A stretch of DNA of 44,043 nt. It comes from Candidatus Eiseniibacteriota bacterium (lineage in GTDB: Bacteria; Eisenbacteria; RBG-16-71-46). The stretch is taken from the NCBI GenBank assembly GCA_016223045.1, contig JACRPT010000044.1, positions 1 through 44,043 of the forward strand, read 5' to 3'. Below, piece by piece: positions 1-44,043 of this stretch. Numbering within the stretch: position 1 is the stretch's first letter; each line of letters begins with the position of its first letter. The notes below the pieces were generated by a model. That model was not told the DNA's origin. It saw only the letters and a list, made by a program, of their open reading frames with translations, and did no database searches. The position numbers were made by a program, and so were the translations under genes.

Positions 1-1
1 G

Positions 2-55
2 CTGCCGACCTCGTACTTCGACCAGCTCGGCGTCCCGCGCCTGACTGGTCGCTGA
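2..55 (+). CDS. Group II intron reverse transcriptase/maturase, last 17 codons (partial)
   Basis: Reading from base 2, an open frame gives a 17-residue tail ending in ...SYFDQLGVPRLTGR, with TGA at 53-55. The call rests mainly on position: the frame stops ten bases before intron domain V, exactly where intron-encoded maturases that sit in domain IV end. The aromatic-rich SYF..LG.P.L ending resembles tails of bacterial group II maturases, but 17 residues are too few to prove it. Confidence 0.5.
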   Translation: MPTSYFDQLGVPRLTGR

Positions 56-64
56 ACCATCGAA

Positions 65-94
65 CCGCCGGATGCGGACCCGCATGTCCGGTGG
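65..94 (+). ncRNA. Group II intron domain V (catalytic hairpin)
   Basis: The lower helix CCGCCGGAT (65-73) pairs with GTCCGGTGG (86-94), giving nine pairs with a G.U at position 3 and a U.G at position 9. There is a two-base bulge AT (84-85) on the 3' side and an upper helix GCG/CGC (74-76 with 81-83) closed by a four-base loop. This matches the known domain V plan: nine-pair lower helix, G.U within the catalytic triad and a two-base 3' bulge. The triad here is C66-G67-C68. The upper helix is shorter than in the yeast ai5-gamma reference. Confidence 0.88.
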
Positions 95-161
95 TGTGGG
101 AGGGGAAGCGCGGGGAATACCCGCGCTCCCCTATCCCGATCCTCCCTCGATCGGGCCTTCC

Positions 162-1211
162 ATGAAGCGCGTCGGCATCCTCGGACTTCCCCAGTCTGGC
201 AAGAGCACCCTGTTCGAGATCCTCATGCAGGGCGCGGGCACGCACCACGGGCCCGCGCACGAGCAGGTGGGCGTGGTGCGCGTGCCCGACGAGCGCGTGG
301 ACCGGCTCTCGGCGCTGTTCCAGCCGAAGAAGACCACGTACGCCCAGGTGCAGTTCGTGGACAGCGCGGCGGCCGGCCACGCCAGCGCGCGCGCCGCGGC
401 GAAGGGCCCCGACCTGTTCCTGAGCGTGCGCAACTGCGACGCGTTCCTCGCCGTGGTGCGCGACTTCGAGAGCCTCGCGGTGGCGGCCGCGGGCGGCGTG
501 GACGCGGCGCGCGACCTGCGCGACCTGCAGGCCGAGTTCATCCTCAACGACCTCGGCATCGTCGAGGCGCGCCTCGAGCGCGTGGCGAAGGAGCTGCGGG
601 TGGGGAAGAAGGAGCACGAGCGCGAGCATGCGGCGCTGGAGCGCGTCAGGACCCTGCTCGAGGCCGAGAGGCCGCTGCGGGCCGAGTCCTTCGACGCCGA
701 GGAGGAGAAGCTGCTGCGCGGCTTCCAGCTTCTTTCGCGGAAACCCCTGCTGGTGGTGTACAACCAGGACGAGGCCTCGACCCGGGTGCCGCCGCCGGGC
801 GGGTCCGGCACGCTGGCGCTCGCGCTCAAGGCCCACACCGAGCGCGAGATCGTGGCGCTGCCGCCCGAGGAGCGGGCCGCCTTCCGCGCCGAGCTGGGCG
901 TGACCGGGGACGGGCTTTCGCTGATGATCCGCGCGTGCTACGAGCTGCTGGGGCTCATCTCGTTCTTCACCGTGGGGCCCGACGAGGTGCGCGCGTGGAC
1001 GCTGCACCGGGGGGAGAAGGCGGTGGACGCGGCGGCCGAGATCCACACCGACCTGGCGAAGGGGTTCATCCGCGCCGAGGTCATCGCGTGGGACCGGCTG
1101 CTCGAGGCGGGCGGCACGGCGAAGGCGCGCGAGAAGGCGTGGCTCCGGCTCGAGGGCCGCGACTACCTGGTGCAGGACGGCGACTGCATCGAGATCCGGT
1201 TCAACAAGTGA
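162..1211 (+). CDS. ychF: YchF/OLA1-type P-loop nucleotidase
   Basis: 349 residues, close to the usual 360 or so of this universal Obg-related protein, which binds ATP better than GTP and associates with ribosomes. The P-loop GLPQSGKST is at residues 8-16, where the family normally has GLPNVGKST. The G4 region reads YNQDE, the altered specificity motif typical of YchF rather than NKxD. The middle is the family's helical insertion. The C-terminus is the TGS/DUF933 domain, with FFTVGPDEVRAW and a closing VQDGDxIEIRFN. An in-frame ATG at 72 would add 30 residues but falls inside intron domain V, so ATG 162 is chosen. There is no Shine-Dalgarno between the intron 3' end (140) and this start. Confidence 0.95.
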   Translation: MKRVGILGLPQSGKSTLFEILMQGAGTHHGPAHEQVGVVRVPDERVDRLSALFQPKKTTYAQVQFVDSAAAGHASARAAAKGPDLFLSVRNCDAFLAVVRDFESLAVAAAGGVDAARDLRDLQAEFILNDLGIVEARLERVAKELRVGKKEHEREHAALERVRTLLEAERPLRAESFDAEEEKLLRGFQLLSRKPLLVVYNQDEASTRVPPPGGSGTLALALKAHTEREIVALPPEERAAFRAELGVTGDGLSLMIRACYELLGLISFFTVGPDEVRAWTLHRGEKAVDAAAEIHTDLAKGFIRAEVIAWDRLLEAGGTAKAREKAWLRLEGRDYLVQDGDCIEIRFNK

Positions 1212-1228
1212 CCGCGAGGAGGCACGCG

Positions 1229-1807
1229 ATGAGACTCGGCAGCGGAGCGGTGGTGGCGGCGCTGCTGGCGCTGGCGCCGGCGGCGGCGGGCGCGGCGGGG
1301 AGACTCGAGAGCGTGGGCGGTCATCTCGCCGTGGGCTACGCGAAGCTCTTCACCGCCGAAGCCCCGGGCGGATCGCTGTCGCTCGCGGGCGGTCTCGACT
1401 ACCCGCTGAGCGCGACGCTGCGCGCCGGCGTGGACATCGGCTACCACCTGCTCGGCAGCCGCATCGTCGAGCGCGGCAGCCTGTTCGCTTCGGTGGACTA
1501 CAGCCTGTTCGAGACCGAGGCGCTGGTGCACTGGCAGCCGCGGAGCCTGGGGCCGGTGGCGCGGCTCTCGGCGGGGCCCGCGCTGCTCGCGGCGAACGGC
1601 ACGCTCTCGACCGCAGGCGGCGGCGCGGGTTTCAGCGACCTCGCGGTGGACGAGCTGGCGGGCGGCTTCGCCCTCGGGGCCACGCTCATGTCGAGGCGCC
1701 CCACGCCGGTCAGGCTCGGTCTCGACCTCGGCGCGCGCGTCGCGTTCCTGAGCCGGCGCCACGAGACCTGGACGCTCGCCATCGCCCGGGTCGCGGTCCA
1801 CTACTGA
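1229..1807 (+). CDS. Small secreted, outer-membrane beta-barrel-like protein
   Basis: 192 residues. ATG 1229 follows a GAGGAGG Shine-Dalgarno seven bases upstream and starts 18 bases after ychF, so the two are probably co-transcribed. Residues 1-23 form a signal peptide: MRLGS, a hydrophobic stretch and AAGAA-G. The mature part consists of alternating hydrophobic/polar strands with repeated Gly and aromatic residues (VGYAKLF, VDIGYHL, FASVDYSLFE, VHWQP, LGLDLGARVAF) and ends in the hydrophobic strand IARVAVHY. This layout fits an eight-stranded OmpA/OmpW-sized barrel inserted in the outer membrane. No named family was recognised and no ligand can be inferred. Confidence 0.7.
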   Translation: MRLGSGAVVAALLALAPAAAGAAGRLESVGGHLAVGYAKLFTAEAPGGSLSLAGGLDYPLSATLRAGVDIGYHLLGSRIVERGSLFASVDYSLFETEALVHWQPRSLGPVARLSAGPALLAANGTLSTAGGGAGFSDLAVDELAGGFALGATLMSRRPTPVRLGLDLGARVAFLSRRHETWTLAIARVAVHY

Positions 1808-1945
1808 GTCAGGACCGTCCGGGCGAGGACGCTTCGCGGATCGTCGCACCAGCGCGAGAGCGAACGCGGTCCGCCCGGGGCGACGGTCGTGAAGCGCCAG
1901 CTGCTGCCGCGAGCGCGGTCCTACCGCGCGTCCCGGCCGCCGGCT

Positions 1946-1974
1946 TTGACACCCCTGCGGGCTGCCCTTAGACT
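1946..1974 (+). promoter_or_regulatory. Sigma70-type promoter of the riboflavin operon
   Basis: TTGACA (1946-1951) and TAGACT (1969-1974) are separated by exactly 17 bases, 14 bases before the first stem of the FMN riboswitch. The -35 box is perfect and the -10 box matches TATAAT at four of six positions. The rest of the 1808-1945 gap holds no gene or clear terminator that I can see. Confidence 0.75.
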
Positions 1975-1987
1975 CCCTCGCCTGCAA

Positions 1988-2133
1988 CTCCTTCGGGGCG
2001 GGGTGACAAGTCCCCACCGGCGGTAAAGCCCGCGAGCGGAGACGTCCGGCGCCTTGCAGTGAACCAGCCGGACGTGCCTGCTGACCCGGTGAGATTCCTG
2101 GGCCGACCGTTAAAGTCGGGATGGAAGAAGGAG
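1988..2133 (+). ncRNA. FMN riboswitch (RFN element)
   Basis: The conserved RFN core blocks are all present: GGGGCGGGGTGACA, CCCCACCGGCGGTA, AGCCCGCGAGC, GACCCGGTGAGATTCC and GGGCCGAC...GGATGGAAGAAGGA. The closing stem P1 pairs CTCCTTC (1988-1994) with GAAGGAG (2127-2133). FMN binding to this aptamer is known to reduce expression of riboflavin synthesis genes, and here it sits directly upstream of ribD. With the intrinsic terminator 43 bases downstream, control is probably by transcription attenuation. Several alternative GGGCC/GGCCC pairings between 2136 and 2175 could form the antiterminator. Confidence 0.96.
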
Positions 2134-2175
2134 GGAGGCCGGGCTTTGCCCGTGCCGGGCCTTTGGCCCGCTCCG

Positions 2176-2202
2176 CCCCGTGGTGAACGCCACGGGGTTT
2201 TT
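2176..2202 (+). terminator. Intrinsic terminator downstream of the FMN riboswitch
   Basis: CCCCGTGG (2176-2183) and CCACGGGG (2190-2197) form a perfect eight-pair stem with a six-base loop, followed at once by TTTTT (2198-2202) and more T after CG. It lies between the aptamer and the ribD start at 2220, so it is the likely expression platform rather than an end-of-operon terminator. Confidence 0.85.
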
Positions 2203-2219
2203 CGTTTGGGGGTCACAGG

Positions 2220-3353
2220 GTGAGGACGAACGGCAGCGCCGCCGCCCGCTTCATGGCCCGCGCCCTCGAGCTGGCCGGGAAGGGGTGCGGCCGCACCAGC
2301 CCGAACCCGGCCGTGGGTGCGGTGGTGGTGCGCGGCGGGCGCATCGTGGGAGAGGGCTGGCACCGCTGCGCCGGCGCCGACCACGCCGAGGTGGTCGCGC
2401 TCAGGCAGGCCGGGGAGAAGGCGCGGGGCGCCACCATGGTCGTGACCCTCGAGCCGTGCGCGCACCACGGGCGCACGCCGCCGTGCGTGGACGCGCTCGT
2501 CCGCGCCGGCATCGCGCGCTGCGTCGTGGCGGTGCGCGACCCGCATGCGATCGTGAACGGCCGGGGCCTGCGCCGGCTGCGCCAGGCCGGCATCGCCGTC
2601 GAAGTGGGGCTCATGAGCGAGGCGGCGCGCGAGCTGCTGGGCGGCTACTGGCTGGCGCACACCGCCGGGCGGCCGCGCGTCACCTGGAAGCTGGCGGTGA
2701 CGCTCGACGGCAAGGTCGCCGACCGCCGGCGGCGCTCGAAGTGGATCACCGGCCCCGACGCGCGCCGCATGGTGCACGCGCTGCGCGCCGCTTCGGACGC
2801 GATCGTGATCGGCGCGGGCACCGCGCGCGCCGACGACCCGCGGCTCACCGCGCGCGCAGACGCGCGCGGACGCCGGCCGGGCGTCCGGCGCCAGCCGCTG
2901 CGCGTCGTGTGCGACACGCGGTTGAGGTTGCCGCCCGCGCTGCGTCTGTTCGGCCCGTCGCTGGCGTCGGGCACGGTGGTGGCCTGCGGCGCGGAGGCGC
3001 TCGCCACGAGAGCGACCGCGCTCGAGCGCCGCGGCGTGACGGTGTGGCGGCTGCCGCTCAAGGGCGGACACGTCTCGCCGGCCGCGCTGGCGGGCCGGCT
3101 CGCGCGCGAAGGGCGCTACGAGGTGCTGCTCGAGAGCGGGCCCACGCTCGGCACCGCGTGGCTGCGGGCCGGGCTGGTGGACCGCATCGCGCTCTTCACC
3201 GCGCCTGCCGTGCTGGGGGCGGAGGGCCTGCCGTGGCTGGGGCCGCTCGGCCGTGGCTCGCTGGCTCGCGCGCTGCCCGGCCGCATCGCCGCACAGGCCG
3301 GCGTGGGGCGCGATGCATTCGTGATGGTCGAACTGTCGCGGGAGGGACGCTGA
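2220..3353 (+). CDS. ribD: Bifunctional riboflavin deaminase/reductase RibD
   Basis: 377 residues, the usual size for this two-domain enzyme, which deaminates diaminohydroxyphosphoribosylaminopyrimidine and then reduces the ribose side chain. The N-terminal CMP/dCMP-deaminase-type domain has [11 protein letters not shown], zinc-binding H55 with catalytic E57 (HAE), and C80/C89 in [11 protein letters not shown]. From about residue 150 the RibG/DHFR-like reductase domain shows [23 protein letters not shown] and [16 protein letters not shown] 2220 is the first in-frame start after the terminator; ATG 2253 is an alternative that would trim the first helix. First gene of the FMN-controlled operon. 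Its TGA overlaps the ribE ATG by one base. Confidence 0.95.
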
Positions 3354-3982
3354 TGTTCACCGGGATCGTCGAGGAGACCGGACGCGTCGAGCGGGTCGAG
3401 GAGCGCCCCGCCGGCCGGCGCTTCTGGATCGGCGCGCGGCAGGTGCTGGAGGACGCGAAGGTCGGCGACAGCATCGCCGTCAGCGGCTGCTGCCTCACCG
3501 CCGTCGCCGTCGAGCCCGGCCGCTTCGCCGTCGAGGCCGTGCCCGAGACCCTGAGCCGCACCACGCTCGGCGCCTGGCGCGAGGGCGACCCGGTGAACCT
3601 CGAGCGCTCGCTCAAGCTCGACCAGCGGCTCGGCGGCCACCTGGTGCAGGGCCACGTGGACGGCGTGGGCGAGGTGATCGGCGTGGTGCCCGAGGGCGAC
3701 GGCACGCGCATCACCATCGCCATCCCCGCGCCGCTGCGGCGCTTCGTCGCCGAGAAGGGCTCGCTCGCCGTGGACGGCGTGAGCCTCACCGTGGCCGCCG
3801 CGCGCGCCGACGCCTGCGAGATCGCGCTCATCCCGCACACCCTCGCCGTCACCGTGGCGGGCCGCTATGCCCCCGGCCGCGGGGTGAACCTCGAAGTGGA
3901 CCTGCTCGCGCGCTACCTGGCGCGCCTGCTCGAGGAGTCCGGCTGGCCGGCCCGGACCCCGATCCCGGGGAGGACGGAGTGA
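3353..3982 (+). CDS. ribE: Riboflavin synthase alpha subunit
   Basis: 209 residues. It dismutates two 6,7-dimethyl-8-ribityllumazine molecules to riboflavin. The N-terminus [10 protein letters not shown] is the family signature, and the protein is two tandem lumazine-binding barrels. The first has [12 protein letters not shown] and the second [10 protein letters not shown] with DGVSLTV. The ATG overlaps the ribD stop (TGATG), indicating translational coupling. This alpha-type enzyme is also called RibC in some species. The stop overlaps a GTG at 3979 that opens a frame through the following repeat region. Confidence 0.96.
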
Positions 3983-4071
3983 AGAAGCAGCAGAAGGGCG
4001 CACGTCCCCAGATCGCGGCCGAAGCACCGGCGGCCCACGCCAAGGGCACTCGCGGCCGGCGGCGGGAGGCA

Positions 4072-4143
4072 GGGCTTTTCGCTGCGCAGCAGCGAAAAGA
4101 GCCTGCCGACGCAAGCAGCCGCCGCGGGGGAAGGAGCGCGATG
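4072..4143 (+). repeat. 72-bp structured repeat, copy 1 (hairpin-hairpin-SD-ATG)
   Basis: First of two direct repeats whose starts are 93 bp apart. It contains a hairpin in which GGC-TTTTCGCTGC pairs with GCAGCGAAAA-GCC across a two-base AG bulge. A degenerate second hairpin around CTGCCGACG follows, then a perfect AAGGAG Shine-Dalgarno and an ATG at 4141, in frame with ribBA. The in-frame translation through it is rich in Arg and Ala and has no counterpart in known RibB proteins. Confidence 0.8.
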
Positions 4144-4164
4144 GGGCACCCGCGTCAGCGGGTC

Positions 4165-4236
4165 GGGCTTTTCGCTGCGAAGCGGCGAGAAGAGCCTGCC
4201 GACGTAGGCAGCCGCCGCGGGGGAAGGATTGCGATG
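4165..4236 (+). repeat. 72-bp structured repeat, copy 2 (hairpin-hairpin-SD-ATG)
   Basis: Second copy with the same order of parts, ending in GGAAGGA and the ATG at 4234 that best fits the ribBA start. Two differences from copy 1 fall in the 3' arm of the first hairpin, where A becomes G opposite T, so pairing is kept as G.U wobbles. The second hairpin is better here: CTGCC-GACGTA-GGCAG. Pairing kept despite base changes suggests that RNA structure, not the translated peptide, is what is conserved. Confidence 0.8.
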
Positions 4237-5520
4237 CAGCAGCCCGCGCCGGAAAACCGCGCCCGCGCCCGCGCCCGCCGCCCGCGCCGCACCGCCGTCG
4301 CCCCCGACGTCGCGCTCACCGTCGAGCGGGCCGTCGCGCGCATCAAGGCCGGGAAGATGGTCATCGTGGTGGACGACGCCAGCCGCGAGAACGAGGGCGA
4401 CCTCGTGTTCGCCGCCGAGAAGGCCAGCCCCGCGCTCGTCAATTTCGCCGTCAAGCACGGGCGCGGGATCCTGTGCGCGCCGATGGTGCCGGAGCTGGCC
4501 GACTCCCTCGGCCTCAAGCTCATGGTGCAGCACAACACCGCCAAGTTCGGCACGCCGTTCACCGAGTCGGTGGACGCGCTGGAGGGCACCACCACCGGCA
4601 CCTCGGCGTTCGACCGCGCCCGGACCCTGCGCGTGCTCGCCGACCCGCGCACGCGCGCCGGCGACCTGGTGCGTCGCGGCCACGTCTTCCCGCTGCGCGC
4701 GGTGCCCGGCGGCGTGCTCCGGCGTGCCGGGCACACCGAGGCCGCGCCCGACCTGTGCCGGCTCGCCGGGCTGCGCCCGGTCGCCGCCGTGTGCGAGATC
4801 CTCGAGGACAGCGGGCGCATGGCGCGGCTGCCCGATCTCGAGGCCTTCGCGCGCCGCCACCGGCTCGGCGTGCTCACCATCCGCGACCTCATCGAGTGGC
4901 GCCGCAAGCGCGAGGTGCTGGTGAAGCGCGTGGTGTCCGTGCCGCTCCCCACGCTGGAGGGCGTCTTCCAGCTCCACCTCTACGAGAGCCTGCTCGAGGG
5001 CGACCACCACGTCGCGCTGGTCAAGGGGAGCGTGAGGCGCAGCGGCCCGGTGCTGGTGCGGGTCCACTCGCAGTGCCTGACCGGCGACGTCTTCGGCTCG
5101 CAGCGCTGCGATTGCGGGCCCCAGATGCACGCCGCGCTCCGGGCGATTGCGAAGCGGGGCCGCGGCGTGTTCCTCTACCTGCGGCAGGAGGGCCGCGGCA
5201 TCGGGCTCGCGAACAAGATCAGGGCGTACGCGCTCCAGGACCAGGGCCTCGACACGGTCGAGGCCAACGTGCGGCTCGGCTTCGCCCCCGACCTGCGCGA
5301 CTACGGCATCGGCGCCCAGATCCTGTGCGACCTGGGCGTGCGGGAGATCGAGCTGCTCACCAACAACCCGAGGAAGATCGTGGGTCTCGAAGCCCACGGC
5401 CTGAGGATCGTCAAGCGCGTGTCCATCGCCATCCGGCCGACCCGGCACAACCGGCGCTACCTCGCGACCAAGCGCGACAAGCTCGGCCACCTGCTCGATC
5501 TCAAGCTGGGGGAGACGTGA
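4234..5520 (+). CDS. ribBA: Bifunctional DHBP synthase / GTP cyclohydrolase II
   Basis: 428 residues from ATG 4234. The N-terminal RibB domain makes dihydroxybutanone phosphate from ribulose 5-phosphate and shows [10 protein letters not shown] (47-56), [11 protein letters not shown] and [11 protein letters not shown]. The C-terminal RibA domain opens GTP; C281, C292 and C294 (in SQC and QRCDC) are the zinc ligands, and [12 protein letters not shown] is the family signature. Three in-frame starts exist: GTG 3979, overlapping the ribE stop, and ATG 4141 and 4234, each supplied by a repeat copy. 4234 is chosen because the protein then starts about 28 residues before the conserved RibB fold, after an Arg-rich leader. 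Length agrees with the family's 400 or so. Confidence 0.93.
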
Positions 5521-5605
5521 GGCCCGCTCCGACGAGGCTCCGGAAGTCCCGGCGGCGTCGCCGGACGGTCGTCGTCCTCGCCGCGCGCGAATCGAGGGTG
5601 CAGCC

Positions 5606-6079
5606 GTGAGCGACGCCGTCACGCCCGAGCCGGACGCGCGCGGCTGCCGCTTCGCGGTGGTGGCCGCGCGCTGGAACGAGGCCTGCGTCCGCCGCCTGGT
5701 GGACGCGGCGCTCGACGTGCTGTCGCGCCATGGCGTGGCGGCCGGCGACCTCGAGGTCACCTGGGTGCCGGGCGCCCTCGAGCTGCCGCTCGCCTGCCTG
5801 TGGGCGGCGAAGAGCGGGCGATGGGACGCCGTGCTCGCCTTCGGCGTGGTCGTCCGGGGAGAGACCGAGCACTTCCGCCTGGTCGCCGACGTCTCGGCGC
5901 ACGGCCTGGGCCGGGTCGCCCTCGACACCGGCGTGCCGGTCCTGAACGGCGTGCTCGCCGCGCACCACATGAGCCAGGTCGTGGACCGCACCGGCGGCGC
6001 GGTCGGCAACCGCGGCGCCGAGGTCGCACTCGCGGCCATCCACATGGCGCGGCTGCGGCGCGCGGCGGAGGCGCGGTGA
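5606..6079 (+). CDS. ribH: 6,7-dimethyl-8-ribityllumazine synthase
   Basis: 157 residues. It condenses the RibBA and RibD products to the lumazine used by RibE, usually as a pentamer or 60-mer shell. It has the substrate-loop motif VPGALELP (54-61) and the phosphate/catalytic loop GVVVRGETEHF, with catalytic H89. GTG 5606 is used; the 85-base gap after ribBA holds no separate gene and no clear terminator. Its TGA overlaps the nusB GTG by three bases. Confidence 0.95.
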   Translation: MSDAVTPEPDARGCRFAVVAARWNEACVRRLVDAALDVLSRHGVAAGDLEVTWVPGALELPLACLWAAKSGRWDAVLAFGVVVRGETEHFRLVADVSAHGLGRVALDTGVPVLNGVLAAHHMSQVVDRTGGAVGNRGAEVALAAIHMARLRRAAEAR

Positions 6080-6504
6080 CGCGGGCCCCCGGGGCGCGGC
6101 GGCGCGCGCGCGAGGTGGTGTTCCGCCTCGCCTACCAGTGCGACCTGACCGGCGACTCCTGCGCCGAAGCGTGGCGCGCGCTGAGCGGGGAGGAGCGCCT
6201 GAGCGAGGACCAGCGCGGGCTGGTCGAGGACGTGGTGGGGGTGCTCGCCCGCCGCGGCGGGGAGGTGGACCGCGAGCTCGCGCAGGCGGCCGAGCACTGG
6301 CCGCTCGAGCGCCTCGCCGCCACCGACCGCTCGGTGCTGCGCGTCGCGGTGGCCGAGCTGCTGGGGCAGCCGGGCACCCCGGCGCGCGTGGTCGTGGACG
6401 AGGCGATCGAGATCGCCAGGCGCTACGGCTCCGAGGACTCCGGGCGCTTCGTCAACGGCGTGCTCGACCGCCTGGCGCGGCGGCTGCGGCCGGACGAGTT
6501 CTGA
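6076..6504 (+). CDS. nusB: Transcription antitermination factor NusB
   Basis: 142 residues, the normal size. The all-helical protein binds boxA RNA with NusE (S10) and supports rRNA antitermination. Family features are the basic N-terminus RRRAREVVFRLAYQCDL, the central AAEHWPLERLAATDRSVLRVAVAEL block and the C-terminal VVVDEAIEIARRYGS..SGRFVNGVLDRLAR. GTG 6076 overlaps the ribH stop. The ribH-nusB pairing is common in bacteria and places a transcription factor under the FMN riboswitch transcript. Confidence 0.95.
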   Translation: MTRAPGARRRAREVVFRLAYQCDLTGDSCAEAWRALSGEERLSEDQRGLVEDVVGVLARRGGEVDRELAQAAEHWPLERLAATDRSVLRVAVAELLGQPGTPARVVVDEAIEIARRYGSEDSGRFVNGVLDRLARRLRPDEF

Positions 6505-7229
6505 TGCTGCGCGCGATCGTCTCGGACATCCACGGCAACCTCGAGGCGCTCGAGGCCGTGCTCGCCGACGTGCGGCGCGCCAGCGCCGGCGCCCTGGTGT
6601 CGCTCGGCGACTTCGTCGGCTACGGCGCCTCGCCCAACGAGTGCATCGCCCGGCTGCGCCCGCACATCGAGGCCGCCGTGGCCGGCAACCACGACCTCGC
6701 CGCCTGCGGGAAGCTCAAGCTCGGCTACTTCAACCCCGACGCCGCGGCCGCGGCGCGCTGGACCGACGCCGCGCTGACTCCCGAGAACCGCGCGTGGCTG
6801 GCCGACCTGCCGTTCCGCGCGCGGTGGGCGGGCGCGCTGCTGGTGCACGCTTCACCGGCCGAGCCGGCGGAATGGAACTACGTGCTGTCGCCGGCCGACG
6901 CCGCCCTCGAGCTCGAGGCGTTCGAGGAGCCGCTGTGCTTCATCGGGCACTCGCACTACCCGGGGACGTTCGGCGCCGAGGGCCGCCGGATCCGCTACAC
7001 CCGCGACCACGAGGTCAGGCTCGAGCCCGGGCACCGCTACCTGGTGAACGTGTCGAGCGTGGGCCAGCCGCGCGACGGCGACCCGCGCGCCGGCTACCTG
7101 CTGTGGGACGACGAGGCGGGCTGGCTGCGCCACGTGCGCCTGGAGTACGACGTGGCGGGCGCCATGCGCCGCATCCACGAAGCCGGGCTGCCGCGCTTCC
7201 TCGCCGAGCGGCTCCAGTGGGGGGAGTGA
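6504..7229 (+). CDS. YfcE/MJ0936-like metallophosphoesterase
   Basis: 241 residues. Calcineurin-like phosphoesterase with all five metal motifs: SDIHGN near the start, GDFVGYG near residue 38, GNHD near 63, a His-containing VHASP, and GHSHYP. Such enzymes hydrolyse phosphodiesters or phosphomonoesters with two Mn/Fe ions, but the physiological substrate is not predictable. The ATG overlaps the nusB stop (TGATG), so it is probably the last gene of the riboflavin transcript or a bridge to the next block. Confidence 0.9.
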   Translation: MLRAIVSDIHGNLEALEAVLADVRRASAGALVSLGDFVGYGASPNECIARLRPHIEAAVAGNHDLAACGKLKLGYFNPDAAAAARWTDAALTPENRAWLADLPFRARWAGALLVHASPAEPAEWNYVLSPADAALELEAFEEPLCFIGHSHYPGTFGAEGRRIRYTRDHEVRLEPGHRYLVNVSSVGQPRDGDPRAGYLLWDDEAGWLRHVRLEYDVAGAMRRIHEAGLPRFLAERLQWGE

Positions 7230-7231
7230 CC

Positions 7232-8017
7232 GTGCCCGCCAGTCCCGCGCGCGTCTCGACGCTCGAGCACTGGGAGTCCTACTGGAAGGGCCACGCCAAC
7301 CTCGAGGAGACCTATTCGACCGGCGGCCGGCTCACGCGCGAGATCCTGGCCGACGGCCCGGTGGCTGGGCGCGCGGTGCTCGAGGTGGGCGCGGGCTCGG
7401 GGCGCGACCTGCTGGGCCTGGCGCGCGCCGGCGCGACCGGCGTGGTGCTCGACTACTCGCCGGCGTCGCTCGCGCTGGTGCGGCGACAGGCGCGGTCGCA
7501 GGGGCTCGCCGTGCACCTGGTGCAGGCCGACGCGCTGCGCATGCCGTTCCGCGACGGCGCCTTCGACGTGGTGTTCCACCAGGGGCTGCTCGAGCACTTC
7601 CGCGATCCCATGCCGCTGCTGCGCGAGAATGCGCGCATCGCCCGGCGCGGCGGGCGCGTCATCGTGGACGTGCCGCAGACCTTCCATCTCTACACCGCGA
7701 TGAAGCGGCTCCTGATCGCCGGCGGCCGCTGGTTCGCCGGCTGGGAGACCCAGTTCACCCCCGGCGCGCTGGAGCGGCTGCTCGCGGCGAGCGGGCTCTC
7801 GGTGAAGCGCACCTACGGCGAGTGGATGGTGCCGGGCCTGTGGTACCGCGTGCTGCGCGAGGTCCTCAAGCGCGGCCTGCGCGTGACCCTGCCCCTCGAC
7901 CCGGCTGGCCCGCGCTGGTGGCGCGGCGCGTGGGACGCGGCCCGCGCGCGGCTGGCGCGCGCCCGCCCCGCGCTCTACACCTGCCACGTCATCGGCACGG
8001 TGGCCGTGAAGCCATGA
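7232..8017 (+). CDS. Class I SAM-dependent methyltransferase
   Basis: 261 residues from GTG 7232. Rossmann-type methyltransferase of the Methyltransf_11/25 group: motif I LEVGAGSGRDL near residue 50, the acidic motif VLDYS at the end of strand 2, motif post-I QADALRMPF, and FHQGLLEH as motif IV. The C-terminal third (WYRVLREVLKRGLR) is basic and hydrophobic and may touch membrane or glycolipid. It starts two bases after the phosphoesterase stop and overlaps the following glycosyltransferase by four bases, which suggests a glycan or lipid intermediate as substrate. That is inference only. Confidence 0.88.
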   Translation: MPASPARVSTLEHWESYWKGHANLEETYSTGGRLTREILADGPVAGRAVLEVGAGSGRDLLGLARAGATGVVLDYSPASLALVRRQARSQGLAVHLVQADALRMPFRDGAFDVVFHQGLLEHFRDPMPLLRENARIARRGGRVIVDVPQTFHLYTAMKRLLIAGGRWFAGWETQFTPGALERLLAASGLSVKRTYGEWMVPGLWYRVLREVLKRGLRVTLPLDPAGPRWWRGAWDAARARLARARPALYTCHVIGTVAVKP

Positions 8018-9138
8018 CGGGCGCCCGGCACCTGGTCGCGGTGAACTTCCGCGATCCCGCGCACCCCGAGGCGGGCGGGGCGGAGCTGCACCTCGAGGAG
8101 ATCCTGCTCGAGGCGGTGCGGCGCGGCTGGCGCGTCACCTGGCTGGCCAGCGGCTTCCCCGGCGGCGCGCGCGAGGCCGAGCACCGCGGCATGCGCGTCC
8201 TGCGGCGCGGCGCGTGGTGGAACTTCAACTGGGTGGTGCCGCGCGTGCTGGCGGGCGAGCTGGCGAGTCCGCCGCCCGACCTGGTGCTCGAGGACATCAA
8301 CAAGGTGCCGTGCCTCGCGCCGCTGTGGACGCGCGCGCCGGTCGCGGCGGTGGTGCCGCACCTGTTCGGGACCACCGCGTTCCGCGAGGCCGACCTGGTC
8401 TCGGCCTGCTACGTGCAGCTGCTCGAGGCCCTGATCCCGCCGGTGTACGCGCGCGCGTCGTTCCTCGCCATCTCCGAGAGCACGCGCGACGACCTGGTGC
8501 GGCGTGGCCTCCGGCGCGAGCGCGTCGCGGTCGTCCACTGCGGGCTGGACCACTCCTCCTACCGCCACGATCCGGCGGTGGCGAAGGCCACCGAGCCCAC
8601 CATCGTGTTCATCGGCCGCCTGCGTCGCTACAAGGGAGTGGACTGGGTGATGCGCGCCATGCCCCGGGTGCGCGCGCGCGTGCCCCGGGCGCGGCTCGAG
8701 GTCATCGGCGACGGGCCGTTCGCGCCCGGGCTCAGGCGGGCGGCGCGGGCGCTGGGCGTCGAGCACGCGGTGACGTTCCGCGGCTTCCTGCCCGGAGCCG
8801 GCAAGGTGCGCGCGCTGCAGTCGGCCTGGGTGCTGGTGCAGCCCTCGCCGAAGGAGGGCTGGGGGCTCACGGTGGTCGAGGCCGGGGCCTGCGGGACCGC
8901 GGTGGTGGCGGCGGACAGCCCGGGCCTGCGGGACTCGGTGCGGCGCGACGAGACCGGCCTGCTGGTGCCTTTCGGCGACGACGCCGCGCTCGCCGATGCG
9001 CTGGCGCGCGTGCTCGAGGACGGCGCGCTGCGCGGGCGGCTCGAGCGCGCGGGGCGCGAGTGGGCGGCGCGCTTCAGCTGGCCCGAGTGCGCGAGGCGCT
9101 CGCTCGACGCGCTGCTGCAGGGCGCGGGGAGGGACTGA
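8014..9138 (+). CDS. GT4-family glycosyltransferase
   Basis: 374 residues. GT-B fold retaining glycosyltransferase. The N-terminal acceptor domain begins with VNFRDPAHPEAGGAE, the glycine loop seen in GT4 enzymes. The C-terminal Glycos_transf_1 domain has FIGRLRRYKGVDWV, VIGDGP and the nucleotide-binding PSPKEGWGLTVVEAGACG (EX7E-like) before an ordinary C-terminal helix. No signal peptide or membrane span. ATGA overlap with the methyltransferase stop. Sugar donor and acceptor cannot be read from sequence. Confidence 0.9.
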   Translation: MTGARHLVAVNFRDPAHPEAGGAELHLEEILLEAVRRGWRVTWLASGFPGGAREAEHRGMRVLRRGAWWNFNWVVPRVLAGELASPPPDLVLEDINKVPCLAPLWTRAPVAAVVPHLFGTTAFREADLVSACYVQLLEALIPPVYARASFLAISESTRDDLVRRGLRRERVAVVHCGLDHSSYRHDPAVAKATEPTIVFIGRLRRYKGVDWVMRAMPRVRARVPRARLEVIGDGPFAPGLRRAARALGVEHAVTFRGFLPGAGKVRALQSAWVLVQPSPKEGWGLTVVEAGACGTAVVAADSPGLRDSVRRDETGLLVPFGDDAALADALARVLEDGALRGRLERAGREWAARFSWPECARRSLDALLQGAGRD

Positions 9139-9140
9139 CG

Positions 9141-10175
9141 GTGGCGGGATTCGGCGCGGGACGGCCCGGATGGAAGGCGATCGTGCTCCTCGGCGCCAAG
9201 ATGGCGCTGAGCCTGGGGATGATGGTGTTCCTGTTCTCGCGCATCCCGCTGGCCGGCGTCGCGCACGCGCTGCGCCAGGCCGACCCGCGCTGGCTCGTGG
9301 CCGCGGCGGCGCTGCTGCTGTTCAGCAACGCGCTGGGGGCCCACCAGTGGAACCGGCTGCTCCACGCGGCGGGCATCCGCATCCCGTTCTGGAAGGTGTT
9401 CAGCTACTACCACGTCGGCCTGTTCTTCAACAACTTCCTGCCCGCGAACATCGGTGGTGATCTCGCGCGCGTGCTCGACGCCTCGCGCTACGGCTCGAGC
9501 CGCGCCACCGCGTTCTCGACCGTGCTCATGGACCGGCTGGTCGGCACGGTGACGCTCGCCAGTCTCGCGCTGGTCACCACGCTGCCGCTGCTCTTCCCGT
9601 CCTACGACACTCCGCCGGCCTTCCGGCACTTCCACTTCCCGCTGCTCTACCTGGCGCTCGTGGGCTTCTTCGGCTTCAGCATCACGCTGCTGTGGGCGGT
9701 GCTCCACCCGGCGCTGCTGCCGGCGGTCGAGCGGGCGCTCGCGCGCGTGGGGCTGGGCGGCTTCGGACCTGCGCTGGACGATCTGGCCGCGCGACTGCGC
9801 GGTTTCCGCGACCAGCGGCGGCTCTTCAGGGAGTTGTTCACCGTGGCCGCGCTGATCCAGGTGGCCCGCATCGGCGTTCACGTGCTCGTCGCGTGGGCGC
9901 TCGGGCTGCACGTGCGCGTGCTCTACTTCTTCCTTTTCGTGCCGTTGCTCGCGGTGATAGTCTCCCTGCCCATCTCGTTGAACGGCATCGGCGTGCGCGA
10001 AGGCGCCGGGATCGCGCTGTTCCACCTCGTTGGGGTGGGCGCGGGGAGCGCCTTCTCGCTCCAGTTCACGACGTACCTCGTGGCGGTCACGGTGAGCCTG
10101 CTGGGCGGCCTGGTGTTCGTGGTCCGCACGCCGCGACGGCGCGCGGCGGCCCGACGACAACGGAGGATCTCTTGA
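9141..10175 (+). CDS. YbhN-like (LPG synthase TM / UPF0104) flippase-type membrane protein
   Basis: 344 residues with about eight predicted membrane helices. The family signature is present: FNNFLPANIGGDLARV after helix 3, MDRLVGT, and the late SLPISLNGIGVREG segment. This fold is the flippase half of MprF and occurs alone near glycosyltransferases. Homologues are thought to move lipids or polyprenyl-linked sugars across the inner membrane. GTG 9141 lies two bases after the upstream stop. The C-terminus is a basic tail (RRRAAARRQRR). The TGA overlaps the next start. Confidence 0.87.
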   Translation: MAGFGAGRPGWKAIVLLGAKMALSLGMMVFLFSRIPLAGVAHALRQADPRWLVAAAALLLFSNALGAHQWNRLLHAAGIRIPFWKVFSYYHVGLFFNNFLPANIGGDLARVLDASRYGSSRATAFSTVLMDRLVGTVTLASLALVTTLPLLFPSYDTPPAFRHFHFPLLYLALVGFFGFSITLLWAVLHPALLPAVERALARVGLGGFGPALDDLAARLRGFRDQRRLFRELFTVAALIQVARIGVHVLVAWALGLHVRVLYFFLFVPLLAVIVSLPISLNGIGVREGAGIALFHLVGVGAGSAFSLQFTTYLVAVTVSLLGGLVFVVRTPRRRAAARRQRRIS

Positions 10176-12814
10176 CGGACCTGATGCGGCGCGCGACGTT
10201 CGCCCTCGGACTCGTCGTGCTGCTGCTGGCCGCGACCGTCTACTTCATCACGCTCACGCCCACCGTGCCGTTCTGGGACTCCGGGGAGTTCATCGCGGTC
10301 TCGAACATCCTGGGCATCCCGCACCCGCCGGGGACGCCGTTCTACGTCATGATCGGCCGCATCGCCGCGATGCTGCCGATCGCCTCGATCGCGCAGCGCC
10401 TCAACGGGCTTTCCGCGCTGGCCTCGGCGCTGGCGGTCCTGCTCACCTACCTCACCATCCTGCGCCTGATCCGCATCGCCCAGGGCTCGAAGGGCACCGA
10501 GCGCACGCCGCTCCACGAGTGGATCGCGCAGGCCGGCGCGGTCGGTGGCGCGCTCATGCTCGCGTTCTCCGACAACTTCTGGGAGAACGCCATCGAGGCC
10601 GAGGTCTACTCGATGATGAGCCTGGCGCAGATCCTGGTGTTCTGGCTCGGTCTGCGCTGGTGGGAGGCGCACGAGAAGCGCCCGACCGCGGGCCCGCTGC
10701 TGGTGTGCGTCTACGTCATGTGGGTCTCGGTGGGGGTCCACCTCGGCGTCGGCATGATGGGGCTGCCGCTCCTCGTGCTGGTGGCGCTGGTGGATCGCAG
10801 GGCGGCGCTGGTGTTCGCGATGCCGCTGCTCTCGGTGCTGGGCGTGACGTTCGGTCTCGAGGCCATGGCGGGCGTCGTCATCCTGCTCTCGACCCTCACG
10901 TTCCTGGTGTTCGCCGCGCAGAAGAAGCTCCCCGCGTGGGCGGCGTGGGGCGCGGTGATCCCGGCCCTCTACGGCATGAGCTACGCGTTCGGCGACAAGG
11001 ACTTCACCACCGGGTCCGCGGTGATCGCCACGGCCTCGGTGCTGGTGCCGCTCGCATTTCTGGCGCTGAACTCGCGCGAGGGGAAGGTGATCGCGCTCGC
11101 GCTGCTGCTGATGGCGGCGGGCTACTCGACCCACATCTACCTGCCGATCCGCGCCGCGCAGCATCCGGCCATCAACGAGGGCAACCCGTCCACCTGGGTG
11201 GCGATGCGCGACCTGCTCGAGCGCAAGCAGTATGGCCACACCAGCATGTTCGTCCGGCGCGGCACGCTGCAGAGCCAGCTCGACAAGGAGTTCTGGCGCT
11301 ACTGGAAGCGGCAGTGGCCGCTGGCCTCGACGCTCCGGACCGACGGCGCGGTGCCCCAGCACGGCGAGCCGCGGCTGTGGATGGTCCTGCTCCCGCTGCT
11401 GCTCGGCGCCGGAGGCGCCGTCTGGCAGGCGAGGCGGGAGAAGGTGACGTCCATCGCCACGGTCACGCTCGCCGCGTTCTCCACGGTGGGGATGATCCTG
11501 TTCCTCAACTTCAGCGACCACGAGGTGCGTGACCGCGACTACTTCTTCACCACCGGCTACCACGTTTACGCGGTGTGGATCGGCATGGGGATCGCGTGGG
11601 CCATCGCCTGGATCCGCGACTCGTTCGAGACCGGCGTGCTGCGCGCCTGGGCCACCGCCGGCGCGGCCGCGCTGCTGCTGGCGCAGCCGTTCGTGCTCAT
11701 GAAGAGCCTGTGGTACGTGCACGACCGGCGTGGCAACTACGTGGCGCACGACTACGCCTACAACATGCTCGCGCCGCTCGCGCCGAACTCCTACGTGTTC
11801 ACCAACGGCGACAACGACACCTTCCCGCTGTGGTACATGCAGCAGGTGGAGAACTTCCGCAAGGACGTGCGGGTCGTGAACCTGAGCCTGCTGAACACCG
11901 ACTGGTACATCCAGCAGCTCAAGGACGACGGGCCGAAGGTGCCGATCGACCTGAGCGACCAGGTCATCCGGGCGCTGGGCCAGGGCGCCATCCAGGACAC
12001 GTCGGGGCGCATCATCTACACCAACCAGTTCATGGTGCAGCACATCATCGAGCACAGCCACGGGCCGGACGGGACGTGGATCAAGCAGCCCTACTTCGCG
12101 GTCACCGTGCCCGACCACGTGGGCTACGACCCGTACTTCACGCTCGAGGGCCTGGTGTACCGCGTGAACCCGGACAGCCTGCACGGCCAGCTGGACGAGC
12201 CGGTGACGCGGCGCAGCCTCTACCAGCTGTTCAAGTACCGCGGGCTGTTCAACGCCGACGGGTCGTGGGACCGCACGGTCTACAAGGACGAGAACGCCTC
12301 GACCCTGTCGCACAACTACGCCGCGGCGCATTTCTCGCTCGCGTTCTACTACCACCGCCGCGGGCAGCTCGACCGGGCCATCGCCGAGATGGAGCGGGTG
12401 CAGCGCATGTTCCCGGACCTCGCCGAGGCCATGGTGCCGCTCGGCGGCTTCTACATGCAGAAGGGTGACACGGCGCGGGCGGTCCGGCTGTTCCGCGGGC
12501 TGGCGATGACCTCGCCGAACAACCCCGAGGTGCGCTACTACTACGGGCTCACGCTGGCGTTCCAGCGCGACGTGGCCGGCGCGCTGAGGGAGTTCGACGC
12601 CGCGGTCGCGCTGGCTCCGGACTTCGCCGATCCCTACAAGTCCGCGTACACCCTGCTGCTGCAGGCGGGCCAGCGCGAGCGCGCGCTCGACTACCTGGAG
12701 CGGCTGGTGAACGCGAACCCGAACGAAGTCGGGGCGCGGCAGATCCTCGAGTCGTCGCGCCGCTCCGTGCGGCCGGAGGGTGCGCTGCCGCCCCCGCCGG
12801 TCCCGCAACCCTGA
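10172..12814 (+). CDS. DUF2723 (GT117-type) polytopic membrane protein with C-terminal TPRs
   Basis: 880 residues. Start TTG 10172 lies four bases after a GGAGGA ribosome site and overlaps the preceding stop; ATG 10184 is an alternative with poorer spacing. The N-terminus carries the DUF2723 hallmark: a membrane helix, then TPTVPFWDSGEF and GIPHPPGTPF, the acidic extracytoplasmic loop typical of GT-C enzymes. About eleven more helices follow to residue 540, then a periplasmic domain with NGDNDTFPLWY. From about residue 713 there are three to four TPR units (SLAFYYHRRGQLDRAI and repeats), ending in a Pro-rich tail. Family members are regarded as polyprenyl-sugar-using glycosyltransferases; the acceptor is unknown. 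Confidence 0.87.
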   Translation: MTDLMRRATFALGLVVLLLAATVYFITLTPTVPFWDSGEFIAVSNILGIPHPPGTPFYVMIGRIAAMLPIASIAQRLNGLSALASALAVLLTYLTILRLIRIAQGSKGTERTPLHEWIAQAGAVGGALMLAFSDNFWENAIEAEVYSMMSLAQILVFWLGLRWWEAHEKRPTAGPLLVCVYVMWVSVGVHLGVGMMGLPLLVLVALVDRRAALVFAMPLLSVLGVTFGLEAMAGVVILLSTLTFLVFAAQKKLPAWAAWGAVIPALYGMSYAFGDKDFTTGSAVIATASVLVPLAFLALNSREGKVIALALLLMAAGYSTHIYLPIRAAQHPAINEGNPSTWVAMRDLLERKQYGHTSMFVRRGTLQSQLDKEFWRYWKRQWPLASTLRTDGAVPQHGEPRLWMVLLPLLLGAGGAVWQARREKVTSIATVTLAAFSTVGMILFLNFSDHEVRDRDYFFTTGYHVYAVWIGMGIAWAIAWIRDSFETGVLRAWATAGAAALLLAQPFVLMKSLWYVHDRRGNYVAHDYAYNMLAPLAPNSYVFTNGDNDTFPLWYMQQVENFRKDVRVVNLSLLNTDWYIQQLKDDGPKVPIDLSDQVIRALGQGAIQDTSGRIIYTNQFMVQHIIEHSHGPDGTWIKQPYFAVTVPDHVGYDPYFTLEGLVYRVNPDSLHGQLDEPVTRRSLYQLFKYRGLFNADGSWDRTVYKDENASTLSHNYAAAHFSLAFYYHRRGQLDRAIAEMERVQRMFPDLAEAMVPLGGFYMQKGDTARAVRLFRGLAMTSPNNPEVRYYYGLTLAFQRDVAGALREFDAAVALAPDFADPYKSAYTLLLQAGQRERALDYLERLVNANPNEVGARQILESSRRSVRPEGALPPPPVPQP

Positions 12815-12827
12815 CGCGGAGGTCCCC

Positions 12828-13787
12828 ATGGCCGAGCCGCATGCGCTGGTGACCGGGGCGGCCGGGTTCATCGGCTCGACGCTGGTGGACCGCCTGCTCG
12901 AGCGCGGGACGCGGGTGACCGGCGTGGACTGCTTCACCGACTACTACGACCCCGCGCTCAAGCGCCGCAACCTCGCGGCGGCGGCCTCGCATCCCGGGTT
13001 CCGGCTGCTCGAGCTCGACCTCGGCGCCGCCGACCTGGCGGCGCTGCCCGAGGTCCGGGTGGTGTTCCACCAGGCCGCGCAGCCGGGGGTGCGCGCCTCG
13101 TGGGGGCGCGAGTTCGCGGCCTACACGCACCACAACGTGCTCGCCACCCAGCGCCTGCTCGAGCGCTACCGCGACGCCTCGCTCGAACGCTTCGTCTACG
13201 CCTCGTCGTCGTCGGTCTACGGCGACGCCGAGCGCTTCCCCACCGGCGAGGACCTGCCGCCGCGTCCGTTCTCACCCTACGGCGTCACCAAGCTCGCGGG
13301 CGAGCACCTGACCCTGCTCTACGGGCGGAACTTCGGCATGAAGGTGACGGCCCTGCGCTACTTCACGGTCTACGGACCGCGCCAGCGGCCCGACATGGCG
13401 TTCCATCGCTTCTGCCGGGCGCTGCTGCGCGGCGAGCCCATCACGATCTACGGCGACGGCACCCAGTCGCGCGACTTCACGTTCATCACCGACGCCGTCG
13501 AGGCCAACCTGCGCGCCTGGGAGCGCGCCGCTCCGCAGGGCGTCTACAACGTCGGCGGCGGCTCGCAGGTCGAGGTGCGCGAGGCCGTCGCCCTGCTCGA
13601 GCGCGTGCTCGGCGTGAAGGCCGCGCTGCGCTTCGAGCCGCGCCCGCCCGGCGACCCGCCGCGCACCCGCGCCGACGCCGCGCGCATCCGCGCCGACCTG
13701 GGATTCGCGCCCGCCACCGGCATCGAGCAGGGGCTCGCCGCCGAGGCCGAGTGGGCGCGGGGCCTCTACGCGGGAGCGCGATCGTGA
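12828..13787 (+). CDS. NAD-dependent sugar-nucleotide epimerase/dehydratase (extended SDR)
   Basis: 319 residues. NAD-binding GAAGFIG at 10-16, active-site SSSSVYG near 127 with Y151 and K155 in SPYGVTK, and the sugar-nucleotide binding YGPRQRPDMAFHRF and YGDGTQSRDFTFI. These features match UDP-glucose 4-epimerase and UDP-glucuronate 4-epimerase relatives (GalE/WbpP/CapI type); which one is not decidable here. It supplies a hexose, hexuronate or pentose donor to the neighbouring glycosyltransferases. The ATG is preceded by GCGGAGG. GTGA overlap with the next gene. Confidence 0.9.
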   Translation: MAEPHALVTGAAGFIGSTLVDRLLERGTRVTGVDCFTDYYDPALKRRNLAAAASHPGFRLLELDLGAADLAALPEVRVVFHQAAQPGVRASWGREFAAYTHHNVLATQRLLERYRDASLERFVYASSSSVYGDAERFPTGEDLPPRPFSPYGVTKLAGEHLTLLYGRNFGMKVTALRYFTVYGPRQRPDMAFHRFCRALLRGEPITIYGDGTQSRDFTFITDAVEANLRAWERAAPQGVYNVGGGSQVEVREAVALLERVLGVKAALRFEPRPPGDPPRTRADAARIRADLGFAPATGIEQGLAAEAEWARGLYAGARS

Positions 13788-14776
13788 CGCCCGACGGGCG
13801 GAGCGTGGCGGAGGGGACCGCCCGCGAGTCCGCGGGACCGCCCCTCGTCAGCGTGGTCGTCGCGGCGTACAACGAGGCCGCGAGCCTGCCCGAGCTCCAG
13901 CGCGAGCTGGCCGCCGCGCTCGACGCGCTCGGGCGCCCGTGGGAGGTCCTCTACGTGGACGACGGCTCGCGCGACGGCACCGACCGCGCGATCGAGGCCC
14001 TGGCCGCCGCCGACCCGCGCGTGCGCGGCGTGTCGCTGCGCAGCAACTTCGGCAAGTCGGCGGCGCTGGCGACCGGCTTCCGGCTGGTGCGAGGGCAGCT
14101 GGTCTTCACGCTCGACGCCGATCTGCAGGACGACCCCGCGGAGCTGCCGCGGCTCCTCGAGGCGCTGGAAGGCGGGCTCGACCTGGTCTCGGGCTGGAAG
14201 CAGAAGCGCCGCGACCCGCCGACGAAGACCGTGCCGTCGAGACTCTTCAACCTGGTGACCTCGATGGTCGCCGGGGTGCGGCTCCACGACTTCAACTGCG
14301 GCTTCAAGCTCTATCGCCGCGAGGTGGTCGAGGCGATCGAGGTGTACGGCGAGCTCCACCGCTTCATGCCGGCGCTCGCGCACTGGAAGGGCTTCAAGGT
14401 GGGGGAGGTCCCGGTCCACCACCGCGCGCGCCGGCACGGGAAGAGCAAGTTCGGAGCGGCGCGCTTCGTCAACGGCTTCCTCGACCTGATGGCTGCGGCC
14501 TTCATCTCCACCAGCGCGCTGAAGCCCCTCCATGTGTTCGGGCGCATCGGCCTGCTGTTCCTGCTGGGCGGCGCGGCGCTCGCGCTGTGGTTCGTGGCGC
14601 AGTGGGCGGGCGGCGCGCCGCTCCGGGTGCGGCCGCTCATGCTGTTCGGCGCCACCCTGGTCATGCTCGGCATCCAGCTGATCCTGATGGGACTGCTGGG
14701 CGAGATGATCGCCCACATGGGAGCCCACGCCGCCTACCCGGTGCGGCGGCGCTACAACCTGGACGAGCCCGCGTGA
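13784..14776 (+). CDS. GT2 polyprenyl-phosphate glycosyltransferase (DPM1/GtrB-like) with membrane anchor
   Basis: 330 residues. The GT-A domain has VSVVVAAYNEAASL, VDDGSRDGT and the metal site DADLQDDP (111-118), then LRSNFGKSAAL, FNCGFKLYRREVV and HRARRHGKSKFG, all typical of enzymes that charge polyprenyl phosphate with a sugar. Two C-terminal membrane helices (about 245-305) anchor it to the inner membrane. Its product would feed the GT-C type membrane transferases of this cluster. GTG start overlapping the epimerase stop; GTGA overlap with the next gene. Confidence 0.9.
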   Translation: MTPDGRSVAEGTARESAGPPLVSVVVAAYNEAASLPELQRELAAALDALGRPWEVLYVDDGSRDGTDRAIEALAAADPRVRGVSLRSNFGKSAALATGFRLVRGQLVFTLDADLQDDPAELPRLLEALEGGLDLVSGWKQKRRDPPTKTVPSRLFNLVTSMVAGVRLHDFNCGFKLYRREVVEAIEVYGELHRFMPALAHWKGFKVGEVPVHHRARRHGKSKFGAARFVNGFLDLMAAAFISTSALKPLHVFGRIGLLFLLGGAALALWFVAQWAGGAPLRVRPLMLFGATLVMLGIQLILMGLLGEMIAHMGAHAAYPVRRRYNLDEPA

Positions 14777-15306
14777 TCGCCTTCATCCTGGCGGGCGGCC
14801 TCGGCACCCGCCTGCGTCCCCGCTTCGGCGACCTGCCGAAGAGCCTGGCGCCGCTCGGCGGCCGCCCGTTCCTGGCGCGCCAGCTCGAGTGGCTGGCCGC
14901 GCACGGCGTGCGGCGGGCGGTGGTGTGCGCGGGGTACGACTGCGATCCCTGGCTGCTCGAGCGCGCGCGCTGGGAGCGCGGCGCGCTCGGCGCGGTGGCG
15001 CTCTACCGCGTCGAGGACGCGGCCAGCCGCGGCCGGGTGAACTGCGGCGCGGACGGCCGCGTCGTGCGCTTCGTCGAGAAGGACGCCTCCCACCGCGGCC
15101 CGGCCTGGGTGAACGGCGGCCTCTACGCCTTCGCCCCCTGGCTGTGGCGGCGCCTGCCGGCGGCCCCGACGTTCTCGCTCGAGCGCGAGCTGCTGCCGGC
15201 GCTGGCCGCCGAGGGGCGGCTCGCCGGCGTCACGCTCGCCGGCGCGTTCTACGACATCGGCACGCCCGAGGAGTGGGAGCGGGCGGAGCGCAGGTTCAGC
15301 GCGTGA
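14773..15306 (+). CDS. Sugar-phosphate nucleotidyltransferase, internally shortened (HddC-like)
   Basis: 177 residues against 220-240 for HddC/RmlA-like enzymes. The N-terminus is normal (ILAGGLGTRL at 5-14, then LPKSLAPLGGRPFL), and so is the C-terminus (VNGGLYAF, FYDIGTPEEWERAERRF). Around residues 56-70, however, about 50 residues are absent. The missing part holds the GTGGA loop and the NGD aspartate that binds the metal and nucleotide. The reading frame is intact across the gap. As read it should lack normal activity, so it is either a decayed gene or an in-frame assembly loss. The HddC assignment rests on the adjacent GHMP kinase and is tentative. Confidence 0.8.
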   Translation: MIAFILAGGLGTRLRPRFGDLPKSLAPLGGRPFLARQLEWLAAHGVRRAVVCAGYDCDPWLLERARWERGALGAVALYRVEDAASRGRVNCGADGRVVRFVEKDASHRGPAWVNGGLYAFAPWLWRRLPAAPTFSLERELLPALAAEGRLAGVTLAGAFYDIGTPEEWERAERRFSA

Positions 15307-16328
15307 AGCCGGCCTCCTGCCTGCGCGCGCGCGCGCCGCTCCGGCTCTCGTTCTGCGGCGGCGGCACCGACGTGTCGCCCTACCCGGAGGAGCACGGCGG
15401 CATGGTGCTCTCCGCCACCATCAACCAGTACGCCTACGCGTCGCTGCGCCCGCGGCGCGACTCGCGGCTCACGCTCGCGAGCCTCGACTACGACGTGGTG
15501 GCGCGCTACGACCACCCGCGCCGCATGCGCTTCGACGGCAACCTCGACCTGATCAAGGCGGTGGTGCGCGCCTTCAGGGTCCGGCGCGGCGCCGACCTGT
15601 GGGTGCACTCCGACGCTCCGCCGGGCTCGGGCCTGGGCTCCTCGTCCACGCTGGTGGTGGCGCTGATCGGCGCGATGGCCGAGTGGGCGGGCCGCTCGAT
15701 GTCGGGCTACGAGGTGGCCGAGCTGGCCTACCGCATCGAGCGCGTGGACATGGGGCTCTCGGGCGGGCGCCAGGACCAGTACGCCGCCGCGTTCGGCGGG
15801 TTCAACTTCATCGAGTTCCACGCCGATGCCACGGTGGTGAACCCGCTGCGGATCCGCCCCGAGGTGCTGAGCGAGCTCGAGTACCGCCTGCTGCTCTGCT
15901 ACGTGGGACAGACCCGGCAGTCGGCGCGCATCATCGAACGCCAGACCGCGTCCTACCGGCAGGGGCGCCGGCCGGTGGTGCGGGCGCTGCACCGGCTCAA
16001 GCTGGAGACGCTCGAGATGAAGAAGGCGCTGCTGCTGGGGAAGGTGGACGCGATCGGCGAGCTGCTGCACCAGGCCTGGGAGGACAAGAAGAAGCTCGAC
16101 TCGGACATCTCGAACTCGCGCGTGGACCGGCTCTACCAGCTCGCGCGCCGGGAGGGCGCGATCGGCGGCAAGATGCCGGGCGCGGGCGGCGGCGGCTACT
16201 TCCTGTTCCTGACCCGCTTCGACCGCAAGCACCGCGTGGCCGCGGCGCTGGAGAAGCACGGCGGCCAGGTGGTGCCGTTCCAGTTCGAGCGGCGCGGGCT
16301 CCTGACCTGGTCGTCGGGTCCGCGCTGA
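15303..16328 (+). CDS. GHMP-family sugar kinase (HddA-like)
   Basis: 341 residues. The N-terminus RARAPLRLSFCGGGTDVSPY is the signature of the D,D-heptose 7-phosphate kinase and fucose-kinase branch. The ATP loop PPGSGLGSSS is at 106-115 and motif 3 is GAGGGGYFLF near the C-terminus. The enzyme would phosphorylate the anomeric carbon of heptose 7-phosphate or a related sugar, making the substrate for the adjacent nucleotidyltransferase, with which it overlaps by four bases (GTGA). Isomerase GmhA and phosphatase GmhB, needed for GDP-heptose, are not in the window. Confidence 0.88.
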   Translation: MKPASCLRARAPLRLSFCGGGTDVSPYPEEHGGMVLSATINQYAYASLRPRRDSRLTLASLDYDVVARYDHPRRMRFDGNLDLIKAVVRAFRVRRGADLWVHSDAPPGSGLGSSSTLVVALIGAMAEWAGRSMSGYEVAELAYRIERVDMGLSGGRQDQYAAAFGGFNFIEFHADATVVNPLRIRPEVLSELEYRLLLCYVGQTRQSARIIERQTASYRQGRRPVVRALHRLKLETLEMKKALLLGKVDAIGELLHQAWEDKKKLDSDISNSRVDRLYQLARREGAIGGKMPGAGGGGYFLFLTRFDRKHRVAAALEKHGGQVVPFQFERRGLLTWSSGPR

Positions 16329-16336
16329 CCGCTTCC

Positions 16337-17476
16337 ATGCGCATCGCGCTGCTCGGACCCCTGGCCCCGTGGCGCGGCGGGCTCGCGCAGTACCTCGGGC
16401 TGCTGGGCGGGGCGCTGGGGGGCCGCGCCGAGGTGCGCGCCGTCACCTTCACCCGCCAGTACCCCGGGCTGCTGTTCCCGGGGCGCTCGCAGCTCGACCC
16501 GGCCGCGGAGCGCCCGGGCTTCCCGGTCGAGCCGCTGCTCGATTCGATCGGGCCCGCGAGCTGGCGCCGCACCGCCGCCCACCTCGAGCGTTTCGCGCCC
16601 GGCGCGGTCGTCCTCAAGTGGTGGATGCCGTTCTTCGGGCCCGCGTTCGCCTCGGCGGTGGGGCCGCTGCGCCGGCGTGGCACGCGCGTGGTGCTGGTGT
16701 GCGACAATCTCGTCCCGCACGAGCGCCGTCCGCTGGACGGCGCCTTCACCCGCTGGATGCTGCGCAACTCGGACGGCTACCTGGTCATGTCGGAGAGCGT
16801 CGAGCGCGATCTCATGCGGCTCAAGCCCGGCGCGCCCTGCCGGCGCGTGCTGCATCCCCTCTACGCCCAGTTCGACCGCGGGCGCTGGACCCGCGAGAGC
16901 GCGCGCGCCAGGCTCGGGCTCGACGGCGAGGTCGCGGTGTTCTTCGGCTACGTGCGCCGCTACAAGGGGCTCGACACGCTGCTTGACGCGTGGCCCGCGG
17001 TGCGCGCGCGGCGAGCGGCCACGCTGGTGGTGGCGGGCGACTTCTACGAGGACCCGGCACCCTACCGCGCCCGGGCCGCCGCGGCGGGCGCGGGCGCGGT
17101 GCGGCTCATGGAGGGCTACCTGCCCGACGGCGACGTCGAGGCGCTGCTCCGGGCCGCCGACGTGGTGGTGCTGCCCTACCGCTCCGCCACGCAGAGCGGC
17201 GTCACCCACGTCGCCTACGCGCTTGGCGTGCCGGTCATCACCACGGACGTGGGCGGGCTGGCCGAGACCGTGAAGCCCGGCGAGACCGGGCTGGTGGTGC
17301 CGCCCGAGGACCCCGCGGCGCTGGCGGAGGCGATCGTGCGCTTCTTCGCCGAGGGGATGGGCCCGCGGCTGCGCGAAGGCGTGCGCGCGCTGCAGCGCGC
17401 GCATTCGTGGGAAGTGCTGGCCGATAGCACGGTGGAGCTGATCGACTCACTCGCCCCGGCGCGGGGGTGGCGGTGA
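16337..17476 (+). CDS. GT4-family glycosyltransferase
   Basis: 379 residues. The N-terminal domain starts MRIALLGPLAPWRGGLAQY, a glycine-rich loop. The C-terminal domain carries FFGYVRRYKGLDTLLDAWP, VVAGDFYED and DVVVLPYRSATQSGV with a late GGLAETV. The pattern resembles group 1 transferases of capsule and O-antigen loci. Eight bases separate it from the GHMP kinase stop. Its stop overlaps the next gene's GTG. Donor unknown. Confidence 0.88.
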   Translation: MRIALLGPLAPWRGGLAQYLGLLGGALGGRAEVRAVTFTRQYPGLLFPGRSQLDPAAERPGFPVEPLLDSIGPASWRRTAAHLERFAPGAVVLKWWMPFFGPAFASAVGPLRRRGTRVVLVCDNLVPHERRPLDGAFTRWMLRNSDGYLVMSESVERDLMRLKPGAPCRRVLHPLYAQFDRGRWTRESARARLGLDGEVAVFFGYVRRYKGLDTLLDAWPAVRARRAATLVVAGDFYEDPAPYRARAAAAGAGAVRLMEGYLPDGDVEALLRAADVVVLPYRSATQSGVTHVAYALGVPVITTDVGGLAETVKPGETGLVVPPEDPAALAEAIVRFFAEGMGPRLREGVRALQRAHSWEVLADSTVELIDSLAPARGWR

Positions 17477-19050
17477 GCGGCGCGCGCGCCGGCTCGACCG
17501 CGCGCACCGCGGGCGCCCTCGCGGTGGCGGCGTTCCTGCTTTACGCCCTCAGCGGCGGCGGGCGCATCGTCGGCAGCGACGAGGTCACGATGTTCGAGCT
17601 GTCGCGCGCCCTCGCGCACGGCGGGATCGCGGTCCCGGTGGGCGCCACGCTGGACGGCCCCGACGGTCGGCACTACACCAAGAACGCCGCCGGCCAGGCG
17701 GTCCTGGCCCTGCCCCTGGTGGCTGCGAGCGAGGCCGCGGCCCGCGCCGCGCACCTGCCCGCGCCGCGCGCCACGCTGGCCGCGCGCTTCGGCGCCTCGT
17801 TCTTCAACGCCGTGCTCACCGCGCTGCTGCTCGCGGTGTTCTACGCCGCGGCGCGCGGGCTCGGCGTGGGTGCGCGCTCCGCCCTCGCGGCGGCCGCGCT
17901 GCTCGGGCTCACCACGCCGGTGTGGGCCTACGCCAAGAGCTTCATGGCCGAGCCGCTCGAATCGCTCGGGCTCCTGCTCGCGCTCCTGGGCGCGGCGCGC
18001 GCGGGAGCCGGGGAGGAACGCGCGCTCCCGGGCGAGCGCCGCTGGTCGTGGCTCGCCGCGCTCGGCGCCTTCCTCGCGTTCGAGGCCAAGCCCAGCATGC
18101 TGCCGTTCGCGCTGCTGTGCCTGCTGCCGCTCGGCATCCGCCGGCCGCGGCGCTGGCTCACCCCGCTCGCCGGCGTGGCGCTCGCGGCGGCCGGGCACCT
18201 GGCCTACGACTACCTGCGCTTCGGCACGCCGCTGGAGACCGGCTACGGCGCGCAGGCGACCCCGGCGGGCTTCACCACGCCGCTGCTGGTCGGGCTCTAC
18301 GGCCTGCTGCTCTCGAGCGGCAAGGGCGTGGTGTGGTTCGCGCCGGCGCTGCTGCTCGTGCCGTGGGGCCTGGCCGAGATGCTGCGCCCGCGCGCCCACC
18401 GCGACGCGCCGCGCCACGGCGGCGCGGTGGCGCGCGTGGGGTGGACGGTGCTGTGGCTGTGGATCGCGGGGCTCCCGCTCTATGCGGGCTTCCAGCACTG
18501 GGCGGGCGACGGGTCGTTCGGCCCGCGCTACCTGGTGCCGCTCCTGCCGCCCGCGTTCCTGGCCGTGGCGTTCGCGCTCGCCGGCGCCTCGCGGGCGCGC
18601 CGGCGCATGGCCTGGATCCTCGGCCTGGCCGGGCTGCTCGTGACCCTGGGCGGGGTCTCGATCTACTTCGGCGCGCAGATGCGCGAGGCCGGCGACTACC
18701 CGTACGCGCGCCCGCTCGACGACCCGCACTTCATGGAAGCCAGCCACTTCAACCCGCGCTTCAGCCCGATCGCCGGCCACTGGCGCATGCTCGCGCGCAA
18801 CGCGGGCGAGCACCTGCGGGGTGAACTGCCGCGCCTCGGCGCGGCGGGGACTCCCGACCCGCGGCTGGGCGTGAGCGCCGCCGACCAGTCGCAGCTCCTC
18901 CACGCGCTCGACTTCTGGTGGCTCTACGCGCTCTACGCCGGCACGCCGCGCGCTCCGGTGCTGGGCGGGGCGCTGCTGCTGGCGTTGCTCCTCGCCGTCG
19001 CCCTGGCGCGGCTGCGCGGCGCCTTCCTCGCCGAGGCGCGCACCGGATGA
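17473..19050 (+). CDS. Polytopic GT-C/GT39-like membrane protein
   Basis: 525 residues from GTG 17473, which overlaps the upstream stop; GTG 17467 would add two residues. About ten to twelve membrane helices. The first periplasmic loop reads GSDEVTMFELSRAL...GRHYTKNAAGQAV, the acidic D-E loop expected of polyprenyl-phosphate-sugar-dependent transferases. Later loops contain YGAQATPAGF and GDGSFGPRYLVPLLP, also seen in bacterial GT-C proteins. Probably adds a sugar from a lipid carrier on the periplasmic face. Specific activity not assignable. Confidence 0.8.
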   Translation: MSGARAGSTARTAGALAVAAFLLYALSGGGRIVGSDEVTMFELSRALAHGGIAVPVGATLDGPDGRHYTKNAAGQAVLALPLVAASEAAARAAHLPAPRATLAARFGASFFNAVLTALLLAVFYAAARGLGVGARSALAAAALLGLTTPVWAYAKSFMAEPLESLGLLLALLGAARAGAGEERALPGERRWSWLAALGAFLAFEAKPSMLPFALLCLLPLGIRRPRRWLTPLAGVALAAAGHLAYDYLRFGTPLETGYGAQATPAGFTTPLLVGLYGLLLSSGKGVVWFAPALLLVPWGLAEMLRPRAHRDAPRHGGAVARVGWTVLWLWIAGLPLYAGFQHWAGDGSFGPRYLVPLLPPAFLAVAFALAGASRARRRMAWILGLAGLLVTLGGVSIYFGAQMREAGDYPYARPLDDPHFMEASHFNPRFSPIAGHWRMLARNAGEHLRGELPRLGAAGTPDPRLGVSAADQSQLLHALDFWWLYALYAGTPRAPVLGGALLLALLLAVALARLRGAFLAEARTG

Positions 19051-19955
19051 AGACGCTCGCGGTCGTGGTGCTCAACTGGAACGGCCTCGAGGACACGCGC
19101 GCCCTGCTCTCTTCGCTCGAGCGCTGCCGCGCGCCGCAGGGCTGGGGCGTGCGCGTGATGGTCGTGGACAACGGCTCGACCGACGGCTCGGCGGAGACGC
19201 TGTCGCGCGAGTTCCCCGCGATCGAGCTGGTGGCGCTCCGTGAGAACCGGCGCTTCGCCGGCGGCAACAACGAGGGCCTGCGCCGCGCGCTCGTGGCCGG
19301 CGCCGACGCGGTGATGCTGCTCAACAACGACACCGAGGCCGACCCCGCACTGCTCGAGCGCCTGCTGCTCGCGCTCGAAGAGGACCCGGCCGCCGGTGCG
19401 GCGGCGCCGCTCATCCTCTACCAGGACCCGCTCGACGTGATCTGGTACGCGGGCGGGCGCTGCGTGCCGTGGCTGGGCCTCGCGGCGCACCGCGGACTCA
19501 GGCGCTACGATCGCGGCCAGTACCGCCGGGTCGAAGCCACCGGCTACCTCACCGGCTGCTGCCTGGTCGCCACGCGCGCGGCGTGGGAGAAGGTGGGTTT
19601 GCTGGACGAGGGCTACTTCATCTACGCCGAGGATGCCGACTGGTCGCTGCGCGCGCGCGCCGCGGGATTCCGCCTGCTGTTCGTGCCCACCGCGAGGCTC
19701 TGGCACAAGGTCTCGGCCAGCTCGGGGGCGCAGAGCCCGTGGAAGATCTACCAGCGCCTGCGCGCCAATCTGCGTTTGTTCGCGCGTCATGCGCGCGGGC
19801 CGGCGCGCCTGACGTGGCTGCCGGCGTTCCTGGCGCAGCAGGTGGCGCTCGCGGTGTGGCTGCTGGCGCGCGGGCGGGCCGCGGCGGCGGCGGCGGTACC
19901 GCTCTCTCTCGTGGATGCGCTCCTCGGAAGGTCTCCAGCGGAGGTGAAGCCATGA
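19047..19955 (+). CDS. GT2-family glycosyltransferase (rhamnosyltransferase-like)
   Basis: 302 residues. GT-A fold with VVVLNWNGLEDT at the N-terminus, VVDNGSTDGS (39-48), LLNNDTEAD near 92 as the DxD-type metal site, and EDADWSLRARAAG as the catalytic base region. This is the WcaA/RfbF layout found in rhamnosyl- and galactofuranosyl-type transferases. A hydrophobic C-terminal segment (AFLAQQVALAVWLLA) may bind the membrane. ATGA overlap with the upstream gene; the stop overlaps the ATG-ATG of the next one. Confidence 0.88.
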   Translation: MKTLAVVVLNWNGLEDTRALLSSLERCRAPQGWGVRVMVVDNGSTDGSAETLSREFPAIELVALRENRRFAGGNNEGLRRALVAGADAVMLLNNDTEADPALLERLLLALEEDPAAGAAAPLILYQDPLDVIWYAGGRCVPWLGLAAHRGLRRYDRGQYRRVEATGYLTGCCLVATRAAWEKVGLLDEGYFIYAEDADWSLRARAAGFRLLFVPTARLWHKVSASSGAQSPWKIYQRLRANLRLFARHARGPARLTWLPAFLAQQVALAVWLLARGRAAAAAAVPLSLVDALLGRSPAEVKP

Positions 19956-20587
19956 TGAAGCGGAAGGGGCTCTTCGCTCTTGCGGGCCTGATCACGGCGT
20001 TGGGCGGTGTTCCGCCGGCGCTCGCGACCGTCGGCGGCCCGGAGCTGGTCGAGGTGCTGGGGTGGAGCCCGGACCAGCACCGGGTCTACGTCCACGTGAT
20101 CTCCACCTGGGCGAACGATTCGTTCGGCGACGTGGTCTACTTCGCGCTCGACGGCCCCGAACCCGAACGGGCGGCCACGTGGAGCCGGGCGCCGCGCGGA
20201 GAGGGCACGGCGCGCGACAGCACGCTCGTCGCACAGCTCGCGGCGCTGCGGCGGACGCTCGAGCCGATGGTGCCCATGCCAGCAGCATCGCTGCCGTTCG
20301 TCGCACGCGCGGCGCGGAGGGACACGGTTCGCGACCGCTACGGGGAGTATGTCCGCTACACGACCCGCGCCCGCTTCGACCGGGAGACCGAGTTCGAGGT
20401 CACCGCGTGGTTCCGACCCGAGGTGGTGCTGAAGGACGCCTACGCGGTTCCTGGCCGCTCGGAGCGTCTGCTCGTGCTCGCCTTCTTCGGAGACCGCTCC
20501 GAGGGCGGCTACGAGACCCAGGTTCCGGTGATGATCGCCAGGCGGGGAGTCCCGCTGCGTCAGGTCCGCTGGGGACCGGCGGAATGA
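19952..20587 (+). CDS. Hypothetical secreted protein
   Basis: 211 residues, not recognised. Residues 1-27 are a signal peptide: MMKRKG, a hydrophobic core and a PALA-T cleavage region. The mature protein is mixed alpha/beta with no Cys in the mature chain and no repeats or membrane span. It has clusters of charged and aromatic residues (RDRYGEYVRYTTRARFDRETEFEVTAW, split here only for reading), suggesting a compact beta-rich periplasmic domain. It is coupled by 4-nt overlaps to a glycosyltransferase before it and a methyltransferase after it. Its third-codon GC is slightly lower than its neighbours' by eye. Confidence 0.75.
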   Translation: MMKRKGLFALAGLITALGGVPPALATVGGPELVEVLGWSPDQHRVYVHVISTWANDSFGDVVYFALDGPEPERAATWSRAPRGEGTARDSTLVAQLAALRRTLEPMVPMPAASLPFVARAARRDTVRDRYGEYVRYTTRARFDRETEFEVTAWFRPEVVLKDAYAVPGRSERLLVLAFFGDRSEGGYETQVPVMIARRGVPLRQVRWGPAE

Positions 20588-21426
20588 CGGCGACGTGGAT
20601 CTCGAAGCCCGTCCGCACCCCCGGCGAGCCGCCGCTGTTCCTGCGCGAGCTGGTCGCGGCGGCGCCCGCCGGCGCGCGCGTGCTGGACGCGGGCTGCGGT
20701 CCCGGCTCGTGGCCCTACGGCGAGCGCGCCGGTATCACGATCGCGAGCTTCGACATCAAGTACCCGCCCGGCCCGCCCGCGCCGGCGCGGCACGTCGCGG
20801 TCTTCCGCGCCGACCTGGCGCGGCTGCCGCTGCGCTCCGAGAGCTTCGACCTCACGGTCTGCCACTACGTGCTGGAGCACGTGACAGAGCTCGCCCCATG
20901 CTGCGACGAGCTGGCGCGGGTGACCAGGCCCGGCGGCACGCTCTACCTGGCGGTGCCGCGCGCGGCCTCGTTCGACGACCGGCTCTACCGCTTCGCGGGC
21001 TGGTTCGCAAAGACCGCGCTGCTCAAGTTCCGCAAGCGCCTCGAGCACCGGCAGCGCTTCGACCTCGAGAAGCTGCTCGGCCTCTTCGCGTCGCGCGGGC
21101 TGGAGCCGCTGGCGCTGGCGCGCGTTCCGGCGGGGTTCTCGTGGATGAACGACCCGCGCACGAAGCGGCTGCAGGGCCCGTTCACCGGCGCGCTGGCACG
21201 GCTCCACCGTGTGACCGGTCTCGACCTGGCGAAGGAGGCGAACTTCGTCATGACGTTCCGCAGGACCGGCGCGCGGGACGTGCGGCGGATCCCGTGCGAG
21301 CGCCGCGTCACGCACGTGTGCCGCGAGTGCGGCGAGCACGCGGTGCTGGCCCCGCCCGCGCCGCTGCCGGCGTCCTGGGAGTGCCCGTGGTGCGGGAAGC
21401 CGAACCCGCTCGGGCGGCCACGGTGA
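20584..21426 (+). CDS. SAM-dependent methyltransferase with C-terminal zinc ribbon
   Basis: 280 residues. Methyltransf_11-like: motif I VLDAGCGPGSWPYG near 42, FDIKYPPG at the ribose-binding acidic position, RADLARLPL, and HYVLEHV as motif IV. After residue 230 comes an added module with C246xxC249 (CREC) and C267xxC270 (CPWC), a four-cysteine zinc-ribbon-like pair about 17 residues apart. This is unusual for a glycan-locus methyltransferase. It may mediate binding to a partner or nucleic acid, but no role is proven. ATGA overlap with the hypothetical secreted protein. Confidence 0.87.
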   Translation: MTATWISKPVRTPGEPPLFLRELVAAAPAGARVLDAGCGPGSWPYGERAGITIASFDIKYPPGPPAPARHVAVFRADLARLPLRSESFDLTVCHYVLEHVTELAPCCDELARVTRPGGTLYLAVPRAASFDDRLYRFAGWFAKTALLKFRKRLEHRQRFDLEKLLGLFASRGLEPLALARVPAGFSWMNDPRTKRLQGPFTGALARLHRVTGLDLAKEANFVMTFRRTGARDVRRIPCERRVTHVCRECGEHAVLAPPAPLPASWECPWCGKPNPLGRPR

Positions 21427-21432
21427 GCGCGC

Positions 21433-22875
21433 ATGCGTGAGGCGCTGAAGAAGCTCACCGGCGAATCGGTGATCTACGGGCTCGGGCAGGTGAGCGGGCG
21501 CGCGGTCCAGCTGCTGCTGGTGCCGGTGCTGACCGCGGTGCTGAGGCAGCAGGAGTACGGCGTCTCCGAGCTGGTGCTCGCGTACCTGCAGACCGCGGTG
21601 CTGGTGCTGGTGTTCGGCATGGACGGAGCGCTCGCGCGGTTCTTCTACCAGGAGCCCGACCGCGCGGCGCGCGTGCGCATGGTGTCGAGCTCGCTGGGAT
21701 TCCGGCTGGTGACCGGCGGGGCGGTCGCGGCGCTGCTCGCGCTCGCTGCGACCCCGCTCTCGCACCTGCTGGTGGGCTCGGACGCCTACCGCAAGTACGT
21801 GCTGCTCGGCGCGGCGACGCTGCCGCTCACGCTGGTCGTGCTGTTCGGGAACGACGTGCTGCGCGTCACCTTCCAGCCGTGGAAGTTCATCGCCCTGAAC
21901 ATCACGCAGACCGTGGCGACCGCGGGTGTGACGCTGTGGCTGGTCCTCGAGCGGCACCTCGGGGTGGCCGGCGTGCTTTACGGGCGGCTGGCCGGCGACG
22001 CGCTCTCCGCGCTGGTGGCGCTGGTGCTGGTGCGCCACGCGCTGGCGCCGCGCTTCAGCCGCGCGGCGCTCGCGCGCATGCTGCGCTACGGCGCGCCGCT
22101 GGTGCCGGTGGCGTTCGCCTACGGCGCCATCGCCTCGGTGGACCGCTTCCTGCTCCAGCGCACGCGCAGCCTCGAGGAGGTGGCGGTCTACGGCGTGGCG
22201 GCCAAGTTCTTCGCGGTCGTGAGCATGGGCGTGGCGGCGTTCCAGCTCGCCTACGGTCCGTTTGCCTTCGCGCGCGCGCAGGCGCCCGACGCGCGCCGGC
22301 TCTACGCGCGCGTGCTGGCCGCCTTCGTCGCCGCGGCCAGCCTGGGCGCGATGGCGGTGGGGCTGTTCGCGCCCGAGGCGCTGGCGGCGCTGGTGCGCGC
22401 GGACTATGCGGGCGCCGCGCGGCCGGCGGCGTGGCTGGTCTTTGCGGCGGTCGCGCAGGGCGCCTACACTGTCGTCTCCGTCGGCATCGGGCTCGCGCTG
22501 CGCACGCCGCTGCTGGGCTGGAGCGCGGGCGGCGCGGCGGCCGTGGCGGTGGCGGCGAACCTGGTGCTCACGCCGCGCTTCGGCCCCGACGGGGCCGGCG
22601 TGGCCACCACGCTCGGCTACATCGCCTCGGCGGTCCTCGCGTACCGCGTCGCGCAGGCGGTGTACCCGGTGCCCTACCGCGGGCTGCGCGCGGCGGCGCT
22701 GTTCGCCCTGGCGCTCGCGCTCACGCTCGCGGGGCAGGCGCTGGCGCCCGCGGGGAACGCCGGCCTGGCGGTGAAGCTCGGCGCCCTGCTGCTGTTCGCG
22801 GCCGTGGTGTGGCGGCTGGCGCCGTGGACGGAGCGGGGCGCGGTCGCACGGGCCGCGGCGGGAACGCCGGCCTGA
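21433..22875 (+). CDS. Wzx-like polysaccharide/lipid-linked oligosaccharide flippase
   Basis: 480 residues and about 13-14 membrane helices. The N-terminus LTGESVIYGLGQVSGRAVQLLLVPVLT is the usual first-helix motif of MOP/MATE-superfamily Wzx proteins (Polysacc_synt). LRQQEYGVSELV and the repeat in the second half (RMLRYGAPLVPVAFAYG) are also typical. It would move an undecaprenyl-linked unit made by the cytoplasmic transferases to the periplasm. ATG 21433 is seven bases after the methyltransferase stop. It is the only Wzx-class flippase in the window. Confidence 0.9.
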   Translation: MREALKKLTGESVIYGLGQVSGRAVQLLLVPVLTAVLRQQEYGVSELVLAYLQTAVLVLVFGMDGALARFFYQEPDRAARVRMVSSSLGFRLVTGGAVAALLALAATPLSHLLVGSDAYRKYVLLGAATLPLTLVVLFGNDVLRVTFQPWKFIALNITQTVATAGVTLWLVLERHLGVAGVLYGRLAGDALSALVALVLVRHALAPRFSRAALARMLRYGAPLVPVAFAYGAIASVDRFLLQRTRSLEEVAVYGVAAKFFAVVSMGVAAFQLAYGPFAFARAQAPDARRLYARVLAAFVAAASLGAMAVGLFAPEALAALVRADYAGAARPAAWLVFAAVAQGAYTVVSVGIGLALRTPLLGWSAGGAAAVAVAANLVLTPRFGPDGAGVATTLGYIASAVLAYRVAQAVYPVPYRGLRAAALFALALALTLAGQALAPAGNAGLAVKLGALLLFAAVVWRLAPWTERGAVARAAAGTPA

Positions 22876-22902
22876 CCGGCGCGCGTACGGAGGCGACGCA
22901 CC

Positions 22903-25017
22903 ATGTGCGGGATCGCTGGAGTCTACGAGCGTGAGGCCGGCGCCGACCTGGGGCGGCTCCACGTCATGTCGCGGCTGCTGCGGCACCGCGGCCCCGACGA
23001 CGAGGGGATCGTGCTGCTCGATCCCCGCGACGGGCGGGCGCTCACCCTGGGCGGCGCCGACACCCCGGAGGACGTGTACGCGAGCACGCTCCCGTACGCG
23101 CCGGGGCGCCGGGGACGGGTCGGGCCGGGCGCGGCGCCCGGGCCCGATCCTGAGGGCGGGCGCCCCGGCGCGGGTCCGGACGCGCGCTTCGCGGTCGGGC
23201 TGATGCATCGCCGGCTCTCGATCGTGGACCTGAGCCCCGCCGGCCACCAGCCGATGTGCGATGCGGGCGGGCGGCTGTGGATCACGTACAACGGCGAGGT
23301 CTACAACTTCGTCGAGCTGCGCGCGGAGCTCGAGTCGGCGGGCGAGCGCTTCGTCAGCACCAGCGACACCGAGGTCATCCTCGCCGCGTACCGCCGCTGG
23401 GGGCGCGCGTGCCTCGCGCGCCTGAACGGGATGTTCGCCTTCGCGCTGTGGGACGCCGACCGCCGCGAGCTGTTCTGCGCGCGCGACCGCTTCGGCGTCA
23501 AGCCGTTCTACTACCAGTGGGACGGCCGCTCGTTCGCCTTCGGCTCCGAGCCCGAGGCGCTGGTGCTCACCCAGAAGCGCCGGATCGTGCCGCGCCTCGA
23601 GGCGATCCGCGACCTGGTCGCGCTCGACTGGGTGGACCACGAGAGGCACACCTTCTTCGAGGGGCTCATGAGCCTGCCGCCCGCGCACTTCCTGGTGGTG
23701 GGGGAGGAGGGCCTCGTGGTCCAGCGCTGGTGGGAGCTCCGGCCGGGCCGGCTGGCGGGCGGCCCGGAGGAGCGCGCCCGCGCCTTCGAGCAGCTCTTCA
23801 CCGACGCGGTGGGCCTGCGCCTGCGCGCCGACGTCGAGGTGGGCTCGTGTCTCTCGGGCGGGCTCGACTCGAGTGCCGTCGTCACCACCGCCGCCGCGCT
23901 CGCGCCGCGCGCGCTCCACGCCTTCACCTGCGCCTACGACGAGGGCGCGCCGTGGGACGAGCGGCGCTACGTGCAGGCCGTGGTCGAGGCCACCGGCGCC
24001 CGGGCGCACCTCGCGGTGCCGGACGGCGGCGACTTCTGGGAGACCTTCGACCGGCTCACGGTGCGCCAGAGCGAGCCCACCGCCGGGCCGGGCCTGTACT
24101 CGCAGTGGAAGGTGATGGAGCTGGCGCACGGCGCGGGGCTCAAGGTGCTGCTCGACGGCCAGGGCGGCGACGAGACGCTGGCCGGCTACTTCCGCTACCT
24201 GCCGGTGCGGCTGCGCGACCTGCTCGCCGGCGGCGACCCCGGCGCTTTCCTCCGCCTGTGGGGCCCGGTGGTGCGGCGCCTCGGCGCCGGCACCACGCTG
24301 GCGCTCACGCTCGAGCCCTGGCTGCCGCGGGCCCTGGTGGCGCCGCTCCGGCGCCGCTTCGGGCAGGGCAAGGACCGGGTCCTCGCGCCGGCGCTGCGCG
24401 CCCTCGCGCGCCCCGACCTGCCGAAGCCGCCGCGGGGCTTCCCGAGCGGTCTCTCGCGCCAGCTCGCGTTCGACACGCTGCAGCGGCTGCTGCCCTCGCT
24501 GCTGCGCTACGAGGACCGCAACAGCATGGCGTTCTCGATCGAGACCCGGCTGCCCTTCCTCGACTACCGGCTGGTCGAGCTGGCGTTCTCGCTGCCCGAC
24601 ACCGACCGGCTCGAGGGCGCCACCACCAAGGCGATCCTGCGCCGCGCGCTCGGCGGGCGGATCCCGCGGCCGGTGCTCGAGCGGCGCGACAAGATGGGCT
24701 TCGAGACCCCGACCGACCTGTGGCTGCGCGGCCGCTACGCCGGGGAGGTGCGGCGGCGGCTGCTGGGGTGGAGCCCGCTCCACGAGTGGCTCGATCCGGC
24801 GCGGCTCGCGGGGGAGCTCGAAGACTACCTCTGCGGCCGGCGCGCCATCGGGCTGCAGGTGTGGCGCTGGCTCTCGCTCGAGTCGTGGGCGCGGCGCTAC
24901 GTCGCCACCGACCCGCGCGTCGGCGAGCGCCCGCCCGAGCGGATCCTGCATGCCGGGCGGCACCGGTCGTACGTCGAGCAGGTGCGCGGCCTGGCGGACG
25001 CCGGCCGCGGATCCTGA
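22903..25017 (+). CDS. AsnB-type glutamine-dependent amidotransferase
   Basis: 704 residues. The N-terminal class II glutaminase domain has nucleophile C2 (MCGIAGVYE), HRGPDDEG (28-35) and YNGEVYNF. The synthetase domain has the ATP pyrophosphatase loop SGGLDSS (318-324), LDGQGGDETLAGY, and RNSMAFSIETRLPFLD. Between 36 and 101 lies an insert of roughly 45 extra residues, rich in Gly and Pro, compared with E. coli AsnB. AsnB homologues in glycan clusters often amidate sugar acids instead of making asparagine; both remain possible. The ATG is preceded by GGAGGC. A 27-base gap separates it from the flippase. Confidence 0.92.
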   Translation: MCGIAGVYEREAGADLGRLHVMSRLLRHRGPDDEGIVLLDPRDGRALTLGGADTPEDVYASTLPYAPGRRGRVGPGAAPGPDPEGGRPGAGPDARFAVGLMHRRLSIVDLSPAGHQPMCDAGGRLWITYNGEVYNFVELRAELESAGERFVSTSDTEVILAAYRRWGRACLARLNGMFAFALWDADRRELFCARDRFGVKPFYYQWDGRSFAFGSEPEALVLTQKRRIVPRLEAIRDLVALDWVDHERHTFFEGLMSLPPAHFLVVGEEGLVVQRWWELRPGRLAGGPEERARAFEQLFTDAVGLRLRADVEVGSCLSGGLDSSAVVTTAAALAPRALHAFTCAYDEGAPWDERRYVQAVVEATGARAHLAVPDGGDFWETFDRLTVRQSEPTAGPGLYSQWKVMELAHGAGLKVLLDGQGGDETLAGYFRYLPVRLRDLLAGGDPGAFLRLWGPVVRRLGAGTTLALTLEPWLPRALVAPLRRRFGQGKDRVLAPALRALARPDLPKPPRGFPSGLSRQLAFDTLQRLLPSLLRYEDRNSMAFSIETRLPFLDYRLVELAFSLPDTDRLEGATTKAILRRALGGRIPRPVLERRDKMGFETPTDLWLRGRYAGEVRRRLLGWSPLHEWLDPARLAGELEDYLCGRRAIGLQVWRWLSLESWARRYVATDPRVGERPPERILHAGRHRSYVEQVRGLADAGRGS

Positions 25018-25023
25018 GGCCGC

Positions 25024-26151
25024 ATGGACCTCGTCGTCCTCTCCGAGGTGCGCTGGGGGTACTTCCGCACCCGGAAGCAGTTCCTGCTGTCGCGCTTCCC
25101 GGAGCGCTGGCGCGTGTTCTTCGCGCAGCCGCCGGTGGCGGGCGGCGACGACCCCTGGGAGCCGCGGCGGGAGGGCGGCGTCACCTTCTTCACGGTGCCG
25201 TTCCTGAAGCCCGGCACCACCAGCGCGCTCTACAACGGCCTGACCGGTCTCGGGCCGGGACGCGCGCTGGTCGAGGCGGCCGCCGAGCGCTACCTGCGCC
25301 GGATGCTGCGGAAGCTGGGCGTGGAGCCGCGCCCGGTGCTGCTGGCCTCCAACATCTACTGCCCGGGAGCTCTTTCGCGGCTGCCGCGGAAGTTGCTATT
25401 CTACGACTTCAACGACAGTCCCTTTCAGTTCGCCTCCGTGCCTCCCTGGGCGCCGGGCTACTGGCGCCGTACCCTCGAACAGGTGGATGCCCTCTTCGTG
25501 GTCTCCGAGCACTACCGCCGGCAGCTCAGCGAGCAGACACCCAGGCCGATCGTCCTCCTCGGCAACGGCGTCGAGACCGCGCACTTCGAGGCGCGGCGCC
25601 CGGTGCCGGCCGAGCTGGCGGCGCTGCCGCGGCCGCGCATCGGCTACGTCGGCCTGCTCTCCCACTTCCTGGATTTCGAGCTGCTCGAGGCGCTGCGCCG
25701 CTCCCGGCGCGGCGGCACCCTGGTGCTGATCGGGCCCGGCAGTCCGGCCACCGACGCCGCGGTGCGCGCGCTCTCCGCGCGCGAGGGCGTGGCGGTGCTG
25801 GGGCCCAGGCCCTACGCCGAGCTGCCCGCCTTCCTGCAGGGGCTGGACGTCGGGCTCATCCCATTCCGGGCGAACGACCCCTACGTGCAGGGTATCAATC
25901 CCAACAAGGTCTACCAGTACCTGGCCGCCGGCCTGCCGGCCGTGACCACGCCCGTGCTCGACCTCGTGCCGCAGCCGCCGCATCTCCAGTTCGCCGGGAC
26001 CGTGGCGGAGTGGGTGGCCGCGGTGGAGCGCGCGCTGAACGCGCCGGCGGAGGCGCCGGCATGCCAGGCGCTGGCGCGCCCGTACGACTGGGACACGCTC
26101 GCCCGCCGCATGGTGGCCGAGATCGAGCGGCGCGTGGCCGCCACGTCCTGA
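25024..26151 (+). CDS. GT4-like glycosyltransferase
   Basis: 375 residues. The N-terminal domain begins DLVVLSEVRWGYFRTRKQ and lacks the usual glycine loop. The C-terminal half has IGYVGLLSHFLDFELL, LIGPG, FLQGLDVGLIPFRANDP and NKVYQYLAAGLPAV, as in TuaH/GumK-type teichuronic or exopolysaccharide transferases. FNDSPFQF around 130 resembles the acceptor region of that subgroup. ATG after TGAGG, six bases past asnB. Confidence 0.85.
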   Translation: MDLVVLSEVRWGYFRTRKQFLLSRFPERWRVFFAQPPVAGGDDPWEPRREGGVTFFTVPFLKPGTTSALYNGLTGLGPGRALVEAAAERYLRRMLRKLGVEPRPVLLASNIYCPGALSRLPRKLLFYDFNDSPFQFASVPPWAPGYWRRTLEQVDALFVVSEHYRRQLSEQTPRPIVLLGNGVETAHFEARRPVPAELAALPRPRIGYVGLLSHFLDFELLEALRRSRRGGTLVLIGPGSPATDAAVRALSAREGVAVLGPRPYAELPAFLQGLDVGLIPFRANDPYVQGINPNKVYQYLAAGLPAVTTPVLDLVPQPPHLQFAGTVAEWVAAVERALNAPAEAPACQALARPYDWDTLARRMVAEIERRVAATS

Positions 26152-26185
26152 GCCTCCCGAGCCCTTACCCCACGACCGAGAGACC

Positions 26186-28684
26186 ATGGCCGACCGCAAG
26201 GCAGCCCGTCGCGAAGTCAGGAAGCCCGGACCCCCGTTCACGCTGACCACCCGCTGGGTGGCCGTGATCCTGGCGCTGCTCACCGTGGCGTTCTTCCACG
26301 AGGTGATGCTCGAAGGCCGCACCTTCGTGTCGCCCGACGCCACCGCGCCGGCCGGGTTCGTGCGCCTGGGTGAGCGCTCGCTGTGGCAGGACCACGTCTA
26401 CCCGCTTTGGAACCCGTACGTGTTCCTCGGCATGCCCTCGTTCGGGAGCGGCGCGTACAACCCGCTGATCTACCCGCCCGACTGGCCGCTCGGGCTGGTG
26501 CAGAAGGTGGTCCCGCTGCCGTCCATGCTGTGGCTCATCCTCTACTACTTCCTGGGCGGGTTGTTCCTCTACCTGCTCGCGCACGAATGGTGCGCGCTCG
26601 CCGAGGGCGCGCTGCTCGGGGCGGTGGCGTTCGTGTTCGCCCCCAACCTGGTGGCGGTGGGATCGCACGGGCACGGCAGCCAGCTGGTGGACTCGGCGTA
26701 CCTGCCGCTCATGGTGTGGCTGGCCGCCCGCTGGCTGCGGCGGGGCGGGCTCCACCACCTGGCGTGGCTGGCGCTCGCGGGCGGTTTCCAGCTGCTGCGC
26801 GGGCACGTGCAGATCTGCTTCTACACCTGGAACGCAATCGGGCTCTACACCGTGATCGAGTGGGTGGCGGCGGCGGCGCGGCGCCGCGCGGAGCTGGCGC
26901 CGGTCACGGCGCGCGCGGCGGCGATCGCGGCGGCGGCGGCGCTGGTGTTCGGCCTCTCCGGCTTCTACAGCCTGCCGCTGCACGACTACGCGCGCTGGTC
27001 CATCCGCGGCGGGAGCGAGGGCGGCGGCGTGAGCATGCAGTACGCGACCCAGTGGTCGTTCGCGCCATTCGAGCTCCCGAGCATCGTGGTGCCGGGCTGG
27101 GTGGGCTTCGGCGGAGCCACCTACTGGGGCGCCATGCCGTTCACCGACTATCCCAACGCCTGCCTGGGCGTGGTGGCGGTGCTGCTCGCGCTGCCCGCGT
27201 TCCTGGCGAACGGCGCGCCGCGCGTGTTCGCGCTGGTGCTCGGATCGCTGGCGCTCCTGATCGCCTTCGGCAAGCACTTCCCCGTCTACGGCTTCCTCTA
27301 CCAGCACCTGCCGCTGTTCAACAAGTTCCGCATCCCGGTGATGGTGGTGGTGCTGTTCCAGCTCGCCGCCGCGCTCGCCACGGCGTGGGGCTGGAGCGCG
27401 ATCCTGCCCGGCACCGAGGCGAAGGGCGCGGAGGGCTCGTCGCGCTTCCTGCCGCGGCGCGTCAGCCGCCTGCTCATCGGCTCCGCCGCCGTGCTGGCGC
27501 TGGTACTGGTGGTCGGCGTGATGGGGCAGAGCGCGTGGCGCCAGGCCTACGTGACGACCGCGGTGCAGCACCGCACCGCGGTGATCCCGGTCAGCAACAA
27601 CATGTACGGCCCGGAGGCCGCGAGCGTGGCGTACCAGGGCTTCGTCTCCGACCTCGGGCGCGCCTGCCTGCTCGGGTTGCTGGCGATCGGCATCGCGTGG
27701 CTCGCGCGCCGCGGCAAGCTGCCCGCGCTCCCCGCCACGGCGCTGGTGCTGGCGCTGCTGCTCTTCGACCTGTGGCCGGTGAGCGGCCGCGTCATCCAGG
27801 GCCCGCCCTCGGTGATCGGCGAGGCGCTGCCGCGCGACTTCGACATCGGGCGCGACGACGTGGTGGACTTCCTCGAGAAGGCGGGCCCGCCCGGCAGCTT
27901 CCGCATCCTGCCGCTCGAGCCGTACGACTTCCAGAGCAACCGCTTCGCGGGCTTCGGCATCGCCTCGGTGGGTGGCTACCACGCGGCGAAGACCCGGCTG
28001 TTCCAGGATTTCATCGAAGCGCGCCTGCAGGAGAACCTGGCGTGGCTGCGGCTGCTCGACGTGCGCTACCTCGTCGCGGGCCAGCCGTTCGAGCACGTGC
28101 CCGCGTTCCTGCGCGAGGTCCACCGCGGCTCGGCGGTGGTCTACGAGAACCTGATGGCGCTGCCGCGCGTGACCGTGGTGGGGAGCTACGGCGTCGTGCG
28201 CCCGGCGGTGGCGATCCTCGATTCGATCAGGGCCGGCGCCGCGATCGATCCGGCCGCACCCGGCATGCTCGCGCTCGCCACCCGCGCGCTGCTCGAGCAG
28301 GATCCGGGTCTCACGCTCGGACCGGTCGAGGGCGCCCACGCTGACATCGTGTCCTACCGGCTGAACGACGTGACCGTGGACGTGACCACTCCGGGGCCGG
28401 GGCTGCTCAGGCTTGCCGACCTGTGGTATCCCGACTGGCGCGCGACCGTGGACGGCAGGCCGGCGCCGGTGCTCAAGGCCGACTACCTGCTGCGCGCCGT
28501 GCCGGTGCCGGCCGGCCGGCACCGGGTGGTGTTCCGCTTCGAGTCCGCCGCGGTGCGCCAGGGGCTCCTGGCGTCGCTCGCGAGCCTGCTCGTCGTGCTG
28601 GCGCTGTTCGGCGTGGCGTGGCTGCGCCGGCCGCGCGGTGGTGCGCCGGCGGCCGCGGCGGCCGGGAAGCGGGAGGCCGCCTAG
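26186..28684 (+). CDS. YfhO-family polytopic membrane protein
   Basis: 832 residues. About 12-13 membrane helices in the first 560 residues, with a long first periplasmic loop containing WQDHVYPLWNPYVFLG and GAYNPLIYPPDW. This is the YfhO/GT-C pattern of bacterial enzymes that glycosylate lipoteichoic acid or other surface acceptors using polyprenyl-phosphate sugars. The final 250 residues form a soluble periplasmic domain (GGYHAAKTRLFQDF, LADLWYPDWRATVDG) before a last helix. Basic N-terminus. Start 34 bases after the upstream gene; the stop overlaps the next GTG. Confidence 0.87.
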   Translation: MADRKAARREVRKPGPPFTLTTRWVAVILALLTVAFFHEVMLEGRTFVSPDATAPAGFVRLGERSLWQDHVYPLWNPYVFLGMPSFGSGAYNPLIYPPDWPLGLVQKVVPLPSMLWLILYYFLGGLFLYLLAHEWCALAEGALLGAVAFVFAPNLVAVGSHGHGSQLVDSAYLPLMVWLAARWLRRGGLHHLAWLALAGGFQLLRGHVQICFYTWNAIGLYTVIEWVAAAARRRAELAPVTARAAAIAAAAALVFGLSGFYSLPLHDYARWSIRGGSEGGGVSMQYATQWSFAPFELPSIVVPGWVGFGGATYWGAMPFTDYPNACLGVVAVLLALPAFLANGAPRVFALVLGSLALLIAFGKHFPVYGFLYQHLPLFNKFRIPVMVVVLFQLAAALATAWGWSAILPGTEAKGAEGSSRFLPRRVSRLLIGSAAVLALVLVVGVMGQSAWRQAYVTTAVQHRTAVIPVSNNMYGPEAASVAYQGFVSDLGRACLLGLLAIGIAWLARRGKLPALPATALVLALLLFDLWPVSGRVIQGPPSVIGEALPRDFDIGRDDVVDFLEKAGPPGSFRILPLEPYDFQSNRFAGFGIASVGGYHAAKTRLFQDFIEARLQENLAWLRLLDVRYLVAGQPFEHVPAFLREVHRGSAVVYENLMALPRVTVVGSYGVVRPAVAILDSIRAGAAIDPAAPGMLALATRALLEQDPGLTLGPVEGAHADIVSYRLNDVTVDVTTPGPGLLRLADLWYPDWRATVDGRPAPVLKADYLLRAVPVPAGRHRVVFRFESAAVRQGLLASLASLLVVLALFGVAWLRRPRGGAPAAAAAGKREAA

Positions 28685-29403
28685 TGGAGAAGCTGGTGAT
28701 CGTCCCGACCTACAACGAGCGGGAGAACATCGGGGCGCTGCTCGGGCGCCTGCTGGGCCTGCCGTACGGTCTCGACGTGCTGGTGGTGGACGACCGCTCG
28801 CCCGACGGCACCGCGGAGGTGGTCCGCGCGCTGATGGCGCGCGAGCCGCGCGTCCACCTGCTCGAGCGGCCGGGCAAGCTGGGGCTGGGCTCGGCCTACC
28901 GCGACGGCTTCCGTTTCGCGCTCGAGAACGGCGTCGAGTACATCTTCGAGATGGACGCGGACTTCTCGCACGATCCCGACGCCATCGGCGGCTTCCTGGA
29001 GGCCGCGCAGTCGGCCGACGTGGTGCTGGGCTCGCGCTACCTGGACGGCAAGGTCACGGTGGTGAACTGGCCGCTCAACCGCCTGATCCTGTCGTACAGC
29101 GCCAACCTCTACACGCGGATCGTCACCGGCCTGCCGGTGCACGACGCGACCGGCGGGTTCAAGTGCTTCCGCCGCCGCGCGCTCCAGGCCGTGCGGCTGG
29201 ACCGGGTGCGGTCCGACGGCTATGCCTTCCAGATCGAGATGTCCTTCAAGTGCTGGAAGCGCGGCTTCACCATCAAGGAGATCCCCATCGTGTTCACGGA
29301 CCGCCGCGCCGGCGCCTCGAAGATGAACCGCCGCATCGTCTGGGAAGCCGCGTGGCTGGTATGGAGGCTGCGTTTCCTGGACCTGTTCGGCCGGGTGGAG
29401 TGA
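28684..29403 (+). CDS. Polyprenol-monophosphomannose synthase-like GT2
   Basis: 239 residues without membrane anchor, the size of soluble bacterial Ppm1/DPM1. Motifs are VPTYNERENI, VVDDRSPDGT (35-44), KLGLGSAYRDGF and the metal site DADFSHDP (91-98), with GSRYLDG and DATGGFKCFRRRAL. It transfers mannose or a related sugar from GDP-sugar to polyprenyl phosphate. It is translated in coupling with the YfhO-like protein (TAGTG overlap), which is a plausible user of its product, although this pairing is inference. Confidence 0.92.
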   Translation: MEKLVIVPTYNERENIGALLGRLLGLPYGLDVLVVDDRSPDGTAEVVRALMAREPRVHLLERPGKLGLGSAYRDGFRFALENGVEYIFEMDADFSHDPDAIGGFLEAAQSADVVLGSRYLDGKVTVVNWPLNRLILSYSANLYTRIVTGLPVHDATGGFKCFRRRALQAVRLDRVRSDGYAFQIEMSFKCWKRGFTIKEIPIVFTDRRAGASKMNRRIVWEAAWLVWRLRFLDLFGRVE

Positions 29404-29407
29404 ACCC

Positions 29408-31648
29408 ATGCGACGCCTGATCCATCCCCTGACCTGGCTGCTCGCGGGCGTCCTCGTGGTGCCGGCCGCCGCACACGCGGCGGGCGCCTGGACCACCTAC
29501 CTGCGGCCGCTCAACTACACCGACCTCGCGGTGCGCGGGGACACCGTGTGGTGCGCCACCCTCGAGGGCGGGCTGCTGCGCTACGTCCGCGCGGACGGCG
29601 CCTTCGCCGGCTACACCCGCGAGCCCGCCGGGCTCGCCAGCAACCAGATCACCGCGTTGGCCTTCGACCGATCCGGGCGGCTGTGGGTCGGCACGGCGGA
29701 CAAGGGAGTGAGCCGGCTCTCCGCCGACCGCACGCGCTGGGACCTGGTGAACACGCTGGACGGGCTGCCGGCCGGCGCGGTCAACGCCATCGAGCCCGAA
29801 GGCGACACGCTGTGGATCGGCACCGAGAACGGCGTGGCGCTGTGGGACGGCACCGAGATCGGCGGCGCGGTGCCCGACGGCATCAATCCCTCGCCCTTCG
29901 CCAGCAACCACGTCGGCGGCATCGCGGTGGTCGGCGACTCGCTGTGGGTCGGCACGCAGAAAGGGCTCTACGTGAGCCGGCGCTCCACCGGGCTCGTGAC
30001 CTGGAACTACGTGAACGCGGGCCTGCCCGACTCCAGCGCGGTGGACGCCATGGCCTGGGATGGCCGCACGCTCATGGTGCTGGTGCTGGGCGCCGCGTAC
30101 CGCTTCGACCCGTCGCAGGGACGCTTCGGCTACAGCGGCGGCATCGGCACGGTGTTCCGGCTCTCCGACGACGGTGGCGTGCTGGTCGCGACCAGCACGC
30201 AGGGCATCTTCCGCTGGTTCGGCGGCTGGCAGCCGCTGAACACCGGGCTGATCCCGCAACTCGCCCCGTACGACGGGGCCACCATCTACGCCGCCGCAGC
30301 CGACGGCGCCGGCCGTTACTTCGCGGCCAATCGCTGGGGCCTCTGGGAGTCCGACGCGCCGTCGTGGACGCAGCACCAGCCCGACGCTCCGGTCGGCAAC
30401 AACATCAACAACGTCCTGCTGGACGGCCCGCGGGTCTACCTCGCGACCTTCGGCGAGGGCGTGGCGCGCTACGATGGCCAGCGCTGGCGGAACTGGCCGC
30501 CGGCCTCCTGCACGGCGGGCTGCGACACCACGTTCCTCGCGCCGGCCTATGCCTTCAGCCTGCTGCTCGACCGGCAGGGCAAGAAATGGGTGGGCACGTG
30601 GAGCGCGGCGATGGAGGAGTTCGACGACCTGGTCTCGCCGCCACAGTTCGTGCACCACCAGCCGTCGGACACGCTGGGTGCGGAGCGTCACACCTTCGGC
30701 TGGTCCGCGGCCGCCGACACCAACGGCGGCCGCTGGTTCGGGATGGACACCCGGAGCGTGGGCGACATCATCCCGATCGGCGTCGAGTACTACGACTCGG
30801 CCGGCGACTACCGCGCCAACTACCGCCCCGAGAACACGCCGGCGATGCAGGCCAGCCAGATCCGCGCGCTCGCGTTGGACCGCTTCCACAAGTTGTGGGT
30901 GGGCTATGCGCAGAAGGGCGTGGACGTCTTCGCCATCGCCGACACCGTCGGTCCGCTCGTCGGAGTGCCCTCCGCGAGCGGTGACGTGCCCTTCACGAAC
31001 ACGCTCGACGTGTTCGGCATCGTCGCGCACGGGGATTCGGTGTGGGTGATGTCCACCACCGATGTCCGGCGTTTCAGCCCCACCAGCTTCACCCAGCAGG
31101 GGACCACGCTCCTCATCCCGGCGAATCCCGCGCCGCGCGGCGCCTGCCATCCGCTCGAGGTCGGGCCCGACGGCGCGGTCTGGGTGGGCACCGGCGCCGG
31201 CGTGCGGGTCTACCATCCGGGCGGAGCGATGGAGGACTTCGACGCCACCAACTCGCCGCTGGCGAACGACGAGGTGCGCGCCATCCGCGTGGACCAGGGG
31301 AGCGGGGTGGCGTGGATCGGCACGGCGACGGGCCTCAACCGCTTCGACCCGCACTACGTGCCGCCGCCGCCGCCGGCGATCCCCTCGCTCACGGTGAGGG
31401 TCTACCCGAACCCGGGCACGCTGACCGGAGCGGGCGTCTCGCTGCGGCTCGCGGGCAACGCGCCCGACTACCGGGGCGCGATCTACGATATCGGCGGGCG
31501 CATCGTGCGGCGCTTCGCCGGCGTCAACGGGGGCGTGTTCTGGGATGGTCGCGACGAGGGCGGGGCGCTGGTGAGGCCGGGACTCTACTTCGTGCGGGCC
31601 GAGGCCGGCGGGCGCGCGCGCACCGCGCGCGTGGCACTGGTGCGCTAG
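29408..31648 (+). CDS. Secreted propeller protein with C-terminal sorting/FlgD-like domain
   Basis: 746 residues. The signal peptide is residues 1-22 (RRLIHPL...AHAAG). Blades of the two-component-regulator propeller type recur throughout: NQITALAFDRSGRLWVGTADKG, AVNAIEPEGDTLWIGTENG, IRALALDRFHKLWVGYAQKG and VRAIRVDQGSGVAWIGTATG. A PPPPPA linker leads to a C-terminal 85-residue domain (VRVYPNPG...GRDEGGALVRPGLYFVRAEA) like FlgD-Ig or type IX sorting tails. There is no histidine kinase part, so this is an exported version of a domain usually found as a sensor. It sits between glycan genes and may bind glycan or be exported by a type IX-like system. Confidence 0.87.
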   Translation: MRRLIHPLTWLLAGVLVVPAAAHAAGAWTTYLRPLNYTDLAVRGDTVWCATLEGGLLRYVRADGAFAGYTREPAGLASNQITALAFDRSGRLWVGTADKGVSRLSADRTRWDLVNTLDGLPAGAVNAIEPEGDTLWIGTENGVALWDGTEIGGAVPDGINPSPFASNHVGGIAVVGDSLWVGTQKGLYVSRRSTGLVTWNYVNAGLPDSSAVDAMAWDGRTLMVLVLGAAYRFDPSQGRFGYSGGIGTVFRLSDDGGVLVATSTQGIFRWFGGWQPLNTGLIPQLAPYDGATIYAAAADGAGRYFAANRWGLWESDAPSWTQHQPDAPVGNNINNVLLDGPRVYLATFGEGVARYDGQRWRNWPPASCTAGCDTTFLAPAYAFSLLLDRQGKKWVGTWSAAMEEFDDLVSPPQFVHHQPSDTLGAERHTFGWSAAADTNGGRWFGMDTRSVGDIIPIGVEYYDSAGDYRANYRPENTPAMQASQIRALALDRFHKLWVGYAQKGVDVFAIADTVGPLVGVPSASGDVPFTNTLDVFGIVAHGDSVWVMSTTDVRRFSPTSFTQQGTTLLIPANPAPRGACHPLEVGPDGAVWVGTGAGVRVYHPGGAMEDFDATNSPLANDEVRAIRVDQGSGVAWIGTATGLNRFDPHYVPPPPPAIPSLTVRVYPNPGTLTGAGVSLRLAGNAPDYRGAIYDIGGRIVRRFAGVNGGVFWDGRDEGGALVRPGLYFVRAEAGGRARTARVALVR

Positions 31649-31652
31649 CCCG

Positions 31653-32613
31653 GTGTCAGGAGCCGCGGCACGCTGGGTGGAGACGCAGCCGGCGGCCTGG
31701 AGCGAGCTGCTCGCCACCGACCCCGCGGCCACCCCCGCGCATCTTCCCGCGCTGTGGCGGGCGCTGGCCGAGGTGCTGCCCGGCATGAGCGTGCGCTTCC
31801 TCGCGGTGGAGGCGGACGGCGCGCTGGTGGGCGGGGCGCCGCTGCTGGTCGAGCGCCGCGCCGGGCTCCACTGGCTGCACGCGCTGCCCTTCCTGCTCTC
31901 GGGCGCGCCGCTCGCGCGCGAGGGCCGCCACGCCGAGGTGGACGCGGCGGCCGGCCGCGCGCTCGCCGGTCTCCAGCGCGAGCTGCGCGCGGTGGGCGGG
32001 GAGTGGGCGCTCTACCGCCCGTGCGGGCCCGAGCCGGATGCCGCTGCGGTCGGGGCCCCGGCGGGCGAGACCCGCACGCTGGAAGCCGCGCTGGTGGACC
32101 TCGGCGCGGGCCTCGACGCGGCGCGCGCCCGGATGGACCGCAAGACCCGGCAGGAGCTGCGCAATGCGACGCGGACGCTGGCCTTCGCCGAGGAGCCGGG
32201 CGCGCTCGCGGAGGCCTACGCGCTCCACGCCGCCCAGTCGCGCCACTGGCCCGGGCACCGGCCGCTGCCGCTCGAGCTGCCGCGCCGGCTGCTCGCGCGA
32301 GCGCGCCGGAGGCCGAGGCCGAGCACGCGCCGGAGCCCGCGACGGTCCACGTCGAGGCCGAGGTCGCGGACAACCCGTCCTGCTGTGGTCGGTGGTCGAG
32401 TGGGCGGCGGAGCACGGCCGTGCGCGCGTCAACCTGGGCGCGAGCGGCGGCCAGGGGCCGGTCGCGCTCTTCAAGGACGCGCTCGGGGCGCGCGCGCTGC
32501 GCTACCCGGTGCGCTGGCTCGACGCGCGCTGCGCGCCGCCGGCGGGGAGGCTGGTGGCCGCGCTCCAGCGCCGCCTGCGCCGCCGGCGCGCGCTCGGGGA
32601 GGCCGCGGCGTGA
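31653..32613 (+). pseudogene. FemAB/GNAT-like acyltransferase, frameshifted
   Basis: The first part (GTG 31653 to about 32310) encodes a FemAB/BioF2-type N-terminal half: an RFLAVEADGALVGGAPLLVERR strand region and RMDRKTRQELRNATRTL, typical of CelD/FemAB acyltransferases. The ending that completes the domain (QPVLLWSVVEWAAEHG, NLGASGGQGPVALFKDALGA) lies in the next frame from about 32371 to the TGA at 32611-32613. Between the two, about 60 bases fit neither, and some 40-50 residues expected in the GNAT core are missing. A strong hairpin (32285-32309) sits at the break. Intact homologues acylate amino sugars or add amino acids. Either a true pseudogene or an assembly error. Confidence 0.72.
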
Positions 32614-33677
32614 GGATCGCGACGCTCGCGAACGCGTCCGTGGTGCACACGCGGCGCTGGGTCGAGCACTTCCGCGCGCGCGGCCACCAGGTGCGCGTGT
32701 GGTCGCTCGAGCCTGCGGCCGCGGGTTTCGCCGCCGAACGCCTGCCGCACCCGCCGCTGCCCGGCTTCCTGCGCTACCCGCTTGCGGCGCCGGCGCTCCG
32801 CGCGGCGCTCGCGCGGTTCGATCCGGACCTGGTGGACGCGCACTACGTGCCGAACTACGGCCTGCTCGGCGTGCTCGCGGGCCGCCGTCCGCTCTCGGTC
32901 ACCGCCTGGGGTTCGGACCTGCTCGTGCTGCCGGGGCGCGACCCGCTCCAGCGCGCGCGGGTGCGCGGCGTGCTGCGTCGCGCGGACCTGGTGCTCGCCG
33001 ACAGCGGCAACCTGGCGGCGGCGGCACGCGCGCTGGGCGCGCCCGCGCCGCGCGTGCACGCGATCCCGTGGGGAGTGGACCTCGCGCTCTTCCGCCCCGC
33101 GCCCGCGCGCGAGAGCGGGCTCCTGCTCAGCACGCGCTTGCACGAGCCGATCTACGACCTGCCGGTGATCCTCGCGGGCGTGGCCCCGGTGCTGGCCGCG
33201 CGCCCCGGGACGCGGCTGGTGATCGCCGGCGACGGCAGCCTGCGCCCCGGGCTCGAGGCGCTGGCGCGGCGCGCGCTCCCGGCCGGGCGCTTTGAGTTCC
33301 TGGGAAGGCTCGCGCCCGCGCAGATGGCGGACTGGCTGGCGCGCGCCGAGGTCTATCTCTCGGCCTCACGCTCGGACTCGACCTCGGTGTCGCTGCTCGA
33401 GGCGATGGCCGCCGGCGCGGTGCCGGTGGTGAGCGAGCTCGAGGGCAACCGCGAATGGCTGGCCGATGGCGAAGGGGCGCGGTTCTTCCCGGTGGGCGAC
33501 GCGGCCGCGCTGGCGCGCGCGCTGTCCGCGGCGCTCGACGATCCGGCCTGGGCGGCGGCGGCGCGGCAGACGAACCGCCGCGCGGTCGAGGAGCGCGCCG
33601 ACTCCGCGCGCAACATGGCGCGCATCGAGGCGCTGTTCGCCGCGCTCGTGGCCGCGCGCCCGCGGAGCCGCGGATGA
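32610..33677 (+). CDS. GT4-family glycosyltransferase
   Basis: 355 residues from GTG 32610, which overlaps the end of the frameshifted acyltransferase by four bases. The N-terminus RIATLANASVVHTRRWVEHF is the WcaL/GT4 type. DAHYVPNYGLLG, VTAWGSDLLVLP and WGVDLALFRP mark the inter-domain region; VIAGDGSLRPGLEALA and SRSDSTSVSLLEAMAAGAVPVVS form the donor site. The open frame runs upstream to 31653 only because that frame is shared with the broken neighbour; the transferase does not include it. Confidence 0.88.
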   Translation: MRIATLANASVVHTRRWVEHFRARGHQVRVWSLEPAAAGFAAERLPHPPLPGFLRYPLAAPALRAALARFDPDLVDAHYVPNYGLLGVLAGRRPLSVTAWGSDLLVLPGRDPLQRARVRGVLRRADLVLADSGNLAAAARALGAPAPRVHAIPWGVDLALFRPAPARESGLLLSTRLHEPIYDLPVILAGVAPVLAARPGTRLVIAGDGSLRPGLEALARRALPAGRFEFLGRLAPAQMADWLARAEVYLSASRSDSTSVSLLEAMAAGAVPVVSELEGNREWLADGEGARFFPVGDAAALARALSAALDDPAWAAAARQTNRRAVEERADSARNMARIEALFAALVAARPRSRG

Positions 33678-35002
33678 GCGGGCGCCGGGTGCTGATTCTG
33701 TGTTACTTCTACCCACCGCTGGCCGGCGGCGGGGTGCACCGCGTGCTCGGCTTCACCCGCCACCTGCCCCGGCACGGCTGGGACTGCACGGTGGTGTGCG
33801 CCGGCCCGGAGGACTACTGGGTGAGGGACGAGACGCTCGCCGCGCGGGTGCCGCGCGAGACCGAGGTGATCCGGGTGGGCGGCGGCAGCGCGCTCTCCGC
33901 CTGGCTCAGGCTCCGCCGCGGAGCGGCGGGGAAGCGCTCCGGTCGTGTCTTCGGCGGGTTGCGCACGCTCTCGGACTGGTGGCTCCTGCCCGACTCCTAC
34001 GCGGGATGGGCGCGGCGCGCGCGGCGCGTGGCGGAGCAGCGGCTCGCGCGCGGCGACATCGAGGTGGTGCTCTCCAGCTCGCCGCCCGACAGCGCCCACC
34101 TCGCCGTGCCCGCGCCTCCGTGGGGCGGCGGGGCCGCCGGGTCGGGCGGCCGCGGGCACTGGGTCGTGGACTTCCGCGACCCGTGGATCGGCCTCCACTT
34201 TCGCGAGCCGCCCACGCGCCTCCACGCGTGGCGCCACGCCGCGCTCGAGCGCGGCGTGGTCCGCCGCGCGAGCCTGGTGCTCGCCGCCTCGCGCACTCAC
34301 GCCGACGACCTCGAGCGGCGCTTCCCGCCCGGGGCCCCGGGGCACCCGCGCGTGGTCCACCTGCCCAACGGCTTCGAGCCGGACGCCGGGGAGGCAGGGG
34401 AGAGCGCGGCCGCGCCCGATCCCGCGCACTTCGTGCTCGCGTGGACCGGCACGCTCTCGCAGATGCCCGACGCCGAGGTGTTCCTCGAGGCGCTGCACGA
34501 CCTCTTCGCGCGCCGCCCGGAGGCGCGCCGCCGCATCCGCGCGACGCTCGCCGGTCCGTTCGACGCCGACGTCGCGGACCGCGCCGTGGCGCTGGGACTC
34601 ACCGGGATCGTCTCGTTCCCGGGGCCGCTGGCGCACGCGGACGCGCGCGCGCTCCAGCGCGCGGCCGACCTCCTGCTGCTGTGGAAGCCGCGCGGCTACC
34701 GCACCATGGTGCCCGGCAAGCTCTACGAGTACCTGGACGCCGGCCGCCCGCTGCTCGCGGTGCTCGATGCCGACGACGAGTGCGCGGCGCTGGTCCGCCG
34801 GGCGGGCGGGACGGTGGCGCCGGCGCGCGACCGTGCCGCGCTGGCGGACGAGATCGAGGGCCGCTACCTGGCGTGGCGGGCGGACGGCCGCGCGCCGGAC
34901 CGGCGCCCCGCGTGGCTCGAGGAGCACACGCGCTCGGCGCTCTCGGCCCGGCTCGCCGGGCTGCTCGACGATCTGGTGACGCCGGCGGGGCGCACGCCAT
35001 GA
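33674..35002 (+). CDS. GT4-like glycosyltransferase, long form
   Basis: 442 residues. Begins RVLILCYFYPPLAGGGVHRVLGFTRHL, as in WbuB-type transferases of capsule loci. The middle has VVDFRDPWIGLHF, LAASRTHADDLE and LPNGFEPDAG. The donor half shows AWTGTLSQMPDAEVFLEAL, LLWKPRGYRTMVPGKLYEYLDAGRPLLAV. The glycine-rich stretch at about 150-160 is a low-complexity insert. ATGA overlap with the preceding transferase; the stop overlaps the next ATG. Confidence 0.87.
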   Translation: MSGRRVLILCYFYPPLAGGGVHRVLGFTRHLPRHGWDCTVVCAGPEDYWVRDETLAARVPRETEVIRVGGGSALSAWLRLRRGAAGKRSGRVFGGLRTLSDWWLLPDSYAGWARRARRVAEQRLARGDIEVVLSSSPPDSAHLAVPAPPWGGGAAGSGGRGHWVVDFRDPWIGLHFREPPTRLHAWRHAALERGVVRRASLVLAASRTHADDLERRFPPGAPGHPRVVHLPNGFEPDAGEAGESAAAPDPAHFVLAWTGTLSQMPDAEVFLEALHDLFARRPEARRRIRATLAGPFDADVADRAVALGLTGIVSFPGPLAHADARALQRAADLLLLWKPRGYRTMVPGKLYEYLDAGRPLLAVLDADDECAALVRRAGGTVAPARDRAALADEIEGRYLAWRADGRAPDRRPAWLEEHTRSALSARLAGLLDDLVTPAGRTP

Positions 35003-36567
35003 CCTTCGCGCTCTACGGGCCGCTCGGACCGATGACGCGGATCGAGCGCGCCGGGCTGGCCGCCGCGCTGCTGCTCGCCGCGGCCCTGATGTGGCCGCTG
35101 CGCCACTACGTCACCGACGACACCTTCATCCACCTGCACTACGCCCGGCACCTGGCCACCGGCCAGGGCCTGGTCTTCAATCCCGGCGAGCGGGTCTACG
35201 GTTGCACCAGCCCGCTGTGGGTGTCGCTCATCGCCGACGGCATGGCGCTCGGCTTCGACGGGCTGCGCGTGGCGCGCGTACTCGGCTTCCTCGCCACGCT
35301 GTGGTCGGTCGTGCTGTTCCTCCAGCTCATGCGCCGCAACCTGCGCACGCCGGCGCTGCGCGCCGCGGCCACGCTGGCGTGGGCGGGCCACGCGTGGATG
35401 CTGCGCTGGTCGCTCTCCGGCATGGAGACGCCGCTGGCGGTGGCCCTCATCCTGGCCGGCTTCGTCGCGTTCACCGAGGGCAAGCAGTGGGGCGCGCGCC
35501 CGGTGCGCACCGGCGCGCTCTGGGCGCTGGCCGCGCTGACGCGGCCCGAGGCCGCGCTGCTGCTGGTGCTGTGGGGCATCTTCCTGCTGGTGGACACCGA
35601 CAGCCGACCGGGCCTGCAGCGCCTGATCTTCGGCACGCTGCCGCCGGCGCTCATCTACGGCACCTGGCTGCTGTTCGCGCGGGTCTACTTCGGCACGCTG
35701 TGGCCGCAGACCCTGCAGGCCAAGGCCGCAGGCGGCGCCGGCCTCGCGTACCACCTGTCGGGCCTGTGGCGCCAGGTGCGCATCGTGGGCGCCACCGACG
35801 GGCTGCTCGCGGGGCTGCTGGCGGTCGCGCTCCTGGCCGGCGGCCGGCGCGTATGGACCCAGCGCCCGGCGGCGCAGCGCGCGCAGCGCCTGCTGCCGTG
35901 GGTGTGGGTGATCGCGGTGCCCGCGCTCTACGTGGCGCGCGGCGTGCCGGTGCTCTCGCGCTACCTGCTGCCGCTGCTGCCGGTCCTCGGCTGGCTGGCC
36001 TGGCGCGCGGGGGAGTGCTGGAGTTCGGGATCCGGGGACACGCCGAAGCACGCGTTCCGCACGACGGTGGTGGGCGGCGCGCTCGCCGCGCTGGTGCTGG
36101 TGCAGAACCTCGCGGTCTACCGCACCGTGGTGGTGCCGCACGTGGACTCGTTCAGCGCGGCGCTCCAGCGCAGCCTGATCCCGTGGGGGCGCTGGTTCGC
36201 CGCGCACACGCCGCCCGGCACGACCATCGCCACGCCCGACATCGGCGCGATCGCCTACTACAGCCGGCGGCGGGTGCTGGACCTCGCGGGTCTGGTCACG
36301 CCGGAGATGGTCCCCTATCTCCTGCGCGAGACACCGGAGCAGGCCGTCGCGAACTTCAGCTTCGCCTCGTTCTCACGGCCCGACTACGTGGTGGACCGCG
36401 CGCCGGCGGCGGACGACCTGCGCCGCCGCAGCCGCTTCGCGGCCTGCCTCACGATCCTCGGCCATGCCTCCGTGCCGAACCTCGGGGTGTCGCGTCCGGG
36501 CCCCGCCGTCTACACCTTCTACCGCGTGGACTGGGCCGTCTTCGACTCGCTCGCGGCGCGCCCATGA
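34999..36567 (+). CDS. Polytopic GT-C-like membrane glycosyltransferase
   Basis: 522 residues and about ten membrane helices. The first periplasmic loop reads YVTDDTFIHLHYARHLATGQGLVFNPGERVYGCTSPLW. This is the DD-containing loop found in bacterial GT39/GT87-like and mycobacterial arabinosyltransferase-like proteins, which use polyprenyl-phosphate sugars. A C-terminal periplasmic domain from about 390 has ATPDIGAIAYYSRRRVLDLAGLV. Last gene of the glycan block. It is followed by a palindrome and a possible terminator before the mraZ promoter. Confidence 0.83.
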   Translation: MTFALYGPLGPMTRIERAGLAAALLLAAALMWPLRHYVTDDTFIHLHYARHLATGQGLVFNPGERVYGCTSPLWVSLIADGMALGFDGLRVARVLGFLATLWSVVLFLQLMRRNLRTPALRAAATLAWAGHAWMLRWSLSGMETPLAVALILAGFVAFTEGKQWGARPVRTGALWALAALTRPEAALLLVLWGIFLLVDTDSRPGLQRLIFGTLPPALIYGTWLLFARVYFGTLWPQTLQAKAAGGAGLAYHLSGLWRQVRIVGATDGLLAGLLAVALLAGGRRVWTQRPAAQRAQRLLPWVWVIAVPALYVARGVPVLSRYLLPLLPVLGWLAWRAGECWSSGSGDTPKHAFRTTVVGGALAALVLVQNLAVYRTVVVPHVDSFSAALQRSLIPWGRWFAAHTPPGTTIATPDIGAIAYYSRRRVLDLAGLVTPEMVPYLLRETPEQAVANFSFASFSRPDYVVDRAPAADDLRRRSRFAACLTILGHASVPNLGVSRPGPAVYTFYRVDWAVFDSLAARP

Positions 36568-36592
36568 CCATCTGAGACGCCGTGTCCCGGCG

Positions 36593-36608
36593 CTGCACGC
36601 GCGTGCAG
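36593..36608 (+). repeat. Perfect 16-bp palindrome
   Basis: CTGCACGCGCGTGCAG is identical to its reverse complement. It lies 26 bases after the last glycan gene and 44 bases before the mraZ -35 box. It could be a transcription-factor site or the stem of a weak end-of-operon hairpin; there is no T-run after it. Confidence 0.55.
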
Positions 36609-36623
36609 TGCGGAGTGCGGTGC

Positions 36624-36641
36624 GGCGCCTTCGGGAGCGCC
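36624..36641 (+). terminator. Possible terminator of the glycan operon
   Basis: GGCGC (36624-36628) pairs with GCGCC (36637-36641) around a TTCG-centred loop and is followed by ACCTTTCCCTTT. The stem is short and the T-tract interrupted, so termination may be partial, but it is the only candidate between the glycan block and mraZ. Confidence 0.4.
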
Positions 36642-36651
36642 ACCTTTCCCT

Positions 36652-36680
36652 TTGACACCCGCATCACACGCTCCTATTGT
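36652..36680 (+). promoter_or_regulatory. Sigma70-type promoter of the mraZ cluster
   Basis: TTGACA (36652-36657) and TATTGT (36675-36680) with a 17-base spacer. The start of transcription should fall near 36687, just before or within the first MraZ box. The -35 context CTTTGACACCC is identical over 11 bases to that of the riboflavin promoter. Confidence 0.78.
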
Positions 36681-36689
36681 GCGCGGGTC

Positions 36690-36729
36690 GTGGGTAGCCG
36701 TGGCAAGAAGTGGGTAGCTGGGGAAGTTC
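36690..36729 (+). promoter_or_regulatory. MraZ operator: four GTGGG-type boxes at 10-nt spacing
   Basis: GTGGGTAGCC, GTGGCAAGAA, GTGGGTAGCT and GGGGAAGTTC follow each other with exactly ten bases between box starts (36690, 36700, 36710, 36720). MraZ is known to bind TGGG-type repeats with 5-nt spacers upstream of its own gene. The boxes overlap the predicted start of transcription and the 5' leader, so binding should repress the cluster. Confidence 0.82.
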
Positions 36730-36754
36730 CGCGAGAGAGCGAGACCGGGTCCCG

Positions 36755-37207
36755 ATGGTGTCCTTCCACAACACACAGACCTGCTCGATCGACCACAAGG
36801 GCCGCCTCAGCGTGCCCGTCGCGATGCGCCGCGAAGGCCCCGGCCGCAAGACCCACGACCGCTTCTTCCTGAAGTACGGCACCGAAGGCTGCCTCCAGCT
36901 CTACTCCGTCGAGGGATGGGAGCACATGGAGGCCAAGCTGCGCAAGCTGCAGCGCAGGGGGCCGCGCGAGCGCGGATTCGTGCGTGCGTTCGGGAAGGAC
37001 GCGTACTGGGTGACGGTGGATGCGCAGGGACGCATCAGCATCTCACCGGCGCTGTCGGGCCGTGCAGGACTCGGCAAGGAAGCCCTCCTGCACGGGAACA
37101 TCGAGTACATCGAGATCTGGAATCCGGAGAAGTACAACGCGTCCATGGCGGCCATGCCGGACGAGAAGCTGTCGGAGCTGGAGCAGGAGATGCTCGGAGA
37201 GGAATGA
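36755..37207 (+). CDS. mraZ: Transcriptional regulator MraZ
   Basis: 150 residues from ATG 36755. It contains two SpoVT/AbrB-like half-domains. The first has IDHKGRLSVPVAMR with the DxxGR motif, and the second has VDAQGRISISPALS with the same motif. MraZ forms a ring-shaped oligomer that binds the box repeats upstream and controls the division and cell wall cluster. An upstream in-frame GTG at 36710 lies inside the operator and is rejected. The C-terminus (EKLSELEQEMLGEE) is acidic. The stop overlaps the STAS gene start. Confidence 0.94.
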   Translation: MVSFHNTQTCSIDHKGRLSVPVAMRREGPGRKTHDRFFLKYGTEGCLQLYSVEGWEHMEAKLRKLQRRGPRERGFVRAFGKDAYWVTVDAQGRISISPALSGRAGLGKEALLHGNIEYIEIWNPEKYNASMAAMPDEKLSELEQEMLGEE

Positions 37208-37665
37208 TCATGGCGGCCAGGCACGACACCCACGACGAGCGCATCGTGCTCGCGCTCAACCTCGACCTGAGCCGGGGCCGTCACGGCGCCTCGGCCCGCA
37301 TCGAGATCCGCGAGCGCCCCACCGGGCGCATCGCGCTGCTCGCGTTGCGCGGCTGGATGGACCGCGTGGCGGTGAGCCGCCTCGACCGCACGCTCGACGA
37401 CCTCGCGGCGCGCGGCGTCGAGCAGCTGCTGCTCGACTGCTCGCAGCTCCGGCACATCGACTACCGCATGGTGCCGGCGCTGGTGGAATCGCTGGCGCGC
37501 TTCGAGTCGCGCGCGGGCGGGTTCGTGGTGTGCGGGCTCTCGCACTACCTGCGCGACCTGTTCCGGCTCGCGGGCTGCGAGCCGCGCCTGCGCTGCTGGC
37601 CCTCGGCGGCGGAGCTGCTGGGCGCCCCGCCGCTGGTCGGGACGGGACGTGAGTGCGCGTCATGA
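37204..37665 (+). CDS. STAS-domain protein between mraZ and rsmH
   Basis: 153 residues from ATG 37204 (ATG 37210 is also possible). After a 40-residue polar N-terminus comes a STAS fold: ALLALRGWMDRVAVSRLDRTL, VEQLLLDCSQL, LARFESRAGGFVVCGL and LRDLFRLAGCEP. In anti-sigma-factor antagonists the loop after the third strand carries DSSG with the phosphorylated Ser; here it reads D86-Y-R-M, so it cannot be switched that way. Its function is unknown. It overlaps mraZ by four bases and rsmH by 17, so it is an integral member of the cluster. Confidence 0.82.
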   Translation: MIMAARHDTHDERIVLALNLDLSRGRHGASARIEIRERPTGRIALLALRGWMDRVAVSRLDRTLDDLAARGVEQLLLDCSQLRHIDYRMVPALVESLARFESRAGGFVVCGLSHYLRDLFRLAGCEPRLRCWPSAAELLGAPPLVGTGRECAS

Positions 37666-38578
37666 GCCGGTGCTGCTCGCGGAGGTGCTGTCGTTCCTGC
37701 GGAACGGTCCCGGCCTCTACCTGGACGCCACGCTCGGCGACGGCGGGCACGCGGAAGCGCTGCTCGCCGCCGAGCCCGGCGCCCGGCTGCTGGGCTGCGA
37801 CCGGGATCCGGCCGCGCTCGCGTTCGCGCGCGGGAGGCTGACGGGATTCGGCGATCGCGTGGCCGTCGCGCACGCGACATTCCGGGAAGTACCGGCCGTC
37901 CTCATCGAGGCCGGCGGAGAGAAGCTGACAGGGGCGCTGTTCGACCTCGGCCTGTCGTCGCGTCAGATCGACGACCCGTCGAGAGGGATGGGGTTCATGA
38001 CGGCCGGTCCGCTCGATCTAAGGATGGATCCCTCGCGCGGAAGGACTGCCGCGGAGCGGCTGGCCGGAGCGGGTGAGGAGGAGCTGGCCGCCGTGCTGCG
38101 CGAGCACGGCGACGTGACCGGCGCGGCGCGGCTGGCGCGCGCGCTGGCCGCGGAAGCGTCGCACGGGAGGCTGCGGACGACGGCGCAGCTCCGGGAGGCG
38201 ATCGACCGGGCGCACGGCGGGCGGGCCCATCCCAGGCGGCACGCGCAGGTGTTCCAGGCGCTGAGGATCTGGGTCAACGACGAGGCCGCGGACCTGGAGG
38301 CGGCGCTCCAGTGGCTGCCGGGCGCGCTGCGGCCCGGCGGCGTGGTCGTCACGATCGCATTCCATGGCGGGGAGGATCGGAGAATCAAGCAGGCGCTGCG
38401 CGGTGCGCGCGTGATGCGGCCGGCGCGGCGACTGCCGGAGATACCCGGGGAGCGGCCCTCCGAGGGGCCGTGGGAAGAACTGACACGGAGGGTGGTCACC
38501 CCCTCGCCAGCCGAGACGGCCAGGAATCCCCGCGCGCGCAGCGCCCGGCTTCGGGCCTTCCGGAGAAAGCAGTCATGA
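37649..38578 (+). CDS. rsmH: 16S rRNA (cytosine-1402-N4)-methyltransferase
   Basis: 309 residues. HEPVLLAEVL at the N-terminus, SAM motif LDATLGDGGHAEALL, LFDLGLSSRQIDD, the RGMGF and PLDLRMD block, QALRIWVNDEAADLE and the late AFHGGEDRRIKQAL. The family has SFHSLEDR in that last place, so this copy is slightly diverged. GTG 37649 lies within the end of the STAS gene. It methylates 16S rRNA in the decoding centre. ATGA overlap with the next gene. Confidence 0.94.
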   Translation: MSARHEPVLLAEVLSFLRNGPGLYLDATLGDGGHAEALLAAEPGARLLGCDRDPAALAFARGRLTGFGDRVAVAHATFREVPAVLIEAGGEKLTGALFDLGLSSRQIDDPSRGMGFMTAGPLDLRMDPSRGRTAAERLAGAGEEELAAVLREHGDVTGAARLARALAAEASHGRLRTTAQLREAIDRAHGGRAHPRRHAQVFQALRIWVNDEAADLEAALQWLPGALRPGGVVVTIAFHGGEDRRIKQALRGARVMRPARRLPEIPGERPSEGPWEELTRRVVTPSPAETARNPRARSARLRAFRRKQS

Positions 38579-39012
38579 ACAGGGAAGTTCGCTGGCCTCG
38601 TTCCTGGCGCGCGTCGGAGGCGCGCGCGATCCGACTCGGACCGTGGCTCATCGCCGTGGCCGTGGTCGGGATGCTCCTGGTCGAAGTGTGGCAGTGCTCG
38701 CGCGTCGCGCAGCTCAGCCTCGCGCTCGACCAGACCCGCAAGCTGGCGCAGCAGGCGCAGGCACGGCTCCAGTTCGTGCAGGCGCAGGTGGACCGCCAGA
38801 CCACCCGAACGGAACTCGCCCCGCTGGCATCCCGGCTGGAGCTGGTTCCTGTCGACGCCCAGCAGGTCGTCCAGCTGCCGTCCGAGTTCCTGGCGGACGC
38901 GCAGGACGTCCGGACCGCGGAGGAACCGCGGTCGGCGCTGGCGTGGGCGGAAAGGGCCTCGCGCGTCCTCGTGCCGGAAGCCACGGCACGCAGCCGCGCA
39001 ATCCGGGACTGA
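38575..39012 (+). CDS. ftsL: FtsL-like division protein
   Basis: 145 residues. A short basic cytoplasmic N-terminus is followed by one membrane helix (about 22-41: LGPWLIAVAVVGMLLVEVW). A coiled-coil follows to about 80 (LSLALDQTRKLAQQAQ, LQFVQAQVDRQTTRTEL), then a polar tail. Sequence identity to FtsL is too low to see by eye; the assignment rests on topology, size and the rsmH-ftsL-ftsI order. A member would bind FtsB/FtsQ and FtsI at the septum. ATGA overlap with rsmH. Confidence 0.75.
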   Translation: MNREVRWPRSWRASEARAIRLGPWLIAVAVVGMLLVEVWQCSRVAQLSLALDQTRKLAQQAQARLQFVQAQVDRQTTRTELAPLASRLELVPVDAQQVVQLPSEFLADAQDVRTAEEPRSALAWAERASRVLVPEATARSRAIRD

Positions 39013-39126
39013 TCGAACCGAGCTGAAAAGGTCGAGCGTCCGGAGTTGTAGGACCGGCCGCACCACCGCACCGCGCACGTGACGGCCCGGCGGTCTGCGT
39101 GAACCGCCGTTCCACGGAGGGAAGGA
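39013..39126 (+). other. 114-base gap between ftsL and ftsI
   Basis: No gene. It contains a perfect seven-pair hairpin, CGGCGGT (39088-39094) with ACCGCCG (39103-39109), without a following T-run. Immediately after it comes the strong GGAGGGAAGGAG ribosome site of ftsI. No promoter boxes were recognised. Confidence 0.6.
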
Positions 39127-41289
39127 GTGGCCCACAGGGATATGCGCAGGAGTCGGGTGCTGGTGGCTGCGGCCGGTCTGTTGTCCGGGCTGGTGATCCT
39201 GTGGCTGCGCGTGGCATGGCTCGACCTGGTGCTCCACGCCGACTTCGAGGATCGCGCCGAGCGCAACCAGGAACAGCGCGAGCTGATCAAGCCGGTGCGC
39301 GGGAACCTGCTCGACCGGCAGGGTCGCCCGCTCGCCCGCGACCTGCTGACCTACTCGATCTCGGCCGCGCCGAAGGAGATGAAGGACGCGCGCCAGGTGG
39401 CCCGCGGGCTCGCCGCGCTGGTGCGCACCGACGCGCGCCGGCTGCAGCGCGCGTTCGAGGCGAAGCCGCGGTTCCTGTGGGTGGCGCGCCGCCTGCCGCC
39501 CGAGACCGGCCAGCGCATCGCCGCGAGCGGCTGGCGCGGCGTGCACGTGGCCATCGAGACCCGGCGCGAGTACCTGCTGGGTCCCGCGGCCTGCGAGGTG
39601 CTGGGGCGCACCGACCTCGACAACACCGGCGTGGACGGGCTCGAGCTCGAGGCCGACGAGGAGCTGCGCGGGCGGCCGGGCTGGACCACGCTGTTCCGCG
39701 ACGGGCGCGGCCAGGCGCACGCCCTGCCGCGCGGGCTGCGCCGCCCGCCCGTCAACGGCCGCCACGTCGTGCTCACGCTCGACGCCGACCTGCAGGCCAT
39801 CGTCGAGTCGCACCTGGCGCGCGCGGTGGACACGCTCCACGCGGTGCGCGGCTTCGCGGTGTTCCTCGACCCGCGCACCGGCGAGGTGCTGGCCTCCGCC
39901 TGCGCGCCGCACCTGCCGCCGGGCAGGGCGCGCAACTGGCCGTTCACCGACCAGTACGAGCCGGGCTCCACGTTCAAGGTGGTGACCGCAGGCGCGGTGC
40001 TCGAGGAGAACCTGGCACGGCCCGACCAGTACTTCGACGCCTGCAACGGCGCGTGGCAGGTGGTGCCGGGCGCGTGGATCCACGACGCCCACCGCGCCGC
40101 CGGCTACACCTTCCGCGACGCGGTGCGCCACTCGAGCAACATCGTGATGGGCAAGCTGGGCCTGCTGGTGGGGTCCGAGCGGCTCTACCGCTACGCCACC
40201 GCCCTGGGCTTCGGCAGCCTCACCGGCGTGCGCTTCCCCGGCGAGACCGCCGGCCGGCTGCACAGCCCGGCGCAGTGGTCGGCGCGCTCGTGCCCCACCA
40301 TCGCGATCGGGCACGAGGTGTCGGTGACGCCGCTCCAGCTCGCGCTCGCCTACGCCGCGATCGCGAACGGCGGCGTGCTGATGGAGCCGATGCTGGTGCG
40401 CGAGGTGCGCGACGAGCGCGGCGGCGTGCTGCGGCGGTTCGGCCCGCACGCGTCGCACCGCGTGTTCGGCGAGGGCACCACGCGCACGCTGCGCGAGTTC
40501 CTGACCGCGGTGGTGGACAGCGGCACGGCGAAGGCCGCGGGCGTGCCGGGGCTCGCGATCGGCGGCAAGACCGGGACCGCGCAGAAGTACGATCCCCGCA
40601 CCCGCACCTACGGCAGGGGCATGTACCTGTCGAGCTTCGTCGGCTTCGCGCCGGCCGCCGCGCCCACGCTGGTGGGCGTGGTGGTCATCGACGAGCCGCA
40701 CGGCGCGCACTACTATGGCGGCGAGGTGGCGGCGCCCGTGTTCCGCGAGGTGATCCTGGACCTGCGCCGGCTGCCGCACGGCCCGTTCGATCCCGGGGTC
40801 TCGCAGGTGGCGGTGAAGCCGCCCGCGCCCGCGCCGGTGGTGGTGCCGGACTTGAAGCTCCTGCCGCCGCGCGCCGTCGAGCGCCGGCTCGCCGAGTTCG
40901 GGCTGCGCGCGCACTTCGAAGGCCAGGGCGCGCGCGCCCTGGCGCAGGCGCCGGCCGCGGGCCAGGCCGCCGAGCGCGGCGCGGGTGTCACGGTGTGGCT
41001 CTCGCCGCCCGCCGACTCCACCGGGCGCACGCTGCCCGACCTGGTCGGGCTGCCGGTGCGCGAAGCGCTGCGCCGGCTCACGCTGCGCCAGGTGCAGGCG
41101 CGCATCGTCGGCCGCGGCACGGTGGTGCGGCAGAGCCCGGCGCCGGGCACGGCGCTGCCGCTGGCCTCGGGGTGCACGCTGTGGTGCGAGGCGGTCGCGC
41201 CGTCCGCGCCGGCGGCGCCGGCGTCCGGCTCCGCGGCCGCGGCGAGCGGCCCGGCGCCGGGGAACGGCCGGCAGGCCGGGGAGCCGTGA
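39127..41289 (+). CDS. ftsI: FtsI-type class B penicillin-binding protein with PASTA domains
   Basis: 720 residues. One N-terminal membrane helix (about 10-30), a PBP dimerization domain beginning KPVRGNLLDRQGRPLA, then the transpeptidase with S281xxK284 (PGSTFK), S336-S-N338 and K481-T-G483. From about 570 two PASTA modules follow (VVPDLKLLPPRAVE and LPDLVGLPVREALR) and an Ala/Pro tail. The enzyme cross-links septal peptidoglycan. PASTA-bearing FtsI occurs in SpoVD/PBP2x and many non-proteobacterial lineages. The GTG start sits behind GGAGGGAAGGAG; ATG 39142 is an alternative. Confidence 0.94.
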   Translation: MAHRDMRRSRVLVAAAGLLSGLVILWLRVAWLDLVLHADFEDRAERNQEQRELIKPVRGNLLDRQGRPLARDLLTYSISAAPKEMKDARQVARGLAALVRTDARRLQRAFEAKPRFLWVARRLPPETGQRIAASGWRGVHVAIETRREYLLGPAACEVLGRTDLDNTGVDGLELEADEELRGRPGWTTLFRDGRGQAHALPRGLRRPPVNGRHVVLTLDADLQAIVESHLARAVDTLHAVRGFAVFLDPRTGEVLASACAPHLPPGRARNWPFTDQYEPGSTFKVVTAGAVLEENLARPDQYFDACNGAWQVVPGAWIHDAHRAAGYTFRDAVRHSSNIVMGKLGLLVGSERLYRYATALGFGSLTGVRFPGETAGRLHSPAQWSARSCPTIAIGHEVSVTPLQLALAYAAIANGGVLMEPMLVREVRDERGGVLRRFGPHASHRVFGEGTTRTLREFLTAVVDSGTAKAAGVPGLAIGGKTGTAQKYDPRTRTYGRGMYLSSFVGFAPAAAPTLVGVVVIDEPHGAHYYGGEVAAPVFREVILDLRRLPHGPFDPGVSQVAVKPPAPAPVVVPDLKLLPPRAVERRLAEFGLRAHFEGQGARALAQAPAAGQAAERGAGVTVWLSPPADSTGRTLPDLVGLPVREALRRLTLRQVQARIVGRGTVVRQSPAPGTALPLASGCTLWCEAVAPSAPAAPASGSAAAASGPAPGNGRQAGEP

Positions 41290-42767
41290 CCCTGCACGAA
41301 CTGCTGGAAGCGATGGAGGCACCCGCCACGGCGGGCGCGGAGGGGATCGAGATCACGGGTCTGTGCTACGACTCGCGCCGGGCCCGCCGGGGAGATCTGT
41401 TCTTCGGGTTGAGCGGCCTCAGGCAGGACGGACAGGCCTACGTCCGCCAGGCGCTCGCCGCGGGGGCGGTGGCGGCAGTGGTCGGGCGGGACTTCCACGA
41501 GCCGGGACTGCCGCTGGTCCAGGTGGAGGAGCCGCGCCGGGCCCTGGCCCGGGCCGCGGCCCGCTTCTGCGGGGATCCGTCGCGTGCGCTGACCGTGGTG
41601 GGCGTGACCGGGACCAACGGCAAGACCACGACGACGTGGATGCTGGAGGCGGTTTTCCGCGCCGCCGGCCGGGTCCCGGGCGTGCTCGGCACGACCGGGG
41701 TTCGCGTGGCGGGCGAGGCGCGCCCCTCGGCCTTCACCACGCCCGAGGCGCCGGAGCTGCAAGGCCTGCTGCGCGAGATGCGCGAGCGCGGCGTCGAGGC
41801 GGTGGCGCTCGAGCTGAGCAGCCACGCGCTGGCGCAGCGCCGCTGCTACGCTCTGGAGTGCGATGTCGCCGTATTCACGAACCTGAGCCACGACCACCTC
41901 GACTACCACGGCACGCTGGAGGCGTACCTGGACGCGAAGCTCATGCTGTTCGACGGCCGCAACAACCCGCGGCCGGCCAAGCGCACCACCGCCGTCGTGA
42001 ACCTGGACGACCCGGCGGCCGAGCGGGTTTGCGCGGCGGCGGCGGGCGCCGGGCAGCGCGTGGTCGGCTTCGGCCGTTCCCCGGACGCCGCGGTGCGCAT
42101 CGCGCAGGTCTCACCGCATGCGGGCGGGCTCGACCTGTCGCTCGAAGAGGGCGGCGAGCGCACGCCGGTGCGGCTCGCGCTGCTCGGACGCTTCAACGCG
42201 TGGAACGCGGCCGGCGCCTTCGCCGCGGCGCGCGCGCTCGGGATCGAGGGGACGGTGGCGGCGCGCGGGCTGGCCGGGACGCCGGGCGTGCCGGGCCGCC
42301 TCGAGCGCATCGCGGAAGGCCAGCCGTTCGAGGTGGTGGTGGACTACGCGCACACCCCCGATGCGCTCCAGCGCGCCCTGGCCGCGGTGCGCGAGCACGC
42401 CCGCGGGCGCGTGCTGGTGGTGTTCGGCTGCGGCGGCGACCGCGACCGCGCGAAGCGCCCGGTGATGGGTCGCGCGGCGCGCGCGGGCGCCGACCAGGTG
42501 TGGGTGACCAGCGACAACCCGCGCAGCGAGGACCCCGCGGCGATCGCCGCAGAGATCGTGGCCGGCGCCGGTGGACCGGTGCACCTGGAGCTGGAGCGCA
42601 GCCGGGCCATCGCGCGCGCCCTCGAGGCCGCGCGGCCCGGCGACGCCGTGCTGATCGCCGGCAAGGGGCACGAGACCACGCAGACCATCGGCGACCGGGT
42701 GCTGCCGTTCGACGACCGCGAGGTGGCGCGCGGCCTGCTGCGCGCTCACGGCGGGAGCGGGCGATGA
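41286..42767 (+). CDS. murE: UDP-MurNAc-L-Ala-D-Glu--meso-diaminopimelate ligase
   Basis: 493 residues. CYDSRRARRGDLFF in the UDP-binding domain, ATP loop TGTNGKTT (108-115), FTTPEAPELQ, SSHALAQ and NLSHDHLDYHGT with the carbamylated-Lys region after it, GRFNAWNAAGAF, DYAHTPDAL and DNPR at 410-413. DNPR marks meso-diaminopimelate users rather than lysine users, so the peptidoglycan is probably DAP type. GTGA overlap with ftsI; ATGA overlap with murF. Confidence 0.95.
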   Translation: MTLHELLEAMEAPATAGAEGIEITGLCYDSRRARRGDLFFGLSGLRQDGQAYVRQALAAGAVAAVVGRDFHEPGLPLVQVEEPRRALARAAARFCGDPSRALTVVGVTGTNGKTTTTWMLEAVFRAAGRVPGVLGTTGVRVAGEARPSAFTTPEAPELQGLLREMRERGVEAVALELSSHALAQRRCYALECDVAVFTNLSHDHLDYHGTLEAYLDAKLMLFDGRNNPRPAKRTTAVVNLDDPAAERVCAAAAGAGQRVVGFGRSPDAAVRIAQVSPHAGGLDLSLEEGGERTPVRLALLGRFNAWNAAGAFAAARALGIEGTVAARGLAGTPGVPGRLERIAEGQPFEVVVDYAHTPDALQRALAAVREHARGRVLVVFGCGGDRDRAKRPVMGRAARAGADQVWVTSDNPRSEDPAAIAAEIVAGAGGPVHLELERSRAIARALEAARPGDAVLIAGKGHETTQTIGDRVLPFDDREVARGLLRAHGGSGR

Positions 42768-44043
42768 TCGCGCAGCAGTCGGCCCCCGCCATCACGCTCC
42801 CCGAGCTGGCCCGGATGGCCGGTGGCGACCTGGTGGTGCGCGAGGTGCCGGCCGACCCGGCGTCGCGCGAATCCCTGCTGCGCTCGGGCGTGCGCGGCGC
42901 TGGCATCGACACGCGGACGCTCCAGCCCGGCGAGCTGTTCGTGCCGCTGCCGGGAAGCCGCACCGACGGCCACGCCTTCCTGGACGAGGCGTTCCGCCGC
43001 GGCGCGGGGGCCGCGCTCTGCGGCCGCGCGCGCTACCCGGAGTGGCAGGGGAGCGAGCCCGGCCCGCTGGTGGTGGTGGAGGACGTCACCGCCGCGCTGG
43101 CGGCCCTGGCCGCGCGCTGGCGCGAGCGCTGGACCGGCCTGATGCTGTGCGTCACCGGCAGCGCCGGCAAGACCGCGACCAAGGACCTGGTCGCCGCGGT
43201 GCTGGGCAGCTCGGCGCCGGCGCTCAAGACCGAGGGGAACCTCAACAACCACTGGGGTGTCCCGCTCACGCTGCTGCGGCTCGAGCCGGCCCACCGAGCG
43301 GCGGTGGTGGAGATCGCGATGAACCGTCCCGGCGAGATCGCGTTCCTCGCCGCGCTCGCGCGCCCGGGAGCCGCGGTCATCACCAACGCCGGGAGCGCGC
43401 ACCTCGAGCACCTCGGCTCGCTCGAGGCCATCGCCCGCGAGAAGGCCGCGCTGGGATTCGCGCTGGAGGCCGGCCGCCCGCTGTTCGCCGGCGCCGACCC
43501 GCCGCGGCTGCTCCACGCGCTGCGCGGGGTCGGGGCCCGGCTCATCACCTTCGGTCTCGGCCCCGGGGCGATGGTGCACCCGCGCGCGGTCGAGGACCTG
43601 GGCCCCGCGGGCAGCCGCGTGGAGGTGGAGGGTTTCCCGCCCCTGCAGCTCAGGCTGGTGGGCCGCCACCAGGTCCTGAACGCGCTGGCCGCGCTGGCGG
43701 TGGCGCGCGAGTTCGGGGTGGACCCCGCGGCAGCGGTGGCGGCGCTCGAAGCCTGCCGCCCGGCGCGCGGCCGCATGGAGCCGCGGCGCGCGCACGGGGC
43801 GCAGCTGCTGGTGGACTGCTACAACGCCAATCCCGACTCGGCGCGCGCCGCGCTCGAGACGCTGGCGGCGTGGCCGGGAGCGACGCGACGCCTCGCGGTG
43901 CTCGGCGACATGCTGGAGCTGGGCGTGGGCGTCGCGGCGCTCCACCGCGAGACCGCGGCGGCGGCCCGGGGCTGCGCGGTGTGGGCGGTGGGAGCGCACG
44001 CCGCGGACTGGGCCGCGGGCGCGCGCGCGGCCGGCGTGCCGGC
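42764..44043 (+). CDS. murF: UDP-MurNAc-tripeptide--D-Ala-D-Ala ligase, 5' part
   Basis: 426 codons are visible and the gene runs off the window end. I translated it from ATG 42764, which overlaps the murE stop. Features are GIDTRTLQPGELFVPLPG, the ATP loop TGSAGKTATK, GNLNNHWGVPLTLLRL, VEIAMNRPGEI, TNAGSAHLEHLGS, and VDCYNANPDSARAAL with LAVLGDMLELG. The family's KTTTK reads KTATK here. It adds D-Ala-D-Ala to complete the pentapeptide precursor. Confidence 0.94.
   Translation, partial: MIAQQSAPAITLPELARMAGGDLVVREVPADPASRESLLRSGVRGAGIDTRTLQPGELFVPLPGSRTDGHAFLDEAFRRGAGAALCGRARYPEWQGSEPGPLVVVEDVTAALAALAARWRERWTGLMLCVTGSAGKTATKDLVAAVLGSSAPALKTEGNLNNHWGVPLTLLRLEPAHRAAVVEIAMNRPGEIAFLAALARPGAAVITNAGSAHLEHLGSLEAIAREKAALGFALEAGRPLFAGADPPRLLHALRGVGARLITFGLGPGAMVHPRAVEDLGPAGSRVEVEGFPPLQLRLVGRHQVLNALAALAVAREFGVDPAAAVAALEACRPARGRMEPRRAHGAQLLVDCYNANPDSARAALETLAAWPGATRRLAVLGDMLELGVGVAALHRETAAAARGCAVWAVGAHAADWAAGARAAGVP

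Follow-up and report, generated by a model that had tools for sequence, protein, structure and literature searches.

A STAS-domain protein encoded between mraZ and rsmH in Candidatus Eisenbacteria and at least four other phyla, with the regulatory serine mostly replaced by an aromatic residue

The division and cell wall (dcw) cluster of a Candidatus Eisenbacteria genome carries a STAS-domain gene between mraZ and rsmH, and comparison across genomes suggests that this gene (here, junction STAS) represents an old, so far unnamed family encoded at that position. In total, junction STAS was found in 127 genomes belonging to 39 families and at least five phyla. Its members have largely exchanged the residue that is phosphorylated in regulatory STAS proteins for Tyr or Phe. 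We tentatively propose, with somewhat less than even confidence, that the protein is a permanently binding STAS adaptor that has MraZ as its likeliest partner and tunes division-gene expression.

To our knowledge, there is no settled answer on what controls MraZ or why mraZ and rsmH stay together. In E. coli, RsmH (MraW) reportedly acts as an antagonist of MraZ. In the same organism, the available text of PMC8475190 describes MraZ as binding MraZ boxes and repressing its own cluster, and reports no apparent phenotype upon MraZ loss.

Results

The window (the whole stretch of DNA that was analysed, 44,043 nt) contains the gene between mraZ and rsmH and on the same strand as both (Table 1). Counted from its first ATG (37204), the gene shares 4 nt (ATGA) with the mraZ stop, and it ends 17 nt into rsmH when the start of rsmH is taken as GTG 37649, in agreement with the preliminary description, which had the STAS gene overlapping both neighbours; starting at the alternative ATG 37210 would leave no overlap with mraZ. 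For mraZ, the start was set to ATG 36755, with the frame open from GTG 36710. Relatives of the ftsL-like gene that follows are also found 3' of rsmH in the window's family. An N-terminal extension of junction STAS (window 37240–37317, approximately residues 13–38, LNLxLSxGRHGASAR, with two predicted strands) is kept in the window's family and is mostly missing from the other aligned Eisenbacteria families.

A promoter-like site was the single hit of a consensus scan that gave a mean of 0.0 in 50 shuffles, and the MraZ-box-like repeats lie just 3' of it. The repeat pattern, which was written after the site had been read, occurs once in the window and in 0 of 100 shuffles. Pairs of the form GTGGG-N5-GTGG or TGGG-N6-TGGG precede mraZ in 51 of 68 loci, a count made without a shuffle control. 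No terminator-like site was found over 36500–38700.

Table 1. Positions of the features discussed, in window coordinates or, for the leaders, in coordinates of the locus named
Feature	Position	Strand	Basis
Sigma-70-like promoter TTGACA-17-TATTGT, upstream of mraZ	36652..36680	+	Pattern match, 10/12 bases
MraZ-box-like direct repeats GTGGG/GTGGC/GTGGG, 10-bp spacing	36690..36714	+	Pattern match
mraZ, division/cell wall cluster regulator	36755..37207	+	PF02381 5.2e-20, above cut-off; NF001476 1.2e-25, below its cut-off
Junction STAS protein, 153 aa	37204..37665	+	PF13466, PF01740, predicted fold
Codons H84-I-D86-Y87-R88-M89, replacing the DSSG phospho-switch loop	37453..37470	+	Alignment, family tally
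Y115 codon (GLSxYL)	37546..37548	+	Kept in at least 90% of the phylum's 38 aligned proteins
rsmH (mraW), 16S rRNA methyltransferase	37649..38578	+	TIGR00006 1.5e-67, above cut-off
ftsL-like gene, next in cluster	38575..39012	+	NF053549 E 2.7e-4, 20.7 bits, below cut-off 55
Candidate leader with core TCCCTGCC	L046:2926-3057		
Candidate leader with core TCCCTGCC	L049:2920-3049		
Candidate leader with core TCCCTGCC	L028:1229-1352		
Candidate leader with core TCCCTGCC	L052:955-1105		
Candidate leader with core TCCCTGCC	L042:924-1115		
Candidate leader with core TCCCTGCC	L044:940-1102		
Candidate leader with core TCCCTGCC	L051:929-1096		

Four other Candidatus Eisenbacteria metagenome-assembled genomes carry this gene at the position it has in the window. 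A search for RsmH across the phylum found the gene in 45 of 47 genomes, and wherever mraZ and rsmH could be read on one stretch, a STAS ORF lay between them (43 of 43 junctions). In G042, STAS immediately follows mraZ, and rsmH lies on a separate contig; the junctions that were not readable are those of G045 (contig end) and of G025 and G044 (no rsmH found). The preliminary description had spoken of an insertion into the mraZ–rsmH junction and had named occurrence in a single genome as grounds for dismissing it. The position was confirmed by this survey; the gene is not special to one genome, being conserved in the sampled genomes of the phylum and in at least four other phyla.

The ORF is not a chance one, judging by its sequence conservation, because dN/dS is 0.11–0.33 in five orthologue pairs and the position is the same in all 43 phylum junctions. 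Such selection, and the retention of the profile and the signature across several phyla, also make it very improbable that the ORF is a spacer or relic that merely bridges translation from mraZ to rsmH. Such a role would suit G003, in which the protein (L023:1486-1836) is cut to 117 aa and has lost the signature while its frame still overlaps both neighbours. A bridging role also sits poorly with the arrangement outside the phylum, where 74 of 83 genomes show no overlap with mraZ. In Eisenbacteria, 34 of the 43 genomes have a start codon that overlaps the end of mraZ (by 4 or 1 nt), which fits the MraZ reading proposed below, whereas the rarity of such overlap elsewhere (9 of 83) speaks against that reading.

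Four genomes of the phylum (G013, G016, G018, and G004) have a second rsmH-like gene above the TIGR00006 cut-off, at L054, L055, L056, and L057; no mraZ or STAS match accompanies these copies on stretches that reach 0.1 to 3.1 kb upstream (138 nt for L057). Where a long gap precedes rsmH, in Eisenbacteria families f6, f9, and f10, a candidate leader shares the invariant core TCCCTGCC followed by TCGG, and the core sits in a long stem in the loci folded. The four loci folded gave z-scores of −4.0, −1.6, −2.3, and −1.1. The consensus has 18 pairs, five with two-sided changes, at a covariation term of just −0.16. At E 1, Rfam gave no match inside the leader in six of the seven loci (L052 was left out of the scan), and one sub-threshold match over 11 loci, located outside the stretch of interest. 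The leader is a candidate cis-regulatory RNA of rsmH.

Beyond the phylum, we used a sample of 80 genomes (G047–G126) chosen regardless of STAS, in 78 of which rsmH was found. In 63 genomes mraZ stands in front of rsmH, and STAS lies between them in 12 of these and is missing from 51. The 12 are what the profile saw, five of them had helped to train it, and a very diverged STAS protein, for example at L194, could have been missed; one copy (G097) is shortened. Four of the 12 (G052, G071, G074, and G115) came to light in the profile search described next, and the other eight in the stretches upstream of rsmH. Gaps of 164–370 nt in this sample that lacked a STAS match by profile were read by eye. 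At two junctions with a gap of approximately 309 bases, L150 (G113) holds an ORF that is not STAS by profile and whose start looks, by eye, like a MerR-type winged helix, and L170 (G119) holds an open stretch of approximately 98 codons that is not STAS by profile.

A profile search of 385 genomes gave, among the matches listed, strong matches in other phyla, and 17 of the 41 stretches taken from those matches have STAS exactly between mraZ and rsmH. At least four more cases (G138, G176, G178, and G186) come from G127–G196, a set surveyed through its best STAS matches. Searches centred on four genomes then drew four disjoint genome sets that share solely the domain with the window. Junction STAS is present in all three genomes of G070's phylum (G070, G218, and G356), in 18 of 20 genomes of G115's phylum, in 36 of 36 readable junctions from the 40 genomes of G186's phylum, and in 9 of 30 readable junctions from the 38 genomes of G074's phylum. 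The three genomes of G070's phylum come one from each sampling round; if sampling drew a single genome per phylum in every round, as this suggests, the matches of the first round would stand for up to 17 phyla. In G441, rsmH is at a contig end, and G450 yielded neither gene. Across this non-random sample, STAS is present in 126 of the 198 genomes in which a single stretch holds both mraZ and rsmH, and to these G042 is added; the other 72 do not, which implies that MraZ does not need STAS.

The junction protein belongs to the STAS domain superfamily on the evidence of profiles and of a predicted alpha/beta fold. It scores above the Pfam cut-offs for STAS_2 (PF13466, 3.1e-11, 43.7 bits versus 29.2) and STAS (PF01740, 8.3e-10, 38.8 bits versus 22.6). 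An AlphaFold model built from a 5-sequence alignment (pLDDT 84.9) was matched by Foldseek to 1til_B (SpoIIAA) with E 6.7e-8, and VIA-align gave Z scores of 15.3 to RsbS 6jhk_B and 15.1 to SpoIIAA 1til_B. SpoIIAA, RsbS, RsbV, and TM1442 rank near the top in these comparisons. A profile search pointing to a different fold, which would have counted against the original STAS assignment, did not result. The protein stays below the NCBIfam cut-offs of TIGR00377 (35.9 versus 53.45 bits) and TIGR02886 (23.8 versus 114.75 bits). In the model, Y87 opens helix 87–103 and Y115 stands at the start of helix 114–122.

The window loop HIDYRMV aligns with MDSSGLG of PDB chain 1th8 and MDASGLG of 1tid, placing Y87 opposite the residue that is Ser in the former and Ala in the latter, which we take to be the SpoIIAA phospho-serine Ser58. 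Over 127 junction proteins, this position is Tyr in 93 and Phe in 16 (109 of 127). The remainder comprise Arg (three), Leu, Val, Asn, Gln, and Ser (two each), and His, Gly, Glu, and Cys (one each), while the shortened G097 copy has a gap there; Ser occurs only in G006 and G454. The same searches also collected 73 STAS domains from other locations, in which the residue is Ser in 72 cases and Thr in one; these domains are a subset of the STAS domains in their genomes, chosen for likeness to the junction type by profiles trained on junction proteins, a bias that works against finding the difference between Ser/Thr and Tyr/Phe. The window protein accordingly has the features by which we propose to define the junction family, namely a gene between mraZ and rsmH and a phospho-site without Ser/Thr, and through Y87 it lacks the Ser/Thr of the phospho-switched SpoIIAA/RsbV type.

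The DYRM loop is, as the alignments indicate, a signature rather than plain decay. Many junction proteins read H-x-D/N/S-Y/F-R, the phyla of G186 and G070 have F/Q-x-S/N-Y-M, and certain lineages show a looser version (Val, Gln, Asn, Arg, and others, with the Ser of G006 and G454). When 38 of the 43 Eisenbacteria proteins are aligned, G50, D78, H84, R88, and Y115 are conserved in at least 90% of rows. Three of these residues, H84, R88, and Y115, might line an anion or nucleotide pocket that gates a partner, making the protein a ligand sensor. Their conservation within the phylum fits such a pocket, yet the phyla of G186 and G070 do not retain the His and Arg, whereas they mostly do retain the position and the aromatic residue; we regard a sensor as having only a slim chance of being right.

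Loss of the regulatory Ser, as the preliminary description had read the loop, is upheld by these counts. It had further held that the protein cannot work as a phospho-switched anti-anti-sigma factor. The absence of the phospho-switch is supported, but to bar any anti-anti-sigma role would go too far: a STAS protein that cannot be phosphorylated could be a permanently active anti-anti-sigma factor that always binds an anti-sigma kinase, such that division-operon expression frees a sigma factor. With SpoIIAA, RsbV, and RsbS among its best sequence and fold neighbours, the protein has relatives suited to this role. The site itself, however, carries Tyr plus Arg or Met instead of Ser, the TIGR00377 score is under its cut-off, and the immediate neighbours are mraZ and rsmH with no kinase gene. 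Such a factor is probably disfavoured by having Tyr and Arg at the interface, and overall we consider it quite unlikely.

In a quick tree, 38 junction family representatives separated from 66 other STAS rows on one branch (SH-aLRT 91). With the motif columns removed, a free search gave six label changes, and a tree holding the junction rows together reached a higher likelihood and was not rejected (p-AU 0.985); both trees rest on little over 100 columns and have long branches. These results support, without proving, a single origin of the junction family.

Comparison of evolutionary distances leans, without being decisive, to RsmH and not MraZ as the STAS partner. Over 116 sets, mirror-tree partial correlations were 0.64 for STAS–RsmH and 0.34 for STAS–MraZ. 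RsmH stayed ahead in every variant tried: 0.50 versus 0.19 under an alternative distance measure, 0.43 versus 0.28 when the numbers of columns were equalised, and 0.34 versus 0.29 after removal of family f1. STAS might then stabilise or modulate the 16S rRNA methyltransferase, as MlaB does the ATPase MlaF. The 17-nt overlap with rsmH, which almost every member of the window's family shows, fits a partnership of this kind. So do the 14 RsmH columns that best separate genomes carrying STAS from those lacking it, 8 of which fall in 136–194 by a statistic that ignores lineage. On the other side, 124–195 nt separate STAS from rsmH in some Eisenbacteria families. Moreover, 15 of the 78 rsmH genomes in the 80-genome sample have no mraZ in the 1.2–2.2 kb upstream, and none of these 15 gave a STAS match there, although 12 of 63 with mraZ against 0 of 15 without are numbers too small to decide the matter. 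Two further genomes, G474 and G475, have no junction STAS and no match to mraZ or rsmH, and so do not discriminate between the partners. None of the loci examined showed STAS fused to MraZ or to RsmH. Weighing these observations, we judge RsmH a rather unlikely partner.

Discussion

Phosphorylation at the canonical STAS site breaks partner binding, as the accessible portion of PMC7367683 describes for SpoIIAA, RsbR, and RsbS. Because the phospho-residue is mostly fixed as a bulky aromatic, junction STAS may be a permanent, non-switchable binder, and its dose could be set by co-transcription with MraZ. It would use the classical STAS face to act on MraZ (or on RsmH). We put MraZ forward as the likeliest partner, with STAS serving as an anti-repressor or a co-repressor for the division genes, because of the gene's position and the reported MraZ–MraW antagonism; RsmH would come next. 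In the preferred MraZ reading, junction STAS would adjust how strongly MraZ shuts off its own operon. A bolder form, in which STAS is an anti-repressor of MraZ and a third, unrecognised component of the dcw head that is ancestral to several phyla, with a fixed aromatic lock replacing the phospho-switch so that division-gene expression is tied to protein dose and not to a kinase, seems to us doubtful in its entirety.

That at least five phyla conserve a third gene at the mraZ–rsmH junction offers a direct handle on the control of MraZ and on the linkage of the two genes, and it points to an overlooked partner of a division-gene regulator. The family is also a STAS lineage that has almost always lost the regulatory Ser/Thr, contrary to the broad conservation of this residue across STAS proteins, MlaB Thr52 included, that is stated in the available text of PMC7367683. 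A search of the full-text literature, judged by titles and abstract openings and with most subscription journals outside its scope, returned no publication on a STAS protein at the mraZ–rsmH junction.

E. coli and B. subtilis are not known to have a STAS gene at the mraZ–rsmH junction, and the gene settings of RsbS and MlaB differ from that of junction STAS. Relative to the standard dcw head, which has the same genes in the same order and, in E. coli, MraZ boxes in front (available text of PMC8475190), the window has an extra gene between mraZ and rsmH. SpoIIAA and RsbV (TIGR00377, TIGR02886) share the single-domain STAS fold and are among the best relatives of solved structure, yet junction STAS differs from them in its Tyr in place of the phospho-serine, its mraZ and rsmH flanks, and its sub-threshold scores for both NCBIfam models. 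RsbS, the stressosome STAS protein, gave the highest VIA-align Z (over 112 residues at 12% identity), tied with SpoIIAA chains; unlike junction STAS, it is phosphorylated on a conserved Ser/Thr according to the accessible part of PMC7367683. MlaB, the STAS subunit of the Mla lipid transporter, aligns with Z 11.1 and offers the precedent of a STAS protein whose binding partner is fixed, with no phosphorylation shown so far in the portion of PMC7367683 available. MlaB keeps Thr52 at the site and has MlaF as its partner, whereas junction STAS has Y87 and so lacks the Thr of the MlaB type.
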